DNA from: Sinorhizobium garamanticum
GTDB lineage: Bacteria > Pseudomonadota > Alphaproteobacteria > Rhizobiales > Rhizobiaceae
Assembly (NCBI RefSeq): GCF_029892065.1
Contig: NZ_CP120373.1
Coordinates: 1,485,501 to 1,549,500 of the forward strand
Reading direction: 5' to 3'
DNA length: 64,000 nt
The position numbers and the translations under genes were made by a program. Shown here piece after piece: positions 1 to 64,000 of this stretch; the first letter of the stretch is position 1, and the number at the start of each line of letters is the position of its first letter. The notes beneath the pieces are model-generated. The model ran no database searches and had not been told where the DNA came from. It saw only the letters and a list, made by a program, of their open reading frames with translations.

Positions 1-1302
1 GTGACGAGCCCGCAGGCCTTCGAGGGCCTGCGCATGGCCGGCCGCAAGGTCCGCGCGCCGGAAAAAACGCTCGCCGTCGTCGACCATAACGTCCCGACCT
101 CGCCCGATCGCCACCTCGGCATCAAGAACGAGGAGAGCCGTATCCAGGTCGAGGCGCTCGCCAAGAACGCGGCCGACTTCGGCGTCGAATACTACTCCGA
201 GAACGACAAGCGCCAGGGCATCGTCCACATCGTCGGTCCCGAGCAGGGCTTCACGCTGCCGGGCATGACGATCGTCTGCGGTGACAGTCACACCTCGACG
301 CACGGCGCCTTCGGAGCGCTTGCGCATGGTATCGGCACGTCGGAAGTGGAACATGTTCTGGCGACGCAGACGCTGATTCAGAAAAAGGCGAAGAACATGC
401 TGGTGCGCGTCGACGGCCAATTGCCGCCGGGCGTCACGGCCAAGGACATCATCCTCGCGATCATCGGCGAAATCGGCACGGCCGGCGGCACCGGCCATGT
501 CATCGAGTTCGCCGGCGAAGCCATCCGGTCGCTCTCGATGGAAGGCCGCATGACGATCTGCAACATGACGATCGAAGGCGGCGCCCGCGCCGGCCTGATC
601 GCCCCGGATGAGACGACCTTCGCCTATATCAAGGACCGGCCGCGCGCGCCGAAGGGCAAGGCCTGGGACATGGCGCTCGAATACTGGAAGACGCTCAACA
701 CGGACGAGGGCGCCCACTACGACCGCGTCGTCGTGCTCGACGCCGCCAATCTGCCGCCGATCGTTTCCTGGGGCTCCTCGCCGGAGGACGTGGTTTCGGT
801 GCAGGGCATCGTTCCGAACCCGGATGAAATCCAGGAGGAGACCAAGCGCGCTTCGAAATGGCGTGCGCTCGACTATATGGGCCTGAAGCCGGGCACGAAG
901 ATCACCGACATCGCCATCGACCGGGTCTTCATCGGTTCCTGCACCAATGGCCGCATCGAGGACCTGCGCGCCGTCGCCAAGGTCGTCGAGGGCCGCAAGG
1001 TCGCCTCGACGGTTTCGGCCATGATCGTGCCCGGCTCCGGCCTCGTCAAGGAACAGGCGGAAGCCGAGGGCCTCGACAAGATTTTCAAGGAAGCAGGCTT
1101 CGACTGGCGCGAGCCCGGCTGCTCCATGTGCCTGGCGATGAACGACGACCGGCTGAAGCCGGGCGAGCGCTGCGCCTCGACGTCGAACCGCAACTTCGAA
1201 GGCCGTCAGGGCTTCAAGGGGCGTACGCATCTGGTCTCGCCGGCGATGGCTGCCGCCGCGGCGGTTTCCGGGCGCTTCGTCGATATCCGCGAGTGGAAAT
1301 AA
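1..1302 (+). CDS. leuC: 3-isopropylmalate dehydratase large subunit (5' partial)
   Basis: LeuC carries the [4Fe-4S] cluster of isopropylmalate isomerase, which interconverts 2- and 3-isopropylmalate in leucine synthesis. Visible aconitase-family motifs are the [14 protein letters not shown] segment and the cluster cysteines in GSCTNGR and in CSMC near the C-terminus. The first base of the window is a GTG read here as an internal valine: family members have roughly 35 further N-terminal residues before the [10 protein letters not shown] segment, so the true start lies outside. 433 codons are present against about 469 expected. The small subunit leuD is not adjacent but lies at 14,809, a separation known in rhizobia. 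A strong terminator follows the stop. Confidence 0.97.
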
Positions 1303-1331
1303 GCCGGTTTTGAGCTTTTCCGGCATCTCAG

Positions 1332-1356
1332 GCCGCCCTTCGGGGCGGCTTTTTTT
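1332..1356 (+). terminator. Rho-independent terminator of leuC
   Basis: A 7-bp GC stem (GCCGCCC/GGGCGGC) closed by a TTCG tetraloop is followed by seven T residues, 30 bases after the leuC stop. Confidence 0.9.
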
Positions 1357-1410
1357 ATGCGCGCGACGGTGCGAGAATAGAATGATCGGCCGACAGATGA
1401 GGAGCGCCCC

Positions 1411-1956
1411 ATGCCTGACGACGCCAGACCCCCGATACGCCGCCTCCTGTTGCTCCGTCACGGCAAATCCGCCTGGCCGGAGGGGGTTGCCGACCATCGA
1501 CGCCCGCTCGCCGGCCGCGGCCGAAGGGCGGCGCCGGCAATCGGCGCCTTCATGGCGCGGCAGGAGTTGATCCCGGATCTCGCGCTCGTTTCGACCGCCC
1601 GGCGCGCGCAGGAGACCTGGGAGCTTGTCGCCGGCGAGCTGCCACACAAGGTCGAGGCCCGCGACGCGGTCGCCATCTACGAGGTGGCAGCCAGGGCCAT
1701 GATCGATGTGATCCGCAACGTGGAGCCGTCGGTCGAGAAGCTCATGCTCGTCGGGCACAATCCGGGCATGGTGGAGCTTGCACTCCTGCTTGCCGGCGGC
1801 GGAGACGAGGTGGCGTTGGTGCGCCTGCGCGAAAAGTTCCCGACCGCCGCGCTCGCCGTCATGGATTTCACCATCGAGCAATGGTCGGAGATTGCGCCAG
1901 GGACGGGCCGACTCGTTCGGTTCGTGACGCCCCGCATGCTGGAGGACGGAGCCTGA
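1411..1956 (+). CDS. SixA-type histidine phosphatase family protein
   Basis: A 181-residue histidine phosphatase superfamily (phosphoglycerate-mutase fold) protein. The catalytic RHG motif is seen near residue 16 (LLLLRHGKS), and a second conserved histidine in VGHNPGM around residue 114. The size and the LRHGKS start match the SixA-like branch, which removes phosphate from phosphohistidine or other small substrates. No signal peptide is visible, so it is likely cytoplasmic. It stands alone between the leuC terminator and a convergent gene. The substrate cannot be deduced. Confidence 0.85.
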   Translation: MPDDARPPIRRLLLLRHGKSAWPEGVADHRRPLAGRGRRAAPAIGAFMARQELIPDLALVSTARRAQETWELVAGELPHKVEARDAVAIYEVAARAMIDVIRNVEPSVEKLMLVGHNPGMVELALLLAGGGDEVALVRLREKFPTAALAVMDFTIEQWSEIAPGTGRLVRFVTPRMLEDGA

Positions 1957-1968
1957 AGGCTCTAGTTC

Positions 1969-2517
1969 CTACACCACCTTTACAATCGTCCCCCGGCGCA
2001 TATGCCGGATCAGCCGCTTCATTGCCGGCAGGCTGACCGCGACGCAACCTTGTGTCGGCTCGTAGCCGGGGCGGATCAGGTGGAAGAAGATCGCCGAGCC
2101 GGCGTTGCGGCGCCTGCACAAAATGTTCCAATCCATGACCAGGCATACGTCATAGAGGCCGTCGTCGCGCATCATCGTCTCGTGGCTTACCGCAAGCGGG
2201 GCTTTGGCCGGGCGATTGTAGGACGCGTGCCCGGGATCGTCGCACCACAACATGTCGCGGCGGATGGCACGCATCGGCAGGCAAGTCGGCGGCAACGAGA
2301 TGCGGTCGCGGCGCATGTAGCCGCCGATCAGCTTCATCGATGCCCGCGGCGTCGCGCCGTCGCCCTCGCGCTTGATCGCGGTCACGCCGCTTCTGCCGAT
2401 TGCCGCCTGTTCCGTTCTGCCGCCGAAGCTGACAAGTGCGCGCCGGCGGTCGCGTGGCGCCATTCTGACGACGATCGTTGATTTCGGCGATCTTACTCCC
2501 GACGTTTTCTTGCGCAT
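1969..2517 (-). CDS. L,D-transpeptidase (YkuD) family protein
   Basis: The C-terminal segment FHLIRPGYEPTQGCVAVS matches the YkuD pattern of a histidine followed about 12 to 15 residues later by an S/T-x-G-C catalytic cysteine, and AIGRSGVTAIKREGDGATP is typical of this cytoplasmic-looking rhizobial subgroup. YkuD enzymes make or exchange 3-3 peptidoglycan cross-links or attach proteins to peptidoglycan. No signal peptide is visible, which is odd for an enzyme of the cell wall. An in-frame extension reaches 2,619, but I use the ATG at 2,517 because the family core begins a few residues later. Convergent with the phosphatase gene. Confidence 0.75.
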   Translation of the reverse strand: MRKKTSGVRSPKSTIVVRMAPRDRRRALVSFGGRTEQAAIGRSGVTAIKREGDGATPRASMKLIGGYMRRDRISLPPTCLPMRAIRRDMLWCDDPGHASYNRPAKAPLAVSHETMMRDDGLYDVCLVMDWNILCRRRNAGSAIFFHLIRPGYEPTQGCVAVSLPAMKRLIRHMRRGTIVKVV

Positions 2518-2660
2518 TATTCTCACAAAATTTTGCCTTGTCCGTGACTTAGTGACGACCATAGGCATGGTTGCATTTATGACGGAGTTCAACGGCGGCC
2601 GGCTTGCCAAGTGCGGCATTTGAGCTAGTTTGATTCAGGAAGCAAACAGGAATTGTCCCT

Positions 2661-3344
2661 ATGGCGACACGTACCATTCTCCTTGTCGATGACGACAATG
2701 ACCTGCGCGAAACATTGGTAGAGCAGCTTTCTCTCTATGAGGAGTTCGACCTCCTGCAAGAGGCGACCGCCGGCAAGGGGATCCAGGCGGCCCGTGCGCA
2801 CCAGGTCGACCTCCTGATCATGGATGTCGGCCTGCCCGATATGGATGGCCGTGAGGCCGTCAAGCTCCTGCGCAAAGGCGGCTTCAAGGCACCGATCGTC
2901 ATGCTGACCGGGCACGACACCGATTCGGACACCATCCTCGGGCTCGAAGCGGGCGCCAACGACTACGTCACTAAGCCGTTCCGCTTTGCCGTGCTGCTCG
3001 CCCGCATCCGCGCCCAGCTTCGTCAGCACGAGCAGAGCGAGGACGCCACCTTCAGCGTTGGTCCCTACACCTTCAAGCCAAGCCAGAAACTGCTGACGAT
3101 GGAGAATGGCCAGAAGATCCGCCTGACGGAGAAGGAAGCGGCAATCATCCGCTATCTCTATCGCGCCGATCAGAAAGTGGTCACGCGCGATGTCCTGCTC
3201 GAGGAGGTCTGGGGCTACAATTCCGGCGTCACCACGCACACGCTGGAGACGCATGTGTACCGGCTCCGTCAGAAAATCGAGCGCGACCCTTCCAATGCGG
3301 AGATTTTGGTGACAGAGAACGGCGGCTATAAGATCGTTCCTTAA
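2661..3344 (+). CDS. cenR: OmpR-family response regulator, CenR-like
   Basis: A 227-residue response regulator with an N-terminal receiver domain (acidic DDD near residues 10-12, phospho-acceptor Asp in LIMDVGLPD near residue 55, Thr in VMLTGH, Lys in YVTKPF) and a C-terminal winged helix (VWGYNSGVTTHTLETHVYRLR). The strict conservation of the IRAQLRQHEQSEDA linker and GPYTF segment resembles Caulobacter CenR, a regulator of envelope integrity. No histidine kinase gene is adjacent; in Caulobacter cenK is also encoded apart. The name rests on remembered family similarity, so another OmpR-type assignment is possible. Confidence 0.75.
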   Translation: MATRTILLVDDDNDLRETLVEQLSLYEEFDLLQEATAGKGIQAARAHQVDLLIMDVGLPDMDGREAVKLLRKGGFKAPIVMLTGHDTDSDTILGLEAGANDYVTKPFRFAVLLARIRAQLRQHEQSEDATFSVGPYTFKPSQKLLTMENGQKIRLTEKEAAIIRYLYRADQKVVTRDVLLEEVWGYNSGVTTHTLETHVYRLRQKIERDPSNAEILVTENGGYKIVP

Positions 3345-3394
3345 GCGGGATCGCGGAAAGTGGTGAAGCGGCTTGCCGTTTCCGCATTCCGCTC
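3345..3394. repeat. Palindromic repeat of the AGCGGGAT...ATTCCGCT family
   Basis: An imperfect palindrome starts at the cenR stop: AGCGGGATCGCGGAAA on the left and TTTCCGCATTCCGCT on the right, with a short non-paired centre. A related element occurs at 30,256-30,307. Such hairpins are scattered through Sinorhizobium intergenic regions and may also stabilise or terminate the cenR transcript. Confidence 0.6.
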
Positions 3395-3404
3395 GTCAAA
3401 GTGC

Positions 3405-3509
3405 GTTGCCGCGCCGCACGTCTGTGAGACGCGCGAGGGACGCTGTAGCCCTTTTGGTTAGTGCATGTTTTATCCTTAGATCGACTACGACCTAAGGAAA
3501 CATGCAGCA
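3405..3509 (-). repeat. RIME1-like mosaic element
   Basis: Reading leftwards: palindrome one (GCATGTTTCCTTAG ... CTAAGGATAAAACATGC) followed by ACAGCG and palindrome two (GCGCGTCTCACAGACGTGCGG). The same two-palindrome unit of about 105 bp recurs at 15,830, 20,419, 22,548 and 37,841. The layout matches the rhizobial intergenic mosaic element RIME1. It reaches into the first possible codons of the following gene. Confidence 0.75.
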
Positions 3510-3522
3510 GGAGATTTGCCGC

Positions 3523-3978
3523 TTGGCACTCAACGACGACATCGCGCTTTTGTCCAATGTGGCGCTCTTTGCCGATATCAGCGAGGACAAGCTGAGGCTG
3601 ATTGCCTTCGGCGCTGAGCGTCGCCGCGTGCTGAAGGGCCAGGAACTTTTTCGCGAAGGGGCGCCGGCCGACTGTGCCTTTGCCGTTGCCGCCGGCAGTT
3701 TCACGCTTTCGAAGGCGGACGGCGAGGGGCGACAGCAGCATGTGGCCACCGTCGAGCGCGGCGCGCTTCTTTCGGAATTGGCGTTGATCTCGATGGTCGA
3801 GCGCAAGTTCACGGCGACCGCCGACGAAGACAGCGAAGTCATCCGCATCAATCGCCCGCTTTTTCGCCGGATGCTGGAAGAGTATCCGGAGGTGACCGCG
3901 CTTGTCGAAGCCCGTATTCGCGAGAATCTGCAGGCGATGATCCGGCGCGCCGAGGCGCTCGCCGGCCGTTTTGCGTAG
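3523..3978 (+). CDS. Cyclic nucleotide-binding (CRP/FNR sensor-like) protein
   Basis: The protein carries one cyclic-nucleotide-binding domain: the beta-roll segments LFADISEDKLRLIAFGAERR, GQELFREG, CAFAVAAGSFTL and GALLSELALISMVERKFTATA are clear. No helix-turn-helix follows, so it is a sensor without its own DNA-binding domain. An upstream ATG at 3,502 lies inside a repeated mosaic element; I prefer the TTG at 3,523, which has AGGAG at 3,508-3,512 and gives MALNDDIALLSNVALF. Regulatory function is inferred from the domain only. Confidence 0.8.
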   Translation: MALNDDIALLSNVALFADISEDKLRLIAFGAERRRVLKGQELFREGAPADCAFAVAAGSFTLSKADGEGRQQHVATVERGALLSELALISMVERKFTATADEDSEVIRINRPLFRRMLEEYPEVTALVEARIRENLQAMIRRAEALAGRFA

Positions 3979-4002
3979 GACGGGCGCCTAAATTTTCCGC
4001 CG

Positions 4003-4809
4003 TTAAAGGTCGAAATGCGCGATCACCGGCACGTGGTCGGAAGGGCGATCCCAGCCGCGTGCCTCGCGTAGGATGTCGACGCGGCTCAGTTTCGGCGCGA
4101 TGTCGGCCGAGGACCAAATATGATCGAGGCGGCGGCCGCGGTCGGCGAGGTCCCAATCCTTCGCGCGATAGCTCCACCAGGTGTAGAGCTTTACCGGCGG
4201 GGGCACGTGCTGGCGCATCAGATCGACCCAGGCGCCGCCGGTCATCACCGATATCAGGCCCTCGGTCTCGACCGGGGTGTGGCTGACGATCTTTAAGAGC
4301 TGCTTATGCGACCAGACGTCGTGCTCGAGCGGCGCGATGTTAAGGTCGCCGACGAGGATGGACGAGACGCCGGCCTCGGCCTCGGCGTGTAGGAGCTTCA
4401 TTTCATCGACAAAGTCGAGTTTGTGGCCGAACTTCGGATTGATCGTCCGGTCCGGCTCGTCGCCGCCCGCCGGGACATAGAAATTATGCAGGCGTATCGT
4501 CTTGCCGCCGGCCTCGAAGACTACGGAGAGATGACGTGCGTCGCCGACGCCGCAGTAGTCGCGGCGGTCGGAAAGCTCATGCAGCGGCAGGCGCGAAACG
4601 GTCGCCACGCCGTGATAGCCTTTCTGGCCGTGCATCTCGATGTATTTGTAGCCGAGGCTTTTCAGCGGCGACGACGGAAACTGGTCGTTCGGGCATTTGG
4701 TTTCCTGCAGGCACAAGATGTCGGGCTGCCATGTCTTCAGAAGGTGCTCGACCAGCGGCATGCGCAGGCGAATGGAGTTGATGTTCCATGTGGCGATGGA
4801 AAGGGCCAT
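4003..4809 (-). CDS. xthA: Exodeoxyribonuclease III
   Basis: Apurinic/apyrimidinic endonuclease and 3'-5' exonuclease of base-excision repair. The 268 residues show the family landmarks: N-terminal IATWNINSIRLR, metal-binding Glu in LCLQETK, the GDLNIAP motif with catalytic Asp/Asn, RLDHIW, and the terminal SDHVPVIAHF histidine. Length equals the usual XthA. It is transcribed leftwards, downstream of lolA, but a terminator between the two suggests separate transcription. Confidence 0.95.
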   Translation of the reverse strand: MALSIATWNINSIRLRMPLVEHLLKTWQPDILCLQETKCPNDQFPSSPLKSLGYKYIEMHGQKGYHGVATVSRLPLHELSDRRDYCGVGDARHLSVVFEAGGKTIRLHNFYVPAGGDEPDRTINPKFGHKLDFVDEMKLLHAEAEAGVSSILVGDLNIAPLEHDVWSHKQLLKIVSHTPVETEGLISVMTGGAWVDLMRQHVPPPVKLYTWWSYRAKDWDLADRGRRLDHIWSSADIAPKLSRVDILREARGWDRPSDHVPVIAHFDL

Positions 4810-4900
4810 TCCTCATTCCTTTGGAAATTTTGCCGACGGAGGGAGAGCAAGTGTCCGGCAACACGGGACGTTTTAAACAGGTCTGGGGCCAATCGACAAG

Positions 4901-4927
4901 TCAAGAAAAAGCCGCCCGAGGGCGGCC
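4901..4927 (-). terminator. Terminator of lolA
   Basis: On the minus strand GGCCGCCC-TC-GGGCGGC is followed by TTTTTCTTG. It lies 29 bases past the lolA stop and separates lolA from xthA. Confidence 0.85.
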
Positions 4928-4955
4928 ATTTCTCACCGTTTTTCGCGTTGGCTGA

Positions 4956-5621
4956 TCAGCCGCCGCGCCCTTTGTTGCGCACCTCGTCATAGGGAATGCG
5001 GAAGACCTTGTCGTCCAACTGCATTCCGGTGCGAACATTGAAGATCATCACCGAAGTGTCCTTCTTCTGGGGATCGGTGATCGTCCATTGCCTAAGATCG
5101 TAGGTTTTCGGGTCGAACATCATCGTGATGGTCGAATCGCCGAAGATCGAGCGGTCTCCGAGCACGATGGTGATGAGGTCGGACTCTTCCCGGACGGCGC
5201 GCACCATCCTGCCGGTCAGGTCGATCCTTTCGCTCAGCAGCAGATTGAGCGGCGTCTTCGAAAGCGGATAGATGTCCCAGGTCTTCAGCTTCATATTGCC
5301 GATGACGACCGACTTGCCGTCGGCGATCACTCGCATAGGCGAGGGGGCTTCGTAATTGAAGCGGATGCGCCCGGGGCGGCGGATGTAGAATTTGCCGCCT
5401 GTCTGCTCGCCGCGCGGTCCGAATTGCACGAATTCGCCCGCCATTGTCTTCACCGACGAAAAGTGATCGGCGATCCTCTGGGCGACGCCGGTGGCCTGTG
5501 CGGAGGCGCGCCGTGCGTCGAGCGTCGTTCCGGCCATGCCCGCGAGAGCCGCCAGGCCGCAAACGAAGACACGCCGCGAGATTGCTCGATTGCTGCCTTG
5601 GCCGGTTTTTGTCTCTGTCAT
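4956..5621 (-). CDS. lolA: Outer-membrane lipoprotein carrier LolA
   Basis: Periplasmic chaperone that carries lipoproteins from the LolCDE complex to the outer membrane. After the signal region come RIADHFSSVKTMAGEFVQFGPRG, GKFYIRRPGRIRFNYEAPSPM and the C-terminal W-T-I-TDPQKKDT segment typical of alphaproteobacterial LolA. The start at 5,621 is chosen because AAGGAG stands 5 bases before it; an ATG five codons upstream would overlap that site. The signal has SRRVFV before the hydrophobic run, a twin-arginine-like motif, unusual for LolA. It lies just downstream of ftsK and may share its transcript. Confidence 0.92.
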   Translation of the reverse strand: MTETKTGQGSNRAISRRVFVCGLAALAGMAGTTLDARRASAQATGVAQRIADHFSSVKTMAGEFVQFGPRGEQTGGKFYIRRPGRIRFNYEAPSPMRVIADGKSVVIGNMKLKTWDIYPLSKTPLNLLLSERIDLTGRMVRAVREESDLITIVLGDRSIFGDSTITMMFDPKTYDLRQWTITDPQKKDTSVMIFNVRTGMQLDDKVFRIPYDEVRNKGRGG

Positions 5622-5756
5622 CGCAGTCTCCTTCATTTCAAGATCATTTGAAGAGCAAGTGGGGCGCCTTCAAGGCGCTCACGGATGCCGCAAGGGGCGT
5701 CGTTTCAAATGACCGTTACCGGCCGCGCGTCATGGCGGCCGGCGATGAGGGCCGGA

Positions 5757-8411
5757 TTACCGGCCGGTGATTTCCGCCTCGGTCGGCACCAGGATCTCGC
5801 GCTTGCCGGCATGGTTCGCCGGTCCGATGATGCCTTCCTGCTCCATCCGTTCGATCAGCGAGGCGGCACGATTATAGCCGATACCGAGGCGTCGCTGCAC
5901 GTATGAGGTCGAGGCCTTGCCGTCGCGCAGAACGATCGCCACCGCCTGATCGTAAGGATCATCGGAATCGGCGAGGTTGGAGGTGCCGGCCGGTCCGCCG
6001 CCGTCCTCATCCTCGCCGTCGTCCTCGGTGATCGCATCGAGATATTGCGGCACGCCCTGGGTCTTCAGGTAAGCGACTACCTCTTCCACTTCCGTGTCGG
6101 AAACGAAGGGGCCATGCACGCGCTGGATGCGCCCGCCGCCGGCCATGTAGAGCATGTCGCCCATACCGAGCAGTTGTTCGGCGCCCTGCTCGCCAAGGAT
6201 CGTGCGGCTGTCGATCTTCGAGGTGACCTGGAAGGAAATGCGCGTCGGGAAGTTGGCCTTGATCGTACCGGTGATGACGTCGACCGACGGACGCTGTGTC
6301 GCCATGATGACGTGGATGCCGGCCGCACGCGCCATCTGGGCGAGCCGCTGGACGGCGCCCTCGATATCCTTGCCCGCGACCATCATCAGGTCCGCCATCT
6401 CGTCGATGATCACGACGATATAGGGCAGCGGCGTGAGGTCGAATTCCTCCGTCTCGTACATCGCTTCGCCCGTCTGGCGGTCGAACCCGGTCTGAACCGT
6501 GCGGGTGATCGCTTCGCCCTTGGCCAGCGCCTGCTCGACGCGGCTGTTGAAGCCGTCGATGTTGCGCACACCGATCTTCGACATCTTCTTGTAGCGCTCT
6601 TCCATCTCGCGCACGGTCCATTTTAGCGCGACGACGGCCTTCTTCGGATCGGTCACAACAGGCGAGAGCAGGTGCGGGATGCCGTCATAGACGGAGAGTT
6701 CCAGCATCTTCGGGTCGATCATGATCAGGCGGCACTGGTCGGGTCTGAGCCGATAGAGCAGTGACAGGATCATGGTGTTGATCGCCACCGACTTGCCCGA
6801 ACCGGTGGTGCCGGCGACGAGCAGATGCGGCATCTTGGCGAGATCGGCGACGACCGGCTCGCCGCCGATCGTCTTGCCGAGCGCCATGGCGAGCCTGGTC
6901 TTGGTCGTCTCGAAATCGCGCGAGCCGATCAGCTCGCGCAGGTAGACCGTTTCGCGCCGCTGGTTCGGCAGCTCGATGCCGATGGCGTTGCGGCCCGGCA
7001 CGACCGCGACACGGGCGGCGATCGCGCTCATCGAACGGGCGATGTCGTCGGCAAGGCCGATGACGCGGGAGGACTTGATGCCGGGTGCCGGCTCCAGTTC
7101 GTAAAGCGTAACCACCGGGCCGGGGCGGACATGGATGATCTCACCCTTGACGCCGAAGTCCTCGAGGACTCCCTCTAGCATGCGGGCGTTCTGTTCGAGC
7201 GCGTCGGATGAGAGCGAGGGATCGCGGGCAATATTCTTCGGTTCGGCAAGGAATTGCATCGGCGGAAGTACGAAGTCACCGTCATCATCGACAAACGAGC
7301 GCTGCGCCTCGCGTTCGATGCGCTGGCCCGATCTGGGGCGCGGCGCCGGCGACGCGACGCGGGATCCGGCCTTGGCGCGGCCTGCCTTCGGTGGGGCAGC
7401 TCTTGGCGCCCAATCGGCGGCGATATCGTCTTCGTCGTCGTCCGGCAGGATACCAGCAGGGCGCTGCTCGTCGAGATCGAAGGGCGGATCGTCGTCGTTC
7501 GCCATGATCGGCGGCGGTGTCACGACGCGGCGCTCCGCGCGGTCGAGGGAAGGCTCGACACGGTCGGCCAGCGGCTTCGGCCGCACGGGTTCGTTCAGCG
7601 TGCCGAATTCGTCATTGTTGAAGTCATAGGGTTCGTCATACTGACGTTTGGTGCTTCGCGTACCGCTCATGCCGAAGGCGCGGCGCAGGCGGGCTTCAAG
7701 CGTAAACCGCATGTGGGCAAGCGAGCCCATGAGCAGTGTGAAGGGCCCCCCCGCGTCCTCATCGTCGAGTTCTTCGCCGACGGTGCGGGCCTTGCTCGGC
7801 ACGACCTCCTCCGCCGGCTCGTCCTCTTGCTCCTCGCTGACGCCGATGAGGCCGGCGCTATAGATCAGGCACCAGGCAGCCGGCACAGCGAAAAGGCAGG
7901 CGAGAACGGTCGCGAAGGTGCCGGTCGGGAAGGCGCCGGTGAAAAGGGCGGGGAAGCGCAGGATCATGTCGCCGAAAACGCCGCCGAGACCGTTCGGAAG
8001 CGGCCAGGTGATCGGTGCCGGAACACAGCTCAGCGCCGCGCCAGCGAGTGCGGAGCCGACGAACCAGAGGCCGAGACGTTTGAAGACCTTGTCGAACGGC
8101 TTGCCGCCGATGAGGACAAGCGCCCAGGCGACCGCGGGAAGCAGCGCAACGACGCTCGCCAGCCCGAAGAACTGCATGAAGATGTCGGCGAAGGCGGCGC
8201 CCGCGTAGCCGAGCACGTTGGTCGGTTCCTCCGAGGTTGCGTAGGAGAAGCTCGGATCGGACACGTTCCATGTCGACAGCGCGGCGACGGCGAGCGCCAG
8301 CGCGCCGAACAGGACAAATCCTGCCAGCGAGGCGATCTGGCGCCAAACGAAGGTGGTCAGCACGAACCGGTTGGAACGGCTGTCAAGCGTTGCGGGATTG
8401 CTTCTGCTCAT
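5757..8411 (-). CDS. ftsK: DNA translocase FtsK
   Basis: Septum-anchored DNA pump that clears chromosome termini and activates XerCD at dif. Four hydrophobic segments lie in the first ~200 residues (e.g. [20 protein letters not shown] and [17 protein letters not shown]), followed by an acidic Pro/Arg-rich linker (about 200-390), the alpha/beta motor with Walker A GTTGSGKS and Walker [11 protein letters not shown], and a C-terminal winged-helix gamma domain ([17 protein letters not shown]) that reads KOPS. About 884 residues. I use the ATG at 8,411 ([10 protein letters not shown]); an in-frame ATG at 8,456 is possible and neither has a clear ribosome binding site. Confidence 0.95.
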
Positions 8412-8456
8412 GTTGCCTGTTGCCCGTGTCGATCCTTCGGAGCGTCGCGCGTTCAT

Positions 8457-8661
8457 GGGTCGACCATGGAGGACGTTCCAGTACTTTGATTCCGCAGCAT
8501 CTCGCCCGCGTTCGAAGAATGTGCGTGCGAGCGGGACGCTTCGGGCACATTGCGTGCCATGGAATCAACCTACGCGGACTAGGGTTAATGCGACATTAAC
8601 CATGCGCGGATGCCGGTAAAATACCGATTGGCGCGGCCGCCAGACAAAAGGGGCATCGGAC
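8457..8661. other. Intergenic region upstream of ftsK
   Basis: About 200 bases between the ftsK start and the amtB terminator. It must hold the ftsK promoter; I see no clear -35/-10 pair or other named element. The end of the region overlaps the T-tract of the amtB terminator. Confidence 0.4.
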
Positions 8662-8693
8662 AAAAAAAGGCCCGGATCTTGTGGATCCGGGCC
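8662..8693 (-). terminator. Terminator of amtB
   Basis: A long GC-rich hairpin, GGCCCGGATC with its complement around a short loop, is followed on the minus strand by seven T. It lies about 75 bases past the amtB stop. Confidence 0.88.
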
Positions 8694-8766
8694 AGTGGCG
8701 GTCCGCAATAACCAGACGGACCGCGACGGGACTTTTGGCGGCGCCGCCTACGGCGCCGCAAACTGC

Positions 8767-10194
8767 TTAGCTCGCGTGGTAGGCGGCTTCGCCGTGCGAG
8801 GAAAGGTCGAGACCCTCGCGCTCGGCTTCGACCGAGACGCGCAGACCGACGAGCGCGTCGACTACCTTGAAGAGGATAGCCGAGCCGATGCCGGACCAGA
8901 CGATGGTGACGAGGACGCCCTTGAGCTGCGCCCAGACCTGCGTTGCCGTACCGGCATAACCAGCGGCGAAGTCGGCGGTCGAATAGTCGACGATGCCTGC
9001 GCCGCCCAGCGCCGGGTTGACGAGGATACCGGTTCCGATCGCGCCGAGGATGCCGCCGACGCCATGGATGCCGAACACGTCGAGGCTGTCGTCATAGTCG
9101 AACTTGTTCTTCACCACGTCGACGAAGAAGTAGCAGACCGGCGAGACGGCGAGGCCGAGAACGATCGCGCCCATCGGGCCGGCGAAACCGGCAGCCGGCG
9201 TGACGGCGACGAGGCCGGCAACGGCGCCCGATGCAGCGCCGAGCATCGAGGCCTTGCCGCGGACGAGCGTTTCAACCACGGCCCAGGAGATGATTGCGGC
9301 GGCCGTTGCGAGGAAGGTGTTGATCATGGCGAGCGCCGCATAGGCGTTGGCTTCCAGGTTGGAGCCGGCATTGAAGCCGAACCAGCCGACCCACAGCAGC
9401 GAGGCGCCGACCATGGTGAGTGTCATCGAATGCGGTGCCATGATCTCCTTTTTGTAGCCCGTGCGCTTGCCAAGCAGGATCGCGCCGACGAGGCCCGCGA
9501 TGCCGGCATTGATGTGAACGACGGTGCCGCCGGCAAAGTCGATCGCGCCGAAGGAGAAGATCAGGCCGGTCGGGGCCGTATAGGCACTCGGACCACCCCA
9601 GAACCACACCATGTGGGCGATCGGGAAGTAGACGAAGGTGACCCAGAGGACGACGAACAGCACGACGGCCGAGAAGCGGATGCGCTCGGCGAAAGCACCG
9701 ACGATCAGCGCCGGCGTGATGCAGGCGAAGGTCATCTGGAACACGACGAAGACGTATTCGGGAATGAACACGCCCTTCGAGAAGCTTTCCGCGAGCGTCG
9801 TCGTGTCGACGCCGGCAAGGAACATCTTGGAGAAGCCGCCGATGAAGGAGTTGAGCGAGCCGCCATCGGTGAAGGCCAGCGAATAGCCGTAAGTCACCCA
9901 GATGATCATGACGACGGCGGTGATCATCAGAACCTGCATCAGCACCGAGAGCATGTTCTTGGCGCGCACGAGACCGCCGTAGAAGAGCGCCAGGCCCGGA
10001 ACGGTCATGAGCAGCACGAGAATGGTCGACAGCAGCATCCAGGTGGTGTCGCCCTTGTCCGGAACGGGCGTTGCCGCAACGGCCTCGGCGGCGGCAGGGG
10101 CCGCCTCCTGGGCGAAGGCGACTACCGGCGCAAGCAGGGCGGCGGCCGTTGCGCCCAGGCGTCCGAGAGAGGTGGAAAGTTTGAACGATGACAT
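8767..10194 (-). CDS. amtB: Ammonium transporter
   Basis: An Amt/Rh channel with a cleavable N-terminal signal (SSFKLSTSLGRLGATAAALLAPVVAFA) and about eleven membrane helices. The conserved pore histidines are visible in GGTVVHINAGIAGLVGA and in FGIHGVGGILGAIGTG. The start at 10,194 is supported by AGGGAG seven bases upstream and by the signal peptide; the longer frame to 10,287 reads into glnK. It lies 28 bases downstream of glnK, the usual operon in which the PII protein GlnK docks on AmtB to shut uptake when nitrogen is ample. Confidence 0.96.
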   Translation of the reverse strand: MSSFKLSTSLGRLGATAAALLAPVVAFAQEAAPAAAEAVAATPVPDKGDTTWMLLSTILVLLMTVPGLALFYGGLVRAKNMLSVLMQVLMITAVVMIIWVTYGYSLAFTDGGSLNSFIGGFSKMFLAGVDTTTLAESFSKGVFIPEYVFVVFQMTFACITPALIVGAFAERIRFSAVVLFVVLWVTFVYFPIAHMVWFWGGPSAYTAPTGLIFSFGAIDFAGGTVVHINAGIAGLVGAILLGKRTGYKKEIMAPHSMTLTMVGASLLWVGWFGFNAGSNLEANAYAALAMINTFLATAAAIISWAVVETLVRGKASMLGAASGAVAGLVAVTPAAGFAGPMGAIVLGLAVSPVCYFFVDVVKNKFDYDDSLDVFGIHGVGGILGAIGTGILVNPALGGAGIVDYSTADFAAGYAGTATQVWAQLKGVLVTIVWSGIGSAILFKVVDALVGLRVSVEAEREGLDLSSHGEAAYHAS

Positions 10195-10222
10195 GTGAGA
10201 AATGCTCCCTGAACGGCGTGGT

Positions 10223-10561
10223 TTACAACGCTTCTGTGTCGGTTTCGCCGGTGCGGATGCGCACGGCATGGTCGATCGTGTAGACAAAGATCTTGCCGTC
10301 GCCGATCTGGCCGGTCTTGGCGGCAGAGGCGATTGCGTCGACGGCCTTGTCGACGATCTCCGACGGCACAGCGATCTCGACCTTGAGCTTCGGCAGGAAG
10401 CTCACGGCGTATTCGGTGCCGCGGTAAATTTCGGTGTGCCCCTTCTGGCGGCCGTAGCCTTTCACTTCGGTCACGGTCAGCCCCTGGATGCCAACTTGAG
10501 TGAGGGCTTCACGAACCTCATCGAGCTTGAACGGCTTGATAATGGCCATCACAATTTTCAT
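10223..10561 (-). CDS. glnK: Nitrogen regulatory PII protein GlnK
   Basis: A 112-residue PII trimer subunit that reads ATP/ADP and 2-oxoglutarate and blocks AmtB when unmodified. MKIVMAIIKPFKLDEVREAL, the T-loop GRQKGHTEIYRGTEY with the uridylylated tyrosine, and the C-terminal GDGKIFVYTIDHAVRIRTGE are all present. The start at 10,561 gives the standard PII N-terminus; upstream in-frame codons are non-coding leader. It heads the glnK-amtB operon behind a sigma-54 promoter at 10,649-10,665. Confidence 0.97.
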   Translation of the reverse strand: MKIVMAIIKPFKLDEVREALTQVGIQGLTVTEVKGYGRQKGHTEIYRGTEYAVSFLPKLKVEIAVPSEIVDKAVDAIASAAKTGQIGDGKIFVYTIDHAVRIRTGETDTEAL

Positions 10562-10648
10562 CTGGTTTCCCATCCTTTTCCGCCTCCGCCGGAGGCCGTT
10601 CTCCTTGCTGCTTAAGCGCGTGAAACGCCCGGCAACTGAAGAGACACA

Positions 10649-10665
10649 TTCAAGGCGCGTGCCAG
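10649..10665 (-). promoter_or_regulatory. Sigma-54 promoter of glnK-amtB
   Basis: On the minus strand CTGGCACGCGCCTTGAA matches the RpoN consensus YTGGCACGrNNNTTGCW at almost every position, with the -24 GG and -12 region correctly spaced (TTGA instead of TTGC). The glnK start lies about 88 bases downstream. Control by NtrC is expected from the family; I did not find a convincing NtrC site by eye. Confidence 0.8.
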
Positions 10666-10710
10666 ATTCGATGGAAGGGATTAAGTCTTTGAAAAAATGC
10701 GCAAAAATCA

Positions 10711-10738
10711 CATTCCGTGGAGATTGCTCCACGGAATG
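10711..10738. repeat. Perfect 12-bp inverted repeat upstream of the glnK promoter
   Basis: CATTCCGTGGAG and CTCCACGGAATG flank an ATTG loop with no mismatch. It sits about 50-75 bases upstream of the sigma-54 promoter and beyond the separate tesB terminator. On the minus strand it is followed by GTGATTTTTG, so it could be a back-up terminator for tesB or an operator. Confidence 0.7.
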
Positions 10739-10764
10739 CTAAAAAATCACCAGATCTTCAGCGT

Positions 10765-10795
10765 AAAAAATGGGCAGAAAATAAAAAATGCCCAA
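10765..10795 (-). terminator. Terminator of tesB
   Basis: On the minus strand TGGGCA and TGCCCA flank an AT-rich loop and are followed by six T, immediately after the tesB stop. Confidence 0.75.
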
Positions 10796-10798
10796 TTA

Positions 10799-11683
10799 TT
10801 ATTCAGTTGCCTTTTTGCGGATCAATCCTTCCTGCGCCACGGAGGCAATCAGCACCCCTGAGCGGTCGAACAGGCTGCCGCGCGTCATGCCGCGTGCGCC
10901 ATGCGCACTCGGGCTGTCCTGGGTGTAAAGCAGCCAATCATCCATCTTCGAGGGGCGGTGGAACCACATGGCATGGTCGAGACTGGCGACCTGCAGGTTG
11001 CGGTCGAAGACGGAGGTGCCGTGGGCATAGAGGGAGGTGTCGAGCAGAGTCATGTCCGAGAGATAAGCGAGCACGGCTGCCTGCAGATGGCGCTCGTCCG
11101 GCACGGTGCCGACGGCCTTCACCCACACGTCCTGCGTCGGCTGCAGCTTGTCGCGCGAGAAATAGTGCTCAAGCGATACCGGGCGGATCTCGATCGGCCG
11201 TGGCCGTTCCCAATAACGGCGGATTGCCTCGGGTGCATGGATGAGAAACTTTTCCTTGAGCTCCTGCTCGCCCGGCAATGTTTCAGGCATCGCCACCTTC
11301 GGCATCTCGAACTGATGGTCGAAACCGTCCTCGTCGTATTGGAAGGAAGCCGACATCGAGAAGATCGCCTTGCCGTGCTGGATCGCCACGACCCGCCGGG
11401 TGGCAAAGCTCGAACCGTCGCGGATACGATCGACGTCGTAGATGATCGGCACCGATGGATCGCCCGGCCGCATGAAATAGGCGTGCAGCGAGTGCACAAA
11501 GCGGCCCTCGTCGACGGTGCGTTGCGCCGCCACCAGCGCTTGGCCGATCACCTGTCCGCCGAAGACCCGTTGCCAGCCGACCTGGGGGCTCAAGCCGCGA
11601 AACAGGTTCTCCTCCAGTTTCTCGAGGTCGAGTATCGCAAGGAGCGCATCCATGGGCGTGGCGGTTTCGGCAAGGCGCGACAT
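10799..11683 (-). CDS. tesB: Acyl-CoA thioesterase II
   Basis: Double hot-dog fold thioesterase hydrolysing fatty acyl-CoA. The 294 residues show LEENLFRGLSPQVGWQRVFGGQVIGQAL at the N-terminus (first hot-dog), the SLDHAMWFHRP segment with the catalytic aspartate, and the C-terminal GMTRGSLFDRSGVLIASVAQEGLIR of the second hot-dog with its conserved Thr/Gln residues. Length is normal. Divergently transcribed from the UbiH-family gene with about 100 bases between. Confidence 0.94.
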   Translation of the reverse strand: MSRLAETATPMDALLAILDLEKLEENLFRGLSPQVGWQRVFGGQVIGQALVAAQRTVDEGRFVHSLHAYFMRPGDPSVPIIYDVDRIRDGSSFATRRVVAIQHGKAIFSMSASFQYDEDGFDHQFEMPKVAMPETLPGEQELKEKFLIHAPEAIRRYWERPRPIEIRPVSLEHYFSRDKLQPTQDVWVKAVGTVPDERHLQAAVLAYLSDMTLLDTSLYAHGTSVFDRNLQVASLDHAMWFHRPSKMDDWLLYTQDSPSAHGARGMTRGSLFDRSGVLIASVAQEGLIRKKATE

Positions 11684-11782
11684 TTCGGCGGTCTCCGGTG
11701 TAGGAACGGCGATGGCGTTGATCTATATAGCCATAGGACAAATGCTCAAGTGCGATGGGCTCAAGTGCGACGGGAGAAGCGG

Positions 11783-12997
11783 ATGATCGATGTGTTGATT
11801 GCCGGAGGCGGCTATGTCGGTCTGTCGCTTGCCGTGTCGCTGAAGAAAGCGGCCCCCCATCTCGACATCACCGTCGTCGACGGCGCGCCGGAAGGCGCCT
11901 GGAAGAAGGACGAGCGGGCGTCCGCCGTCGCCTCGGCTGCCGAGCGGATGCTTGGGGTTCTCGGCGTCTGGGATGCGATTGCGCCCGAAGCCGAACCGAT
12001 CCTCAGGATGGTGATTACCGATTCGAAGGCGGTCGATCCCGTGCGCCCGGTCTTTCTTACCTTCGAGGGCGACGGCGGCGACGGGCGCCCCTTCGCCCAT
12101 ATGGTGCCGAACACGGCGATGGTCGGCGCGCTGCGCGCCGCCTGCAAGGATCTTGGCGTTGTCATCCGCCAATCGACGATGGTCGAGAGCTTCAAGAGCG
12201 GCGAGCACGCGGTGGCGATTACGCTTGGCGGTGGTGAATCGATCGAGGCGCGCCTTCTGGTCGCCTGCGACGGCGTTCGCTCCAAGCTGCGCGAGGCGGC
12301 AGGCATCAAGGTGGTTGAGTTCGATTACGGCCAGTCGGGCATCGTGACCACTGTCGAGCACGAACGCCCGCACGAGGGCACGGCCGAGGAGCACTTCCTG
12401 CCGGCCGGTCCCTTTGCCACGCTGCCGCTGAAAAACAACCGTTCCTCACTCGTCTGGACCGAGAGCACCTTCGATGCCGAACGCCTCGTCAAGGCCGACG
12501 ATTTCCTCTTCGAGGAGGAGCTCGAGCGCCGCTTCGGCCACAAGCTCGGCCACCTCAAGGTCGTCGGCGGCCGCAGGGCGTTTCCGCTTGGCCTGACGCT
12601 TGCCCGCGACTTCGTCGCGCCACGCTTCGCGCTTGCGGGGGATGCCGCTCACGGCATTCATCCGATCTCGGGCCAGGGGCTCAATCTCGGCTTCAAGGAC
12701 GTGGCGGCGCTCGCCGAAACGATCGTCGAGGCAGATCGCCTGGGCCTCGACATCGGGTCGCTCGCGGTCCTCGAGCGCTACCAGACCTGGCGGCGTTTCG
12801 ATACCTTCCGGATGGGGGTGACGACGGATGTGCTGAACCGGCTGTTTTCCAACGACATCACGCCGATCAGGATCGCCCGCGACGTTGGCCTCGGCATCGT
12901 CGATCGCATTCCGTCGCTCAAGAACTTCTTCATCCGCCAGGCAGCCGGGGTGGCCGGCGAGGGGGACCCGCGCCTTCTGGCAGGCCAGCCGATCTGA
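11783..12997 (+). CDS. UbiH/UbiF/VisC-family FAD-dependent hydroxylase
   Basis: A 404-residue aromatic hydroxylase of the ubiquinone-synthesis type. The N-terminal IAGGGYVGLSLAVSL is the dinucleotide-binding GxGxxG loop, LLVACDGVRSKLRE is the DG motif, and GDAAHGIHPISGQGLNLGFKDVAAL is the second FAD-binding GD motif. These enzymes add a ring hydroxyl during ubiquinone synthesis; which carbon is modified cannot be told from the motifs. The ATG at 11,783 follows GGGAGAAG; the much longer open frame upstream is antisense to tesB. Ends before a block of palindromic repeat. Confidence 0.9.
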   Translation: MIDVLIAGGGYVGLSLAVSLKKAAPHLDITVVDGAPEGAWKKDERASAVASAAERMLGVLGVWDAIAPEAEPILRMVITDSKAVDPVRPVFLTFEGDGGDGRPFAHMVPNTAMVGALRAACKDLGVVIRQSTMVESFKSGEHAVAITLGGGESIEARLLVACDGVRSKLREAAGIKVVEFDYGQSGIVTTVEHERPHEGTAEEHFLPAGPFATLPLKNNRSSLVWTESTFDAERLVKADDFLFEEELERRFGHKLGHLKVVGGRRAFPLGLTLARDFVAPRFALAGDAAHGIHPISGQGLNLGFKDVAALAETIVEADRLGLDIGSLAVLERYQTWRRFDTFRMGVTTDVLNRLFSNDITPIRIARDVGLGIVDRIPSLKNFFIRQAAGVAGEGDPRLLAGQPI

Positions 12998-13024
12998 GGG
13001 GTGTGAGAGCTTTTCGCCTGTTGC

Positions 13025-13172
13025 GCCCCTCATCCGCCTGCCGGCACCTTCTCCCCGCAGGCGGGGCGAAGGAGACTCGCGGCATCTGCCTGCGACGATG
13101 ACGGGAGGAAGGGAAGCGGCAAGCTCCCGTCCCCTCGCCCCGCTTGCGGGAAGAGGGTTAAGGTGAGGGGCA
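13025..13172. repeat. RPE-like palindromic repeat (GCCCCTCA...TGAGGGGC)
   Basis: Outer inverted ends GCCCCTCA and TGAGGGGC enclose the segments CCGGCACCTTCTCCCCG and CCCCTCGCCCCGCTTGCGGG. Shortened relatives with the same ends and core are at 19,131, 23,772 and 31,676. These fit the rhizobial palindromic intergenic repeats. Confidence 0.7.
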
Positions 13173-13196
13173 AGTTACTCAGTCGCCAAAGATTGC

Positions 13197-13403
13197 TTAC
13201 TGCTCCGACAGCTTCATGTCGGGGTGATAGTCCTTGCCTGCCACCTCTTTCACCACCGCCTGGCCGCACTGCATGTGCTGGGTATCGGCATTGAAGGCAT
13301 AGGTCGGCGGGCCGTGCAGGGTCCAACCCTGGTTCAATGCCGCCGTCACCTTGTGGCAGAAGGTGGCGTCGTCGGGGCCGGTGAGGAAGCGGTAGAGTTT
13401 CAA
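13197..13403 (-). CDS. DUF1737 domain protein
   Basis: A 68-residue protein beginning KLYRFLTGPDDATFCHKVTAALNQGW and continuing with LHGPPTYAFNADTQHMQCGQAVVKEV, matching the DUF1737 pattern. Function is unknown. It overlaps the upstream CoA-ester lyase gene by four bases (ATGA), so the two are translationally coupled, and this pairing suggests a linked role. Confidence 0.8.
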   Translation of the reverse strand: MKLYRFLTGPDDATFCHKVTAALNQGWTLHGPPTYAFNADTQHMQCGQAVVKEVAGKDYHPDMKLSEQ

Positions 13404-14305
13404 GATTTTACCTTTCGTTTTTCGATCATGTCCGCCTTGGCGGCCAGTTTCAGGGCCTGGTCGAGATGCAGCCGTTCGACCATGCGGCCGTGGAGATTGA
13501 TCACGCCCTTGTCCGCGTTTTCCGGCAAATCGAATGCCGCGATGATTGCGCGCGCTTCATCGACCGCCGCCTGATCGACACCGAAGTGCTCGTTTGCCGG
13601 ACCGATTTGCGCCGGGTGAATGAGCATCTTGCCGTCGTAACCCATGTCGCGCCCTTGGCGGCATTCGGCCTCGAAACCGTCCGCGTCGCGGAAATCGTTG
13701 AAGACCGCATCGATGACATTAAGCCCGCTGCCGCGCGCGGCGAGCAGGATCTGCATCAGCCAGGGCACCAGGTAGGCGCGGCCGGGATGCGCGGGAACGC
13801 CCGTCTCCTTCCCGAGATCGTTCAGCCCGACGACGACGCAATCGAGCCTGCCACCGAAGGTGCGGCCGGTCTCGGCGATTGCCGCAACATTGAGCAGGCC
13901 GCGCGGCGTCTCGATCATCGCCCAGAGCCTGAGGCTTTCAGGCGCATCGTTTTCGCCAAGCCAGTCGACGGCCGTCTGGATATCGGCGGGGCTCTCGACC
14001 TTCGGCAGAAGGATGGCGTCGGGACCGGCGGCAACCGCGGCGGTGAGATCCATCTGGCCGAAGCCGGATCCCAGCGCATTGACGCGAATGACCACTTCAC
14101 AGTCGGGCCTGTGCTCCGAAAGATGCCGGACAAGCGCTTCGCGCGCGTCGCCCTTGTGTTCGGGAACAACGGCATCCTCCAGATCGAAGATCACGGTGTC
14201 GGCGGCAAGCTGCCGGACCTTCGCCAAGGCGCGGGCATTGTCGGCCGGAACGCAGAGCACGGAGCGGCGCAGGCGAGTGGGATGATGGTCGATCGCAGTT
14301 GTCAT
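13400..14305 (-). CDS. HpcH/HpaI aldolase / CoA-ester lyase (CitE-like)
   Basis: A 301-residue TIM-barrel lyase: RRSVLCVPADNARALAKV at the N-terminus, the metal-binding acidic motif in VIFDLEDAV, VIRVNALGS, ILLPKVESP, WAMIETPRG and KMLIHPAQI are standard CitE/malyl-CoA lyase landmarks. Such enzymes cleave or form 3-hydroxyacyl-CoA esters (malyl-, methylmalyl- or citramalyl-CoA). No other citrate lyase subunits are nearby, so a role as citrate lyase proper is unlikely. Followed by the overlapping DUF1737 gene. Confidence 0.88.
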   Translation of the reverse strand: MTTAIDHHPTRLRRSVLCVPADNARALAKVRQLAADTVIFDLEDAVVPEHKGDAREALVRHLSEHRPDCEVVIRVNALGSGFGQMDLTAAVAAGPDAILLPKVESPADIQTAVDWLGENDAPESLRLWAMIETPRGLLNVAAIAETGRTFGGRLDCVVVGLNDLGKETGVPAHPGRAYLVPWLMQILLAARGSGLNVIDAVFNDFRDADGFEAECRQGRDMGYDGKMLIHPAQIGPANEHFGVDQAAVDEARAIIAAFDLPENADKGVINLHGRMVERLHLDQALKLAAKADMIEKRKVKS

Positions 14306-14417
14306 GGAACCGTTGTGCCCGCCTTTCGATTGTTACGCAAGACGACCGATCGATGGACCATCCTCTTGCAAGAGACGCATTGAACTCCCACATCGCTTTT
14401 TTGAAAGGTTGACGATC

Positions 14418-14663
14418 ATGCAAAGCATCCGCTCTGTTCTCCTGACGGCCGCCGCCATAGCCATCACCGTGGCAGCTCTCGTCTTTACCGCATCGATTGC
14501 CGTGGCTCTGGCCGGCATCGCCGCCGTCGTTGCGATCGGCAGCGCCATCGCCGCTAAGCTCAATGGCAAGCCCGCACCTGTGCGCGCCCGGGCGAACCCG
14601 ACCGGAGAAAGGCGCGAAATGCGGATCTGGAACGACGGGCGCGGCACGATCATCGATCTGTGA
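14418..14663 (+). CDS. Small hydrophobic membrane or secreted protein
   Basis: An 81-residue protein of unknown function. It starts MQSIRSVLLTAAAIAITVAAL and has a nearly continuous hydrophobic stretch up to about residue 48, enough for one or two membrane passes, then a charged tail RARANPTGERREMRIWNDGRGTI. The ATG at 14,418 follows AAAGG at suitable distance; an earlier in-frame codon at 14,304 overlaps the divergent neighbour. Next to leuD but divided from it by a repeat. Confidence 0.6.
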   Translation: MQSIRSVLLTAAAIAITVAALVFTASIAVALAGIAAVVAIGSAIAAKLNGKPAPVRARANPTGERREMRIWNDGRGTIIDL

Positions 14664-14668
14664 CAGGC

Positions 14669-14726
14669 TGCTATTCAAAGCGCTACAGCGACCTTTGCGC
14701 GTCCGATAGGACGCGCGGTGCTTTCG
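14669..14726 (+). repeat. Partial RIME1-like element (second half)
   Basis: ATTCAAAGCGCTACAGCG then the GCGCGTCCGATAGGACGCGCGG palindrome, matching the right half of the full elements; the left palindrome is missing. It lies before leuD. Confidence 0.65.
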
Positions 14727-14808
14727 AAGCGCAGATTTTCCTTCATTTCGGCGCGAAACTGATCTAAACGCTCTCCCAACGTTTCCGCTGAAATCGAAGG
14801 CCAAAGTC

Positions 14809-15414
14809 ATGGAAAAGTTCGTCAAGCTCACCGGTGTCGCTGCACCGTTGCCCGTCGTCAACATCGACACGGACATGATCATTCCGAAGGACTACCTGAA
14901 GACGATCAAGCGCACCGGCCTTGGCAAGGGACTTTTCGCCGAAGCCCGTTATAACGAGGACGGCACGCCGAATCCGGATTTCGTGCTCAACAAGCCGGCC
15001 TATCAGAACGCCAAGATTCTCGTTGCCGGCGACAATTTCGGCTGCGGCTCCTCGCGAGAGCATGCGCCCTGGGCGCTCCTCGATTTCGGCATCCGCTGCG
15101 TTATTTCGACCTCGTTCGCCGACATCTTCTACAACAACTGTTTCAAGAACGGCATTCTGCCGATCGTCGTCAGCCAGGCCAACCTCGACAAGCTGATGGA
15201 CGACGCCAACCGCGGTTCGAACGCCGTGCTTTCGATCGATCTGGAAGCACAGGAAATCACCGGTCCGGACGGCGGCTCGGTCAAGTTCGAGGTCGATGCC
15301 TTCAAGCGCCATTGCCTTCTGAACGGTCTCGACGATATCGGCCTAACGCTGGAGAAGGCGAGCGCCATCGACAGCTTCGAGCAGAAAAACGCCGTATCGC
15401 GCCCCTGGGCCTGA
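14809..15414 (+). CDS. leuD: 3-isopropylmalate dehydratase small subunit
   Basis: The 201-residue swivel-domain partner of LeuC in leucine synthesis. [24 protein letters not shown] at the N-terminus and the conserved [23 protein letters not shown] segment identify it. Length is standard. Its partner leuC ends at 1,302, so the two subunits are 13.5 kb apart. A RidA gene follows after 12 bases and probably shares the transcript. Confidence 0.97.
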
Positions 15415-15426
15415 GCGCCAGCGCCC

Positions 15427-15807
15427 ATGATGCGCAAGCTCATCTCTTCCGGTTCCCCTTTCGAGAAGACGGCAGGCTATTCGCGTGCCGTCGTTAAAGG
15501 GGACTGGTGCTTCGTCTCCGGCACGACCGGTTATGACTATGCCACGATGACCATGCCAGAGACTGTGGAGGACCAGGCGCGCAATTGCCTGAGGACGATC
15601 GAGGGTGCCTTGAAGGAGGCCGGCTTCTCGCTTTCGGACGTCGTGCGCAACCATTACTACGTCACCGACGCCAGCTTTGCCGACCGGGTCTTTCCGATCT
15701 TCGGCGCGATGTTCGGCGACATCCGCCCGGCGGCGACAATGATCGTCTGCGATCTTATCCGCCCGGAAATGCTGATCGAGATCGAGGTTACGGCATTTCG
15801 CGGGTGA
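15427..15807 (+). CDS. RidA (YjgF/YER057c/UK114) family protein
   Basis: A 126-residue RidA-like protein: FVSGTTGYDYATM, EDQARNCLRTIEGALKEAGFSLSDVV and RPAATMIVCDLIRPEMLIEIEVTAF follow the family pattern. RidA hydrolyses reactive enamine/imine intermediates released by PLP enzymes. Placed 12 bases after leuD, hence close to branched-chain amino-acid metabolism, where such damage occurs. Two ATG codons in tandem (15,427 and 15,430) are equally possible starts. Confidence 0.85.
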   Translation: MMRKLISSGSPFEKTAGYSRAVVKGDWCFVSGTTGYDYATMTMPETVEDQARNCLRTIEGALKEAGFSLSDVVRNHYYVTDASFADRVFPIFGAMFGDIRPAATMIVCDLIRPEMLIEIEVTAFRG

Positions 15808-15829
15808 CGCCTGTCCTCTCCAACTCAGC

Positions 15830-15930
15830 CTGCTGCATGTTTCCTTAAATCGTTGCCGATTTAAGGACGAAAACATGAAGCAAACCAAAGTGAGACCTTT
15901 GCGCGTCTGATAAGACGTGCGGCGCTGCAG
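15830..15930 (+). repeat. RIME1-like mosaic element
   Basis: Complete two-palindrome unit: GCATGTTTCCTTAAATCG with CGATTTAAGGACGAAAACATG, then CTTTGCGCGTCTGATAAGACGTGCGGCGCTGCAG. It fills most of the gap between ridA-like and moxR-like genes. Confidence 0.78.
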
Positions 15931-15947
15931 AGATCGAAGAGAAGCCC

Positions 15948-16814
15948 ATGCAGTTCGAAGGCACGGCCGACTATATCGCCGACAAGGACCTGATGATCGC
16001 CGTCAACGCGGCAATCCGGCTGGAGCGCCCGCTTCTCGTCAAGGGCGAGCCTGGCACCGGCAAGACCGAGCTTGCACGCCAGATCGCTGCCGCCCTCGGT
16101 CTGGAGCTCATCGAGTGGAACGTCAAGTCGACGACCAAGGCACAGCAGGGTCTTTACGAATATGACGCCGTCTCGCGGCTGCGCGACAGCCAGCTTGGCG
16201 ATCAGCGCGTCAATGACGTGAAGAACTACATTCGCAAGGGCAAGCTCTGGCAGGCCTTCGAGGCGCCGCAGAAAACCGTGCTCCTGATCGACGAGATCGA
16301 CAAGGCGGACATCGAGTTCCCGAACGACCTTCTGCAGGAACTCGACCGGATGGAGTTCCACGTCTACGAGACCGGCGAAACGATCCAAGCGCGGCACCGG
16401 CCGATCGTCATCATCACCTCCAACAACGAGAAGGAACTGCCGGACGCCTTTCTGCGCCGTTGCTTCTTCCATTATATCCGTTTCCCCGATGCCGAGACGC
16501 TCGCCCGCATCGTCGAAGTGCACTATCCGGGCATCCGCAGGACGCTGCTTTCGGCGGCGCTCACCGCCTTCTACGGCATCCGCGAGGTGCCGGGGCTGAA
16601 GAAAAAACCCTCGACCTCCGAGGCGCTCGACTGGATCAGGCTGCTGGTCGCCGACGAGATCGATCCGGCGGATCTCCGCGCCGACCCGAAATCGATGCTG
16701 CCGAAGCTGCACGGAGCGCTGTTGAAGAACGAGCAGGATGTGCATCTCTTCGAGCGCCTCGCCTTCATGGCGCGCCGCGACGGCCGAGACTCCGCGAAAA
16801 ACGTTTTTCATTGA
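15948..16814 (+). CDS. MoxR-family AAA+ ATPase
   Basis: A 288-residue AAA+ ATPase with Walker A GEPGTGKT (around residue 34), Walker B VLLIDEID, sensor-1 ITSNNEKELPDAF and the RRC arginine-finger segment. MoxR ATPases act as chaperones that insert metals or assemble complexes, usually with a VWA-domain partner encoded next door. Here the VWA gene follows at 17,910, but metA with its own riboswitch lies between them. The client is unknown. Confidence 0.9.
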   Translation: MQFEGTADYIADKDLMIAVNAAIRLERPLLVKGEPGTGKTELARQIAAALGLELIEWNVKSTTKAQQGLYEYDAVSRLRDSQLGDQRVNDVKNYIRKGKLWQAFEAPQKTVLLIDEIDKADIEFPNDLLQELDRMEFHVYETGETIQARHRPIVIITSNNEKELPDAFLRRCFFHYIRFPDAETLARIVEVHYPGIRRTLLSAALTAFYGIREVPGLKKKPSTSEALDWIRLLVADEIDPADLRADPKSMLPKLHGALLKNEQDVHLFERLAFMARRDGRDSAKNVFH

Positions 16815-16842
16815 CCGCGTGCCACGCAGCGCGCTATCAAAC

Positions 16843-16901
16843 GATCCGTGGTGATTTGGCCGGCCGGCTTGCAGCCACGTTAAAGAAATCGCTAAAGGGC
16901 C
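16843..16901 (+). promoter_or_regulatory. SAM-II riboswitch
   Basis: The segment CGTGGTGATTTGGCCGGCC then GGCTTGCAGCCACGTTAAAG and CGCTAAAG matches the SAM-II (metA motif) consensus: the P1 arms CGTGG/CCACG, the conserved GATTTG loop side, the GCTTGCAGCC region and the trailing GCTAAA pseudoknot strand. Upstream of metA is the classical location in alphaproteobacteria. S-adenosylmethionine binding is expected to lower metA expression. Confidence 0.93.
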
Positions 16902-16922
16902 GAGGAAAAATGGATTTCCAAG

Positions 16923-16957
16923 GACCGGTCGCGATCATCTCGCCGCCGGTTTTTTTG
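16923..16957 (+). terminator. Terminator hairpin between SAM-II aptamer and metA
   Basis: ACCGG ... CCGGT with seven T lies between the aptamer and the metA start. It could be the expression platform for transcription attenuation, since it ends about 20 bases before the start codon. Confidence 0.6.
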
Positions 16958-16976
16958 TATTGATCGAGTGGACCCC

Positions 16977-17903
16977 ATGCCCATCAAGATTCCCGATACG
17001 CTGCCCGCCTTCGAAACCCTCGTCAATGAGGGCGTGCGGGTGATGACCGAGACCGTGGCGATCCGTCAGGACATCCGCCCGCTTCAGATCGGGCTACTGA
17101 ACCTCATGCCGAACAAGATCAAGACCGAGCTCCAGATGGCGCGGCTGATCGGCGCAACGCCGCTGCAGGTCGAACTGACGCTGGTCCGCGTCAACGGCCA
17201 CCGGCCGAAGAACACGTCCGAGGATCACCTGCTTGCCTTCTACGAGACCTGGGAGGAGGTGAAGGGCCGCAAGTTCGACGGCTTCATCATCACCGGCGCG
17301 CCGGTCGAGACGCTCGAATACGAGGACGTTACCTACTGGAAGGAACTGCAGCGCATCTTCGACTGGACGGCGACGAATGTGCATTCGACGATGAACGTCT
17401 GCTGGGGCGCGATGGCGGCGATCTACCATTTCCACGGCGTGCCGAAATATTCGCTCAAGGAAAAGGCCTTCGGCGTCTACCGTCACCAGAATCTAAAGCC
17501 GTCCTCTGTCTATCTGAACGGCTTTTCCGACGATTTTGCCGTTCCGGTTTCACGCTGGACGGAGGTGCGCCGCGCCGACATCGACCGGGTGCCGGGGCTC
17601 GAGATCCTGATGGAATCGAAGGAAATGGGCGTCTGCCTAGTGCACGAGAAGAAGGGCAACCGGCTCTACATGTTCAACCACGTGGAATATGATTCGACGT
17701 CGTTATCCGACGAGTATTTCCGCGACGTCGATGCCGGCGTGCCGATCAAGCTGCCGCACGACTATTTCCCGCACAATGACGCCGACCTGCCGCCGCAAAA
17801 CCGCTGGCGCAGCCATGCGCATCTGTTCTTCGGCAACTGGATCAACGAAATATACCAGACGACACCCTATGAACTCGAAAAGATTGGCACGGGAGACCAT
17901 TGA
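16977..17903 (+). CDS. metA: Homoserine O-acyltransferase, probably acetyl-CoA-specific
   Basis: First committed enzyme of methionine synthesis, 308 residues. Catalytic Cys is in [12 protein letters not shown] and the His/Glu pair in [11 protein letters not shown]. The residue that sets donor choice in MetA (Gly in E. coli TGAPLGLVEF, succinyl; Glu in acetyl-type enzymes) is Glu here, in [10 protein letters not shown], so the donor is probably acetyl-CoA despite the MetA fold. The ATG at 16,977 is preferred over an upstream GTG at 16,968 because it gives the usual [11 protein letters not shown] start. Controlled by the SAM-II riboswitch just upstream. Confidence 0.95.
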
Positions 17904-17909
17904 GCCTCG

Positions 17910-19094
17910 ATGTTCATCCCCTTCTTCCTCGAATTGAAGGCTGCGAAGATCCCGGTGACGCTCCGGGAATTTCTGTCGCTGATCGAGGGAATGGAGACAG
18001 GGATCGCCACGTTCGACGTCGAGGCCTTCTATTTCCTCGCCCGTGCGGCGCTGGTGAAGGACGAGCGACACATCGACCGGTTCGACAGGGTGTTCCGGCA
18101 TTGTTTTGCCGGGCTGGAAGCGGTTTCCCCATCGGAGGCTTTTGGTGAAGCAACCATTCCCGAGGAGTGGCTGAAAAAACTCGCCGAGAAATACCTAACC
18201 GAAGAGGAGAAGAAGCTCGTCGAGGCGCTTGGTGGCTTCGACAAGCTGATGGAAACGCTGCGTGAGCGGCTTGCCGAGCAGACGGGCCGCCACCAGGGCG
18301 GCTCGAAATGGATCGGCACGGCCGGCACCTCGCCCTTCGGCGCCTATGGCTACAATCCGGAAGGGGTGAGGATCGGCCAAGAGGGCTCGCGTCACCGGCG
18401 CGCGGTCAAGGTTTGGGACCGGCGCGAATTCAGAGACTATGACGACACGGTCGAGCTCGGGACACGCAACATCAAGGTGGCGCTGAAGCGGCTCAGGCGC
18501 TGGGTGCGTGAGGGTGCCGCCGAGGAGCTCGACCTATCCGGCACGATCCGCTCCACCGCCGAGCATGGCTATCTCGACGTCGTGACGCGGCCGGAGCGGC
18601 GCAACGCGGTCAAACTCTTGATGTTTTTCGACGTCGGCGGATCGATGGACGACCATATCCGTGTCGTGGAAGAACTCTTCTCGGCTGTGCGCAGCGAATT
18701 CCGGCACATGGATTATTTCTACTTCCACAATTGCGTCTATGAGGGCCTGTGGAAGGACAATTGCCGCCGGCGCGTCGATCTGACCTGCACGGCCGAACTC
18801 TTGCGCACCTTCGGCGGCGACTATCGCGCCATCTTCGTCGGCGATGCCTCGATGAGCCCTTATGAGATCAGCCATCCGGGCGGGTCGGTCGAACACTGGA
18901 ACGACGAGGCCGGCGCACTCTGGCTCACGCGCATTACGGCGCATTTCCCGCGCTCGATCTGGCTCAATCCGGTTCCCGAGGAGAATTGGCGCCATACCCA
19001 GTCGATCGGCATGATTCGCGCACTCTTTGGCGGCCGGATGTTCCCGCTGACGCTCGCCGGCCTGCAAGCTGCGACGAAGGAATTGTCGCGTTGA
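17910..19094 (+). CDS. VWA-domain protein (CoxE-like), MoxR partner
   Basis: A 394-residue protein whose C-terminal half is a von Willebrand A domain: LLMFFDVGGSMDDHIRVVEELF is the metal-site (MIDAS) loop with the second serine of DxSxS replaced by glycine, followed by FRHMDYFYFHNCVYE, VGDASMSPYEI and W-L-N-P motifs. The N-terminal part (FFLELKAAKIPVTLREFLSLIEGM) is typical of the CoxE/YehP-like group working with MoxR ATPases. It starts 7 bases after metA and is likely cotranscribed with it. Confidence 0.88.
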   Translation: MFIPFFLELKAAKIPVTLREFLSLIEGMETGIATFDVEAFYFLARAALVKDERHIDRFDRVFRHCFAGLEAVSPSEAFGEATIPEEWLKKLAEKYLTEEEKKLVEALGGFDKLMETLRERLAEQTGRHQGGSKWIGTAGTSPFGAYGYNPEGVRIGQEGSRHRRAVKVWDRREFRDYDDTVELGTRNIKVALKRLRRWVREGAAEELDLSGTIRSTAEHGYLDVVTRPERRNAVKLLMFFDVGGSMDDHIRVVEELFSAVRSEFRHMDYFYFHNCVYEGLWKDNCRRRVDLTCTAELLRTFGGDYRAIFVGDASMSPYEISHPGGSVEHWNDEAGALWLTRITAHFPRSIWLNPVPEENWRHTQSIGMIRALFGGRMFPLTLAGLQAATKELSR

Positions 19095-19130
19095 ATTCGC
19101 CCCAATGCATGTCGCCCAAACGTGAGTGGT

Positions 19131-19220
19131 TGCCCCTCACTCTTTCAGAGGCGGTGGTCGCCCCCTCCCCTAACCTTCTCCCGCAGGCGGGGAGAAGGTG
19201 CCGGCAGGCGGATGAAGGGC
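19131..19220. repeat. RPE-like palindromic repeat
   Basis: GCCCCTCA, then CCTTCTCCCGCAGGCGGGGAGAAGG and GCCGGCAGGCGGATGAAGG, related to the element at 13,025. The roughly 260 bases between the VWA gene and galM hold this and nothing else I can name. Confidence 0.65.
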
Positions 19221-19358
19221 CCTCGGGCCCGCTGCAGACCACGGAGGAAAAGTATGACTTTCCGGTTGCCGCGCCACCGGAAATGCCGCAGGTTGTCGCC
19301 GATTCTGAAGCTTGACGTGGCACCGGCACTCCGATGGTGCCACGAGAGGGGAGACAAG

Positions 19359-20375
19359 ATGAGCGCGGACATGGAAATCTTCGGTCGCCTGCCTTCCGGT
19401 GAACCGGTTCACCGCGTGACGCTCAGGGGCGGCGGGCTCACGGCGAAGGTGATCACCTGGGGGGCGGTCATCCAGGATCTGCGGCTCGAAGGGCATCAGC
19501 CGCCTTTGGTTCTGGGTTTCGAGGATTTCGACAGCTATCCTGCGCATTCGTCCTATTTCGGCGCCACCCCCGGCCGCAACGCCAACCGCATCGGCGGCGG
19601 ACGCTTCACGCTCGACGGCAATGCTTATCAACTCGACCTCAACGAAAAGGGCGTGACCCATCTTCACGGCGGCAGCGACAATATCGCCAAGCGGAACTGG
19701 ACGATCGTCGACCTGGCAGAGGATCGCGTGACGCTCAGGATCACCGATCCCGACGGACGGGCCGGCTATCCCGGCAATTGCACGGTCACCTGCACCTACA
19801 CGCTGAAACTCGGCGGCGTGCTGAACGTCACTTACGAATCGGAAACCGACGCGCCGACGCTCGCCAATGTCTGCCAGCACAGCTACTTCAATCTCGATGG
19901 CAGCGATGACGTGTTCGGCCATGACATCATGATCGCCGCCGACCATTATCTGCCGACGGACGAGCGGCAGATCCCGACCGGTGAAATCCGTGCCGTTGCC
20001 GGCACCGCCTTCGATCTCAGGGAAATGACCTCGCTGCGGCGGCAGACGGAAGGCGAAAAGATCTTCTACGACCACAATTTCTGTCTCTCGCCGGAGCGGA
20101 TGGACAAACACTCGGTGGCACTGGCGCGCAGCATCAATTCCGGGATTTCGCTGGAAGTGCTGACGACCGAGCCTGGCATCCAGCTTTATACCGGCTTCAA
20201 GCTCGATGTGCCGGTGCCGGGCTTGGAGGGTCGCCGCTACGCCCCCTTCGCCGGCTTCTGCCTCGAAACGCAAATCTGGCCCGATGCAATCAACCATGAA
20301 GGTTTCCCGAAGGGGGTGCTCAGGCCTGGCGAAACGCTGCGCCAGGAGACGGACTACGTGTTTATGAAGAGCTGA
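19359..20375 (+). CDS. galM: Aldose 1-epimerase
   Basis: Mutarotase interconverting alpha- and beta-anomers of aldohexoses; 338 residues. GATPGRNANRIGGGRFTLDG, the HLHGG catalytic histidine region, NVCQHSYFNLDG (second histidine) and the catalytic glutamate in GFCLETQIWPDAINHEGFP are all present. The ATG at 19,359 follows GAGGGGAGA; the open frame further upstream runs through repeat. No sugar operon is adjacent. Confidence 0.93.
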   Translation: MSADMEIFGRLPSGEPVHRVTLRGGGLTAKVITWGAVIQDLRLEGHQPPLVLGFEDFDSYPAHSSYFGATPGRNANRIGGGRFTLDGNAYQLDLNEKGVTHLHGGSDNIAKRNWTIVDLAEDRVTLRITDPDGRAGYPGNCTVTCTYTLKLGGVLNVTYESETDAPTLANVCQHSYFNLDGSDDVFGHDIMIAADHYLPTDERQIPTGEIRAVAGTAFDLREMTSLRRQTEGEKIFYDHNFCLSPERMDKHSVALARSINSGISLEVLTTEPGIQLYTGFKLDVPVPGLEGRRYAPFAGFCLETQIWPDAINHEGFPKGVLRPGETLRQETDYVFMKS

Positions 20376-20418
20376 GGCGAGTGGCCGAATCGGTAAGAAC
20401 TGCACCATCGGCCGACTG

Positions 20419-20524
20419 CTACTGCATGATTCCTTAGATCGGAATCGATTTAAGGACAAAATCATGCAGCAATTCAAAGTACTACAGTGACCTTTGCGCG
20501 TCCGATTGGACACGCGGCGCTGTA
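20419..20524 (+). repeat. RIME1-like mosaic element
   Basis: Complete unit: ACTGCATGATTCCTTAGATCG with CGATTTAAGGACAAAATCATGCAG, then ATTCAAAGTACTACAGTGACC and the GCGCGTCCGATTGGACACGCGGCGC palindrome. Between galM and tRNA-Gly. Confidence 0.78.
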
Positions 20525-20585
20525 AAAGCAGCGTGGCCCAGCGATAGAGACCAAGAACAACAATGAAATGAAGAGGTTGAGAAAC

Positions 20586-20660
20586 TGGAGCGGGTGAGGC
20601 GATTCGAACGCCCGACCCCAACCTTGGCAAGGTTGTGCTCTACCCCTGAGCTACACCCGC
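20586..20660 (-). tRNA. tRNA-Gly (GCC)
   Basis: On the minus strand a 75-base cloverleaf: acceptor GCGGGTG/CACCCGC, D-arm GCTCAGGGGTAGAGC, anticodon arm AACCTTGCCAAGGTT with anticodon GCC, T-arm GGGCGTTCGAATCGCC, and an encoded CCA end at 20,586-20,588. Confidence 0.96.
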
Positions 20661-20985
20661 TCATCATCCGCGGTCCGGGGGTAGTCGGTGGACCGTGGTG
20701 CCGCCCCGTCTTGCGGCGACGGGCGCTATATGGCCTAAGCCTTTTTCAAATGCAACAGGGAAATGACGCGAATGCGAAGAATTTTTTTGGGGCCGTCCAA
20801 AAAGCTTGGAAATGCCGGTGTTTTCCACTGATGCATATCGGCCAGGGGTGTGCAGCGGCATGAGGACGTGTGAGCGGTTTCCGCCGGCATGCCGCTCCAG
20901 CCTATGAGAATCGCCGCGCCTGAGATTGCAGAGCGCGCCTGTTCTCCGTAAAGCAGGCGGAAATCGCCACGAAAGGAAGGATTTG
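20661..20985. other. Intergenic region with no recognised gene
   Basis: About 325 bases upstream of tRNA-Gly (minus) and of the YbaK-family gene (plus). It should contain both promoters; I see no convincing open frame or palindrome. Confidence 0.4.
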
Positions 20986-21498
20986 ATGATGAGCGAGGCG
21001 CAGCCGAAGACCGCGGAGGACCTGTTCCGTTTTCTCGACAACCTTGGGATCGAACACACGACGAAGCGCCATGCGCCGGTGTTCACCGTTGCCGAATCGG
21101 TGGCGCTGCGCGACGAAATTCCCGGCGGACATACAAAGAACCTGTTCGTGAAGGATAAGAAGGACAACTATTTCCTGCTGACCGTCGAGGAGCATGCGAC
21201 GGTGGACCTGAAGACCGTCCATCAGATCATCGGCGCGGCGAGCAAGGTTTCCTTCGGCAAGCCGGAAAAGCTGATGGAGTATCTGGGCGTCATCCCCGGC
21301 GCGGTGACCGCCTTCGGCGCGATCAACGACACGGGCGGCAACGTGAAGTTCATTCTCGACGAGGCGTTGATGGAATTTGACACGATCAACGGCCATCCGC
21401 TTTCGAACGACCAGACGACGTCGATCGCGTCGAAAGACATGCTACGTTTCATGGAAGCGACCGGGCATGAGCCGCTTGTCTTGAAAGTGACGACCTGA
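20986..21498 (+). CDS. Prolyl-tRNA editing protein (ProX/YbaK family)
   Basis: A 170-residue YbaK/ProX-type deacylase that hydrolyses mischarged tRNA, usually Ala-tRNA(Pro). Family features are FRFLDNLGIEHTTKRHAPVFTVAES, GGHTKNLFVKDKKDNYFLLTVEE, the lysine-containing SKVSFGKPEKLMEYLGVIPGAVTAFGAIND and the C-terminal HPLSNDQTTSI. Two tandem ATGs (20,986/20,989) follow AAGGAAGG. The free-standing form complements prolyl-tRNA synthetases lacking the editing domain. Confidence 0.88.
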   Translation: MMSEAQPKTAEDLFRFLDNLGIEHTTKRHAPVFTVAESVALRDEIPGGHTKNLFVKDKKDNYFLLTVEEHATVDLKTVHQIIGAASKVSFGKPEKLMEYLGVIPGAVTAFGAINDTGGNVKFILDEALMEFDTINGHPLSNDQTTSIASKDMLRFMEATGHEPLVLKVTT

Positions 21499-21556
21499 CA
21501 TACGATCTTTGGCGCGGATGCATGAAGTCGGACGGCAAGTCCGCGAGGAGAGAAGA

Positions 21557-22534
21557 ATGAGCGGTAGCGACAATCCCTATGCAGGTTCTTTCGGCAACCA
21601 GATGACGGCTTCGGCTTCGTTCGGCGGCCAGCCGGCGCCGAAAGCGGCAGCCGCGGCCGATCTGATCAAGGAGACAACCACCGCTACCTTCTCCCGCGAC
21701 GTGCTGGAGGCTTCGCGCCAGCAGCCGGTTCTCGTCGATTTCTGGGCTCCCTGGTGCGGACCTTGCAAGCAATTGACCCCGGTGATCGAAAAGGTCGTAA
21801 CGGAGGCGGCCGGCCGGGTGAAGCTCGTCAAGATGAACATCGACGACCATCCCTCGATCGCCGGCCAACTCGGCATCCAGTCAATCCCCGCCGTCATCGC
21901 CTTTGTCGGCGGGCGCCCGGTCGACGGCTTCATGGGCGCCGTTCCCGAAAGCCAGATCAAGCAGTTCATCGACCGTATCGCAGGACCCGCCGTGAGCGAT
22001 GGCAAGGCCGAGATCGAAGCCGCACTGACCGACGCCAAGGCATTGCTCGATGCCGGGGAGGCGGAAAACGCGGCCGGCCTCTATGGCGCCGTCCTGCAGG
22101 CGGAGCCGGACAATGCGACGGCCATTGCCGGCATGGTCGAATGCATGATTGCGCTCGGACAGCATGCCGAGGCGCGCCAGGCGCTTTCGGAATTGCCGGA
22201 AGAGCTTGCGAAGGACGCAGCCATCAGCGCTGTCTCGAAGAAACTCGACCAGATCGAAGAGGCGCGCAAACTCGGCGACCCGACGGCGCTCGAGCATCAG
22301 CTGGCGCTCAATCCGGATGATCATGCGGCGCGGCTGAAGCTTGCCAAGATCCGCAATGTCGAAGGCGACCGTAACGCGGCGGCCGACCACCTGCTTTTGA
22401 TCATGAAGCGCGACCGCAGCTTCGAGGACGACGGCGCCCGGCGCGAGCTCCTGGGCTTCTTTGAAGTCTGGGGGCCGAAGGATCCGGCGACGGTCGCCGC
22501 ACGGCGCAAGCTTTCGTCGATTCTTTTCTCTTAA
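21557..22534 (+). CDS. Thioredoxin-domain co-chaperone (YbbN/CnoX-like)
   Basis: A 325-residue protein: an N-terminal thioredoxin domain with the WCGPC redox site (VLVDFWAPWCGPCKQLTPVIEKV), then a TPR-like helical region (ALTDAKALLDAGEAENAAGLYGAVLQAEPDNATAIAGMVECMIA and further helices). This architecture is the CnoX/YbbN holdase that hands clients to GroEL or DnaK. The ATG at 21,557 follows GAGGAGAGAAG. The following Lon-N and Trm112 genes are also found after it in related genomes. Confidence 0.88.
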   Translation: MSGSDNPYAGSFGNQMTASASFGGQPAPKAAAAADLIKETTTATFSRDVLEASRQQPVLVDFWAPWCGPCKQLTPVIEKVVTEAAGRVKLVKMNIDDHPSIAGQLGIQSIPAVIAFVGGRPVDGFMGAVPESQIKQFIDRIAGPAVSDGKAEIEAALTDAKALLDAGEAENAAGLYGAVLQAEPDNATAIAGMVECMIALGQHAEARQALSELPEELAKDAAISAVSKKLDQIEEARKLGDPTALEHQLALNPDDHAARLKLAKIRNVEGDRNAAADHLLLIMKRDRSFEDDGARRELLGFFEVWGPKDPATVAARRKLSSILFS

Positions 22535-22547
22535 AGCGCGTCGGAGC

Positions 22548-22652
22548 TACTGCATGTTTCCTTAAATCGTAGCCGATTTAAGGATAGAACATGCAGAAAT
22601 TCAAAGTGCTACAGCGTCCTTTGCGCGTCTGATAGGACGCGCGGCGCTGTAG
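22548..22652 (+). repeat. RIME1-like mosaic element
   Basis: Complete unit: ACTGCATGTTTCCTTAAATCG with CGATTTAAGGATAGAACATGCAG, then ATTCAAAGTGCTACAGCGTCC and the GCGCGTCTGATAGGACGCGCGGCGC palindrome. This is the best preserved copy in the window. Confidence 0.8.
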
Positions 22653-22857
22653 GCGACGCGCTTTAAGTCGTTGCGTGCATGCATGTCGTTGTCCCGAAAC
22701 CGTTGCACACTTTCGGGCGACATGCATTAAGCGGCAAGACTGCAGCAGGATCCGCGTCTTTTTCCCTTGAGATTTTCGAGGGACGCACCATTTCTTGATC
22801 GGGGTGTCGTGCCTGGCGATGAGGCGCGACAAGCCGGTATCTGCAAGGTCTATCAGA

Positions 22858-23538
22858 ATGCATGTCGGAAATGCGCGATACCTCGGTCCTCAGGACTTGC
22901 CGGAGATTCTTCCGGTATTTCCGCTGACGGGCGCGCTCCTGCTTCCTGGCGCGCAGCTTCCACTCAATATCTTCGAACCGCGCTACCTTGCGATGTTCGA
23001 TGATGCGCTCGCCGGCAACCGGCTGATCGGCATCGTCCAACCCTCCTTCTCCGAGGGGCGCAACGACATCGATTCGGGGCCCGTGCCGGCGCTTTGCCAG
23101 GTGGGCTGCATCGGCCGCATCACCTCCTTTGCGGAGACTGGAGACGGACGCTACATCACCTCGCTCACCGGTGTGTGCCGCTACCGGCTCTTCGCCGAAG
23201 TGGCCGGATGCCGCGGCTATCGCCGCTTCCGCATCGGCCCCTTCGCGACCGATCTCGACAGCCCGGATGACGAGAGCCTGGTCGACCGCGAGGCGCTGCT
23301 CGCCGCATTCAGAGCCTATCTCGACGCCAACAAGCTGGAAGCGGACTGGGAGAGCGTGGAGCGGGCAAGCAACCGCACGCTCGTCAATTCTATGGCGATG
23401 ATGTCGCCCTACGGCCCGGCGGAAAAGCAGGCGCTGTTGGAAGCGCCTGACCTGAAAACCCGCGCCGAAACGCTGATCGCGATCACCGAGATCGTGCTTG
23501 CCCGCAATTTCGGCGACCTCGACAACATCCTGCAGTAA
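22858..23538 (+). CDS. Lon N-terminal (substrate-binding) domain protein
   Basis: A 226-residue stand-alone LON substrate-binding domain, without ATPase or protease parts. [34 protein letters not shown] and [33 protein letters not shown] are the recognisable beta-rich segments; a helical tail follows. Role unknown, possibly adaptor-like. ATG at 22,858 chosen as the codon nearest the domain; an upstream GTG is possible. Followed after 11 bases by the Trm112-like gene. Confidence 0.85.
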
Positions 23539-23549
23539 GCGGCAAAGCC

Positions 23550-23738
23550 ATGGACATCAATGCCAGCAAGGTCGATCCGAAACTCCTCGAGCTGCTCGTC
23601 TGCCCGCTGACGAAGGGACGGCTGAGCTATGACGCCGAAGCGCAGGAGCTGATTTCCGAAAAAGCCCGGCTCGCTTATCCGATCCGCGACGGCGTTCCGA
23701 TCATGCTCGTGTCGGAAGCGCGCAAGATCGAAGATTAG
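23550..23738 (+). CDS. Trm112 family protein
   Basis: A 62-residue protein with [42 protein letters not shown], the compact Trm112-like fold. Eukaryotic and archaeal Trm112 activates methyltransferases; bacterial members lack most zinc cysteines, as here (one cysteine), and have an unproven role. Eleven bases after the Lon-N gene, same transcript likely. Confidence 0.88.
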
Positions 23739-23771
23739 CGTACTTAATCCAAACAGGCGGGAGCCATGATT

Positions 23772-23869
23772 GCCCCTCACCTCCCCGCAGGCGGGGAGGT
23801 GGTTTTGGGAGTGTGGCCGCGATTCTCCTTCGCCCCCGCGTGGGGAGAAGGTGGCCGGATGAGGGGCAA
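23772..23869. repeat. RPE-like palindromic repeat
   Basis: GCCCCTCACCTCCCCGCAGG with GCGGGGAGG, then CTCCTTCGCCCCCGCGTGGGGAGAAGG and a GGCCGGATGAGGGGC end. It separates the convergent Trm112-like and metallopeptidase genes. Confidence 0.7.
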
Positions 23870-23894
23870 TTTGTGATCAGAAAAGCTGGGCAGG

Positions 23895-24329
23895 CTACCC
23901 GCCCACGTGTTCGACGCTTGCCTCGATCCGCTCCATGTCGTCGTCGGAAAGGCCGAAATGGTGGCCGATCTCATGGATCAGCACATGGGTGATGATATCG
24001 CCCAGCGTTTCCTCGTTTTCCGCCCAATAGTCGAGGATCGGGCGGCGATAGAGCGTGATCCGGTTTGGGAACTGGCCGGTCTCCATGGTGAAGCGTTCGC
24101 CGATCCCGCGGCCTTCGAACAGGCCAAGCAGATCGAAAGGCGTTTCAAGCGCCATGTCTTCGAAGACGTCGTCGTTCGGAAAATCGGCGACTTCGATGAT
24201 GAGGTCGGTCGTCAGCTTGCGGAATTCCTCCGGTAGATGGCTATAGGCTTCGAGCGCAAGCAGTTCGAATGTGCTGAGCGTCGGTGCGTGGCGTTCCCGC
24301 CAATCATCGGTTTGGTCAATGCGGGCCAT
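23895..24329 (-). CDS. Zincin-like metallopeptidase family protein
   Basis: A 144-residue protein with a zinc protease signature HEIGHHFG near residue 122 (IITHVLIHEIGHHFGLSDDDMERIE), matching the short minimal-zincin family of actinobacteria and alphaproteobacteria. No signal peptide. Substrate unknown. The ATG at 24,329 has AAGGAG six bases upstream; a GTG two codons earlier overlaps that spacing. Divergent from imuA. Confidence 0.85.
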   Translation of the reverse strand: MARIDQTDDWRERHAPTLSTFELLALEAYSHLPEEFRKLTTDLIIEVADFPNDDVFEDMALETPFDLLGLFEGRGIGERFTMETGQFPNRITLYRRPILDYWAENEETLGDIITHVLIHEIGHHFGLSDDDMERIEASVEHVGG

Positions 24330-24461
24330 GGGCACTCCTTGTTGCCCTCATATAACGATTTCTCCTTTGTTTTTCGAGTGTTGAATTCTGGTTGGGCAGA
24401 GCGAGGAATAAATTCTCAAACATCGGTGTTGACTCTTGCGGCAGGCTCTGGAATCCATAGA

Positions 24462-24476
24462 GAACATAACGTGAAC
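24462..24476. promoter_or_regulatory. LexA (SOS) box of imuA-imuB-dnaE2
   Basis: GAAC-ATAACGT-GAAC is an exact match to the alphaproteobacterial LexA operator GAACN7GAAC and ends 20 bases before the imuA start. DNA-damage induction of the three-gene cassette is therefore expected. Confidence 0.9.
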
Positions 24477-24496
24477 ATCTGGTGGAGCCGACCGTC

Positions 24497-25444
24497 ATGG
24501 CCGAGAAAGCCGTGCAGCGGGAAACCGTTTCTTCCCTCCGCGAAACCATAGCGCAGATTGAAAATCGCCGGCTGCCCGGGGTCGTGCGTGCAGCCCAGGC
24601 GGCCGATCCTGCCGGTTTCCGGCGCCAAAGGGAGGAGGCATCCCGCAACAAGATCCTGTCCCTTGGCGTCCCGCCGCTTGATGACGTGCTCGAGGGTGGG
24701 CTGCCGCTCGCGGGCATGACGGAAATCCGCAATGCCGAAACGCGCGATGTGGGGGCAGCCGCCGGTTTCGTGACGGCACTTGCGGTGCTTTGTCAGCGGA
24801 GGAAGAAGGAGAAAGGTCATCTGGCGCCGGTCCTGTGGATCAGCCAGGGCCTTGCCTCTCGCGAGGCCGGATTTCCATATGCGCCGGGCCTCAAATCCTA
24901 TGGGCTCGACATCGAGCGCTTCCTGTTCGTTTCGATACGCACGGTCAAGGATGCGCTCTGGGTTGCCGAAACGGCTCTTTCGGTACCGGTCTTTGCGGCC
25001 GTCGTTCTGGAAATCCGCGGCAATCCCGCCTGTCTCGCCTTGAGCGAGAGCAGGCGCCTGCATGTAAGGGCCCGGGCAGGCGGAGTGCCTCTTCTCCTCT
25101 TCCGGCAGGCGGGCGAGGAGGAGGCCAGCAGCGCCTTTTTCCGGCTTCAGATCAAGCCGGCATCTGCCGGCGAGCGACCTCTTCCCGATGGCTCGATGCT
25201 TTGCGGCAGTATCGGCCATCCAGCCTTTCGCGTCCTTGTCGAAAAAAGCAGGGCTTACGCCTCTGCCGATATCTTTCTGGAATGGAATGCCCATGACCGC
25301 CGCTTCTACCCCATCGAGCAGTCCGTCGCTTCTCAGGCAGACGGGCAATCAGCGAATTCTGTCGATCCATTTTCCGCATCTGTCGGCCGATCGAGTGGCG
25401 CGGATCAGATGGGGCGCCTCCTGGCTTACGCAAGGGCGTCCTGA
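24497..25444 (+). CDS. imuA: Mutasome accessory protein ImuA
   Basis: A RecA-fold related protein, 315 residues, that supports translesion synthesis together with ImuB and DnaE2. Recognised by LSLGVPPLDDVLEGGLPLAGMTEIR near residue 55, the following GLDIERFLFVSIRTVKDALWVAETAL region, and position first in the cassette. A perfect nucleotide-binding P-loop is not seen, as in other ImuA proteins. The ATG at 24,497 lies 20 bases after the LexA box. Its last 158 bases overlap imuB. Confidence 0.92.
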   Translation: MAEKAVQRETVSSLRETIAQIENRRLPGVVRAAQAADPAGFRRQREEASRNKILSLGVPPLDDVLEGGLPLAGMTEIRNAETRDVGAAAGFVTALAVLCQRRKKEKGHLAPVLWISQGLASREAGFPYAPGLKSYGLDIERFLFVSIRTVKDALWVAETALSVPVFAAVVLEIRGNPACLALSESRRLHVRARAGGVPLLLFRQAGEEEASSAFFRLQIKPASAGERPLPDGSMLCGSIGHPAFRVLVEKSRAYASADIFLEWNAHDRRFYPIEQSVASQADGQSANSVDPFSASVGRSSGADQMGRLLAYARAS

Positions 25445-26900
25445 TCATCCGCCCGTCGTTTTTGCCGCCAAGATCGACAATGCCATGCGGCTCGTCGCGC
25501 TCGACACGCTTGCCGAACGGGTGGGCCTGAAGCGAGGCCAGGGGGCGGCGGATGCCCGCGCCATGTGCCCGTCGCTCGATGTGATCATCGACGATCCGGC
25601 GGCGGATCGGGCCTTCCTGGAGGGGCTTGCCGACTGGTGCGACCGCTATACGCCGCTCGTCGCACTCGACGGAAAGGATGGCCTGTTCCTCGACATTACC
25701 GGCTGCGCCCATCTTCACGGCGGCGAGAGAGCGCTGGTCGACGACGTGCTTTCGCGCCTCTTCCTGCTCGGCATCGAGGCGCGGGCGGTGATCTCATCCT
25801 CTGCGGGCCTCTCCTGGGCGGTTGCCCGCTACGGCAGTGCCGCCGTCATTGCGCCCGATGATGCCGAACGGGCTCTCGCACCCTTGCCGGTCGCCGCGCT
25901 GCGCCTGCCGGCGGAAACCGCCGCCCTGCTCGAGCGGGTCGGGCTGAAAGAGATCGGCGATCTTCTTCAAGCACCGCGCGCGCCTCTCACCCGCCGCTTC
26001 GGTTCCTTGCTTCTCCTGCGGCTCGATCAGGCAAGGGGCCACGTGGACGAGCCCCTCTCGCCCCGTCTCCCCGTTCCGAGCTTTTCCGCCGAACGCCGCC
26101 TTGCCGAGCCGCTTCAGGAAGAAGAGCACATTCTTGAACTGGCACGGCATCTTTCCAACGATGTCCGCCTCTCGCTGGAACGGCATGGCGAAGGCGGGCG
26201 TCTGTTCGAGCTTCTCCTCATTCGCGTCGATGGCCGGGTGTTCCGCATTCAGGCGCATGCGGCCGTTCCCTTGAACGATGCCGATCGGATCGCGGCCCTC
26301 TTTCGCGAGCGGTTGCAGGCGGTTCATGATGACCTCGATGCCGGATACGGTTTCGAGATCCTCCGGCTATCCGTCCTTAGAAGCGAAAGGCTCGATCCTG
26401 CCCAACAGGATTTTTCCGGCGTTCCCGATGAAAGCCAGCCGCTCGCCGTCTTCGCCGACAAGCTGTGTGCGCGCTTCGGGCCGGATTGCCTGACCTTTGC
26501 GACCCTTGCCGAAAGCCATCTGCCGGAACGCGCGGGCGGATTTGCTCCCTTGACGGATGTTGCGGCGGTCATCGGATCCTGTCCGGTCGATGAGAAAGCC
26601 TGTCCCGAAAACCGCCCGCTCCGGATTTTCACGCATCCTGAGCTTGTCGAAGCGACGGCCGAGGTGCCCGATGGCGCGCCGCGCAGCTTCAACTGGCGCA
26701 AGACCCAGTATCGCGTCGCCCGCGCCGAGGGGCCGGAGCGCATCGCCGCCGAATGGTGGATCGATGGGGAGGGGTATCCGACCCGCGACTACTTCCGGGT
26801 CGAGGACCAGGAAGGCCGCCGTTTCTGGCTGTTCCGCGAGGGTCTTTACGGACGGGAAATCTCCCCGGTCCGCTGGTTCATGCATGGAGTTTTCGCATGA
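25287..26900 (+). CDS. imuB: Mutasome protein ImuB (inactive Y-family polymerase)
   Basis: A 537-residue Y-family polymerase homologue. [17 protein letters not shown] replaces the catalytic ID-D motif of DinB, so the acidic active-site residues are missing, the known state of ImuB, which acts as a hub linking DnaE2, ImuA and the beta clamp. [27 protein letters not shown] and [19 protein letters not shown] are conserved. The start (ATG 25,287 or 25,293) lies inside imuA; the conserved segment begins at about 25,350 and no later start codon precedes it, so a long overlap is real. Stop overlaps dnaE2 start. Confidence 0.92.
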
Positions 26901-29900
26901 GCGCGGATCCTACCTTCTACGAGCTTGGCGCGCGCACGAATTTCTCCTTTCTGGAAGGAGCAGCGCCCGCTGAGGAAATGATCGTCTTTGCCAAGAAGGT
27001 CGGGCTTGCCGGCCTCGGCATCGCCGATCGCAACAGCGTCGCGGGCGTCGTCCGGGCCCATGCCAAGGCAAAAGTGGAGGGCTATCCTTTCCGGCCGGGC
27101 GCCCGCCTGGTTTTTGCTGACGGCACGCCGGATATCCTCGCCTATCCAAGAAACAGGAAGGGGTGGGGGCATCTGTGTCGCCTGCTTAGCGCCGGAAACC
27201 TGCGCTCGAAGAAAGGGGAGTGCACGCTTTATCTCGCGGATCTTTTCGAGTGGCAGGAGGATCTTCTCCTTATCGTCATGCAAGGCGAGGGGCGACCGGA
27301 TGCTGGCTTTCTTGGAGATATCCTGGAGAAGCTGCAGCAACAGGCGGGCAGCAGGCTCTATCTCGGAATGACGCCGCGTTACGACGGGTTCGACCGGCAT
27401 GATTTCGCCGTTCTTGCCGCTCTCGCCCGGAAGGCCGGCGTGCGGCTTCTGGCCACCAATGACGCGCTCTACCACGATCCGCAATACAGGCCGCTCGCGG
27501 ATGTCGTCACCGCCATTCGGGAACATGTGACGATCGCCAGCGCCGGCTTCCTTCTCCAGAAGAATGCCGAGAGGCACCTGAAGGGCCCGAAGGAAATGGC
27601 GCGGCTTTTCAGCGATTACCCCGAGGCGATCGTCAATGCGCGCAAGTTCTTCAAGCGGCTCGCCTTCAATCTCGACGAACTCAGCCACCAATATCCGGAC
27701 GAAAATGCCGAAGGCGAGACGCCGGCGGAAACCCTGAAGCGGCTTGTCGCCGAAGGCGCGGCTGAACGTTATCCCGCCGGCGTGCCGGAAAAGGTGAAGC
27801 GGCAGATCGAATACGAACTGGAACTCATCAACGACAAGAAATACGAGCCCTATTTCCTGACCGTGCACAAGCTGGTGAAGTTTGCCCGCGGTGAGAAAAT
27901 TCTTTGCCAGGGGCGGGGGTCGGCGGCCAATTCCTCGGTCTGCTTCTGCCTCGGCATCACCGACGTCGATCCGCAGAAGTTCACCCTGCTCTTCGATCGG
28001 TTCCTGTCCCGCGACCGCGACGAACCGCCCGATATCGATGTCGATTTCGAACACGAGCGGCGCGAGGAGGTCATCCAGCATATCTACAGGACCTACGGCA
28101 AGGAACATGCCGGGCTGACGGCCGCGGTGATCAGTTATCGCTCGCGTTCGGCCGGGCGCGAGGTCGCCAAGGCGTTCGGCCTTTCGGAGGATGTCCAGTC
28201 GGCGCTCGTGAGCTCGATCTGGGGCTGGAGCTCTTCGGCCTTCACCGAGGAGCAGGCGAAGGCTGCTGGTCTCGATGCATCGGATCCGCTGACGAGGCGC
28301 GTTCTTGGCTATGCCAGCCTGCTCTTGAACTTTCCGCGGCATCTGTCGCAGCATGTCGGCGGCTTCGTGATCACCCGCGACCGGCTCGACGAGGTCGTGC
28401 CGATCATGAACACGGCCATGCCCGACCGTTACATGATCGAATGGGACAAGGATGACCTCGACCATCTGAAGATCCTGAAGGTCGACGTGCTGGCGCTCGG
28501 CATGCTGACCTGCCTCGCCAAGGCCTTCAAGCTTCTGGAAGCGCATTACGGCGAGCCAAAAAAGCTGGCTGAAATCTATCAGGATCAGAAGACGGTCGTT
28601 TATGACATGATTTGTCGCGCCGATACGATCGGGGTCTTCCAGATCGAAAGCCGGGCGCAGATGAGCATGCTTCCGCGCCTCCAGCCGCGTGAAATGTATG
28701 ATCTGGTGATCGAGGTCGCGATTGTCCGCCCCGGCCCCATCCAGGGCAACATGGTGCATCCCTATCTCAAGCGGCGCGAGGCGCAGCGGTTAAGGCAGGA
28801 ACCGGTCGAATATCCGAGTCCGGAACTGAAAGCGGTCTTGGAAAGGACGCTCGGCGTGCCGCTGTTCCAGGAACAGGCGATGCAGATCGCGATCACCGCC
28901 GCCGGCTTTTCGCCCAGCGAAGCCGATCAGCTCCGCCGCGCCATGGCGACCTTCAAGCGGACCGGCACGATCCATACTTTCGAGCGGAAAATGATCGAGG
29001 GCATGGTCAAGAACGGTTACGACAGGGAGTTTGCCGAGCGCTGCTTCAACCAGATCAAGGGGTTCGGCGAATACGGCTTTCCCGAGAGCCATGCGGCCTC
29101 CTTCGCATCCCTTGTCTATGCCTCGTCCTGGTTCAAGACCTATTACCCGGACGTCTTCTGTGCTGCGATCTTGAACTCGCAGCCGATGGGCTTCTATGCG
29201 CCGGCGCAGCTCGTGCGGGATGCCCGCGAACATGGGGTCAAGATGCTGCCGGTCGACATCAATTTTTCGAGCTGGGACGCCGGGCTCGAAGGCGAAGGCA
29301 TGTTCAACAAGGCAGAGATCGGTCCTCGCCATGCCGAAATGGCAGGCGTGATCCGGACTCAGAAGGCCGTCCGGCTGGGCTTCCGGCTGGTCAAGGGACT
29401 GAGGCAAGAGGATATGGATACGCTCGTTGCGCGTCGGGGCAGGGGATACCGCTCCATCCATGACCTCTGGATGCGTTCCGGGCTTACCCGGTCCGTTCTG
29501 GAGCGCCTTGCGGATGCCGATGCCTTCCGTTCCATCGGCCTCGATCGGCGCGCAGCCCTCTGGGCGGTGAAGGCGCTTGATGAGGCGTCGGCGGTCGAGC
29601 GTCTGCCGCTTTTCGATGGCGCGGGTTCCGAGGATCTGCAGGCCGAGCCGGCGGTCGCCCTTCCCGATATGCCCCCCGGAGAGCATGTCATCAACGATTA
29701 CCGCTATCTGACGCTTTCGCTGAAGGCTCACCCTGTTTCCTTCATGCGGGAGGATTTCTCGCGAATGGGCATAGTTGCCAATCGCGATCTGGCGCAGACC
29801 GCCGCAGGAAGAAGGGTCACGGTCGCCGGCCTTGTGCTCGTTCGTCAGCGCCCGGGTTCGGCCAAGGGTGTCATCTTCATGACGATCGAGGACGAGACCG

Positions 29901-30250
29901 GCGTCGCCAACATCATCGTCTGGGAAAAAATGTTCAAGAAATACCGGGCAGAGGTTATGGGCTCACGGCTTGTGAAGGTCCGTGGCCGATTACAGAGCGA
30001 AAGCGGCGTCATCCATGTGGTTGCCGAGCATGTCGAGGACATAACGCCGATGCTTGGTCTCCTGCGTAAGGAAGCGCGGCGTCTTGCAGCCAGCGACCGC
30101 ATGGACGAGGCCTTGCGGCCGACGGCCGCCGCCCGCGAAAGGAAAGCGCTCAAGCAGATGCGGCTGCCTTTGCCCGCCCGCGCAGGCGAGCACCGGGATA
30201 CGGCAACGGAGGTGGCCGATGTCATGCCGAAAGGGCGCAACTTCCACTAA
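26897..30250 (+). CDS. dnaE2: Error-prone DNA polymerase III alpha, DnaE2
   Basis: C-family polymerase doing damage-induced mutagenic synthesis; 1,117 residues. The N-terminal PHP domain begins [21 protein letters not shown]; the polymerase active site [21 protein letters not shown] and [29 protein letters not shown] follow; a C-terminal OB fold ([17 protein letters not shown], then [18 protein letters not shown]) is present. It starts within the imuB stop (ATGA), so translation is coupled. The PHP segment shows the DnaE2-type wording rather than the replicative DnaE1 HVHSDYS. Confidence 0.96.
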
Positions 30251-30255
30251 TTGAG

Positions 30256-30307
30256 TCAGAGCGGGATGCGGGCGGAAAACCGCGCACGCTTTTCCTCATC
30301 CCGCTCC
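30256..30307. repeat. Palindromic repeat of the AGCGGGAT...ATCCCGCT family
   Basis: AGAGCGGGATGCGGGCGGAAAA and TTTTCCTCATCCCGCTC form an imperfect long hairpin just after dnaE2. It is related to the element after cenR at 3,345 and may serve as a transcript end. Confidence 0.6.
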
Positions 30308-30436
30308 AAGCTTCGGTGAGATCGTATCGGTGTCTCGTTCGTCCCGACGAGGTTTGCGGCGCTTGGGTCGCGCCTGTGTAAAAATGTCGCAGGCCATTCC
30401 GCCAAAATTGCAAGTTCTGGAAGAAAAAACGTCTTC

Positions 30437-30450
30437 TTAGAATCGTCTAA
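30437..30450. promoter_or_regulatory. Possible iron-responsive (Irr-type) site 1
   Basis: TTAGAATCGTCTAA is a near-palindrome resembling the Irr ICE motif (TTTAGAA...TTCTAAA), one base shorter in the centre. It precedes bfd-bfr. Confidence 0.45.
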
Positions 30451-30480
30451 TGTTATGAAAATGCGATGGTTTTCGTCAAG

Positions 30481-30497
30481 TTTAGAACCGGTCTAAC
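30481..30497. promoter_or_regulatory. Possible iron-responsive (Irr-type) site 2
   Basis: TTTAGAACCGGTCTAAC has the length and half-sites of a rhizobial ICE motif. It lies about 100 bases before the bfd start. Irr control of bacterioferritin is known in Bradyrhizobium; here it is inferred from the motif. Confidence 0.55.
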
Positions 30498-30598
30498 GTA
30501 CCCCTCAACTTTACGGGGAGGAGTTTTTTGTTGACGGCAAATATCCTCTTTTGCTTTATGCGAGAAATCAGGGCGTTGCGTTTGATAGGCAATACGAG

Positions 30599-30910
30599 AT
30601 GCTGGTTTGCAGCTGCAATTTCATCACGGAAGAAGAGATCGAAGACACGATCATCAGTCTACTCGACGAAGACTGTTGGCAGTTGATCGTGCCGGCGAAG
30701 GTCTATCACGCGATGGAAAAACGCGGCCGTTGCTGCGGCTGCTTTCCGAATGTCGTCGACATCATCATCCGCACTACCGAGCAATATCACGCTCGCCGCG
30801 ACTCGACGGAAGCCGAGATATTTGATTTCATGATCCGCCTAAAACAATTCCACGAGGAAAACCGGAGGGCGGATCTTGAAAGGCGACAAAAAGGTCATCG
30901 AGCAGCTTAA
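30599..30910 (+). CDS. bfd: Bacterioferritin-associated ferredoxin
   Basis: A small [2Fe-2S] protein, 103 residues. Cysteine pattern CSC near the N-terminus ([17 protein letters not shown]) and CCGC about 38 residues later ([14 protein letters not shown]) is the BFD-like domain. Bfd reduces bacterioferritin to release stored iron. The ATG at 30,599 gives the canonical start; an upstream TTG at 30,551 is less likely. The tail is longer than E. coli Bfd (64 residues) and overlaps the bfr start by 35 bases. Confidence 0.88.
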
Positions 30911-31361
30911 CGAAGCGCTCTATCTCGAACTCGGCGCCGTCAACCAGTACTGGCTGCACTACCGCCTCCTCGAAGACTGGGGTTACACGCTTCTGGCAAA
31001 GAGGGAGCGTGCAGAATCCATCGAGGAAATGCACCACGCCGACAAGCTTATCGCACGCATCATCTTCCTCGAAGGCCATCCCAACCTGCAGACGGTCGCA
31101 CCGCTGCGCATCGGCCAGAACGTCAAGGAAGTGCTCAAGGCCGACCTCGCCGGCGAATACGATGCCCGCACGGCCTACAAGAAATCCCGTGACATCTGTC
31201 ATGACGCCGGAGACTACGTCTCCATGAAGCTCTTCGAGGAACTGCTCTCCGACGAAGAGGGCCATATCGATTTCCTCGAGACGCAGATCGACCTTCTCGA
31301 GAAGATCGGCGAGCAGAAGTACGGTCAGCTCAACGCTGCCTCGGCCGACGAAGCCGAATAG
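30876..31361 (+). CDS. bfr: Bacterioferritin
   Basis: Heme-containing 24-mer iron store, 161 residues. Ferroxidase ligands appear in [15 protein letters not shown], in [13 protein letters not shown] and in [16 protein letters not shown]; the methionine in EEMHH is the heme ligand that distinguishes Bfr from ferritin. It starts with TTG at 30,876, preceded by GGAGGG, within the end of bfd, indicating tight coupling of store and reductase. Confidence 0.96.
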
Positions 31362-31599
31362 GGGCAGCCTCGTGGATTGTTCGCGCCGCGCAACCAAAGG
31401 CGGCGCGCTCCTTCTCTCGCTGTTGCGCACGGCGTCCCCCACCCACCCTCATCCCTGTGCCCGACACAGGGATCCAGCAGCGCCGCGTCGGCGGCGCGGA
31501 AGAGTCTTTTCATCCCAAGGACTTGGGCTGGCTGAATTCCTGTGACGAGCACGGGAATGAGGATGAGAGGAGAAGCTTGCCGTGGCGCAACCGACAAGG
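31362..31599. other. Intergenic region without a recognised gene
   Basis: Between bfr and the repeats before rppH. The first part may hold the bfr transcript end; CCCTCATCCCTGTGCCCGACACAGGGATCC is a local hairpin around 31,446-31,473. No credible gene is seen. Confidence 0.35.
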
Positions 31600-31646
31600 C
31601 GCAGTACGCTGCTGTCGCGTCTGATAGGACGCGCGGTGCTGTAGGC
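31600..31646 (+). repeat. Partial RIME1-like element (second half)
   Basis: Only the right palindrome, CGCGTCTGATAGGACGCGCGG plus TGCTGTAGGCG, is kept. It lies 30 bases from an RPE-like repeat, so different repeat families adjoin here. Confidence 0.6.
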
Positions 31647-31675
31647 GACGTGGGCCGCGAGCGGAGCGGCATCGT

Positions 31676-31723
31676 CCCTTCTCCCCGCTTGCGGGAGAAG
31701 GTGCCGGCAGGCGTATGAGGGGC
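31676..31723. repeat. Short RPE-like palindromic repeat
   Basis: CCTTCTCCCCGCTTGCGGGAGAAGG followed by TGCCGGCAGGCGTATGAGGGGC, related to the elements at 13,025 and 19,131. It lies just past the rppH stop. Confidence 0.65.
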
Positions 31724-31744
31724 AGATGCGGACAGAGAACGCGG

Positions 31745-32272
31745 TCAGCGTACCAGATGGGAGAAGGCCGCAACGACCTCTTCATAGACCTTGCGCTTGA
31801 ACGGCACGATCAGATCCGGCAATTCGTGCATCGGCTTCCACTCCCACGCGTCGAATTCCGGATCGTGGCCGCCGGGCGGTGGATTGATGGCGATTTCGCT
31901 TTCATCGCCTTCGAAGCGGAAGGCGTACCAGCGCTGCGTCTGCCCGCGGTACTTGCCTTTGAGGCCGATCCCGATCAATTGCGGCGGCAGATCGTAGTTG
32001 ATCCAGTTCGGCGCCTCGGCAAGCAGTGAAACCGAGCGAATGCCGGTCTCCTCGTAGAGTTCGCGGTAAGCTGCCTCGAGCGGATCCTCGCCCTTGTCGA
32101 TCCCTCCCTGCGGCATCTGCCACAGTTCCGGCGAGCCGTCATATTCCGAATTGCCAACGGCGAGCCGATGCCCGGCCCAGACAAGGCCTTCGCGGTTCAG
32201 GACCATGACGCCGACGCAGGGCCTGTAGGGCAGGTCTTTCGCCTTCACGACCTTGCTCTTGTCCTTGCTCAT
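31745..32272 (-). CDS. rppH: RNA pyrophosphohydrolase (Nudix)
   Basis: A 175-residue Nudix hydrolase that removes pyrophosphate from mRNA 5' ends and starts decay. The Nudix box is [23 protein letters not shown], split here as GGIDKGED then [33 protein letters not shown] and the [15 protein letters not shown] segment are typical of RppH. The ATG at 32,272 yields the usual N-terminus; the longer open frame passes through a repeat. Last gene of the leftward envelope series. Confidence 0.92.
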
Positions 32273-32294
32273 ACCGACTTCCTTCTCTCGCCCC

Positions 32295-32361
32295 CTACAG
32301 CGTCCTTTGCGCGTCCTATCAGATGCGCAAAGGACGCTGTAGCACCTTGAATTGCTGCATC
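32295..32361 (-). repeat. RIME1-like element fragment with an almost perfect palindrome
   Basis: CTACAGCGTCCTTTGCGC ... GCGCAAAGGACGCTGTAG is a near-perfect hairpin of 18-bp arms, followed by CACCTTGAATTGCTGCAT. Compared with full elements its palindrome is extended. It lies between rppH and the upstream deacetylase gene. Confidence 0.65.
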
Positions 32362-32426
32362 GCAAACCGCATGACCCGATGCAATGCCATGGCGATACGG
32401 CGCGCTTTCTCTTTCGCCCGCTTATC

Positions 32427-33695
32427 TCATTTTTGTTGCGGATCGTTGACGAGCGCCGAAACGCCGACGAATTCGATGCCGCGCCCGCCGGCCTCCTGCA
32501 TCCATTCCGAGATTGCCGCCACGCTTTCGTCGAAGGCGGAGGCGACGCCGATTGCCGTGCCGTTTCGCCTCGCGATGCGCTCAAGCTCGTCGAGCTTGCG
32601 CAGGATCGCGCTGCGGCTGAGCGCACTGTCGACAATGACATCGGCAAAACCATGCGGCACGTCGAAGGCGCCGGCGAGAGTGCCAGAGAGCGATTGTGCC
32701 GAGGTGCCGTCGTCGAGAAAGAGCAGTCCGCGCTTGCCGAGGTCGCGCATCACCGGCTCGAGCGCATCGGCGTCGGAGAGGAAGCGTCCGCCGAGGTAAT
32801 TCATGATGCCGGTATAGTTGGTGATCTGGCCCATGCTCCGGTGCAGTTCGGCGAGGTTCTTCGTGGCGCTCGATGAAACGCGGAGCGCGTGCGGGCCCGG
32901 ATCATTGTCCGGGTAGTCGAACGGCTCCATCGGAATCTGCAGCAGGATCTCATGGCCGTCGCGTCGCGCGTCCTGCATCCAGCGCTGCAGGCTGTTGCCG
33001 GCGGCGGCAAAGGCAAGCGTCACCTCCGGCGGAAGCTCGCGGATCGCCCGCTGCGTTCCGGTCTGGCTGAGGCCTAGACCGCCGATAACGAGCGCAATGC
33101 GGTTGCCGCGCGCGCCGGACCATGGGCGCGCGTACTGGTCCATCGGCCTAAGCCCATCCGGACCGATGATTGGCAGCCGGCCCTGCGGGCTGTCCTCCAA
33201 AAGGTCCTCGTTCGGCAGCGCCGCCATGCGCGGATCCTGGCCGCGAACCGATCCGACATTGATGAATGCCGGGCCGTCGCTTTGGCGCGACCGCGGCGTG
33301 TATTTCGTCACCGTTGTCCCGTCGTTGGTCAGCATCTCTTCGACATGGGCGCCGGAAAGTGCGCCATCCGGGCGAAGAGCACTTCTCCGCCTTCCTGCGG
33401 CATCACTCGTTGCGGCCGTTGCGGAAGTCCCTCCGACGGGTGTTGCGCCTCTTGAGGCAAGTTCCGGCGCTTCGGTCGCATGGGTAAGCCCGTCGGGAGA
33501 CAAAGCGCTCCAGGCGGAAAGGCCGACGACGGTGGCTGCACAGAGGCTCACGAGCACATAGCCGAGGAAGCTGCGGAAGTTACGGCGACGTACAGGCCTT
33601 ACCTTCCGGTTCTGGCCAAGTGGGGCATTGAGATCGGTTCCCAAACGGAGCCTCGGTCGACCTGAAGGAAGTTGCCGGTGAAGAATGCCGCTCAC
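32427..33695 (-). CDS. Divergent polysaccharide deacetylase (YibQ-like)
   Basis: A 422-residue protein with an N-terminal membrane anchor ([26 protein letters not shown], about residues 40-65), a low-complexity linker, and a divergent polysaccharide deacetylase domain: [57 protein letters not shown] and [11 protein letters not shown]. The metal-binding aspartate of the usual IDDGG is altered to IGGLG, so activity is uncertain. Members commonly follow envC-ctpA, as here, pointing to a role in cell-wall remodelling. Confidence 0.85.
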
Positions 33696-33740
33696 GAAGA
33701 ATCATCGGATTCCCGCTGGCTGTTGCCGTTGCATAATATA

Positions 33741-33770
33741 AAGGCGCCGGGTTGAACAGCCCGGCGCCCA
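33741..33770 (-). terminator. Hairpin after ctpA
   Basis: GGCGCCGGG and CCCGGCGCC flank an 8-base loop; on the minus strand TTTATATTAT follows. It lies 20 bases past the ctpA stop and before the deacetylase gene, perhaps a partial terminator. Confidence 0.7.
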
Positions 33771-33790
33771 TGATCATGTATGTCTTCGGC

Positions 33791-35113
33791 TTACTTCTTG
33801 AGCTCGGCCTGATCGGGATTGGCCGGGAAGGCCGGATCCGTCTTCTTGCCGCGCAACAGGTCGAGCGCATAGTTGAGCTGAATGTCGTCCTTGGCTTCCG
33901 GCGGCACATAGGCGACCGAACCGGAGCCTTCGTCTGTCTCATTCTGCCCCGGGATATGGCCACGCAGGTCGGATTCGCCCTGCGCTTCCACCTTGCCCAG
34001 AAGCTCCGGCGGGAGCGGCTGCTCGACCTTGATGTCTGGTGTGATACCCGTGCCCTGGATCGACTTGCCCGACGGCGTATAGTAGAGCGCGGTCGTCAGG
34101 CGCAGTGCGCCGGCGTCGCCGAGCGGAATGATCGTCTGAACCGAGCCCTTGCCGAAGGAACGCGTGCCGAGCACTGTCGCGCGCTTCATATCCTGGAGCG
34201 CACCCGCAACGATCTCCGATGCCGAAGCCGAGCCGCCGTTGACGAGCACGATGACGGGTTTGTTGTCGGCGAGATCGCCCGGCGTCGCGTTGAAGCGGCG
34301 CGTCTCGTCCGGGTTGCGGCCGCGGGTCGAAACGACCTCGCCGCGTTCCATGAAGGCGTCCGAAACATTGATCGCCTGGTCGAGAAGACCGCCCGGATTG
34401 AGGCGCAGGTCAAGCACATAGCCCTTCAGCTTGTCCGCCGGGACTTCCGCCTTGACCTTCTCGATGCCCTTCTTCAGGTCGTCGAAGGTCTTCTCGGTGA
34501 AGGAGATCACCCGAAGGTAGCCGACATCGCCTTCGACGCGGACCTTGACCGCACGCACGGCGATCACGTCGCGCACGATCGTCAGCTCGATCGGCTTTTC
34601 GGCGCCCTTGCGCAGAATGGTAAGCTTGATCGGTGTGCCGACGGCGCCGCGCATCTTGTCGACCGCTTCCTCGAGCTTCAGGCCGCGAACGTCCTGGCCA
34701 TCGATCTTCGAGATGAAGTCGCCGGCAAGCACGCCGGCGCGCGCAGCAGGCGTGTCGTCGATCGGGCTCGTCACCTTGACGAGATCGTCTTCCATCGTCA
34801 CTTCGATGCCGAGACCGCCGAATTCGCCGCGCGTCTGGGTGCGCATATCCTCGGCGTCCGTCGAGTTCATGTAGCTCGAATGCGGGTCGAGCGAGGAGAG
34901 CATGCCGTTGATGGCATTCTCGATCAGTTTGTCATCCTGCGGGGGCGTCACATACTGCGCCCGCACGCGCTCGAAAACGTCGCCGAAGATCGCCAGTTCG
35001 CGGTACGTCGACGAATTGGCTGCCACGGCCGGAATGGTCGCCGAATAGACGACGCCCATCGCCGTCGCACCCATCAGCGCCCCGACCAGAACAAGTGAAG
35101 CTCTACGTATCAT
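33791..35113 (-). CDS. ctpA: C-terminal processing protease, S41 family
   Basis: A 440-residue periplasmic serine protease. Signal or anchor MIRRASLVLVGALMGATAMGVVYSATIPAVAA; a PDZ domain (GGLGIEVTMEDDLVKVTSPIDDTPAARAGVLAGDFISKIDG); and the catalytic part with Ser in VNGGSASASEIVAGALQD and Lys in GTRSFGKGSVQTI. The ATG at 35,113 starts the signal; the longer frame is antisense-free but lies within envC. It overlaps envC by 11 bases, so the two are translationally coupled; in related bacteria CtpA trims cell-wall and outer-membrane proteins. Confidence 0.95.
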   Translation of the reverse strand: MIRRASLVLVGALMGATAMGVVYSATIPAVAANSSTYRELAIFGDVFERVRAQYVTPPQDDKLIENAINGMLSSLDPHSSYMNSTDAEDMRTQTRGEFGGLGIEVTMEDDLVKVTSPIDDTPAARAGVLAGDFISKIDGQDVRGLKLEEAVDKMRGAVGTPIKLTILRKGAEKPIELTIVRDVIAVRAVKVRVEGDVGYLRVISFTEKTFDDLKKGIEKVKAEVPADKLKGYVLDLRLNPGGLLDQAINVSDAFMERGEVVSTRGRNPDETRRFNATPGDLADNKPVIVLVNGGSASASEIVAGALQDMKRATVLGTRSFGKGSVQTIIPLGDAGALRLTTALYYTPSGKSIQGTGITPDIKVEQPLPPELLGKVEAQGESDLRGHIPGQNETDEGSGSVAYVPPEAKDDIQLNYALDLLRGKKTDPAFPANPDQAELKK

Positions 35114-36542
35114 TTCGCGCCTTTCCAACCTCTGCTGCGGACCACCACGGCCGGGAATCGACCGGTTTTCCGTCTTTTCGGAATTCAATGTAAAGCGTTG
35201 GCCTGTCAGTTTCCAGCGCCAAGGCCGCCGCACTCGCCACTCTTTTTGCACCCATCGTCGCCAAGGGCTCCCCAGCCACGACGAACTGTCCCGGCCGGAC
35301 ACTCACATTTTCCATTCCCGACAGAACGATATGATACCCATCGCCGGGATTGAGAATGATCATCTGCCCATAGCTGCGGAAACTTCCGGCGTAGACGATC
35401 CACCCGTCTGCCGGCGTGGTCACCAATGCGCCTGCATTGGTTTCCAGCATAATGCCTTGCAGCGAATGCCCGGTGCCGTCGGCATCGCCAAACTGCCGCA
35501 GGAGCGACCCCGCCACGGGATAGGCAAGCCGCTCCCGCAACTCCGAAAATACGTATGCGGGCGCAATGCGGTTTTTGTCGGGCACCGCGTTGCGGGCAAT
35601 CTCCCGGGCCTCTTCGCGCTCGGCCTCGCTCATCCGCAGGCGCTCCTCCTCTTGCGCGCGCGCGGCCGCGGCGGCGTCCCGTACCGAGGAGATCTCGGTC
35701 TCGAGCGACGAAATCAATCCTTCGAGATTGGTCGCCTGCGAGGCCAGTTCCTGGGCCTTGCGCTGCTCGACCGCGAGTTCGTTCGCATTCTGCTGCCGCA
35801 ACCTTTCCTTTTCGGTCACCAGCATCGACATGCGGCGCTCTTCCTCGAGATTGGCCGTCATCGCCGCCGTCAATTCCGCGCGCTGCTTTCCGATGCCGCT
35901 GCGAATGCCTGCGAGCGCCTTCAGATCGGCGACGAGACTGTCGGTCTGCTCGCGCATCTCCGGCACAACGGCGCCAAGGAGGATTGCACTGCGGACGGAG
36001 GCCAGCGCGTCCTCCGGCGTGACGAGGATGGCCGGCGGCGGATTTCGCCCCATGCGCTGCAGGGCGGCAAGCACTTCGGCAAGTATGCCGCGCCGGGCAC
36101 GGAGCGACCGCCGCACCACGTCCTCTTTCACGCGCAGGTCGTTGAGCTTCTTTTCGCCGTCGGCAATCTGCTGCTCCAGCCCACGTCGCTTGCCTGCTGA
36201 CTCGACGACCGCGGCGCGGAGCCCCTCATTGCTCTTGTCGATCTCGGCGATCGTCTGCTCGAGCGCTTCGGCGCGCTCGCGCGACAGCGTAATGGTCTTG
36301 GAAAGCGCGTCGAGCTCACTGCGTGTGCTGTCGCGTCTAAGCGCGAGATCAGCTGCGGGGTCCGGCGGTGCCTGTTCGTTCGTCGGCGCACCGGCGGGAG
36401 CCCCGACGGTCGCGTCCTGGGCAACAGCCGGCGCAATCACGCCCAAGGCAATCACGCCCAAGAGAACGGCCAATGCCGCGGCACCGCGTCCGACCCGACG
36501 CACCGCCCAACCCAAATCGGCACTTTTCTCTCGGCGCGTCAT
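35103..36542 (-). CDS. envC: EnvC-like murein hydrolase activator
   Basis: A 479-residue exported protein: hydrophobic signal GAAALAVLLGVIALGVIAPAVAQ, long coiled coils (about residues 60-310, rich in E/R/A heptads), and a C-terminal LytM (M23) domain. The zinc-binding residues of active LytM are largely lost (HSLQGIMLETNAG where H-G-D is usual, and GYHIVLSGM), consistent with EnvC acting as an activator of amidases and not as an enzyme. Directly upstream of ctpA. In division it licenses septal peptidoglycan splitting. Confidence 0.9.
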   Translation of the reverse strand: MTRREKSADLGWAVRRVGRGAAALAVLLGVIALGVIAPAVAQDATVGAPAGAPTNEQAPPDPAADLALRRDSTRSELDALSKTITLSRERAEALEQTIAEIDKSNEGLRAAVVESAGKRRGLEQQIADGEKKLNDLRVKEDVVRRSLRARRGILAEVLAALQRMGRNPPPAILVTPEDALASVRSAILLGAVVPEMREQTDSLVADLKALAGIRSGIGKQRAELTAAMTANLEEERRMSMLVTEKERLRQQNANELAVEQRKAQELASQATNLEGLISSLETEISSVRDAAAAARAQEEERLRMSEAEREEAREIARNAVPDKNRIAPAYVFSELRERLAYPVAGSLLRQFGDADGTGHSLQGIMLETNAGALVTTPADGWIVYAGSFRSYGQMIILNPGDGYHIVLSGMENVSVRPGQFVVAGEPLATMGAKRVASAAALALETDRPTLYIEFRKDGKPVDSRPWWSAAEVGKARNDT

Positions 36543-36648
36543 CCGGCCCGATGCTTTCCTGCAAGATAGGCAGAAACCCTAATCTGATTTGGCTAGGCCA
36601 ACCAACACATAATCGTGTTATCGCGCCCGTGAATACACAAACGTCTCA

Positions 36649-37131
36649 TCAGGCGCGATGATAGGGATGACCTGACAGGATCGTCACGGCACGGTAAAGC
36701 TGCTCTGCAATCAGGATGCGCACGAGCTGGTGCGGCCAGGTCATCTTGCCAAGGCAGAGTATCGCGTCAGCGCGTGCGTGCAACGCCGGATCCAAGCCGT
36801 CGGCGCCGCCGATCGCGATCGTCAGATCGCGCTTTCCGCTGTCCCGGAATGTGCCGATGAGCGAAGCGAAGGCTTCCGAATCGATCGCCTTTCCGCGTTC
36901 GTCGAGCAGCACGAGCAGGCCGCCGTCCGCGAGCGCCTTTTCGAGCTGAGCGGCCTCCTCGCGCTTGCGCGTCTCCGCGTTGCCGGCGCGGCTTTCGGCC
37001 ACTTCCACGACCCGGGTGAACTCCAGCCCCACCGCAGGCCCCGCCTTGGCGAAGCGGTCGAGATAACGGCCCGCGAGGTCCTTTTCCGGCCCCGCCTTCA
37101 GGCGGCCGACTGCGAAAAGTCCGATACGCAC
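36649..37131 (-). CDS. rlmH: 23S rRNA (pseudouridine1915-N3)-methyltransferase
   Basis: SPOUT methyltransferase acting on the 70S ribosome, 160 residues. VRIGLFAVGRLKAGPEKDLAGRYLDR, LLDERGKAIDSEAFASLI, TIAIGGADGLDP (SAM-binding) and the terminal MTWPHQLVRILIAEQLYRAVTILSGHPYHRA are diagnostic. The start is a GTG at 37,131, which gives the standard length; upstream codons look non-homologous. It follows rsfS, the usual pairing. Confidence 0.95.
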   Translation of the reverse strand: MRIGLFAVGRLKAGPEKDLAGRYLDRFAKAGPAVGLEFTRVVEVAESRAGNAETRKREEAAQLEKALADGGLLVLLDERGKAIDSEAFASLIGTFRDSGKRDLTIAIGGADGLDPALHARADAILCLGKMTWPHQLVRILIAEQLYRAVTILSGHPYHRA

Positions 37132-37291
37132 GACCCGATCATCCCTACCGGTGCCAGACCGATCCTGCGAAACGACTGGCAAAACCACTCCTGCTGCCAT
37201 CAGCCCGGCCGGGCGATGACAGCTGCATTTTCATTCGACACCGGCGCTGTCGCTCCGTCCTGAGATTTTAGTCAGGTTCGGGCGGCGCGTC

Positions 37292-37705
37292 TCAGTGCAG
37301 GGTACCGTCCTCGATTTCCGGGGCAGCCCACATCTTTTCGATGTTGTAGAACTCCCGGATCTCCGGCCGGAAGATGTGAACGATCACATCGCCGGTGTCG
37401 ATCAGCACCCAGTCGCCACCTTCAAGGCCTTCGACGCGGGAATTGCCAAACCCTTCGTCCTTCAGGTCCGTGATCAGGTGGTCGGCAATCGCCATCACAT
37501 GCCTGTTCGACCGCCCGGAGACAACAACCATGAAGTCTCCCAGCGCCGATTTTCCGGCAATGTTGATGGTGACGATATCTTCTGCCTTCGAGTCCTCTAG
37601 GCTTTCGAGGACCAGGTTAAGCGCACGGACAGCGGCTTCGTCGCTTGATCCCGTGCTGCGCGGGTATGCGGTTGCCGCATAACCCTTGGCGTGTACTGTT
37701 GTCAG
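37292..37705 (-). CDS. rsfS: Ribosome silencing factor RsfS (probable CTG start)
   Basis: RsfS binds uL14 and blocks 30S/50S joining in starvation. The frame reads TLTTVHAKGYAATAYPRST then RALNLVLESLEDSKAEDIVTI, ALGDFMVVVSGRSNRHVMAIADHL and WVLIDTGDVIVHIF, all typical. The first ATG (37,531) would cut off half the domain. The frame opens after a TAG and has no ATG, GTG or TTG before the conserved region; CTG at 37,705, preceded by AAAGGA at seven bases, is the best candidate, giving 137 residues. Sequencing error is the alternative. Confidence 0.85.
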   Translation of the reverse strand: MTTVHAKGYAATAYPRSTGSSDEAAVRALNLVLESLEDSKAEDIVTINIAGKSALGDFMVVVSGRSNRHVMAIADHLITDLKDEGFGNSRVEGLEGGDWVLIDTGDVIVHIFRPEIREFYNIEKMWAAPEIEDGTLH

Positions 37706-37840
37706 GGTTTTTCCTTTCTAAAAGAACAGAACAGGCACTTCCGATTCGACGATCAGGATCGAACCGTCCGTAAATGTAGGCACCAAACCATGAGGGTTTC
37801 AAGACGCGAGAAATGAATCATGGGAATTCACGCAGATTAA

Positions 37841-37947
37841 CTGCTGCATGTTCCCTTAAATCGAAGCCGGTTCATGGATAAGAGCAGCAGCGACTCAAAG
37901 AGCTACAGCGAACTCTGAACGTCTGATGAGACGCGCGGCTCCGTAGA
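37841..37947 (+). repeat. RIME1-like mosaic element overlapping the nadD 3' end
   Basis: GCTGCATGTTCCCTTAAATCG with a decayed second arm (CGGTTCATGGATAAGAGCAGCAG), then ACTCAAAGAGCTACAGCGAAC and GTCTGATGAGACGCGCGG. Its right edge at about 37,947 coincides with the point where NadD loses similarity to its family. Confidence 0.72.
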
Positions 37948-38553
37948 GCGAAGCGCCGTGGAACTGAGTGGTGAGCGTGGTCCGTGAATGAATGTCCAGG
38001 CGGGCGCGGGGTGGAAGGCGAGCGCCAGAGCATCGTCCTCGTCGATCCGGGCATAATCGAAGGTCCGCGCCATGCGTGATGAAAGATAGGCAAGCGTCGA
38101 GCCCGGCCTGTCAATGACCGCGATCGGAAAGGTCGAGACAATCTTGCGCCAGTTCTGCCAGCGGTGGAAATTCTTGAGGTTGTCCGCCCCCATCACCCAG
38201 ACAAAGCGTACGTCGCGATTGCGGGCGCGGACGATTTCGAGTGTGCGAGCCGTATAACTCTGGCCAAGCGACTGCTCGAAGGCCGTGACCTTGATGCGGG
38301 GATTGGAGGCGATCTTCTCGCTGAGCGCGATGCGATCCGCCAGCGGCGCGAGAGCGTTGTTATTCTTCAGCGGGTTACCGGGCGTCACCATCCACCAGAG
38401 CTGATCGAGACCAAGCCTGCGCAACGCCGTTTCGGCGACGAGGAGATGGCCGCCGTGGGGCGGGTTGAACGATCCGCCGAAGAGGCCAACCGTCATCCCG
38501 CTTTCGACATGCGGCATGCGCAGATAGCGCGCGTTCACTCGAGGTGGAATCAC
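37903..38553 (-). CDS. nadD: Nicotinate-nucleotide adenylyltransferase
   Basis: Adenylates nicotinate mononucleotide in NAD synthesis; 216 residues. VGLFGGSFNPPHGGHLLVAETAL holds the HxGH nucleotidyltransferase motif, WWMVTPGNPLK binds substrate, FVWVMGADNLKNFHRW follows, and GPRSPLSSTALR is the ISSTxIR-type signature. The last 14 residues (after LR) are encoded by the mosaic repeat and are unlike the family end. Start GTG at 38,553 is one base from the proA stop; an ATG at 38,517 is possible. Confidence 0.93.
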   Translation of the reverse strand: MIPPRVNARYLRMPHVESGMTVGLFGGSFNPPHGGHLLVAETALRRLGLDQLWWMVTPGNPLKNNNALAPLADRIALSEKIASNPRIKVTAFEQSLGQSYTARTLEIVRARNRDVRFVWVMGADNLKNFHRWQNWRKIVSTFPIAVIDRPGSTLAYLSSRMARTFDYARIDEDDALALAFHPAPAWTFIHGPRSPLSSTALRSTEPRVSSDVQSSL

Positions 38554-38554
38554 G

Positions 38555-39838
38555 TCAGGACCGCACCTGTCCCGTGCCGCGCACGCGGTATTTGAACGAG
38601 GTCAGCTGCTCGACGCCGACGGGCCCGCGCGCATGCATCTTGCCAGTGGCGATGCCGATCTCGCCGCCCATGCCGAACTCGCCGCCGTCGGCAAACTGCG
38701 TCGAGGCGTTGTGCAGGAGGATGGCGGAGTCGATCTCCGAGAAGAAGTGTTCCACGACGGCCGGATCTTCCGCGATAACCGCTTCGGTATGAGCCGACGA
38801 CCAGGTGTTGATGTGGTCGATGGCGCCGGAAATACCGTCGACCAGCTTCGCCGAAATAATGGCGTCGAGATATTCGGTCGCCCAATCCTCGTCGGTCGCG
38901 GATTTCAGACCCGGCAGCAGCGCTTCCAGATCCTGCGAAACCCTGACTTCGCAGCCGGCGTCAACGAGCGCTTGCAGCAGCGGCTTCGCAAAACGATCGG
39001 CGGCATTGCGGTCGATCAGCAGCGTTTCGGCGGCGCCGCAGATGCCGGTGCGGCGCATCTTGGCGTTGACGACGATTTTCCTTGCCATGTCGAGATCGGC
39101 CGAAGCGTCGACATAGATGTGGCAGAGGCCTTCCAGATGCGCGAAGACCGGCACCCGCGCCTCGTTTTGAACGCGGGCCACAAGGCTTTTTCCCCCGCGC
39201 GGCACGATCACGTCGATCGCGCCGTTGAGGCCGGAAAGCATGGCGCCGACGGCGGCGCGGTCGGCGACCGGCACCATCTGGATCGCATGCTCCGGCAGGC
39301 CGGCGGCCTTCAGCCCCTCGACCAGGCAGGCATGGATCGCCCGCGACGAATGAAAACTGTCGGAGCCGCCGCGCAGGATCACCGCATTGCCGGCCTTGAG
39401 GCAGAGCGCGCCGGCGTCGCCCGTGACGTTGGGCCGGCTTTCGTAAATCACGCCGATCACGCCGAGCGGCGTGCGTACGCGCTCGATATGCAGACCGTTC
39501 GGGCGGTCCCATTCGGCAATCACGTCGCCGATCGGATCCTTGAAGGCGGCAATCGCACGGATGCCGTCGGCCATATCGCGGATGCGGTCCCGGTTGAGCG
39601 TGAGACGATCGATGAAGGCTTTGGCGACGCCGGTTCTCTCGGCGTTTTCAAGGTCGACCACATTGGCTGCGAGGATTTCCTCCGTCCTGGCGACAATCGC
39701 ATCTGCCATGGCGATCAGCGCCGCGTGCTTGCGCTCGGCGCTCGCAACGGCGAGCGGTCGGCTTGCCGCTTTGGCGCGGCGGCCGATTTCCAGCATGACG
39801 TTGTTGACGTCGTCGCCGTTATTGACCGCGTCAAGCAT
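38555..39838 (-). CDS. proA: Gamma-glutamyl phosphate reductase
   Basis: Second step of proline synthesis, 427 residues. [38 protein letters not shown] and the catalytic cysteine in [15 protein letters not shown] are clear, as is the C-terminal [34 protein letters not shown] 39,838 gives the family length and overlaps the proB stop by 8 bases, so kinase and reductase are translationally coupled. Confidence 0.97.
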
Positions 39839-41012
39839 GAACCTCGCCCTTCCTCTCGTCTCTTCCATCGTCCACGCGCGTTCCGGCGGGACCCGTCATC
39901 ACCAGATCGTCGCGGTGCACCATCGCCGCGCGGCCAGCATAGCCGAGGATTGCGGCAATCTCGGCCGATTTCTTGCCGGCGATCTGGCGCGCCTCGTCGG
40001 CATCGTAGCCCGCAAGGCCGCGGGCGATCTCACGGCCGGACGAGCCCAGGATCGCAATCGTGTCGCCACGGCTGAAGCTGCCCGTCACCTGACGGACACC
40101 GGCCGGCAGCAGGCTCTTGCCGGAGCGGAGCGCCGTTTCGGCGCCGGCGTCGATTATAAGCGTGCCGGCCGGCAGAAGCTGCCCGGCAATCCAGGTCTTG
40201 CGCGCGGTCACCGGCGAGCCGGCCGGCGCGAACCAGGAGGAGCGGGCGCCGGACTCGATCGCGTTCAGAGGATGCTCCGGCTTGCCCGAGGCGATGATCA
40301 TCGCGCAGCCCGCAGTGGTCGCGATCTTGCCGGCGTCGATCTTGGTGCGCATGCCGCCGCGCGAAAGCTCGGAGGCCGCACCCCCGGCCATCGCCTCGAT
40401 TTCCGGCGTGATTTCGGCGATCGTATCGAGGAAGCGCGCGTTAGGGTCGAGATGCGGCGGGGCGGTGTAAAGCCCGTCGATATCGGAGAGCAGCACGAGC
40501 AGGTCGGCACCGACCATCGTCGCCACCCGGGCGGCGAGCCGGTCGTTGTCGCCATAGCGGATCTCCGTGGTGGCCACCGTGTCGTTCTCGTTGATGATCG
40601 GCACGGCGCCGAGCTTCAGCAGTTGGCTGATGGTTGCCCGGGCATTGAGGTAACGGCGGCGCTCTTCCGTGTCGCCGAGCGTCAGCAGGATCTGACCCGC
40701 AATGATCTGATCGGTCGAGAGGCTTTCCGACCAGGCGCGCGCCAAGGCGATCTGGCCGACGGCGGCGGCGGCCTGGCTCTCCTCTAGCTTCAAGGCGCCC
40801 GCCGGAAGGTCCAGCACCGTTCTCCCGAGCGCTATGGCACCGGAAGAGACGACGAGCACTTCCACGCCCTTCGCCTTCAATCCGGCAATGTCGGCGCACA
40901 GGGCGTCGAGCCAGGCCTTTTTCAGGCCGGATTTGCGATCGACCAGCAGCGCCGACCCGATCTTGATGACGACCCGGCGGTATTTTTGCAGCGGCTTGCG
41001 GGTCTTTGTCAT
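39831..41012 (-). CDS. proB: Glutamate 5-kinase
   Basis: First step of proline synthesis, 393 residues. The kinase part shows [46 protein letters not shown] and LSDIDGLY; a C-terminal PUA domain ([24 protein letters not shown] and [31 protein letters not shown]) follows. It starts one base before the obgE stop, in line with an obgE-proB-proA transcript. Confidence 0.97.
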
Positions 41013-41013
41013 T

Positions 41014-42039
<1,026 letters not shown>

Positions 42040-42094
42040 TCAGTATATTCGCCGCCATCGATATAGGCGGTTACCCTGGAGGTCAAAGACTATC

Positions 42095-42955
42095 GTGCGG
42101 TTCACAAGCTACAATATCCAATACGGCATCGGTCTCGACGGGCGCTTCGACCCCGAGCGCGTTGCCGCTTCTCTCCGCGGAGCCGACATCATCGCCTTGC
42201 AGGAAGTGACGCGCAACTTCCATCGCAACGGCAATGCCGACCTCGTCTCGATTTTCGAAGACCTGCTGCCGGACTATTTTTCCGTTTTCCATGCGCCCTG
42301 TGACATCGATGCCGGCTCGACGATCGAGAACGGCCGCGTGATCAATCGCCGCTTCCAGTTCGGCAACATGATCCTGTCGCGCTGGCCTATCCTTTCGACG
42401 CGGCTGATAGCCTTGCCGCGGACGCGCACGGTCAGTCCCATGAACCTGCAACGCGGCGCGACCGAAGCGCTGATTGCGACACCGACCGGCCCGTTGCGGG
42501 TCTATTCCGTCCACCTCGACCATGTGCTTCCGGGCGAACGCATCAGCCAGATCGAGTTTCTGAAACAAAGGCTTGTCAACTATCCGCTCGAAGGCGGCGC
42601 GATTTCGGGCGCGGCCGACTTCGGCTTCGCCGAACCGCCCCATCCGGAAGATTTCGTCGTGATGGGCGATTTCAACATGGTGCCGGAATCGCCCGAATAC
42701 AATGCGATGGTAGGCACGTCCGATGCCTTTTACGGCCGCTCGCTGCGCATGGGCAATCCGGTCGACGCGCTCGCCCAACTCGGCCGGCTGACGCCGGAAA
42801 GCTATAGCTGGATTCACCCGGATGATCGTCAGCGGCGCATGCATCTCGATTATTGTTTCCTCAGTGCCGGTCTGGTCCCCCGCCTGAAGGATGCCTGGAC
42901 CGATTATGACGCCACGGGGTCCGATCACCTGCCGGTCGGAATCGAGCTCCATTGA
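42095..42955 (+). CDS. Endonuclease/exonuclease/phosphatase (EEP) family protein
   Basis: A 286-residue EEP-fold hydrolase: RFTSYNIQYGIG, IIALQEVTRNF (metal Glu), VYSVHLDH, VVMGDFNMVPESPEY and the terminal GSDHLPVGIEL histidine are all there. Substrates in this family range from phosphodiesters in DNA to lipids and sugars; no specific function can be assigned. Start GTG at 42,095 after GGAGG. It is the only rightward gene in this stretch and has its own terminator. Confidence 0.85.
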   Translation: MRFTSYNIQYGIGLDGRFDPERVAASLRGADIIALQEVTRNFHRNGNADLVSIFEDLLPDYFSVFHAPCDIDAGSTIENGRVINRRFQFGNMILSRWPILSTRLIALPRTRTVSPMNLQRGATEALIATPTGPLRVYSVHLDHVLPGERISQIEFLKQRLVNYPLEGGAISGAADFGFAEPPHPEDFVVMGDFNMVPESPEYNAMVGTSDAFYGRSLRMGNPVDALAQLGRLTPESYSWIHPDDRQRRMHLDYCFLSAGLVPRLKDAWTDYDATGSDHLPVGIELH

Positions 42956-42963
42956 ACGGGGAA

Positions 42964-42994
42964 ACCCGCGAAGGCTGCCCTTCGCGGGTCTCTT
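42964..42994 (+). terminator. Terminator of the EEP-family gene
   Basis: ACCCGCGAAGG/CCTTCGCGGGT stem with a CTGC loop, then CTCTTTATT. It lies 9 bases past the stop and may also serve the convergent acetyltransferase. Confidence 0.8.
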
Positions 42995-42996
42995 TA

Positions 42997-43581
42997 TTAG
43001 TACGGCCGACGCAGATCCGCGGCTGTCAGACGCGTCTCGATGTGCGCGACCATGGCGTTGCGGGCGAGCGCGTAGATCTGGCTGCAGCCGGTGATCCTGA
43101 AGCCGAGCTTCTCCTGGACCCGGAGCGAGCCCGGATTGTCGGCAAAGACACCTGAGTGGAGCACGGTGTCCGGCATGCGCCGGAAGAAGCGCTCGATCGC
43201 CGTGTGGACCGCCTCGCTCGCCAGACCCTTGCCCCAGTAGAACCGGTTCAGCCAGTAGCCGACATGCCACTGACCGTGCCTGAGCTCGATGCCGACGCAG
43301 CCGATATGGACATCGTCGCCGGTGGTGACGGCGAGCGCCCAGTCGGGCAGGACGTTGGTCGCCTGGCGGTTCAACCAGTCGAGCGCATCCTGATGGTCAT
43401 AAGGCGCCGGGACGCGCGCCAGCATGCGCGCGACTTGGAAGTCGCCGAGCGACTGGGCGATCGCTTCCGCATCGGCAAGCCGGTGCGGTCTGAGCCTGAG
43501 CCGCTCGGTTTGGATGACCGGGCAGGGGCCGGGATCGGGGCGGATGATGACCCGCGACCGTTCGGGAACGAGCGCGTTCAT
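42997..43581 (-). CDS. GNAT N-acetyltransferase (RimJ/RimL-like)
   Basis: A 194-residue acetyltransferase: IQTERLRLRPHRLADAEAIAQSLGD, HVGYWLNRFYWGKGLASEAVHTAIERFF (acetyl-CoA loop variant of R/Q-x-x-G-x-G) and NPGSLRVQEKLGFRITG identify the ribosomal-protein acetyltransferase type. The substrate is unknown. Its ATG overlaps the stop of an upstream paralogue by 4 bases; the two look like an old tandem duplication. Confidence 0.85.
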   Translation of the reverse strand: MNALVPERSRVIIRPDPGPCPVIQTERLRLRPHRLADAEAIAQSLGDFQVARMLARVPAPYDHQDALDWLNRQATNVLPDWALAVTTGDDVHIGCVGIELRHGQWHVGYWLNRFYWGKGLASEAVHTAIERFFRRMPDTVLHSGVFADNPGSLRVQEKLGFRITGCSQIYALARNAMVAHIETRLTAADLRRPY

Positions 43582-44210
43582 CGCATGCCTCCCCAGCTTC
43601 TCAGCGAAACCCAGGTCTTACGGTCGAGCCGGTACCATTCGACGGACATCATGCCACCGAGCGCCAGGCTTTCGACCATGCCGGAGCCCTGGAACTGGAA
43701 GCCGCACTTCTGGATGACCCGCCGCGAGGCGATGTTCATGACCCGGCAGCGCGCATCGATCTGGTCGATGTCGCGGGTGCGGAAGGCCATGTCGGTCAGC
43801 GCTTGCGCGGCTTCCGTGGCGTAGCCCTGGTTCCAATAGGGTTCGCCCAGCCAGTAGCCAAGCTCGGCCGTCTTGCCGTCGGGATGCGGCTCGATGCCGC
43901 AGCAACCCAAGAATGCGCCATTGTCCGCCTTGGTGATCGCGTAGACGCACTTGCCAATCGTGCCGGCTTTTGCGCGTCGCACGAAATCGGCCGCATCCGC
44001 CGTGGTGTAGGGGTGCGGCATGCGCGAGACCATGGTGGCGATATTGGCGTTGTTGGCAAGATGGGCAAGGGCGTCGATATCGTCTTCGTGGGGCGCGCGT
44101 AAAACGAGCCGGGGCGATAACAATATCGGGCAATCGGTCCTTGACCGCTGAGGCCTCAGCCTTTGTTCGGGAGACCGGGATTGGTCTTCCCTCAAGAGCT
44201 CGGTTTGCAT
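43578..44210 (-). CDS. GNAT N-acetyltransferase (RimJ/RimL-like)
   Basis: A 210-residue paralogue of the next gene: LLSPRLVLRAPHEDDIDALAHLANNANIATMVSRMPHPY, ELGYWLGEPYWNQGYATEAAQALTDMAF and NIASRRVIQKCGFQFQGSGM. ATG at 44,210 is preceded by GGAGGAAGAACC; a longer frame runs back through the rpmA terminator and is rejected. Substrate unknown. Confidence 0.85.
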   Translation of the reverse strand: MQTELLREDQSRSPEQRLRPQRSRTDCPILLSPRLVLRAPHEDDIDALAHLANNANIATMVSRMPHPYTTADAADFVRRAKAGTIGKCVYAITKADNGAFLGCCGIEPHPDGKTAELGYWLGEPYWNQGYATEAAQALTDMAFRTRDIDQIDARCRVMNIASRRVIQKCGFQFQGSGMVESLALGGMMSVEWYRLDRKTWVSLRSWGGMR

Positions 44211-44230
44211 GGTTCTTCCTCCAGACATGC

Positions 44231-44268
44231 GAAAAGGGGAGTTGGGTACCGTCCCATCTCCCCTTTTG
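44231..44268 (-). terminator. Terminator of rplU-rpmA
   Basis: AAAAGGGGAG and CTCCCCTTTT arms around a 16-base loop; the minus-strand 3' arm ends in TTTT. It lies about 75 bases past the rpmA stop and before the acetyltransferase start. Confidence 0.8.
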
Positions 44269-44341
44269 AAGTCTGGCTTTGAACCTTGCGGGTGCATCAG
44301 CCGGGTCGATGAGACGCCGGCTGTTTTAGAGCGCTACCGGC

Positions 44342-44611
44342 TTATTCCGCTGCTTCCGCTTTCGGCATTACAGACACGTAGACTCGGCCGTTGGCCTTCG
44401 TGCGGAAGTCCACGTTGCCTGCCGTAAGCGCAAAAATCGTATGGTCCTTGCCGAGGCCGACATTGGCACCCGGATGCCACTTCGTGCCGCGCTGGCGCAC
44501 GATGATGTTGCCCGCAACGACGACTTCGCCGCCGAACTTCTTCACGCCAAGGCGCTTGGACTCAGAATCGCGACCGTTGCGCGACGAACCGCCAGCTTTT
44601 TTGTGTGCCAT
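44342..44611 (-). CDS. rpmA: 50S ribosomal protein L27
   Basis: 89 residues, the standard L27: [27 protein letters not shown] and [24 protein letters not shown]. Its N-terminus reaches the peptidyl-transferase centre. No N-terminal cleavage extension of the Firmicutes type. Second gene of rplU-rpmA. Confidence 0.98.
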
Positions 44612-44644
44612 TGGTGTTCTCCTTTAAACCTTCGATCCCGGAAC

Positions 44645-45016
44645 TCAGTTTGCAGCTTCAGCGGCAGCTTCGGTCTTCTTCGAAGCCTTCTTCGCCTTGC
44701 CGCCGGCAGCAGCGATGTCCAGGATGCGGACAGTCGTCTGATGCTGGCGATGGCCGCGCGAACGCTTGGAGTTCTGGCGGCGGCGCTTCTTGAAGGCGAT
44801 GACCTTCTTGGCGCGGCCCTGTTCCACAACTTCGGCGCTGACAACGGCACCTTCGACAAACGGAGCACCGATGGTGGCATCGGCGCCGGCGCCGACCATC
44901 AGGATCTCGGTGAATTCAATCTTGTCGCCTTGAACGCCTTCCAGCTTTTCGATGGTGATGACGTCGTTGGCCGCCACGCGGTACTGCTTACCGCCGGTCT
45001 TGATGACTGCGAACAT
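44645..45016 (-). CDS. rplU: 50S ribosomal protein L21
   Basis: 123 residues: [27 protein letters not shown], and [21 protein letters not shown] near the end of the core, followed by an Ala/Lys-rich tail ([19 protein letters not shown]) common in alphaproteobacteria. First gene of rplU-rpmA, with an approximately 160-base leader. Confidence 0.97.
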
Positions 45017-45185
45017 ATTTTATCCTTTCATGTTCGGTCCGGCTCTTTACCTTAAAAAGGCAAGGCCGTCTTTTTGTCAGTCGCTACGTTGAGTGGAGCG
45101 CCTCGGAAACCCTTGACCTCCACCAGTGGGTGGGCACAAACTCTTACCCTTCGCGGCGCGGTCAGACCACACCACTTCATTGCGC

Positions 45186-45214
45186 GGATTACGGGAATCG
45201 CCCCTGACTGTCAA
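45186..45214 (-). promoter_or_regulatory. Probable housekeeping promoter of rplU-rpmA
   Basis: On the minus strand TTGACA (complement of 45,209-45,214), 17 bases, then TAATCC (complement of 45,186-45,191). It leaves a leader of about 160 bases before the rplU ATG; the leader contains a CCACCAGTGG-type hairpin. Confidence 0.5.
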
Positions 45215-45321
45215 GACGAAAGGCGCCGCCAAGCAAGATATTCTTTTCACGGCCCCTTGTCAGGGCGCAAATCTGCCGCTATGAACCCGACCGCGCCAAC
45301 CAAAGCGCCAACCAGACCTGC

Positions 45322-45411
45322 GGAGAGGTGGCAGAGTGGTTGAATGCACCGCACTCGAAATGCGGCATGGGTGCAAGCCCATCGGGGGTTCGAATCCCCC
45401 CCTCTCCGCCA
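45322..45411 (+). tRNA. tRNA-Ser (CGA)
   Basis: A 90-base class II tRNA: acceptor GGAGAGG/CCTCTCC, anticodon arm CCGCACTCGAAATGCGG with anticodon CGA, a long variable arm (GGGTGCAAGCCC), T-arm GGGGGTTCGAATCCCCC, and encoded CCA. A TTGTC ... TATGAA pair about 40-60 bases upstream could be its promoter. Accessory genes start right after it. Confidence 0.97.
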
Positions 45412-45426
45412 CGTGTCGCCATAAAA

Positions 45427-45448
45427 GCTATGCTTCATAGCGTTTTTT
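45427..45448 (+). terminator. Terminator of tRNA-Ser
   Basis: GCTATG-CTT-CATAGC followed by G and six T, 15 bases after the tRNA end. Confidence 0.8.
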
Positions 45449-46029
45449 CTCGGCTACTGCATTCAGCCCCATCGCGGTGAAATGCTTGTCGGATGCGAGT
45501 ATGCCGAGTCCGGCTCCCTCCGGCCGGAGGCGTAACGCGCATATGTCGGCGTCCATCTGATCCTATTCGGCGTGCGGCTTGGCATATGAAATGCCCAGTT
45601 GCTTTGCACGGTCCTGCAGCCGTTCGCGAATACGTCGATGGGGAACGTTCTGTTCCCGAAGGGGCCGGTGTCGTAACCGCGCACCTAGCCAATCCAATCC
45701 AGGTGCCAGCTCAAATCTCATCTGATGAACCAAAATCATTGAAACTGCTCCTTGCTGCCCGCCCGCCGTTGTTTGCCTATTGCGGCGAGGGCCTCTATCG
45801 CAACTGAGCGGGGTGTGCAGGAATGCCGATGGATGTCGGATAGCGGATCTCAATTGCCGTTCATGCCGTCATAGCAAAGGGGACCTCCGCGCCATCTCCA
45901 TATTGTAACCCACAGATGTTGGGAGGCTACTAGCAAACGCAATGCTGGTATAAGGACCGGGACGGGGCGACGTCGTTGCAGCGAATCGACAGCAGTCGTG
46001 AGGGAAATGAGGGGGCGATCTGAGCGGAA
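45449..46029. other. Gene-poor stretch between tRNA-Ser and the accessory genes
   Basis: About 580 bases. Several short open frames exist on the minus strand (e.g. 45,563-45,853, ending RIRERLQDRAKQLGIS), but none matches a family I recognise and none has a good start. It may be the decayed border of an integrated element or the long upstream region of the next gene. Confidence 0.4.
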
Positions 46030-47718
46030 GTGAACGTCCATCAACAGACCGATTTCTCCATCGAGGATTGCAGGGCTCAACTCGCGCGCATTCTGACCAG
46101 CGCGGACTTTCAAGCGACTGATCGCGAGCGTCGGTTCCTCAGTTATGTCGTGGGTGAAACCTTGGCGGGGCGCAGCAATCTCATCAAGGCCTATTCGATA
46201 GCCGTAGAGGTGTTCGACCGTGACACGTCTTTCGACCCTCAGGCAGACCCGATTGTGCGCGTCGCAGCCGGTCAACTCCGCAGGGCGCTTGAGCGGTATT
46301 ATCTGACCGCCGGGCTAGCCGACCCCATTCTCATCAGCATTCCAAAGGGCGGATACGCTGCCACGTTCTCACTGCGCGGCACCCGACGTCCCGCCGCGGA
46401 AGAACCTGTCTACGCGGACGCATTCGAGCCCCCGCGGCCGCGCCCGCTGAGCAAGCCTTGGCTCATAGCCGCGGTCGCCATGCTGTTGGCCGCTGTCTCA
46501 GTGCTGGGCTTTTGGTCATATTCATTCCGGCTTTCTCCGAGGAAGCCCGAATTGCCGCATTTGCTGGTCGAGTGGTTCGACGACATGGATGGGTCGGACG
46601 AAACTGCGGCTTTGGCCCGTGGGTTTACGCAGGAGATCGTAAGTCAGCTCGTCAAGTTTAAGGACATTGTCGTGGTTCAACCACTCGGCCAGGTGGGACC
46701 GGACGTACGCTACGTGGTCGCAGGAAGCGTCGATATGTCGGACGAGTCCTTCCGATTTCGGGTTCGCATGCTCAATCGCGCGGACGGATCGGTGCTCTGG
46801 GCGCACAGCTACGATGGTACGACACGAGTTCCCGATCTTCTGAAGGTTCAAGCCGACATTGCCGCTGATGTAGCGACAAGCCTGGCACAGGCATATGGTG
46901 CGATATTCGAGGCAGACGCCAAGCGCATTGTTCCCGGCGCTCCCAACGACCGCGCCGCATATTTCTGCACGCTTTCCTATTACTCGTATAGGGCCGGCTT
47001 CGATCCAGAAGCGCGTCCGTCCGTTCGTTCATGTCTCGAGAAAGCTGTAGAGCGCTTTCCAGCGTACTCAACCGCTTGGGCACTTCTATCACTGATCTAC
47101 ATTGACGAAGTTCGATTCCGTTATCCATTCGATTCCACGAGCTCGACCCCGTTGATCGATCGCGCTGTTGCTGCAGCCGCTCGTGCGGTGGAATTGGAGC
47201 CGACCAACGTCCGGGCTCTCCAGGCACAGATGATCGCTCTCTATTTCAAGGGGGAGATCGATGCGGCCATGAGAGTGGGGCGCCGCGGCATGAGCATCAA
47301 TCCAAACGACACCGTGTTTCTGGGCGAGTACGGCTATCGGCTAGCACTTTCCGGAAATTGGAGGGAAGGGTGCCTGTTGGTCGCAGAGGCGCGTAAACGC
47401 AATCCGGGACCTCTGGCCTATTATGAGGTGGGATTAGCCGTCTGCGCCTATTTCAGCGGCGACATCCGACAGGCGGTCATGTGGATCAAAAACGCCAACA
47501 CTTCCGGCAATGCGCTCTATCATGTGATTGCCGCGGCGATCTTTGCCGAAGGAGGCTATGCGGCAGACGCGGCAGGAGAGCGTGCCTGGCTCATGCAGCA
47601 TGCGCCAGGCTTGGTAACGAACGTTCGTCAAGAGGCGTTGTTGCGGTTTGGCCGTTTGGAAGACGCCGAAAGATTCCTCCGTTCGCTGAGGAAGGCAGGC
47701 TTGGAATTCTCCAATTGA
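46030..47718 (+). CDS. Membrane-anchored TolB-like/TPR protein of the 'adenylate cyclase-like' group
   Basis: 562 residues, GTG start. Residues about 10-115 form a conserved rhizobial N-terminal domain (RERRFLSYVVGETLAGR, YSIAVEVFDRDTSFDPQADPIVRVAAGQLRRALERYY, IPKGGYAATF). One membrane helix follows at about 143-165 (WLIAAVAMLLAAVSVLGFW). Then comes a TolB/cyclase-associated domain (AALARGFTQEIVSQLVKF, YVVAGSVDMSDESFRFRVRML, GSVLWAHSYD) and TPR helices to the end. No cyclase catalytic domain and no standard DNA-binding helix is seen. Because it directly precedes the giant autotransporter it may sense or regulate surface display; this is inference. Confidence 0.7.
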   Translation: MNVHQQTDFSIEDCRAQLARILTSADFQATDRERRFLSYVVGETLAGRSNLIKAYSIAVEVFDRDTSFDPQADPIVRVAAGQLRRALERYYLTAGLADPILISIPKGGYAATFSLRGTRRPAAEEPVYADAFEPPRPRPLSKPWLIAAVAMLLAAVSVLGFWSYSFRLSPRKPELPHLLVEWFDDMDGSDETAALARGFTQEIVSQLVKFKDIVVVQPLGQVGPDVRYVVAGSVDMSDESFRFRVRMLNRADGSVLWAHSYDGTTRVPDLLKVQADIAADVATSLAQAYGAIFEADAKRIVPGAPNDRAAYFCTLSYYSYRAGFDPEARPSVRSCLEKAVERFPAYSTAWALLSLIYIDEVRFRYPFDSTSSTPLIDRAVAAAARAVELEPTNVRALQAQMIALYFKGEIDAAMRVGRRGMSINPNDTVFLGEYGYRLALSGNWREGCLLVAEARKRNPGPLAYYEVGLAVCAYFSGDIRQAVMWIKNANTSGNALYHVIAAAIFAEGGYAADAAGERAWLMQHAPGLVTNVRQEALLRFGRLEDAERFLRSLRKAGLEFSN

Positions 47719-47880
47719 CGCCTCTGACGAGGTGCTCTTCTCCATGTTCAGTACAGTAAATTACCTTCCTTTGCGAAAAAGCTTCCTCAAAAGAAGAATC
47801 GTGCTGATGGGCGGTGCAGGCTACCGGATTCTGTGAATCTTTTCCCGATGACCATCGCGCAAGACACGATGCGAGGTGGC

Positions 47881-50800
47881 ATGCGGCAGGACTCGGATAC
47901 GCAAACTTATGACCGCCCGAAAATTTGGGAGCCATCAAATAGACTAAGCCATGACGTGATCGAACGCTTGCGCACGATACGCGGCGGTCGCATGACGAAA
48001 TGGAAAGGGGAAGTGGCCAGCTACGCCCCCCACCTCGTCGGGCTTTTCTCAAGCGTCGCCCGCAAGATGGCGGGCAAGTTTCTGCCCTTGGCGCTGCTGA
48101 CCGGGCTTGCCGCAAGCCCCGTTCCGGCAGCGGACCTGTATTGGGACGTCAACAACACATCCCTCAATCGCGGTGGCACCGGCACCTGGAATCTGACCGC
48201 TCCAGTCTGGAGCGCCAGCGACGACGGTGTGAGCGGCCCCTACAGTGCCTGGGACAACGGGGCGCTCCACGACGCCTTCTTCGGCAGCACGGCCGGCACC
48301 GTAACCCTTGGCGTGCCAATCACCGTGCACGACATCACGTTCCAGACCAACGGCTACACCATCACGGGCGGCATCCTGACTCTAGACGGTGTCGATCCGA
48401 CCCTTTCGGTCACCACCGGCACCTCCACCATTTCCTCGGTGATCAACAGCACCAGCGGACTGATCAAGGCCGGCGGCGGAACCCTGACGCTGAACGGCAG
48501 CAACACCTTCAACGGCGGGATCGACATTAATGGCGGGACGCTGGCGCTGAACGCCGCCAACAGCTTCATCGGCGACATCAACCTCAATACTGGCAATCTC
48601 GGTATCGGCGCAATCGGCGACGCTGCCCTTGGCGATATCGGCAATGTCATCAACATGCAGCCGGGGCGCGGCCTGAGCGCCAACGGCGCGCTCGATAGCA
48701 ACCGGACGGTAAACCTGGTTGGGGCAGGCGGCCACACCATCAGCGGCGCTGGCGTCGGCAGCGCCTATTTCACCGGCGAAGGCGCCCTCACCGCCAGTGG
48801 CTCGGTCGCCATGACCAACGACGCCAATGACTATACCGGCCGGACTGCGTTCACAGGCAGCGGCACGTCCAGGTTCACCTCGATCGGCAACCTGGGCGAG
48901 GTGAGCTCCCTGGGGGCGCCCATTACGGCAGCCGACGGCACCATACTTTTCACGAATTCAAGCCAGACCAACCTAACACTCATATATACCGGCGATGGCG
49001 ACTCCTCCGACCGCAATTGGACCATCAATCCGGGTTCGGGGCCTAGCGTCCGGCCTCAGCTCCGCAACGGCGGCACCGGCACGCTGACGCTGACCGGCAA
49101 CATCGCCCTTGGGGGCGGTTCGGGAAACGATCCCGAGTTCTACGCACAGAGCGCCGACATGGAACTGCTCGGCGTGATCAGCAGCAACAACGCCCGTCCG
49201 ATCTCATTTATCGCGGATTCGGGACGGACTGTCAGACTGGGGAACGCCAACACGTTTTCCGGTGGCCCGGCCATCGGCGGTGCGGGAACGGTGGTGGCCG
49301 GCACCATCGCTGACACGGGCGTAGCCAGTTCGCTGGGCACAGGCAGCGGGATAAGCATCAGCGGCAATGGCACTCTGAGCTATACGGGCGCCTCCGCGAG
49401 CAGCAATCGCAACTGGTCAATCAACAACGGCACGCTCAGCAATGACGGTACGGGCGCCCTCACCCTTAGCGGTAGCACGGCGATCGCCGGTACCGCCACG
49501 CTCGGCGGCAGCTTTACCGGCGCCAACAACGTCGTTTCCGGTGTCATCTCTGGCAGCGGCAACCTGAGGAGCGGCGGCGATGCCACCTGGATAGTCGCGG
49601 GCGCCAATACCTACACCGGCCAGACCGTAGTTGACAGCGGTACGTTGCGCGCCGGCTCGGTCGACGCGTTCGGCAGCTCGACCCGATTCTTGGTCAATGG
49701 CGGCACGCTGGACTTGAACAACTTCGACCGGACGCTGACCACTCTGACTGGCACGGGCGGCACGCTGGACCTGGGCAGCGCCACGCTGACGCTGGAGGCG
49801 CCGACGGGCACCAGCGCGGCCTTCGCCGGCAGCATCACCGGCACAGGCGGCCTGAACAAGCTGGGCGGCAGCAGCCAGACCCTGACGGGCGCCAGCACCT
49901 ATACCGGCGACACCGTCATCGGCGGCGGCACTCTGAACCTCGATTTCAGCGGTGCAGGCGGACCAACCAGCGGCGTCATCGGTAGCGGCTCTACCCTGAG
50001 CATGGGCGGTGGCACCCTGAATGTGATCGGCGCGGCCGGCGAGACCAATGTCCAGACCTTCGACGGTGTGAACATCACCGCCGGCAACAACACCATCGAC
50101 GCCAGCTCGGGAAGCGGCGGCAGCCTGACCGTCAATCTGGGCGCCATCACCCGCACCGGTGGTCTCGTCAACTTCAACCTGCCGGACAGCGGCACTATCA
50201 CCACGACCAACACCGCACTGGGCGGCTGGGCCACGGTCAACGGCACCGATTACGCCAAGGTCGAAGGCGGCAATATCCTCGCGTTCGAGGACAGCGACTA
50301 CACCGACAAGGACGATGCCGGCACCTGGCTCGACAACGAATACATCAACGATGTCGACGGCTTTTCCGGCAGAGTGAACGGCAGCGTGCAACTGGCTGGC
50401 CTGCGCTACACCCAGCCGGTGTCCACTACGGTGACTGTGGACCCCGGCGAGACCCTGGGCGTGGACGGCGCGATCATCGTTTCCCCCTCGGTGTTGAACA
50501 CCAACCAGTTGATCACCGGCGGAATGATCACCGGCGCCGCCGGCGGTGACCTGGGTGTCCGGCAGAACAGCACAGGCAATTTCACCATCAATTCTCAGAT
50601 TGTCGACAATGGCGCCGGCACTGGGTTCGTCAAGGCCGGCACCGGGTTGGTTACCCTGGGCAACGACAGCAACAGCTACACTGGGGCGACGCAGGTCGTG
50701 CAGGGCACGCTGTCCGTCGGCAGCATCCGGAATGGCGGCGTGGCCAGCGGCATCGGCGCGTCCTCCGCCGATTCGTCCAGCCTGGTGCTCGAAGGCGGGA

Positions 50801-53800
50801 TCCTGCGATACACCGGCGCCGGCGACACCAGCGACCGCGGCTTTACCATCGTCAAGTCCGGCGCCATCACCGGCGCTGGGATCGAAGTGACCGATCCAAA
50901 CGCCAACCTGACCTTCTCCGGTCTGGTCACCAGCCCCGACGACGCCAACTTCAGCAAGAGCGGGCCGGGCACGCTGACGCTCGCCAACGGCGCCAATGAT
51001 TACACCGGCGTCACCACCGTCACCGGCGGCATGCTGGGGGCCACGACCCTGGCCAATGGGGGCCAGGTGAGCAGCATCGGCCAGTCTGGCAATGGTTCCG
51101 CCAATCTGGTGCTCGATGGCGGCGGACTGCAATACACAGGCGGCACCGTCACCACCGACCGCGGCTTCACGTTGGGTGTCAACGACGGCACGATCGACGT
51201 GGCTGATCCGACCACCACCTTGACGTTCACCGGCAACGTCGTTGGTCCGGGCGGCGCCCTTACCAAGGAAGGCGACGGTACCTTGGTGCTCTCCGGCACC
51301 AACACTTACACCGGTGGCAACACCGTCAACGCAGGGATCCTTCGCGCCGGCTCCACCCAAGCCTTCGGAGCCCCCACCGTTGCCGCCACCATGACCTTGG
51401 CCGACGCGGCCGGCGTCACACTGGACCTGGATGGCTTCGACAACACCATTGGCCCCCTTAACGGCGGCGGCGGCAATGGCGGCAACGTGACCCTGGGCTC
51501 GGCTACCTTGCGCATCGCCGGCGGCAACGGCAACTATTCGGGTGTTATCAGCGGCACAGGTGGCGTCTGGCGCACCAATGGCGGCACTCAGACCTTCAAC
51601 GGCTGCAACAACACCTATACCGGCCCCACGACCCTGCAGGGCGCCAACCTGAGCACCGACTGCCTTGCCGACGGCGGCGAGGCCAGCGGCATTGGCGCCT
51701 CCAGTGCTGATTCCACCAATCTCGTGCTCAACGACGGCACACTTTTCTATACCGGCGGCGACGCCGTCACCGATCGCGGCTTCCAGCTTTCGGGAAGCAA
51801 TAGCGGTATCAATGTGACCAACGCCGGAACCACCCTGGAATTCGAGGGGGACGCCATCGGCGGCGGATCGCTCGTTAAGGGCGGCGCCGGCACGCTGGTG
51901 TTATCGGGGAACAACACTTATACCGGCAACACGAGCGTGACTGGCGGCGTGCTGCGCGCGGCGACGACCAACGCGTTCGGCCCGCAGGGTCATATGTCGC
52001 TGAGCAACGCGGCCGGGGTGCTTCTGGATCTCGACGGCTTCGATACGGTGGTGACCTCACTGATCGGCGGCGGCGCCAACGGAGGCGACATCAGCCTGGG
52101 CAGCGCCACGCTGACGATCAATAGTGTCGACAACCGCAGCTACGCCGGCGCGATCAGCGGCACCGGCAATCTGATCAAGAACGGCAACACCACACAGGCG
52201 CTCGTGGGCTGCGATAGTAGCTACACGGGCAGCACCGTGATCAATGCCGGTACGCTGCAAGTGGCCTGTCTGGAGGACGGCGGCGTCAACAGTTCGATCG
52301 GGGCTTCCACATCCGATCCCGCCAACCTGGTGCTCAACGGCGGCACTCTGAACTATGCCGGCAGCGGCGGCAGCACCGATCGCCAGTTTATATTGGGTGC
52401 CAGTGGCCGCACGCTGTCCTCCAGTGGCACGGGTCCCATTGCATTTGCCTATGCCGGTTCGGTCACGCTGGCAGGCATCGATGCGGCGCGAACCCTCACA
52501 CTAACCGGCACCAACACCGGCACGAACATCTTCTCCGCGCAACTCGCCGACAACGGCACGGGCGCCACCTCGCTCACCAAGACCGGTACTGGTCTCTGGC
52601 GCCTGACCAACGACAACAGCACCTATACCGGCATCACCACCATCAGCGGCGGCATTCTCGAGATCGATCAGATGGCCGACGGCGGCTTGCCCAGCAGCAT
52701 CGGCGCGTCCTCCAATGCCGCCGCCAATCTGGTGATCGGCAACGAATCGACCCTGCGCTATACTGGTGCCGGCGACACCACCGACCGCCAGTTCACCCTG
52801 GACACCGGCGTCACCTACATCGAATCTTCCGGCACGGGTCCGCTGGTCTTCAGCAATACGGGTCCCGTGACCCTGACCGGCACCGACACGCCCCGAACCA
52901 TTGCGCTCGGCGGTACCAATACCGGTAACAACACCATGGGCGGCGCCATAGGGGACAATGGCACAGGCGCCACGACGCTCGCCAAGAACGACAGCGGCAC
53001 CTGGGTGCTGACCGGCAACAATAGCTATTCCGGCAATACCGTCATCAATGACGGAAACCTCGTAATCGGCAATGGCGGCACGTCAGGTAATGCCGGCGTC
53101 GGCAACGTGATTGTAGATTCGCCGACCTCAACCCTGTCGCTCAACCGCAGCGACACCTTCACTTTTGACGGCACGCTGAGCGGGCCTGGAACCCTGGCAC
53201 AGATCGGCGTGGGCGCCAGCGTGCTGACTTCGGCGAACAACGCCATCGGCGCCACGACCATCAGTGCGGGCACTCTGGAGGTGGCTGGAGGTCTCGAGGC
53301 ACCCACCATCGCCATGACCGGGAGTTCCACCCTGACCGTTGGCGGCACGGTACAGGCTGCCGGTTCCACCCAGGTGGCGATCACCGGCGATGCCGGTAAC
53401 AACACGATCAATATAAATCCCGGCGGCATTCTCAGGGCGTCGGGCGATCTGGGCGGCGGCAGCGATGTGGTGACCGTGGCGGGTCTGCTCAACACCGGCG
53501 CCGGCACGCTGGCGCTCGGCACCGGCGACGATACGCTGACCCTGAATGATGGAGCGAGCATCAGCGGCGGCGGGGTTGAAGCTCGTGCCGGCACGGACAC
53601 TCTTGAGGTGAACAACGCTCAGTCCCTGACCCTCGACGGGGCAAGCGTCGGCGGCTTCGAGATCCTTACCAAGGACAACATCGGCACGCTGACGCTCACC
53701 GGCGACCATGGGTATGCCAATGGCACGACCATCTCCGACGGCACGCTGCAGATCGGCAATGGCGGTACCTCCGGTTCGCTCGAAAGCGACGTGCTCAACA

Positions 53801-56800
53801 ACGGCAGGCTCGCCTTCAACCGCTCGGATACCTACAGCTTTACCGGCCTAGTCTCGGGCAACGGCTCGCTTGAGCAGATCGGTGGCGGCACCACCATTCT
53901 GACGGGTGACAACAGTTATTCCGGTCCCACCACCGTGCAATCGGGCAGGTTGTACATCAATGGCGACCAATCCGGCGCGACCGGGCCGACCTCAGTTGCA
54001 GGTGGCGCGACGCTCGGCGGAACGGGCACGGTCGGCGGCGATGTCGCCCTGGTCGCTGGCGCCGTCCTCGACCCCGGCAATCCGGGGTCGCTTCCTGGCA
54101 CTTTAACCGTCGCTGGCAGTCTCACGCTCGATGACGGGGCGCTCGTCAACTACAGCTTCGGCCAGGCGAATGTCGTCGGCGGCGCCTTCAACGACCTGAC
54201 CGTTGTGGGCGGAGACCTCGTGCTCGACGGCACGCTTAATATCACGGAAACGCCTGGGGGCGATTTCGGCCCGGGTCTCTACCGTATCTTCAGCTATGGC
54301 GGCACGCTCACGGACAACGGCCTCGATGTCACGTCCTCCGATCTCTACGTGCAGACCTCCGTCGCGAACCAGGTCAATCTGGTCGATACGAGCGGGAACC
54401 AACTCACCTTCTGGGATGGCGCTGCCGGTCCGGTGAACGACGGGGCCATCCAGGGTGGAAACGGGGTCTGGCGCCTTGCCGACAATGAACGCTGGACGAC
54501 CGGCACAGGCGCCTACAACGCGCCCTACGCCAACAGCGCCTTCGCTGTGTTTACCGGTACGGGTGGCACGGTGATCATCGACAATGCGAATGGCCAGGTC
54601 GAAGCCTCAGGTATGCAGTTCGCGGCCGATGGCTATGTTATCGACGGAGAGCCCCTGACACTGGTCGGCGGTTCGTCGACCATCCGCGTCGGCGACGGCA
54701 CGATCGACGGCGCCAACATGATGGCGACCATCGCTGCGGAACTCGCCGGCGCCTCCACGCTGGTCAAGACCGATCTGGGTACGCTGGTGCTTTCAGGCGC
54801 CAACACCTACACGGGCGGCACGAGGATAGAGACCGGCACGCTGCAGGTCTCAAGCGACGGCAACCTGGGCGACGCGGCCGGTGCAATCGCCTTCGACGGC
54901 GGCACGCTGCGGAACACCGCCTCTTTCGCGTCGGCACGCGCCGTCACGCTGGAGGACGAGGGCGGCACGTTTCAGACCGACGCCGACCTCATGCTTTCCG
55001 GCGTGATCGGCGGCACGGGTGCGCTTACCAAGACCGGCGGCGCCACGCTGACGCTTGCCGGCCTCAATACCTACGGGGGTGGCACCTTCATCGACGCGGG
55101 CGTGGTGTCGGTCTCGAGCGACACGAACCTTGGCGATGCGGCCGGTGCAATCACCTTCGATGGCGGCACGTTGCAGAACACTGCCGCTTTCGCCTCGGCG
55201 CGCGGCGTTACCATGGAAGACGGCGGCGGTACGTTCCAGACCGACGCGGATCTGCTTCTCTCCGGCGTGATCGATGGCACTGGTTCGCTGACCAAGACCG
55301 GGACTGGCACGCTGGCGCTCACGGGCGCGAACAGCTATGGCGGTGGCACGACGATCTCCGGTGGCACGCTGCAACTCGGGGACGGCGGTGCGTCGGGTTC
55401 GATCCGCGGTGACGTGCTCAACAATGGCACGCTCGCCTTCAACCGTTCAGGCACCTACACCTTCGCCGGCCTGATCTCGGGCAGCGGTTCGCTCGAGCAG
55501 ATCGGTAGCGGCGCCACCATCCTGACCGGCAACAACACCTATTCAGGCCCGAGCACGGTGCAATCGGGAAGCCTGCTCATCAATGGCGACCAGTCCGGCG
55601 CGACGGGACTCACCACGGTTGCAAGCGGCGCCACGCTCGGCGGGATCGGTACGATTGGCGGCGGCGTGACGATAGCCGACGGCGGCATTCTCGATCCTGG
55701 CGATCTGGGCATCGTTCCCAGAACGCTCACCATCAATGGCGGTCTGGCACTCAGCACCGGTTCGAACCTCAATTACAATTTCGGCCAGGCGAATGTGGTC
55801 GGCGGAGCCTTCAACGACCTAACCGTGGTGGGCAGTGACCTTGAACTCGACGGCACGCTGAACGTGACCCAGTCTGCGGGCGGCAGTTTTATCCCGGGCA
55901 TATACCGCATCATCAGCTACGAGGGCGCGCTCACCGACAACGGCCTCAGCCTCGGCGCCATGCCGTCCGGCGATTTCCTCGTGCAGACCTCGATCGACAA
56001 GCAGGTCAATCTGGTCAACGCGACGGGCGTGACGCTCAATTTCTGGGACGGGCCAGACGGCACCGCCAATGATGGCAGCATTCATGGTGGCGACGGCGTC
56101 TGGCGGCGCGCCGACAACGACCACTGGACCAACGACACGGGCCTGATCAACGCGCCCTATTCGAACGGCGCCTTCGCCGTGTTCGCGGGCCAGCCGGGAA
56201 CCGTGACTATCGACAACGGCAACGGCCAGGTGGAAGCCCTCGGCATGCAATTCGCCGCCGACGGTTATGTGATCGATGGCGAGCCACTGACCCTGGTCGG
56301 CGGTTCATCCGTCATCCGCGTCGGCGACGGCACGCTCGACGGCACGAACATGGTGGCGACCATCGCTGCAGAGCTCGCCGGCTCATCCACGCTGGTCAAG
56401 GCCGATCTCGGCACATTGGTACTTTCCGGGGTCAATACCTACACCGGCGGAACGGTGATCGAGGAAGGCACGCTGCAGATCTCCGCTGACGAGAACCTGG
56501 GCGATGCTCCCGGAGGGATAACGCTCGATGGCGGCACGTTGCGTAACACGGCCTCTCTGGAGAGTGGCCGCAGCGTGACCCTGGCGAGCACCGGAACCTT
56601 TCTCATCGATGCTGGGACGAGCTTCACCCTCAACGGCACGCTCGATGGCCCCGGCGGCTTCACCAAGGCAGGGGGCGGCACGCTGCTCCTTGCCGGCGCC
56701 TCCTCCTATGATGGAACCACCACGGTGAACGGCGGCACGCTGCAGGCCGGATTGGCCGGCGCGTTCAGCCCGTCTTCGGCCTTTTCGGTTGGCGGCAATG

Positions 56801-58236
56801 GCACGCTCGATCTTGGCGGCTTCGACCAGACGGTGGCTTCACTGGCCAATGCCGGGACGGTGAAGCTGTCGGGTGCGCCGGGAACGACGTTGACGGTTGC
56901 GGGTAATTATGAGGGTCGTGGCGGGACGATCCTCCTGAACGCCGTGCTCGGCGGAGATGGCTCGGTGACCGACCGCCTCGTTGTGACCGGCGATAGCTCG
57001 GGCAGCACCGATCTGCACGTCGCCAATGTCGGCGGTGGCGGCGCACAAACCGTGGACGGCATCAAGGTCGTCGACGTCGGCGGCGCGTCAAGCGGCAGGT
57101 TTTCCCTTCATGGCGATTACATTTATGAAGGCGATCAAGCCGTTGTCGCTGGCGCCTATGCCTATCGGCTCTTCAAGGGCGGCGTGAGTACGCCGGCCGA
57201 TGGCGACTGGTACTTACGCTCTGCCCTGGCAGACGATCCGAGCGATCCGCTCTATCAACCGGGTGTTCCGCTCTATGAGGCTTATGCCGGTTCTCTGCAG
57301 GCTTTCAACAGCCTCGGTACCTTGCAGCAGCGTGTCGGCAACAGGTCTTGGGTCGCCCGCGACGACGCGCGAGCGCAAGAGGACGGCACCGACGACTCCG
57401 ACGGTATCTGGGGGCGGATCGAGGCGGCCCACGCCGACTTCGAGCCTAAGATATCAACCAGTGGCACCGACTATGATGCGACCACATGGAAACTCCAGGC
57501 AGGCATCGACGGTTTGCTCGACGAGGACGAATCTGGACGGTTGATCGCAGGTGCGTCCATCCATTATGGCAGCGTCTCCTCCAACGTCACGTCGGCCCAT
57601 GGTATTGGCAGTATCGACACGACCGGTTACGGTCTTGGTGGCACGCTGACCTGGTACGGCAATACCGGCTTCTATCTCGACAGCCAGGCGCAGGCGACGT
57701 GGTACAATAGCGATCTCTACTCCGCCACCGCCGGGCAAGGCCTCGTCAACGATAATGACGGAACGGGCTACGCGCTCAGCATCGAAACCGGTCAGCGCAT
57801 TGCGCTGGATGAGATCTGGGCGCTGACGCCGCAAGCCCAGCTCACCTATTCCTCGGTGCGGTACGATGACTTCACCGATCGCTTCAATGCCGACGTGTCG
57901 CTCGACAAGAGCTGGAGCCTTGTTGGCCGACTCGGCCTGGCCGTCGACCGCCAGACCGAGTGGCAGGATACGGAAGGTCGCACCGGTCGCTCGCATCTCT
58001 ATGGAATCGCCAACCTCTATTACGACTTCGCCGACGGCTCTCGGGTCGACGTGGGAGGAACCCGCTTCACGAGCGAAAATGGCCCATGGCGAGGCGGCGT
58101 CGGCCTGGGCTGGTCGGTCAACTGGGCCGATGACAGATACTCGCTCTATGGCGAGGCGCTGGCGGATACCAGCCTGGAAAACTTCGGGGGCACCAACAGC
58201 GTGAGCGGCACCGTCGGTTTCAGGGTGCGGTGGTAG
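47881..58236 (+). CDS. Giant autotransporter with PATR beta-helix repeats
   Basis: About 3,451 residues, type Va secretion. A signal region ends near FLPLALLTGLAASPVPA-ADLYW. The passenger is a stack of autotransporter-associated beta-strand repeats (G-TL-L-G-N-YTG-T-V--GTL pattern, e.g. GTLVLSGTNTYTGGNTVNAGIL). The last ~300 residues (from about 57,300) are the beta-barrel, ending GTVGFRVRW. Larger units repeat: a ~606-base unit (51,340-52,550, two copies) and a ~1.63-kb unit (53,740-57,000, two copies). Only four cysteines occur, as two C-X18-C pairs. The start is unsettled: ATG 47,881 follows GAGGTGG; GTG 47,833, ATG 47,992 and ATG 48,067 are possible. Likely an adhesin or biofilm protein. 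Confidence 0.9.
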   Translation: MRQDSDTQTYDRPKIWEPSNRLSHDVIERLRTIRGGRMTKWKGEVASYAPHLVGLFSSVARKMAGKFLPLALLTGLAASPVPAADLYWDVNNTSLNRGGTGTWNLTAPVWSASDDGVSGPYSAWDNGALHDAFFGSTAGTVTLGVPITVHDITFQTNGYTITGGILTLDGVDPTLSVTTGTSTISSVINSTSGLIKAGGGTLTLNGSNTFNGGIDINGGTLALNAANSFIGDINLNTGNLGIGAIGDAALGDIGNVINMQPGRGLSANGALDSNRTVNLVGAGGHTISGAGVGSAYFTGEGALTASGSVAMTNDANDYTGRTAFTGSGTSRFTSIGNLGEVSSLGAPITAADGTILFTNSSQTNLTLIYTGDGDSSDRNWTINPGSGPSVRPQLRNGGTGTLTLTGNIALGGGSGNDPEFYAQSADMELLGVISSNNARPISFIADSGRTVRLGNANTFSGGPAIGGAGTVVAGTIADTGVASSLGTGSGISISGNGTLSYTGASASSNRNWSINNGTLSNDGTGALTLSGSTAIAGTATLGGSFTGANNVVSGVISGSGNLRSGGDATWIVAGANTYTGQTVVDSGTLRAGSVDAFGSSTRFLVNGGTLDLNNFDRTLTTLTGTGGTLDLGSATLTLEAPTGTSAAFAGSITGTGGLNKLGGSSQTLTGASTYTGDTVIGGGTLNLDFSGAGGPTSGVIGSGSTLSMGGGTLNVIGAAGETNVQTFDGVNITAGNNTIDASSGSGGSLTVNLGAITRTGGLVNFNLPDSGTITTTNTALGGWATVNGTDYAKVEGGNILAFEDSDYTDKDDAGTWLDNEYINDVDGFSGRVNGSVQLAGLRYTQPVSTTVTVDPGETLGVDGAIIVSPSVLNTNQLITGGMITGAAGGDLGVRQNSTGNFTINSQIVDNGAGTGFVKAGTGLVTLGNDSNSYTGATQVVQGTLSVGSIRNGGVASGIGASSADSSSLVLEGGILRYTGAGDTSDRGFTIVKSGAITGAGIEVTDPNANLTFSGLVTSPDDANFSKSGPGTLTLANGANDYTGVTTVTGGMLGATTLANGGQVSSIGQSGNGSANLVLDGGGLQYTGGTVTTDRGFTLGVNDGTIDVADPTTTLTFTGNVVGPGGALTKEGDGTLVLSGTNTYTGGNTVNAGILRAGSTQAFGAPTVAATMTLADAAGVTLDLDGFDNTIGPLNGGGGNGGNVTLGSATLRIAGGNGNYSGVISGTGGVWRTNGGTQTFNGCNNTYTGPTTLQGANLSTDCLADGGEASGIGASSADSTNLVLNDGTLFYTGGDAVTDRGFQLSGSNSGINVTNAGTTLEFEGDAIGGGSLVKGGAGTLVLSGNNTYTGNTSVTGGVLRAATTNAFGPQGHMSLSNAAGVLLDLDGFDTVVTSLIGGGANGGDISLGSATLTINSVDNRSYAGAISGTGNLIKNGNTTQALVGCDSSYTGSTVINAGTLQVACLEDGGVNSSIGASTSDPANLVLNGGTLNYAGSGGSTDRQFILGASGRTLSSSGTGPIAFAYAGSVTLAGIDAARTLTLTGTNTGTNIFSAQLADNGTGATSLTKTGTGLWRLTNDNSTYTGITTISGGILEIDQMADGGLPSSIGASSNAAANLVIGNESTLRYTGAGDTTDRQFTLDTGVTYIESSGTGPLVFSNTGPVTLTGTDTPRTIALGGTNTGNNTMGGAIGDNGTGATTLAKNDSGTWVLTGNNSYSGNTVINDGNLVIGNGGTSGNAGVGNVIVDSPTSTLSLNRSDTFTFDGTLSGPGTLAQIGVGASVLTSANNAIGATTISAGTLEVAGGLEAPTIAMTGSSTLTVGGTVQAAGSTQVAITGDAGNNTININPGGILRASGDLGGGSDVVTVAGLLNTGAGTLALGTGDDTLTLNDGASISGGGVEARAGTDTLEVNNAQSLTLDGASVGGFEILTKDNIGTLTLTGDHGYANGTTISDGTLQIGNGGTSGSLESDVLNNGRLAFNRSDTYSFTGLVSGNGSLEQIGGGTTILTGDNSYSGPTTVQSGRLYINGDQSGATGPTSVAGGATLGGTGTVGGDVALVAGAVLDPGNPGSLPGTLTVAGSLTLDDGALVNYSFGQANVVGGAFNDLTVVGGDLVLDGTLNITETPGGDFGPGLYRIFSYGGTLTDNGLDVTSSDLYVQTSVANQVNLVDTSGNQLTFWDGAAGPVNDGAIQGGNGVWRLADNERWTTGTGAYNAPYANSAFAVFTGTGGTVIIDNANGQVEASGMQFAADGYVIDGEPLTLVGGSSTIRVGDGTIDGANMMATIAAELAGASTLVKTDLGTLVLSGANTYTGGTRIETGTLQVSSDGNLGDAAGAIAFDGGTLRNTASFASARAVTLEDEGGTFQTDADLMLSGVIGGTGALTKTGGATLTLAGLNTYGGGTFIDAGVVSVSSDTNLGDAAGAITFDGGTLQNTAAFASARGVTMEDGGGTFQTDADLLLSGVIDGTGSLTKTGTGTLALTGANSYGGGTTISGGTLQLGDGGASGSIRGDVLNNGTLAFNRSGTYTFAGLISGSGSLEQIGSGATILTGNNTYSGPSTVQSGSLLINGDQSGATGLTTVASGATLGGIGTIGGGVTIADGGILDPGDLGIVPRTLTINGGLALSTGSNLNYNFGQANVVGGAFNDLTVVGSDLELDGTLNVTQSAGGSFIPGIYRIISYEGALTDNGLSLGAMPSGDFLVQTSIDKQVNLVNATGVTLNFWDGPDGTANDGSIHGGDGVWRRADNDHWTNDTGLINAPYSNGAFAVFAGQPGTVTIDNGNGQVEALGMQFAADGYVIDGEPLTLVGGSSVIRVGDGTLDGTNMVATIAAELAGSSTLVKADLGTLVLSGVNTYTGGTVIEEGTLQISADENLGDAPGGITLDGGTLRNTASLESGRSVTLASTGTFLIDAGTSFTLNGTLDGPGGFTKAGGGTLLLAGASSYDGTTTVNGGTLQAGLAGAFSPSSAFSVGGNGTLDLGGFDQTVASLANAGTVKLSGAPGTTLTVAGNYEGRGGTILLNAVLGGDGSVTDRLVVTGDSSGSTDLHVANVGGGGAQTVDGIKVVDVGGASSGRFSLHGDYIYEGDQAVVAGAYAYRLFKGGVSTPADGDWYLRSALADDPSDPLYQPGVPLYEAYAGSLQAFNSLGTLQQRVGNRSWVARDDARAQEDGTDDSDGIWGRIEAAHADFEPKISTSGTDYDATTWKLQAGIDGLLDEDESGRLIAGASIHYGSVSSNVTSAHGIGSIDTTGYGLGGTLTWYGNTGFYLDSQAQATWYNSDLYSATAGQGLVNDNDGTGYALSIETGQRIALDEIWALTPQAQLTYSSVRYDDFTDRFNADVSLDKSWSLVGRLGLAVDRQTEWQDTEGRTGRSHLYGIANLYYDFADGSRVDVGGTRFTSENGPWRGGVGLGWSVNWADDRYSLYGEALADTSLENFGGTNSVSGTVGFRVRW
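51340..52550 (+). repeat. Two ~606-base passenger units with cysteine pairs
   Basis: Unit 1 (from about 51,340) and unit 2 (from about 51,946) encode matching series: AFG, AAGV-LDLDGFD, LGSAT, ISGTG, G-NN/DSSYTG, C-LADGG or C-LEDGG, IGAS. Corresponding cysteine codons are 606 bases apart (51,604 and 52,210; 51,661 and 52,267). Confidence 0.75.
53740..57000 (+). repeat. Two ~1.63-kb tandem passenger units
   Basis: The first unit (about 53,740-55,365) and second (about 55,365-57,000) share DVLNNG-LAFNRS-TY-F-GL, NGDQSGATG, FGQANVVGGAFNDLTVVG, FWDG, QFAADGYVIDGEPLTLVGGSS and ELAG-STLVK. FWDG codons lie at 54,409 and 56,041, an offset of 1,632 bases (544 codons). Confidence 0.8.
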
Positions 58237-58455
58237 CCCGCCCAGGCTCGAGGCAGCCCAGGCCCCAGAGGCATGAACAGAGTTCCGAATGCAGCTGGAT
58301 ATCAGGTGGAGGGCCACTGCGACATTGCAGGCGCCGGATGGGTTTTACCGGCAGCGGGTCCAGCGACGGGGCATCGAGTGGCTTTCTCGATGATGCTTTG
58401 CCCATTGGGATATTGAGGCGCAATCTTGAGGGAAATGCGCGTCAGATAGGTTGCA
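58237..58455. other. Region after the autotransporter
   Basis: No gene is seen. GGGCATCGAGTGGCTTTCTCGATGATGCTTTGCCC forms a weak hairpin around 58,358-58,395 that could end the autotransporter transcript. Confidence 0.3.
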
Positions 58456-58866
58456 CTATGCCTGCGCTGCGAGGGTTTCGACCAGGCTCACAAAGCGCTT
58501 TCTAATTTTCGCGTCGCGAATTCGCTCGAAAGCCCTGTTCAGTGCTAGGCCATCTTCGCTGGACAGAAACCCGGTCAGCTCATTGTGCGGAATCGCCTTG
58601 GCGGACTCGCCGGGCTGACGACCGGGCATGCCGTCGAAAAAGTACGAGGGTGCCACTCCGAGCACCTTCGCGATCGCTTGCAGCCGGCTTGCTCCGACCC
58701 TATTGGTCCCGTTCTCGTACTTCTGCAGCTGCTGAAACGTAATTCCGAGCGCCTTGGCAAGGGTCACCTGGGTCATCTTGATCCAGAGTCGGCGCATGCG
58801 GATTCGGCGACCCACGTGAATGTCGATGGGATTGGGTTCTTTTCTTTCAGAGCTACGACTGAGCAC
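58456..58866 (-). CDS. XRE-family helix-turn-helix regulator
   Basis: 136 residues with an N-terminal Cro/C1-type helix-turn-helix: IDIHVGRRIRMRRLWIKMTQ, then LAKALGITFQQLQKYENGTNRVGASRLQAIAKVLGVAPSYFFDG. The C-terminal part (LALNRAFERIRDAKIRKRFVSLVETLA) resembles the tail of many rhizobial XRE regulators that follow this HTH. Convergent with the autotransporter gene; its targets are unknown. Confidence 0.88.
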   Translation of the reverse strand: MLSRSSERKEPNPIDIHVGRRIRMRRLWIKMTQVTLAKALGITFQQLQKYENGTNRVGASRLQAIAKVLGVAPSYFFDGMPGRQPGESAKAIPHNELTGFLSSEDGLALNRAFERIRDAKIRKRFVSLVETLAAQA

Positions 58867-59024
58867 GCGTTACTCCTATTGTCTTTGCTGATTTTCGGAC
58901 CAATGCGTCGTCGGCCAGATACCGACCGATCAAGCGCTGTACGCAACGCCCTCCGTCGGCGCACGAGCATCCCTAAAACCGCAGCACGAGCCCCGGATCG
59001 GCCCCCGCTGAACGGCGTCGACCA

Positions 59025-59170
59025 ACAGTTCCTGCCTGCTCCGATCAACTTTATCGTGAAGCTTCCCAGTCGGTTGCATACTGCTATAGTGCTCAACTTA
59101 TGTCTTGCCTTTGCACGCCAACTTTGTCGCTGGGATGTTACATTCTGCACCCTTGATCAGGGTTGGGGCC
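59025..59170 (+). repeat. Inverted copy of the araC-type gene's upstream region (left copy)
   Basis: About 146 bases, roughly 85% identical to the reverse complement of 60,481-60,627. Shared runs include CTTCCCAGTCGGTTGCATAC and TGCTATAGTGCTCAAC. The two copies face inward around the AraC-type gene. Confidence 0.8.
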
Positions 59171-59185
59171 TTGCTCGCGATGCTG
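59105..59185 (+). pseudogene. 5' fragment of an AraC-family gene
   Basis: Codons read LPLHANFVAGMLHSAPLIRV, closely matching LPFHANFAARMLHFAPSIRV, the first residues of the intact regulator at 59,543-60,517. Similarity stops at about 59,185 and the frame then encodes nothing related. Confidence 0.6.
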
Positions 59186-59542
59186 TCGACGCAGAGGCGC
59201 GCTTTCGTCAGCGTCGGGAAGCAGCTCTGCGCAAAGCAGGAACGGACGAGCGATGAGGCTTGGGCGCAACATGCGCTTGACGATCGTGATGCTGTCTTCA
59301 GCTGTATTGAAAGAGAACCCAAGGGCAGCGGTGCACGCTGACGAGGAGATCGCCTGCGCAACTCGTCGTCTTCCTGACTTTCCTGAAAGCGTTCGCCCTG
59401 GGCGAATTGCCGGAACACGGGAGTTAGTTATCCCGCGTACGCCATAGGGAAACTGCAGGCCGCCAAGGGTCGTCTGTTCAAGCCTTAGAGCGCTTGCCCG
59501 AGCTTCTCGCCGGGGAAACGTCATACGCCATCGTCACCCGTC
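59186..59542. other. Region between the araC fragment and the intact araC-type gene
   Basis: About 355 bases. Short open frames exist on both strands, none with a recognised family or good start. Possibly the remains of a rearrangement. Confidence 0.4.
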
Positions 59543-60517
59543 TCAGGCCTTGTCCGTCTGGAAGCGCGATGGCGCCACTCCCGTCCACCGTTTAAATGCG
59601 CGCGTGAAATGCGCAGAATCGCTGTAGCCCACCCTGAAGGCGATGTCTGTCATGCTGTGAACGCCTTCGCAGATCAACCGGATGGCTTCACTGCGGCGCG
59701 TCTCGTCGAGCAACTCTTCAAAATCGACGCCGCAAAACTTCAGGCGCCGCTGCAGGGTCCGAGCCGACATGCCAAGGCTTCTCGCTACGGTTGCTAGTCC
59801 AAGCTCATGACCATCGGACAGCCTTTCGCTGAGCATCTTCGCCGCCTCTATCGCCGAAGCCAGTGCCGCTGTCACCTTCGAGGGCCGATTTGTGGGGGTT
59901 TTGAGAGGAAGGTCGAGCAACTCCCGATCGAACTCGATCACATCGTAGTCGCATCCCGTTTCGATGTTCGGCCCCAAGCACTCCTCCAGAGCCTCGCTTC
60001 CACGCGTCCTCGAAGCGGTCAGCCGAACCTTTACTGCGGAGGGCTCACCCGCCAAAAGCGGCACCTTCCGCAGTACAGCGAGGCTGCCGAAGATGAAGTG
60101 CCGAGGATCGAACTCGCAATGATCAGCGAAGCGGAAGACAATTCGAGCGGTATCACCTTCCACCAAGAAGCGTATATCCGATCCGTGATGGATCGAGGCC
60201 ACGTTGGATGCCGCGAGCACGCATGCATCAGCCACGTTCTCTGCCGCGAGAACCGACTGTCCCCATGGGCCGAGATCACGCAGTTCGGTCAAGCGCCCGA
60301 CATGCGCGCCGGCGAATGGGTCTCCCAGAAGGGCTGCCACCTCGTTGGCCATGTGAAAGCATTGGGCGCGCGGAAGCCAGCCGTCGGCGTTCTGGAACAC
60401 GTTTGGCGAGATGCCGAGGCGCGCGCAGAACTCGATGGCCGAAACATCGTGCTTGGCCAGATAGGGCGCCATCGGCAGGAAGGCCCTAACCCTGATGGAG
60501 GGTGCAAAATGTAACAT
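59543..60517 (-). CDS. AraC-family transcriptional regulator
   Basis: 324 residues. The N-terminal half is the 'arabinose-binding-like' domain of the OruR/ArgR-type AraC group (SPNVFQNADGWLPRAQCFHMANEVAALLGDPFAGAHVGRL, FRFADHCEFDPRHFIFGSLAVLRKV). The C-terminal two HTHs are LGLATVARSLGMSARTLQRRLKFCGVDFEELLDETRR and SMTDIAFRVGYSDSAHFTRAFKRWTGVAPSRF. Start taken as ATG at 60,517; a TTG at 60,547 is also conserved in the duplicated fragment. It lies divergent from the DUF2092-sulfatase cluster and may control it. Confidence 0.9.
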   Translation of the reverse strand: MLHFAPSIRVRAFLPMAPYLAKHDVSAIEFCARLGISPNVFQNADGWLPRAQCFHMANEVAALLGDPFAGAHVGRLTELRDLGPWGQSVLAAENVADACVLAASNVASIHHGSDIRFLVEGDTARIVFRFADHCEFDPRHFIFGSLAVLRKVPLLAGEPSAVKVRLTASRTRGSEALEECLGPNIETGCDYDVIEFDRELLDLPLKTPTNRPSKVTAALASAIEAAKMLSERLSDGHELGLATVARSLGMSARTLQRRLKFCGVDFEELLDETRRSEAIRLICEGVHSMTDIAFRVGYSDSAHFTRAFKRWTGVAPSRFQTDKA

Positions 60518-60627
60518 CCGAGCAGCAAAGTTGGCGTGAAAAGGCAAGACGTGAGTTGAGCACTATAGCAGTATGCAACCGACTGGGAAGGGCTTTGCAG
60601 GAAGTTGATCGGAGCGGGCCGGAACTG
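60481..60627 (-). repeat. Right copy of the inverted repeat (promoter and first codons of the araC-type gene)
   Basis: Partner of 59,025-59,170. It covers the start and presumed promoter of the AraC-type gene and abuts the upstream region of the DUF2092 gene. Confidence 0.8.
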
Positions 60628-60685
60628 CCCCCGTCTTCGGCGGCGAGCGCGAAGTCAAAGAAAAACGAGTCCTCTAGGTGAGCAA

Positions 60686-61486
60686 ATGAACAGACCCATA
60701 ATGAGCTGGCTTGGCACGGCCTGCCGCCCGTACACACTGATTGTGGCGGTCGCAGCCAGCGCGGCGGCGTGGCCGGTATCGGCGCGAGACGAGATCGATC
60801 CGGAGGCGGATCGGATCCTGGCTGCGATGAGCGAAAATCTCAAATCGATGCCCACCCTTAGTGTCGACTACGACGCAGATCAGGAAATCCTCACTCTGGG
60901 TGGCCAGAAGATTCAGTACAGCGCATCCGGCTCCATTGCGCTCGATCGCGCGAAGGGTTTCCGGATGAAGCGCATAGGCCCCTTTGCCCAGGCGGAAGTG
61001 ATATTCGACGGCACCACGATATCGCTCCACGACCAGATCACAAACGCTTACGCACAACTGCAAAGTCCTGGCCGCAGCGTTGAAGAGGCGACAGAGGAGC
61101 TTCGCGCCACAACCGAACTTGATGCTCCGGGGGCGGACCTGCTCGCAAGCGACCCCTACGCCGTCCTCACCGATGGCGTCACGGAGGGAACCGTTGTCGG
61201 ATCGGCCTTCGTCAACGGCGTCGAATGCGATCATCTCGCCTTCAGGACCGATATCGTCGACTGGCAAATCTGGATCAGCAAGGGCAGCAAGCCATTGCCG
61301 ATTAAATACGTCATCACGACCAAATGGATGACCGGGGCGCCACAATACACGCTGCGGCTGAGCAACTGGAATTCGGACGGGATCGAGGCAGCGCAGTTTG
61401 AATTCGCGCCGCCAGCGGACGCGAACAAAGTTGAACACGTCCATGCCGATGTCACCGGCGAGCTTTCACTGGAGGCGGCGCAATGA
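60686..61486 (+). CDS. DUF2092 domain protein, exported
   Basis: 266 residues with a Sec-type signal (YTLIVAVAASAAAWPVSA-RDE). The mature part follows the DUF2092 pattern: DRILAAMSENLKSMPTLSVDYDADQEIL, SASGSIALDRAKGFRMKRIG, VIFDGTTISLHDQITNAYAQL and LAFRTDIVDWQIWISKGSKPLPIKYVITTK, reminiscent of LolA/LppX-like lipid-binding folds. Function unknown. Its stop overlaps the next gene by four bases. First gene of the sulfatase cluster. Confidence 0.85.
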   Translation: MNRPIMSWLGTACRPYTLIVAVAASAAAWPVSARDEIDPEADRILAAMSENLKSMPTLSVDYDADQEILTLGGQKIQYSASGSIALDRAKGFRMKRIGPFAQAEVIFDGTTISLHDQITNAYAQLQSPGRSVEEATEELRATTELDAPGADLLASDPYAVLTDGVTEGTVVGSAFVNGVECDHLAFRTDIVDWQIWISKGSKPLPIKYVITTKWMTGAPQYTLRLSNWNSDGIEAAQFEFAPPADANKVEHVHADVTGELSLEAAQ

Positions 61487-61803
61487 AGAGGCGCAAGTTG
61501 AAAGTCCTTTCAGTCGCCATCGCCGGTATAGCCATGCTTGCGGCGGACAATCTCGTTTCCACGCCGTTCGGATCGTTCGTATCTGAGGCGCAGGCAGTCG
61601 TGGGGCGCCCGTTGACACCAGGAAGTGTCGCCGGGGTCGCCCGCCGGACCACGCGCCGAGTGATCCGCCGCTCGACGGTGTATGTCGCCACGCTGCCCGC
61701 GGGCTGCGTCAGCACCAGCGTCAACGGTGCCGTGGTGTGGCGCTGCGGCGGGGTCTACTACCAACCGTACGGTGGGCGTTACGTCGTCGTTTACATCGAC
61801 TGA
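61483..61803 (+). CDS. Small secreted protein of unknown function
   Basis: 106 residues; signal region LSVAIAGIAMLAADNLVS up to about SEAQA, then an Arg-rich segment (VARRTTRRVIRRSTVYV) and a C-terminal part with two cysteines (AGCVSTSVNGAVVWRCGG) and Tyr/Gly-rich VYYQPYGGRYVVVYID. I do not recognise a named family. ATGA overlap with the DUF2092 gene shows translational coupling. Confidence 0.75.
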   Translation: MKRRKLKVLSVAIAGIAMLAADNLVSTPFGSFVSEAQAVVGRPLTPGSVAGVARRTTRRVIRRSTVYVATLPAGCVSTSVNGAVVWRCGGVYYQPYGGRYVVVYID

Positions 61804-62020
61804 ACCCAATGCGCTGCATCGCACGCAATTTTCCTAGGAACCAAGATCAGCGGGAAAATACAACGTGTTAGTCGGTCCATCGGCCACCCTGAGCGACCAT
61901 CCCAATAGGCTGTTTGCGAGGTCCATGTGGCATCAAATGGCAAGCGACGCGCTTGCGCTTGCTGTAACGCTATAACCAGGCGTTGCAAACGTATTGTCGC
62001 CATGGGGTCAAGGGGGAAGC
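61804..62020. other. Gap between the small secreted protein gene and the FGE gene
   Basis: About 217 bases. No gene, clear terminator or promoter seen. Confidence 0.3.
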
Positions 62021-63007
62021 GTGACGTTGGAATCGGCTCACGGAACCGTCGTTGCCGGGCGTGTGCGCGCCGGCATGATCTTCATAGAGGGCGGAACCTT
62101 CTCGATGGGGTCCGACGGACACTATCCCGAAGAGGGGCCGGTGCATCGCGCGAGCGTCGATGGCTTTCATATCGATGAAGCGCCTGTGACGAATGCCGAG
62201 TTTTCGGAGTTTATTGCGGCGACCGGCTATCGCACATTCGCGGAGTCTCCTCCTGATCCACGGGACTATCCCGGCATTTTGCCAGAGATGCTGTACGCCG
62301 GTTCACTGGTATTTCATCAGCCGAACGGGGCTATTGACCTGCAAGACTGGACTCAATGGTGGTCCTTTCTGAAGGGGGCCTGCTGGCGTCAGCCATGCGG
62401 CCCCGGAAGCAACATCAAAGGGCTGGATGACCATCCGGTCGTTCATGTTTCCTATCACGACGCGCTCGCGTACGCCCGGTGGAGCGGAAAGGATCTTCCA
62501 ACCGAGGCAGAGTGGGAATTTGCTGCGAGAGGCGGCCTCGAGGGCGCCGAATATGCCTGGGGTTCAGAATTCACTCCCGCCGGACGCCATCTGGCCAATA
62601 CCTGGCAGGGGGCCTTCCCGACTGTCAATGACGTTGAGGACGGCTTTTCGCGCACCTCTCCGGTCAAAGCCTTTCCGCCGAACGGATACGGCTTGTACGA
62701 CATGATCGGCAACGTTTGGGAGTGGACGTCCGACTGGTTTTCGTCGCGGCACGAGGCAGACGCCTCGAAGGCGTGCTGTATTCCCAGAAATCCTCGCGGC
62801 GGACGCGAAGCCGACAGCTATGATCCCTGCCAGCCCGAGATAAGAATTCCGCGCAAGGTCTTGAAGGGCGGATCCCATCTTTGTGCGCCCAATTACTGCC
62901 GCCGCTACCGTCCCGCGGCGCGGCATGCCGAGGCGATCGACACGTCGACGTGTCACGTAGGTTTCAGATGTGTTGTCAGACCAGGAGAGTTGTATGAAGT
63001 CACCTAA
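62021..63007 (+). CDS. Formylglycine-generating enzyme (sulfatase-modifying factor) family protein
   Basis: 328 residues, FGE/SUMF1 domain. Seen are MIFIEGGTFSMGSDGHYPEEGPVH, FHIDEAPVTNAEFSEFI, HPVVHVSYHDALAYARWSGKDLPTEAEWEFAARGG, MIGNVWEWTSDWF and GGSHLCAPNYCRRYRPAARH, which holds both catalytic cysteines (C-x4-C), so aerobic-type activity is expected. It oxidises the sulfatase Cys to formylglycine. No signal peptide, so it acts in the cytoplasm before export. Start uncertain: GTG at 62,021 behind GGGGGA, TTG 61,994 or ATG 62,075. Overlaps the sulfatase start by 14 bases. Confidence 0.92.
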   Translation: MTLESAHGTVVAGRVRAGMIFIEGGTFSMGSDGHYPEEGPVHRASVDGFHIDEAPVTNAEFSEFIAATGYRTFAESPPDPRDYPGILPEMLYAGSLVFHQPNGAIDLQDWTQWWSFLKGACWRQPCGPGSNIKGLDDHPVVHVSYHDALAYARWSGKDLPTEAEWEFAARGGLEGAEYAWGSEFTPAGRHLANTWQGAFPTVNDVEDGFSRTSPVKAFPPNGYGLYDMIGNVWEWTSDWFSSRHEADASKACCIPRNPRGGREADSYDPCQPEIRIPRKVLKGGSHLCAPNYCRRYRPAARHAEAIDTSTCHVGFRCVVRPGELYEVT

Positions 63008-64000
63008 GCACGCGAGAACACGTTGGTTGGGAGTAAGCACGGCACTCCTCCTTTTGAGCGCCCCCGCAATGGCTCAGGAATCGCTGCCTTTTCCGCCAAA
63101 GCCCTCAGGGAGCAAGGCCGGCCCGACGATAGCCCAGTCCACTTACAGCCCGTTGCCTGCGCAGCCGCGCCTTCCTGCGAATGCTCCGAACATTGTCGTC
63201 ATCATGCTCGATGACGTCGGCCCGGCGTTGCCGGACACCTTCGGCGGCGTGATCGAAACGCCGACATTGAGCCGTCTTGCGGAAGACGGAGTGTCCTACA
63301 ATCGCTTCCACAATGCCGCCATGTGCTCCCCCTCGCGGGCGGCATTGCTGACGGGGCGCAACCATCATCGCGTCGGGAACGGCCAGATCGCCGAGTTGGC
63401 AAACGACTGGGACGGATACACCGGCAGAATACCACGCACCTCCGCAACCGCCGCGAAAGTCCTTGGCTATTACGGCTACGCGACCGCAGCCTTCGGCAAA
63501 TGGCACAATACCCCGGCCAATGAAACGACCGCCGTCGGGCCGTACACGGACTGGCCCGCTGGCGAAGGAATCGGGTTCGATTATTTCTACGGTTTTCTTG
63601 CCGGGGAATCCTCGCAGTGGGAGCCCGCCGTCGTCGAAAACACCGTTCGTGTCGACCCGTCTCACGGGAAGGAAGGCTACCACTTCACCGAGGACATGAC
63701 CGACAAGGCGGTGTCGTGGATGAAGCAGGTGCACGCGCTGACGCCGGACCGGCCCTTCTTCATGTACTGGGCGCCCGGCGCCGCACATGGTCCGCACCAC
63801 ATCTTCAAGGAATGGGCGGACAAGTACAAAGGCAAATTCGATGACGGCTGGGATGCCATGCGAGAACGCATCTATGCCCGCCAAAAACAACTCGGATGGA
63901 TACCGGAGAACACGGAACTAACGCCCCGTCCGGATACGCTTGCGGGATGGAAGGACATTCCAGAAGACGAGAAGCCGTTCCAGCGCCGACTTATGGAGGT
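62994..64000 (+). CDS. Exported sulfatase (3' partial, runs off the window)
   Basis: 335 codons before the edge. Sec signal WLGVSTALLLLSAPAMA-QES. The alkaline-phosphatase-fold core begins NIVVIMLDDVGPALPDTFGG (metal-binding DD), the sulfatase signature is CSPSRAALLTGRN with the Cys that becomes formylglycine, and GYYGYATAAFGKWHNTP gives the catalytic Lys and His. YWAPGAAHGPHH follows. The ATG at 62,994 follows GGAGAG. An arylsulfatase-type enzyme is likely; the substrate (sulfate ester or phosphonate) is unknown. Its activating FGE is encoded just before it. Confidence 0.93.
   Translation, partial: MKSPKHARTRWLGVSTALLLLSAPAMAQESLPFPPKPSGSKAGPTIAQSTYSPLPAQPRLPANAPNIVVIMLDDVGPALPDTFGGVIETPTLSRLAEDGVSYNRFHNAAMCSPSRAALLTGRNHHRVGNGQIAELANDWDGYTGRIPRTSATAAKVLGYYGYATAAFGKWHNTPANETTAVGPYTDWPAGEGIGFDYFYGFLAGESSQWEPAVVENTVRVDPSHGKEGYHFTEDMTDKAVSWMKQVHALTPDRPFFMYWAPGAAHGPHHIFKEWADKYKGKFDDGWDAMRERIYARQKQLGWIPENTELTPRPDTLAGWKDIPEDEKPFQRRLME

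What the first reader, a model, noticed from the sequence alone, without database searches (positions are those of the whole stretch)
47881..58236. Giant autotransporter whose only four cysteines form two identical C-X18-C pairs
Reading the whole passenger I find four cysteines, at codons 51,604/51,661 and 52,210/52,267. Each pair is separated by 18 residues, about one turn of a beta-helix, and the pairs sit at the same place in two ~202-residue repeats. Autotransporter passengers usually avoid cysteine because disulfides hinder passage through the barrel. A conserved rung-to-rung disulfide, or a delayed one formed outside, would be unusual. This is inference from spacing.
Basis: partly seen in the sequence, partly recalled or inferred. 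Interest (0 to 1): 0.72.

Follow-up and report, generated by a model that had tools for sequence, protein, structure and literature searches.

The report
Giant adhesin with paired-cysteine staples
A very large surface protein of a soil bacterium carries two pairs of cysteines, and in the relatives examined each pair is kept whole or lost whole, which is what one expects if each pair forms a bond that staples neighbouring turns of a spiral protein that must be threaded through a narrow pore.

Summary
In detail: the 3467-residue autotransporter at 47833-58236 has only four cysteines, two C-X18-C pairs at the same place in two repeats 202 residues apart. It is not chance. In 199 aligned rows (window included) pair 1 is C+C in 194 and absent in 5, pair 2 is C+C in 153 and absent in 46; half pairs: 0 of 398. 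A tree needs at least 2 + 8 changes, both cysteines together each time. In 195 family proteins 1042 of 1049 cysteines beyond residue 100 lie in neighbour pairs with at most 22 residues between (random placement 7%); 39 PATR proteins outside the family pair no more than at random. Hydrophobic residues recur every 19 residues, matching the cysteine spacing. Best reading: each pair is a disulfide stapling adjacent beta-helix turns, with loops near the ~20-residue limit reported for autotransporter secretion. The nearest studied relative is BmaC, a fibronectin-binding Brucella adhesin. Disulfides in autotransporters are known; this one-turn, all-or-none, tandem form is a new variant. No 3D model could be made; the bond itself is inferred.

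The parts
47833..58236 (+). giant type Va autotransporter, 3467 aa, BmaC relative (window frame starts at GTG 47833; ATG at 47881)
   Evidence: relatives
47992..48132 (+). N-terminal signal region, residues 54-100, hydrophobic stretch ending ...SPVPAA before DLYWD
   Evidence: inspection of the translation; no signal-peptide program was run
48280..53757 (+). conserved 'head' of the passenger, about residues 150-1975, shared at about 68-78% with relatives whose stalk and barrel regions match at only about 22-28%
51310..51915 (+). repeat module 1, residues 1160-1361, with cysteine pair 1
   Evidence: 45% identical to module 2
51604..51663 (+). C-X18-C pair 1: C1258 (51604-51606) and C1277 (51661-51663), around the Tyr-Thr-Gly of a PATR segment
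   Evidence: C+C in 194 of 199 rows, half pairs 0
51916..52521 (+). repeat module 2, residues 1362-1563, with cysteine pair 2
52210..52269 (+). C-X18-C pair 2: C1460 (52210-52212) and C1479 (52267-52269)
   Evidence: C+C in 153 of 199 rows, half pairs 0
56833..57171 (+). autochaperone domain AC_1 (PF18883), residues 3001-3113
56872..58233 (+). match to the autotransporter barrel model TIGR01414, residues 3014-3467
46030..47718 (+). gene directly upstream, 562 aa, weak TPR match; a relative (77-81% identical) stands upstream in 3 of the 12 loci

Best explanation
The gene encodes a very large classical (type Va) autotransporter, probably an adhesin of the BmaC kind. In the conserved, membrane-distal half of its passenger, two consecutive PATR-containing modules each carry a cysteine pair that forms a disulfide within the module, tying one turn of the beta-helix to the next. 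The loop (18 residues, one turn) is small enough to be oxidised by DsbA in the periplasm and still pass the outer-membrane barrel as a hairpin; outside it becomes a vertical staple that stabilises that part of the stalk. A lone thiol would be worse than none (mispairing, or intermolecular bonds that jam translocation), so both cysteines are gained or lost together. Shown here: pairing, concerted change, 19-residue periodicity, family relationship, matches to DsbA and DsbB models in the genome. Inferred: that the bond forms, when it forms, and its stabilising role.
For: 0 half pairs among 398 pair sites in 199 rows. At least 2 (pair 1) and 8 (pair 2) changes on the tree, always of both cysteines; for pair 2 all 7 independent row pairs on well-supported branches go the same way, sign test p 0.0156. 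In 50 of 199 rows a pair is missing; in 49 of these the other pair is complete, so bonds C1258-C1460 or C1277-C1479 would leave orphans. 1042 of 1049 cysteines after residue 100 in 195 family proteins (window's own included) are in neighbour pairs with at most 22 residues between, against 7.3% for random placement. The C-X21-C module of other relatives shows 94 full, 157 empty and 0 half pairs, with 221 more hits gapped at one column. No other cysteine occurs in the ~400-residue region in any of the 199 rows. At lost sites the closest Cys-bearing orthologue is more alike than the best Cys-free paralogue of the same protein in 51 of 51 (by the median orthologue 26 of 51), so the losses look like substitutions more than segment replacement. 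Hydrophobic period 19. Four matches to the DSBA model and one to DsbB in the genome. Loops of over 20 residues are reported to be incompatible with Pet translocation (PMC10269718, passage); loops here are mostly 17-19.
Against: No structure or chemistry: prediction was off. Profile similarity at lag 19 around the cysteines is not raised. By my reading of the strands the Cys-bearing PATRs have one residue more before the Tyr than common PATRs, so the turn could be 20 there and the cysteines one residue out of register. Pair 1 shows only 2 changes, too few for a test of its own. The tree is a quick one with many weak branches. One cysteine that I place in a passenger appears truly unpaired (P0084 residue 2867). 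94 pairs have 21-residue loops, above the reported limit, so 'small enough to pass oxidised' may not hold for them.
Confidence: 0.75

Rival explanations
1. The cysteines form the disulfide only after the passenger has left the cell (delayed oxidation); in the periplasm they stay reduced.
For: X21 loops (94 pairs) exceed the ~20-residue limit reported for Pet (PMC10269718), so at least those might have to cross reduced.
Against: Matches to DsbA and DsbB models are present in the genome. IcsA's pair is reported to be oxidised by DsbB/DsbA before translocation (PMC9769942, passages). X17-X19 loops fit the limit. Oxidation outside alone would not explain why loops stop near 22 residues.
Confidence: 0.17
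2. The pair is not a disulfide but a metal or cofactor site, or a redox switch, made of the two thiols.
For: Two thiols conserved together would also fit a two-cysteine ligand set or a switch; the IcsA paper compares short-spaced pairs with redox switches (PMC9769942, passage). An Asp next to the second cysteine of pair 1 is nearly invariant (D127 of A1).
Against: No His or Glu is among the invariant or nearly invariant columns of A1. The route of export is oxidising (general knowledge). Other pair types in the family (X3, X21) share the pairing but not the motif.
Confidence: 0.05
3. The co-occurrence is only history: pairs move by recombination or gene conversion of whole PATR segments between repeats, so both cysteines come and go together without any bond.
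For: PATR modules are repeats, and the head appears to be exchanged between proteins. By the median orthologue only 26 of 51 lost sites are closer to Cys-bearing orthologues than to the best Cys-free paralogue.
Against: By the closest Cys-bearing orthologue it is 51 of 51 (a generous measure, the best of many). Twenty different residue combinations stand at lost sites. The main cysteine classes, in unrelated modules, are all paired.
Confidence: 0.06
4. Cross-module bonds: C1258 with C1460 and C1277 with C1479, tying the two repeats together.
For: Equal spacing, 202 residues.
Against: 45 rows keep pair 1 without pair 2 and 4 keep pair 2 without pair 1. Cross combinations change together in one shared event only, of 2 informative row pairs and of 2 and 4. 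A loop of about 200 residues would far exceed the reported limit.
Confidence: 0.02

Closest known systems
BmaC, monomeric autotransporter adhesin of Brucella (fibronectin, 340 kDa, polar; PMC7697752 passages, PMC8111173 passages and section 16)
   Same: Homologous over head, stalk and barrel; PATR, AC_1 and barrel; same length class (3400 aa); exactly four cysteines at the matching places, loops X19 and X18.
   Different: 51-64% identical per 150-residue block in the Cys region; residues 1801-1950 of the window protein have no counterpart. What the window protein binds is unknown. Neither paper contains the word cysteine (0 hits; disulfide was looked for only in the second, 0).
IcsA of Shigella, C375/C379 pair (PMC9769942: introduction and passages read)
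   Same: Type Va passenger with a PATR-like segment (5KE1 matched), central Cys pair, disulfide formed via DsbB/DsbA and kept outside (as the paper reports).
   Different: X3 loop, one pair, plus a lone C130 that dimerises; here X18 loops, about one turn apart, two in tandem, no lone cysteine.
C-terminal Cys pairs of VacA and Ssp-1 (as summarised in PMC9769942)
   Same: One close pair within a passenger; its loss lowers protein production.
   Different: Most common spacing said to be 11 residues and near the passenger's C-terminus; here 18 residues, in the N-terminal half.
EspC Cys578-Cys585 in subdomain 2, Ssp Cys445-Cys450 in a loop of the beta-helix (PMC11970781, PMC9977779, passages)
   Same: Short disulfide loops on an autotransporter beta-helix.
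   Different: They lie in a protruding subdomain or loop, with 6 and 4 residues between, not between turns of the helix.
Engineered disulfide loops in Pet (Leyton 2011; paper not held, known through PMC10269718 and recall)
   Same: Loop-size rule that the natural X17-X19 loops here appear to obey.
   Different: Laboratory constructs; here a natural series of 521 neighbour pairs.
Chlamydial Pmp autotransporters (mentioned in PMC8151025)
   Same: Cysteines in passengers of type Va proteins.
   Different: Up to 18 cysteines; pairing not examined here.

Membership tests
Classical (type Va) autotransporter | C-terminal outer-membrane barrel | tested here: met
   TIGR01414, 2.7e-92, residues 3014-3467
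Classical (type Va) autotransporter | repeat-built passenger with PATR and autochaperone | tested here: met
   PF12951 with 18 stretches, PF18883 2.2e-23; the beta-helix itself was not modelled
Classical (type Va) autotransporter | Sec signal peptide | not tested
   only read by eye in the translation
BmaC-type adhesin | homology over the whole length including barrel | tested here: met
   P0131 identical at 0.30-0.64 per 150-residue block, except block 1801-1950, which it lacks
BmaC-type adhesin | binding to fibronectin, polar location | not testable with these tools
   needs experiment
Autotransporter with closely spaced disulfide pair | two cysteines close in sequence, loop not above about 20 | tested here: met
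   X18 twice; limit from PMC10269718
Autotransporter with closely spaced disulfide pair | both cysteines conserved together | tested here: met
   0 half pairs in 398 sites
Autotransporter with closely spaced disulfide pair | bond actually formed | not testable with these tools
   needs non-reducing gel or mass spectrometry
Turn-to-turn (rung) disulfide of a beta-helix | cysteines one turn apart and within bonding distance | tested here: inconclusive
   hydrophobic period 19 supports one turn; profile lag 19 does not; no model

The most novel reading that the evidence does not exclude
A mobile adhesin head with built-in one-turn disulfide staples has spread between autotransporters of alpha-, beta- and gammaproteobacteria (classes by recall from the names), joined to different stalks and barrels. 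Because every cysteine in the passenger must pass the pore, the family is a natural record of what the barrel lets through: loops cluster at 17-19 and 21, hardly any exceed 22 residues, and orphan thiols are purged. The X21 class would mean that some barrels pass larger loops than the laboratory limit, or that oxidation is delayed there.
Probability: 0.4. Interest if true: 0.68.

Novelty: new variant of a known kind. Interest (0 to 1): 0.52.

Why it matters
How much structure a passenger may have while it crosses the outer membrane is a long-standing question for autotransporters. A natural set of 521 neighbour pairs of cysteines in 195 family proteins, with loops that stop near 22 residues and almost no unpaired cysteine, gives that question a direct, testable data set. 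It also points to specific bonds in a studied adhesin family; the two papers on it that were searched for the word do not mention cysteine.

Tried and rejected
Regex scan of PATR segments in the first 120 relatives plus the window: CC 143, C- 2, -C 0, neither 2209. The two 'C-' did not survive: in P0049 the second loop is one residue longer, so its partner was missed; P0024 is a protein outside the family with scattered cysteines, in which no barrel model matched. Later counts use alignments.

Self-similarity of the family profile at lag 19 around the cysteines: no support (best local lag 44, best over the whole region 20). A first hydrophobicity spectrum of the family columns was borderline (top lags 29 and 19, just over the 95% level of shuffles). 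The longer series gave 19 as the top lag for the window passenger and the family heads; the window's stalk alone peaks at 20.

Genome island at tRNA-Ser (45322-45411): no second copy of the last 20, 25 or 30 bases of the tRNA in the window with up to 3 mismatches, so there is no support beyond the patchy distribution (3 of 297 genomes of the order, 6 of 199 of the family, own genome counted).

Loss of both cysteines by replacement of a whole repeat: disfavoured (51 of 51 by the closest orthologue) but not excluded (26 of 51 by the median).

Rows dropped before counting: 39 of 238 sequences under 46% identity or not covering both modules, 36 of 170 in the earlier set. Only the best 120 of 979, 2148 and 1072 hits of the three protein searches were available, so the sample leans to close relatives. 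Cysteines before residue 100 were left out of the pairing count (before residue 80). Neighbour pairing is greedy and counts a pair only up to 22 residues between or 25; the ceiling of 22 is meaningful because with the wider limit nothing above 22 appeared and few cysteines are left over. Of the 7 left over, by my reading: one in a passenger (P0084), two in the C-terminal barrel region (P0087, P0173), two at protein ends (P0129, P0223), and two in P0200 with 27 residues between.

The xanthomonad relatives P0033 and P0040 gave no match to the barrel models of NCBIfam or Pfam, though the C-terminus of P0033 reads like outer-membrane strands ending in VRVRW. That these are autotransported is an inference. 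Only two proteins outside the family were scanned for a barrel (P0024, P0027; none found). That the proteins outside the family come mostly from Verrucomicrobia is read from the names some sources give; many have no name.

Full report
What is there. It has 18 PATR stretches, an autochaperone domain at residues 3001-3113 and an autotransporter barrel match at 3014-3467. It holds four cysteines only: C1258 and C1277, C1460 and C1479, each pair with 18 residues between, the pairs 202 residues apart. The modules around them (1160-1361 and 1362-1563) are 45% identical. The other five frames of the stretch hold 28 to 176 stops; the longest other open stretch is 647 codons on the minus strand, 49417-51360, and was not scanned.

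Where it lies. The window is part of a 6.83 Mb genome in 3 contigs. The gene is patchy: matches at E 1e-30 in 3 of 297 genomes drawn from the order and 6 of 199 drawn from the family, own genome counted; two same-genus genomes had none. The 562-residue gene upstream (46030-47718) has a relative at 77-81% identity upstream of the autotransporter in 3 of the 12 loci; beyond a weak TPR match its function is unknown.

Conservation of the pairs. From three protein searches (best 120 hits of 979, 2148 and 1072) and four loci, 199 distinct rows, the window's included, cover both modules; 39 of 238 sequences were dropped for low identity or coverage. Patterns: both pairs 149, pair 1 only 45, pair 2 only 4, none 1. 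No row has half a pair, and no row has any other cysteine in the ~400-residue stretch. An earlier set of 134 rows gave the same picture: 124, 6, 3 + 1 and 0 half pairs, where 6 rows lack pair 2 or both and 5 lack pair 1 or both (CCCC 124, pair 2 only 4, pair 1 only 5, none 1). On a tree built without the four columns, pair 1 needs 2 and pair 2 needs 8 changes; for pair 2 the 7 independent row pairs on well-supported branches all change both cysteines (sign test p 0.0156). The combinations 1-3 and 2-4 share one event only, of 2 informative row pairs each. The tree is a quick one, 58 of 196 inner branches are drawn open, and the counts are minima.

At sites that lost a pair the surrounding letters still resemble the Cys-bearing orthologues: the closest of these beats the best Cys-free PATR of the same protein in 51 of 51, the median orthologue in 26 of 51. 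Twenty different residue combinations stand there, most often T/S, V/S, G/V, A/S and S/S. This favours substitutions under a shared constraint over swapping of a whole repeat, without excluding the latter.

The rule in whole proteins. In 195 family proteins (window's own included, some of them partial), 1049 cysteines lie after residue 100; 1042 form neighbour pairs with at most 22 residues between (random placement: 7.3%), 7 do not. Loop sizes are X18 281, X21 94, X17 65, X19 43, X3 21, X0 9, others 8. The X21 class is a different module, seen in Lysobacter- and Pseudoxanthomonas-type relatives, with 94 full, 157 empty and 0 half pairs among 472 HMM hits in 130 proteins; the other 221 hits had a gap at one of the two columns. 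In 39 PATR proteins outside the family, mostly named as Verrucomicrobia where named, 10 of 80 cysteines pair, about what random placement gives (11%); 28 of the 39 have no cysteine after residue 100. Two of those 39 were scanned and show no barrel, so the rule may go with passage through a barrel; that link rests on two proteins.

Geometry. Three solved structures match the region's profile at E 0.01 or better: IcsA 5KE1, Ssp 8E7F, fusolisin 8AXG, by my reading all through PATR-like segments. In sequence, hydrophobic residues of the window passenger recur best at 19, then 20 and 21 residues; 8 of 1000 shuffles reach the lag-19 value. In 178 family heads the best lag is again 19; the window's stalk alone peaks at 20. 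A C-X18-C pair spans exactly 19. Against this, the profile around the cysteines is not self-similar at lag 19, so the exact register is open.

How it most likely works. The bond is formed within each module; the loop is about one turn. The literature gives the frame: autotransporter passengers are poor in cysteine and their pairs are close, so that oxidation makes only small loops (PMC8151025, passages); loops of over 20 residues are incompatible with Pet translocation (PMC10269718, passage, citing Leyton 2011, which is not held); IcsA's pair is oxidised via DsbB/DsbA before export and stays oxidised (PMC9769942, passages and introduction). The genome has four matches to the DSBA family model and one to DsbB. 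A turn-to-turn staple fits just under the limit. Shown: pairing, joint change, period. Inferred: the bond, its timing, its purpose. The 94 X21 loops sit slightly above the reported limit and are the best place to look for delayed oxidation or a wider pore.

What it belongs to. The nearest studied protein found is BmaC of Brucella (P0131, 420 member sequences), related over nearly its whole length, with exactly four cysteines at the matching places. Two papers on Brucella adhesins describe BmaC as a 340 kDa, fibronectin-binding, polar adhesin and do not contain the word cysteine (passages, and section 16 of PMC8111173). The window protein is therefore probably an adhesin too; its partner is unknown. 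Ten literature searches were made; none of the papers listed, by title and start of abstract, describes one-turn Cys pairs in PATR proteins. The lists were capped and most subscription papers are not held.

Side finding. The head (about residues 150-1975) is about 68-78% identical between the window and Lysobacter/Pseudoxanthomonas-type proteins whose stalk and barrel regions match at only 22-28%, with the drop near residue 1975, while P0029 of Nitratireductor luteus matches at 76-82% throughout. Of 194 relatives, 38 have a head at 65% or more with a weak, short or missing barrel match, and 7 have a head at 65% or more with a barrel at 60% or more; some of the 38 are truncated proteins. The Cys-bearing head thus seems to be joined to different translocators.

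Verdict. A real, strongly conserved feature with a likely explanation; a new variant of a known kind. The key chemical fact, the bond itself, remains to be shown.

Noticed in passing
window 48280-53757 against 53758-58236: Mosaic protein: the head is about 68-78% identical to Lysobacter/Pseudoxanthomonas-type relatives, whose stalk and barrel regions match at about 22-28%; the break is near residue 1975.
   Followed up: partly
P0022 2020-2042, P0030 2322-2344 and similar: A second cysteine-pair class, C-X21-C, in another repeat type, with no half pairs seen (94 full, 0 half) and loops above the reported 20-residue limit.
   Followed up: partly
P0022 3584-3603, P0030 4000-4019: A C-X18-C pair near the start of the C-terminal barrel region in some relatives.
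   Followed up: no
P0017, P0024, P0027: PATR proteins outside the family with 14-17 cysteines, nearly all unpaired; no barrel model in the two scanned, P0024 and P0027.
   Followed up: partly
window 46030-47718: 562-residue gene with weak TPR match; a relative stands upstream of the autotransporter in L003, L005 and L008.
   Followed up: no
window 45322-45411: tRNA-Ser upstream of the two genes; relatives of the autotransporter are patchy, but no repeated tRNA end was found.
   Followed up: partly
window 49417-51360, minus strand: 647-codon open stretch antisense to the autotransporter gene; likely a by-product of base composition, not scanned against families.
   Followed up: no
window 16838-16915: SAM_alpha riboswitch, 85 bits.
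   Followed up: no
window 61994-63007: Formylglycine-generating-enzyme-like protein (PF03781) downstream; no link to the autotransporter seen.
   Followed up: no
L038 5650-16380 and 16873-19206: In Phyllobacterium zundukense two autotransporter genes stand side by side on a plasmid.
   Followed up: no
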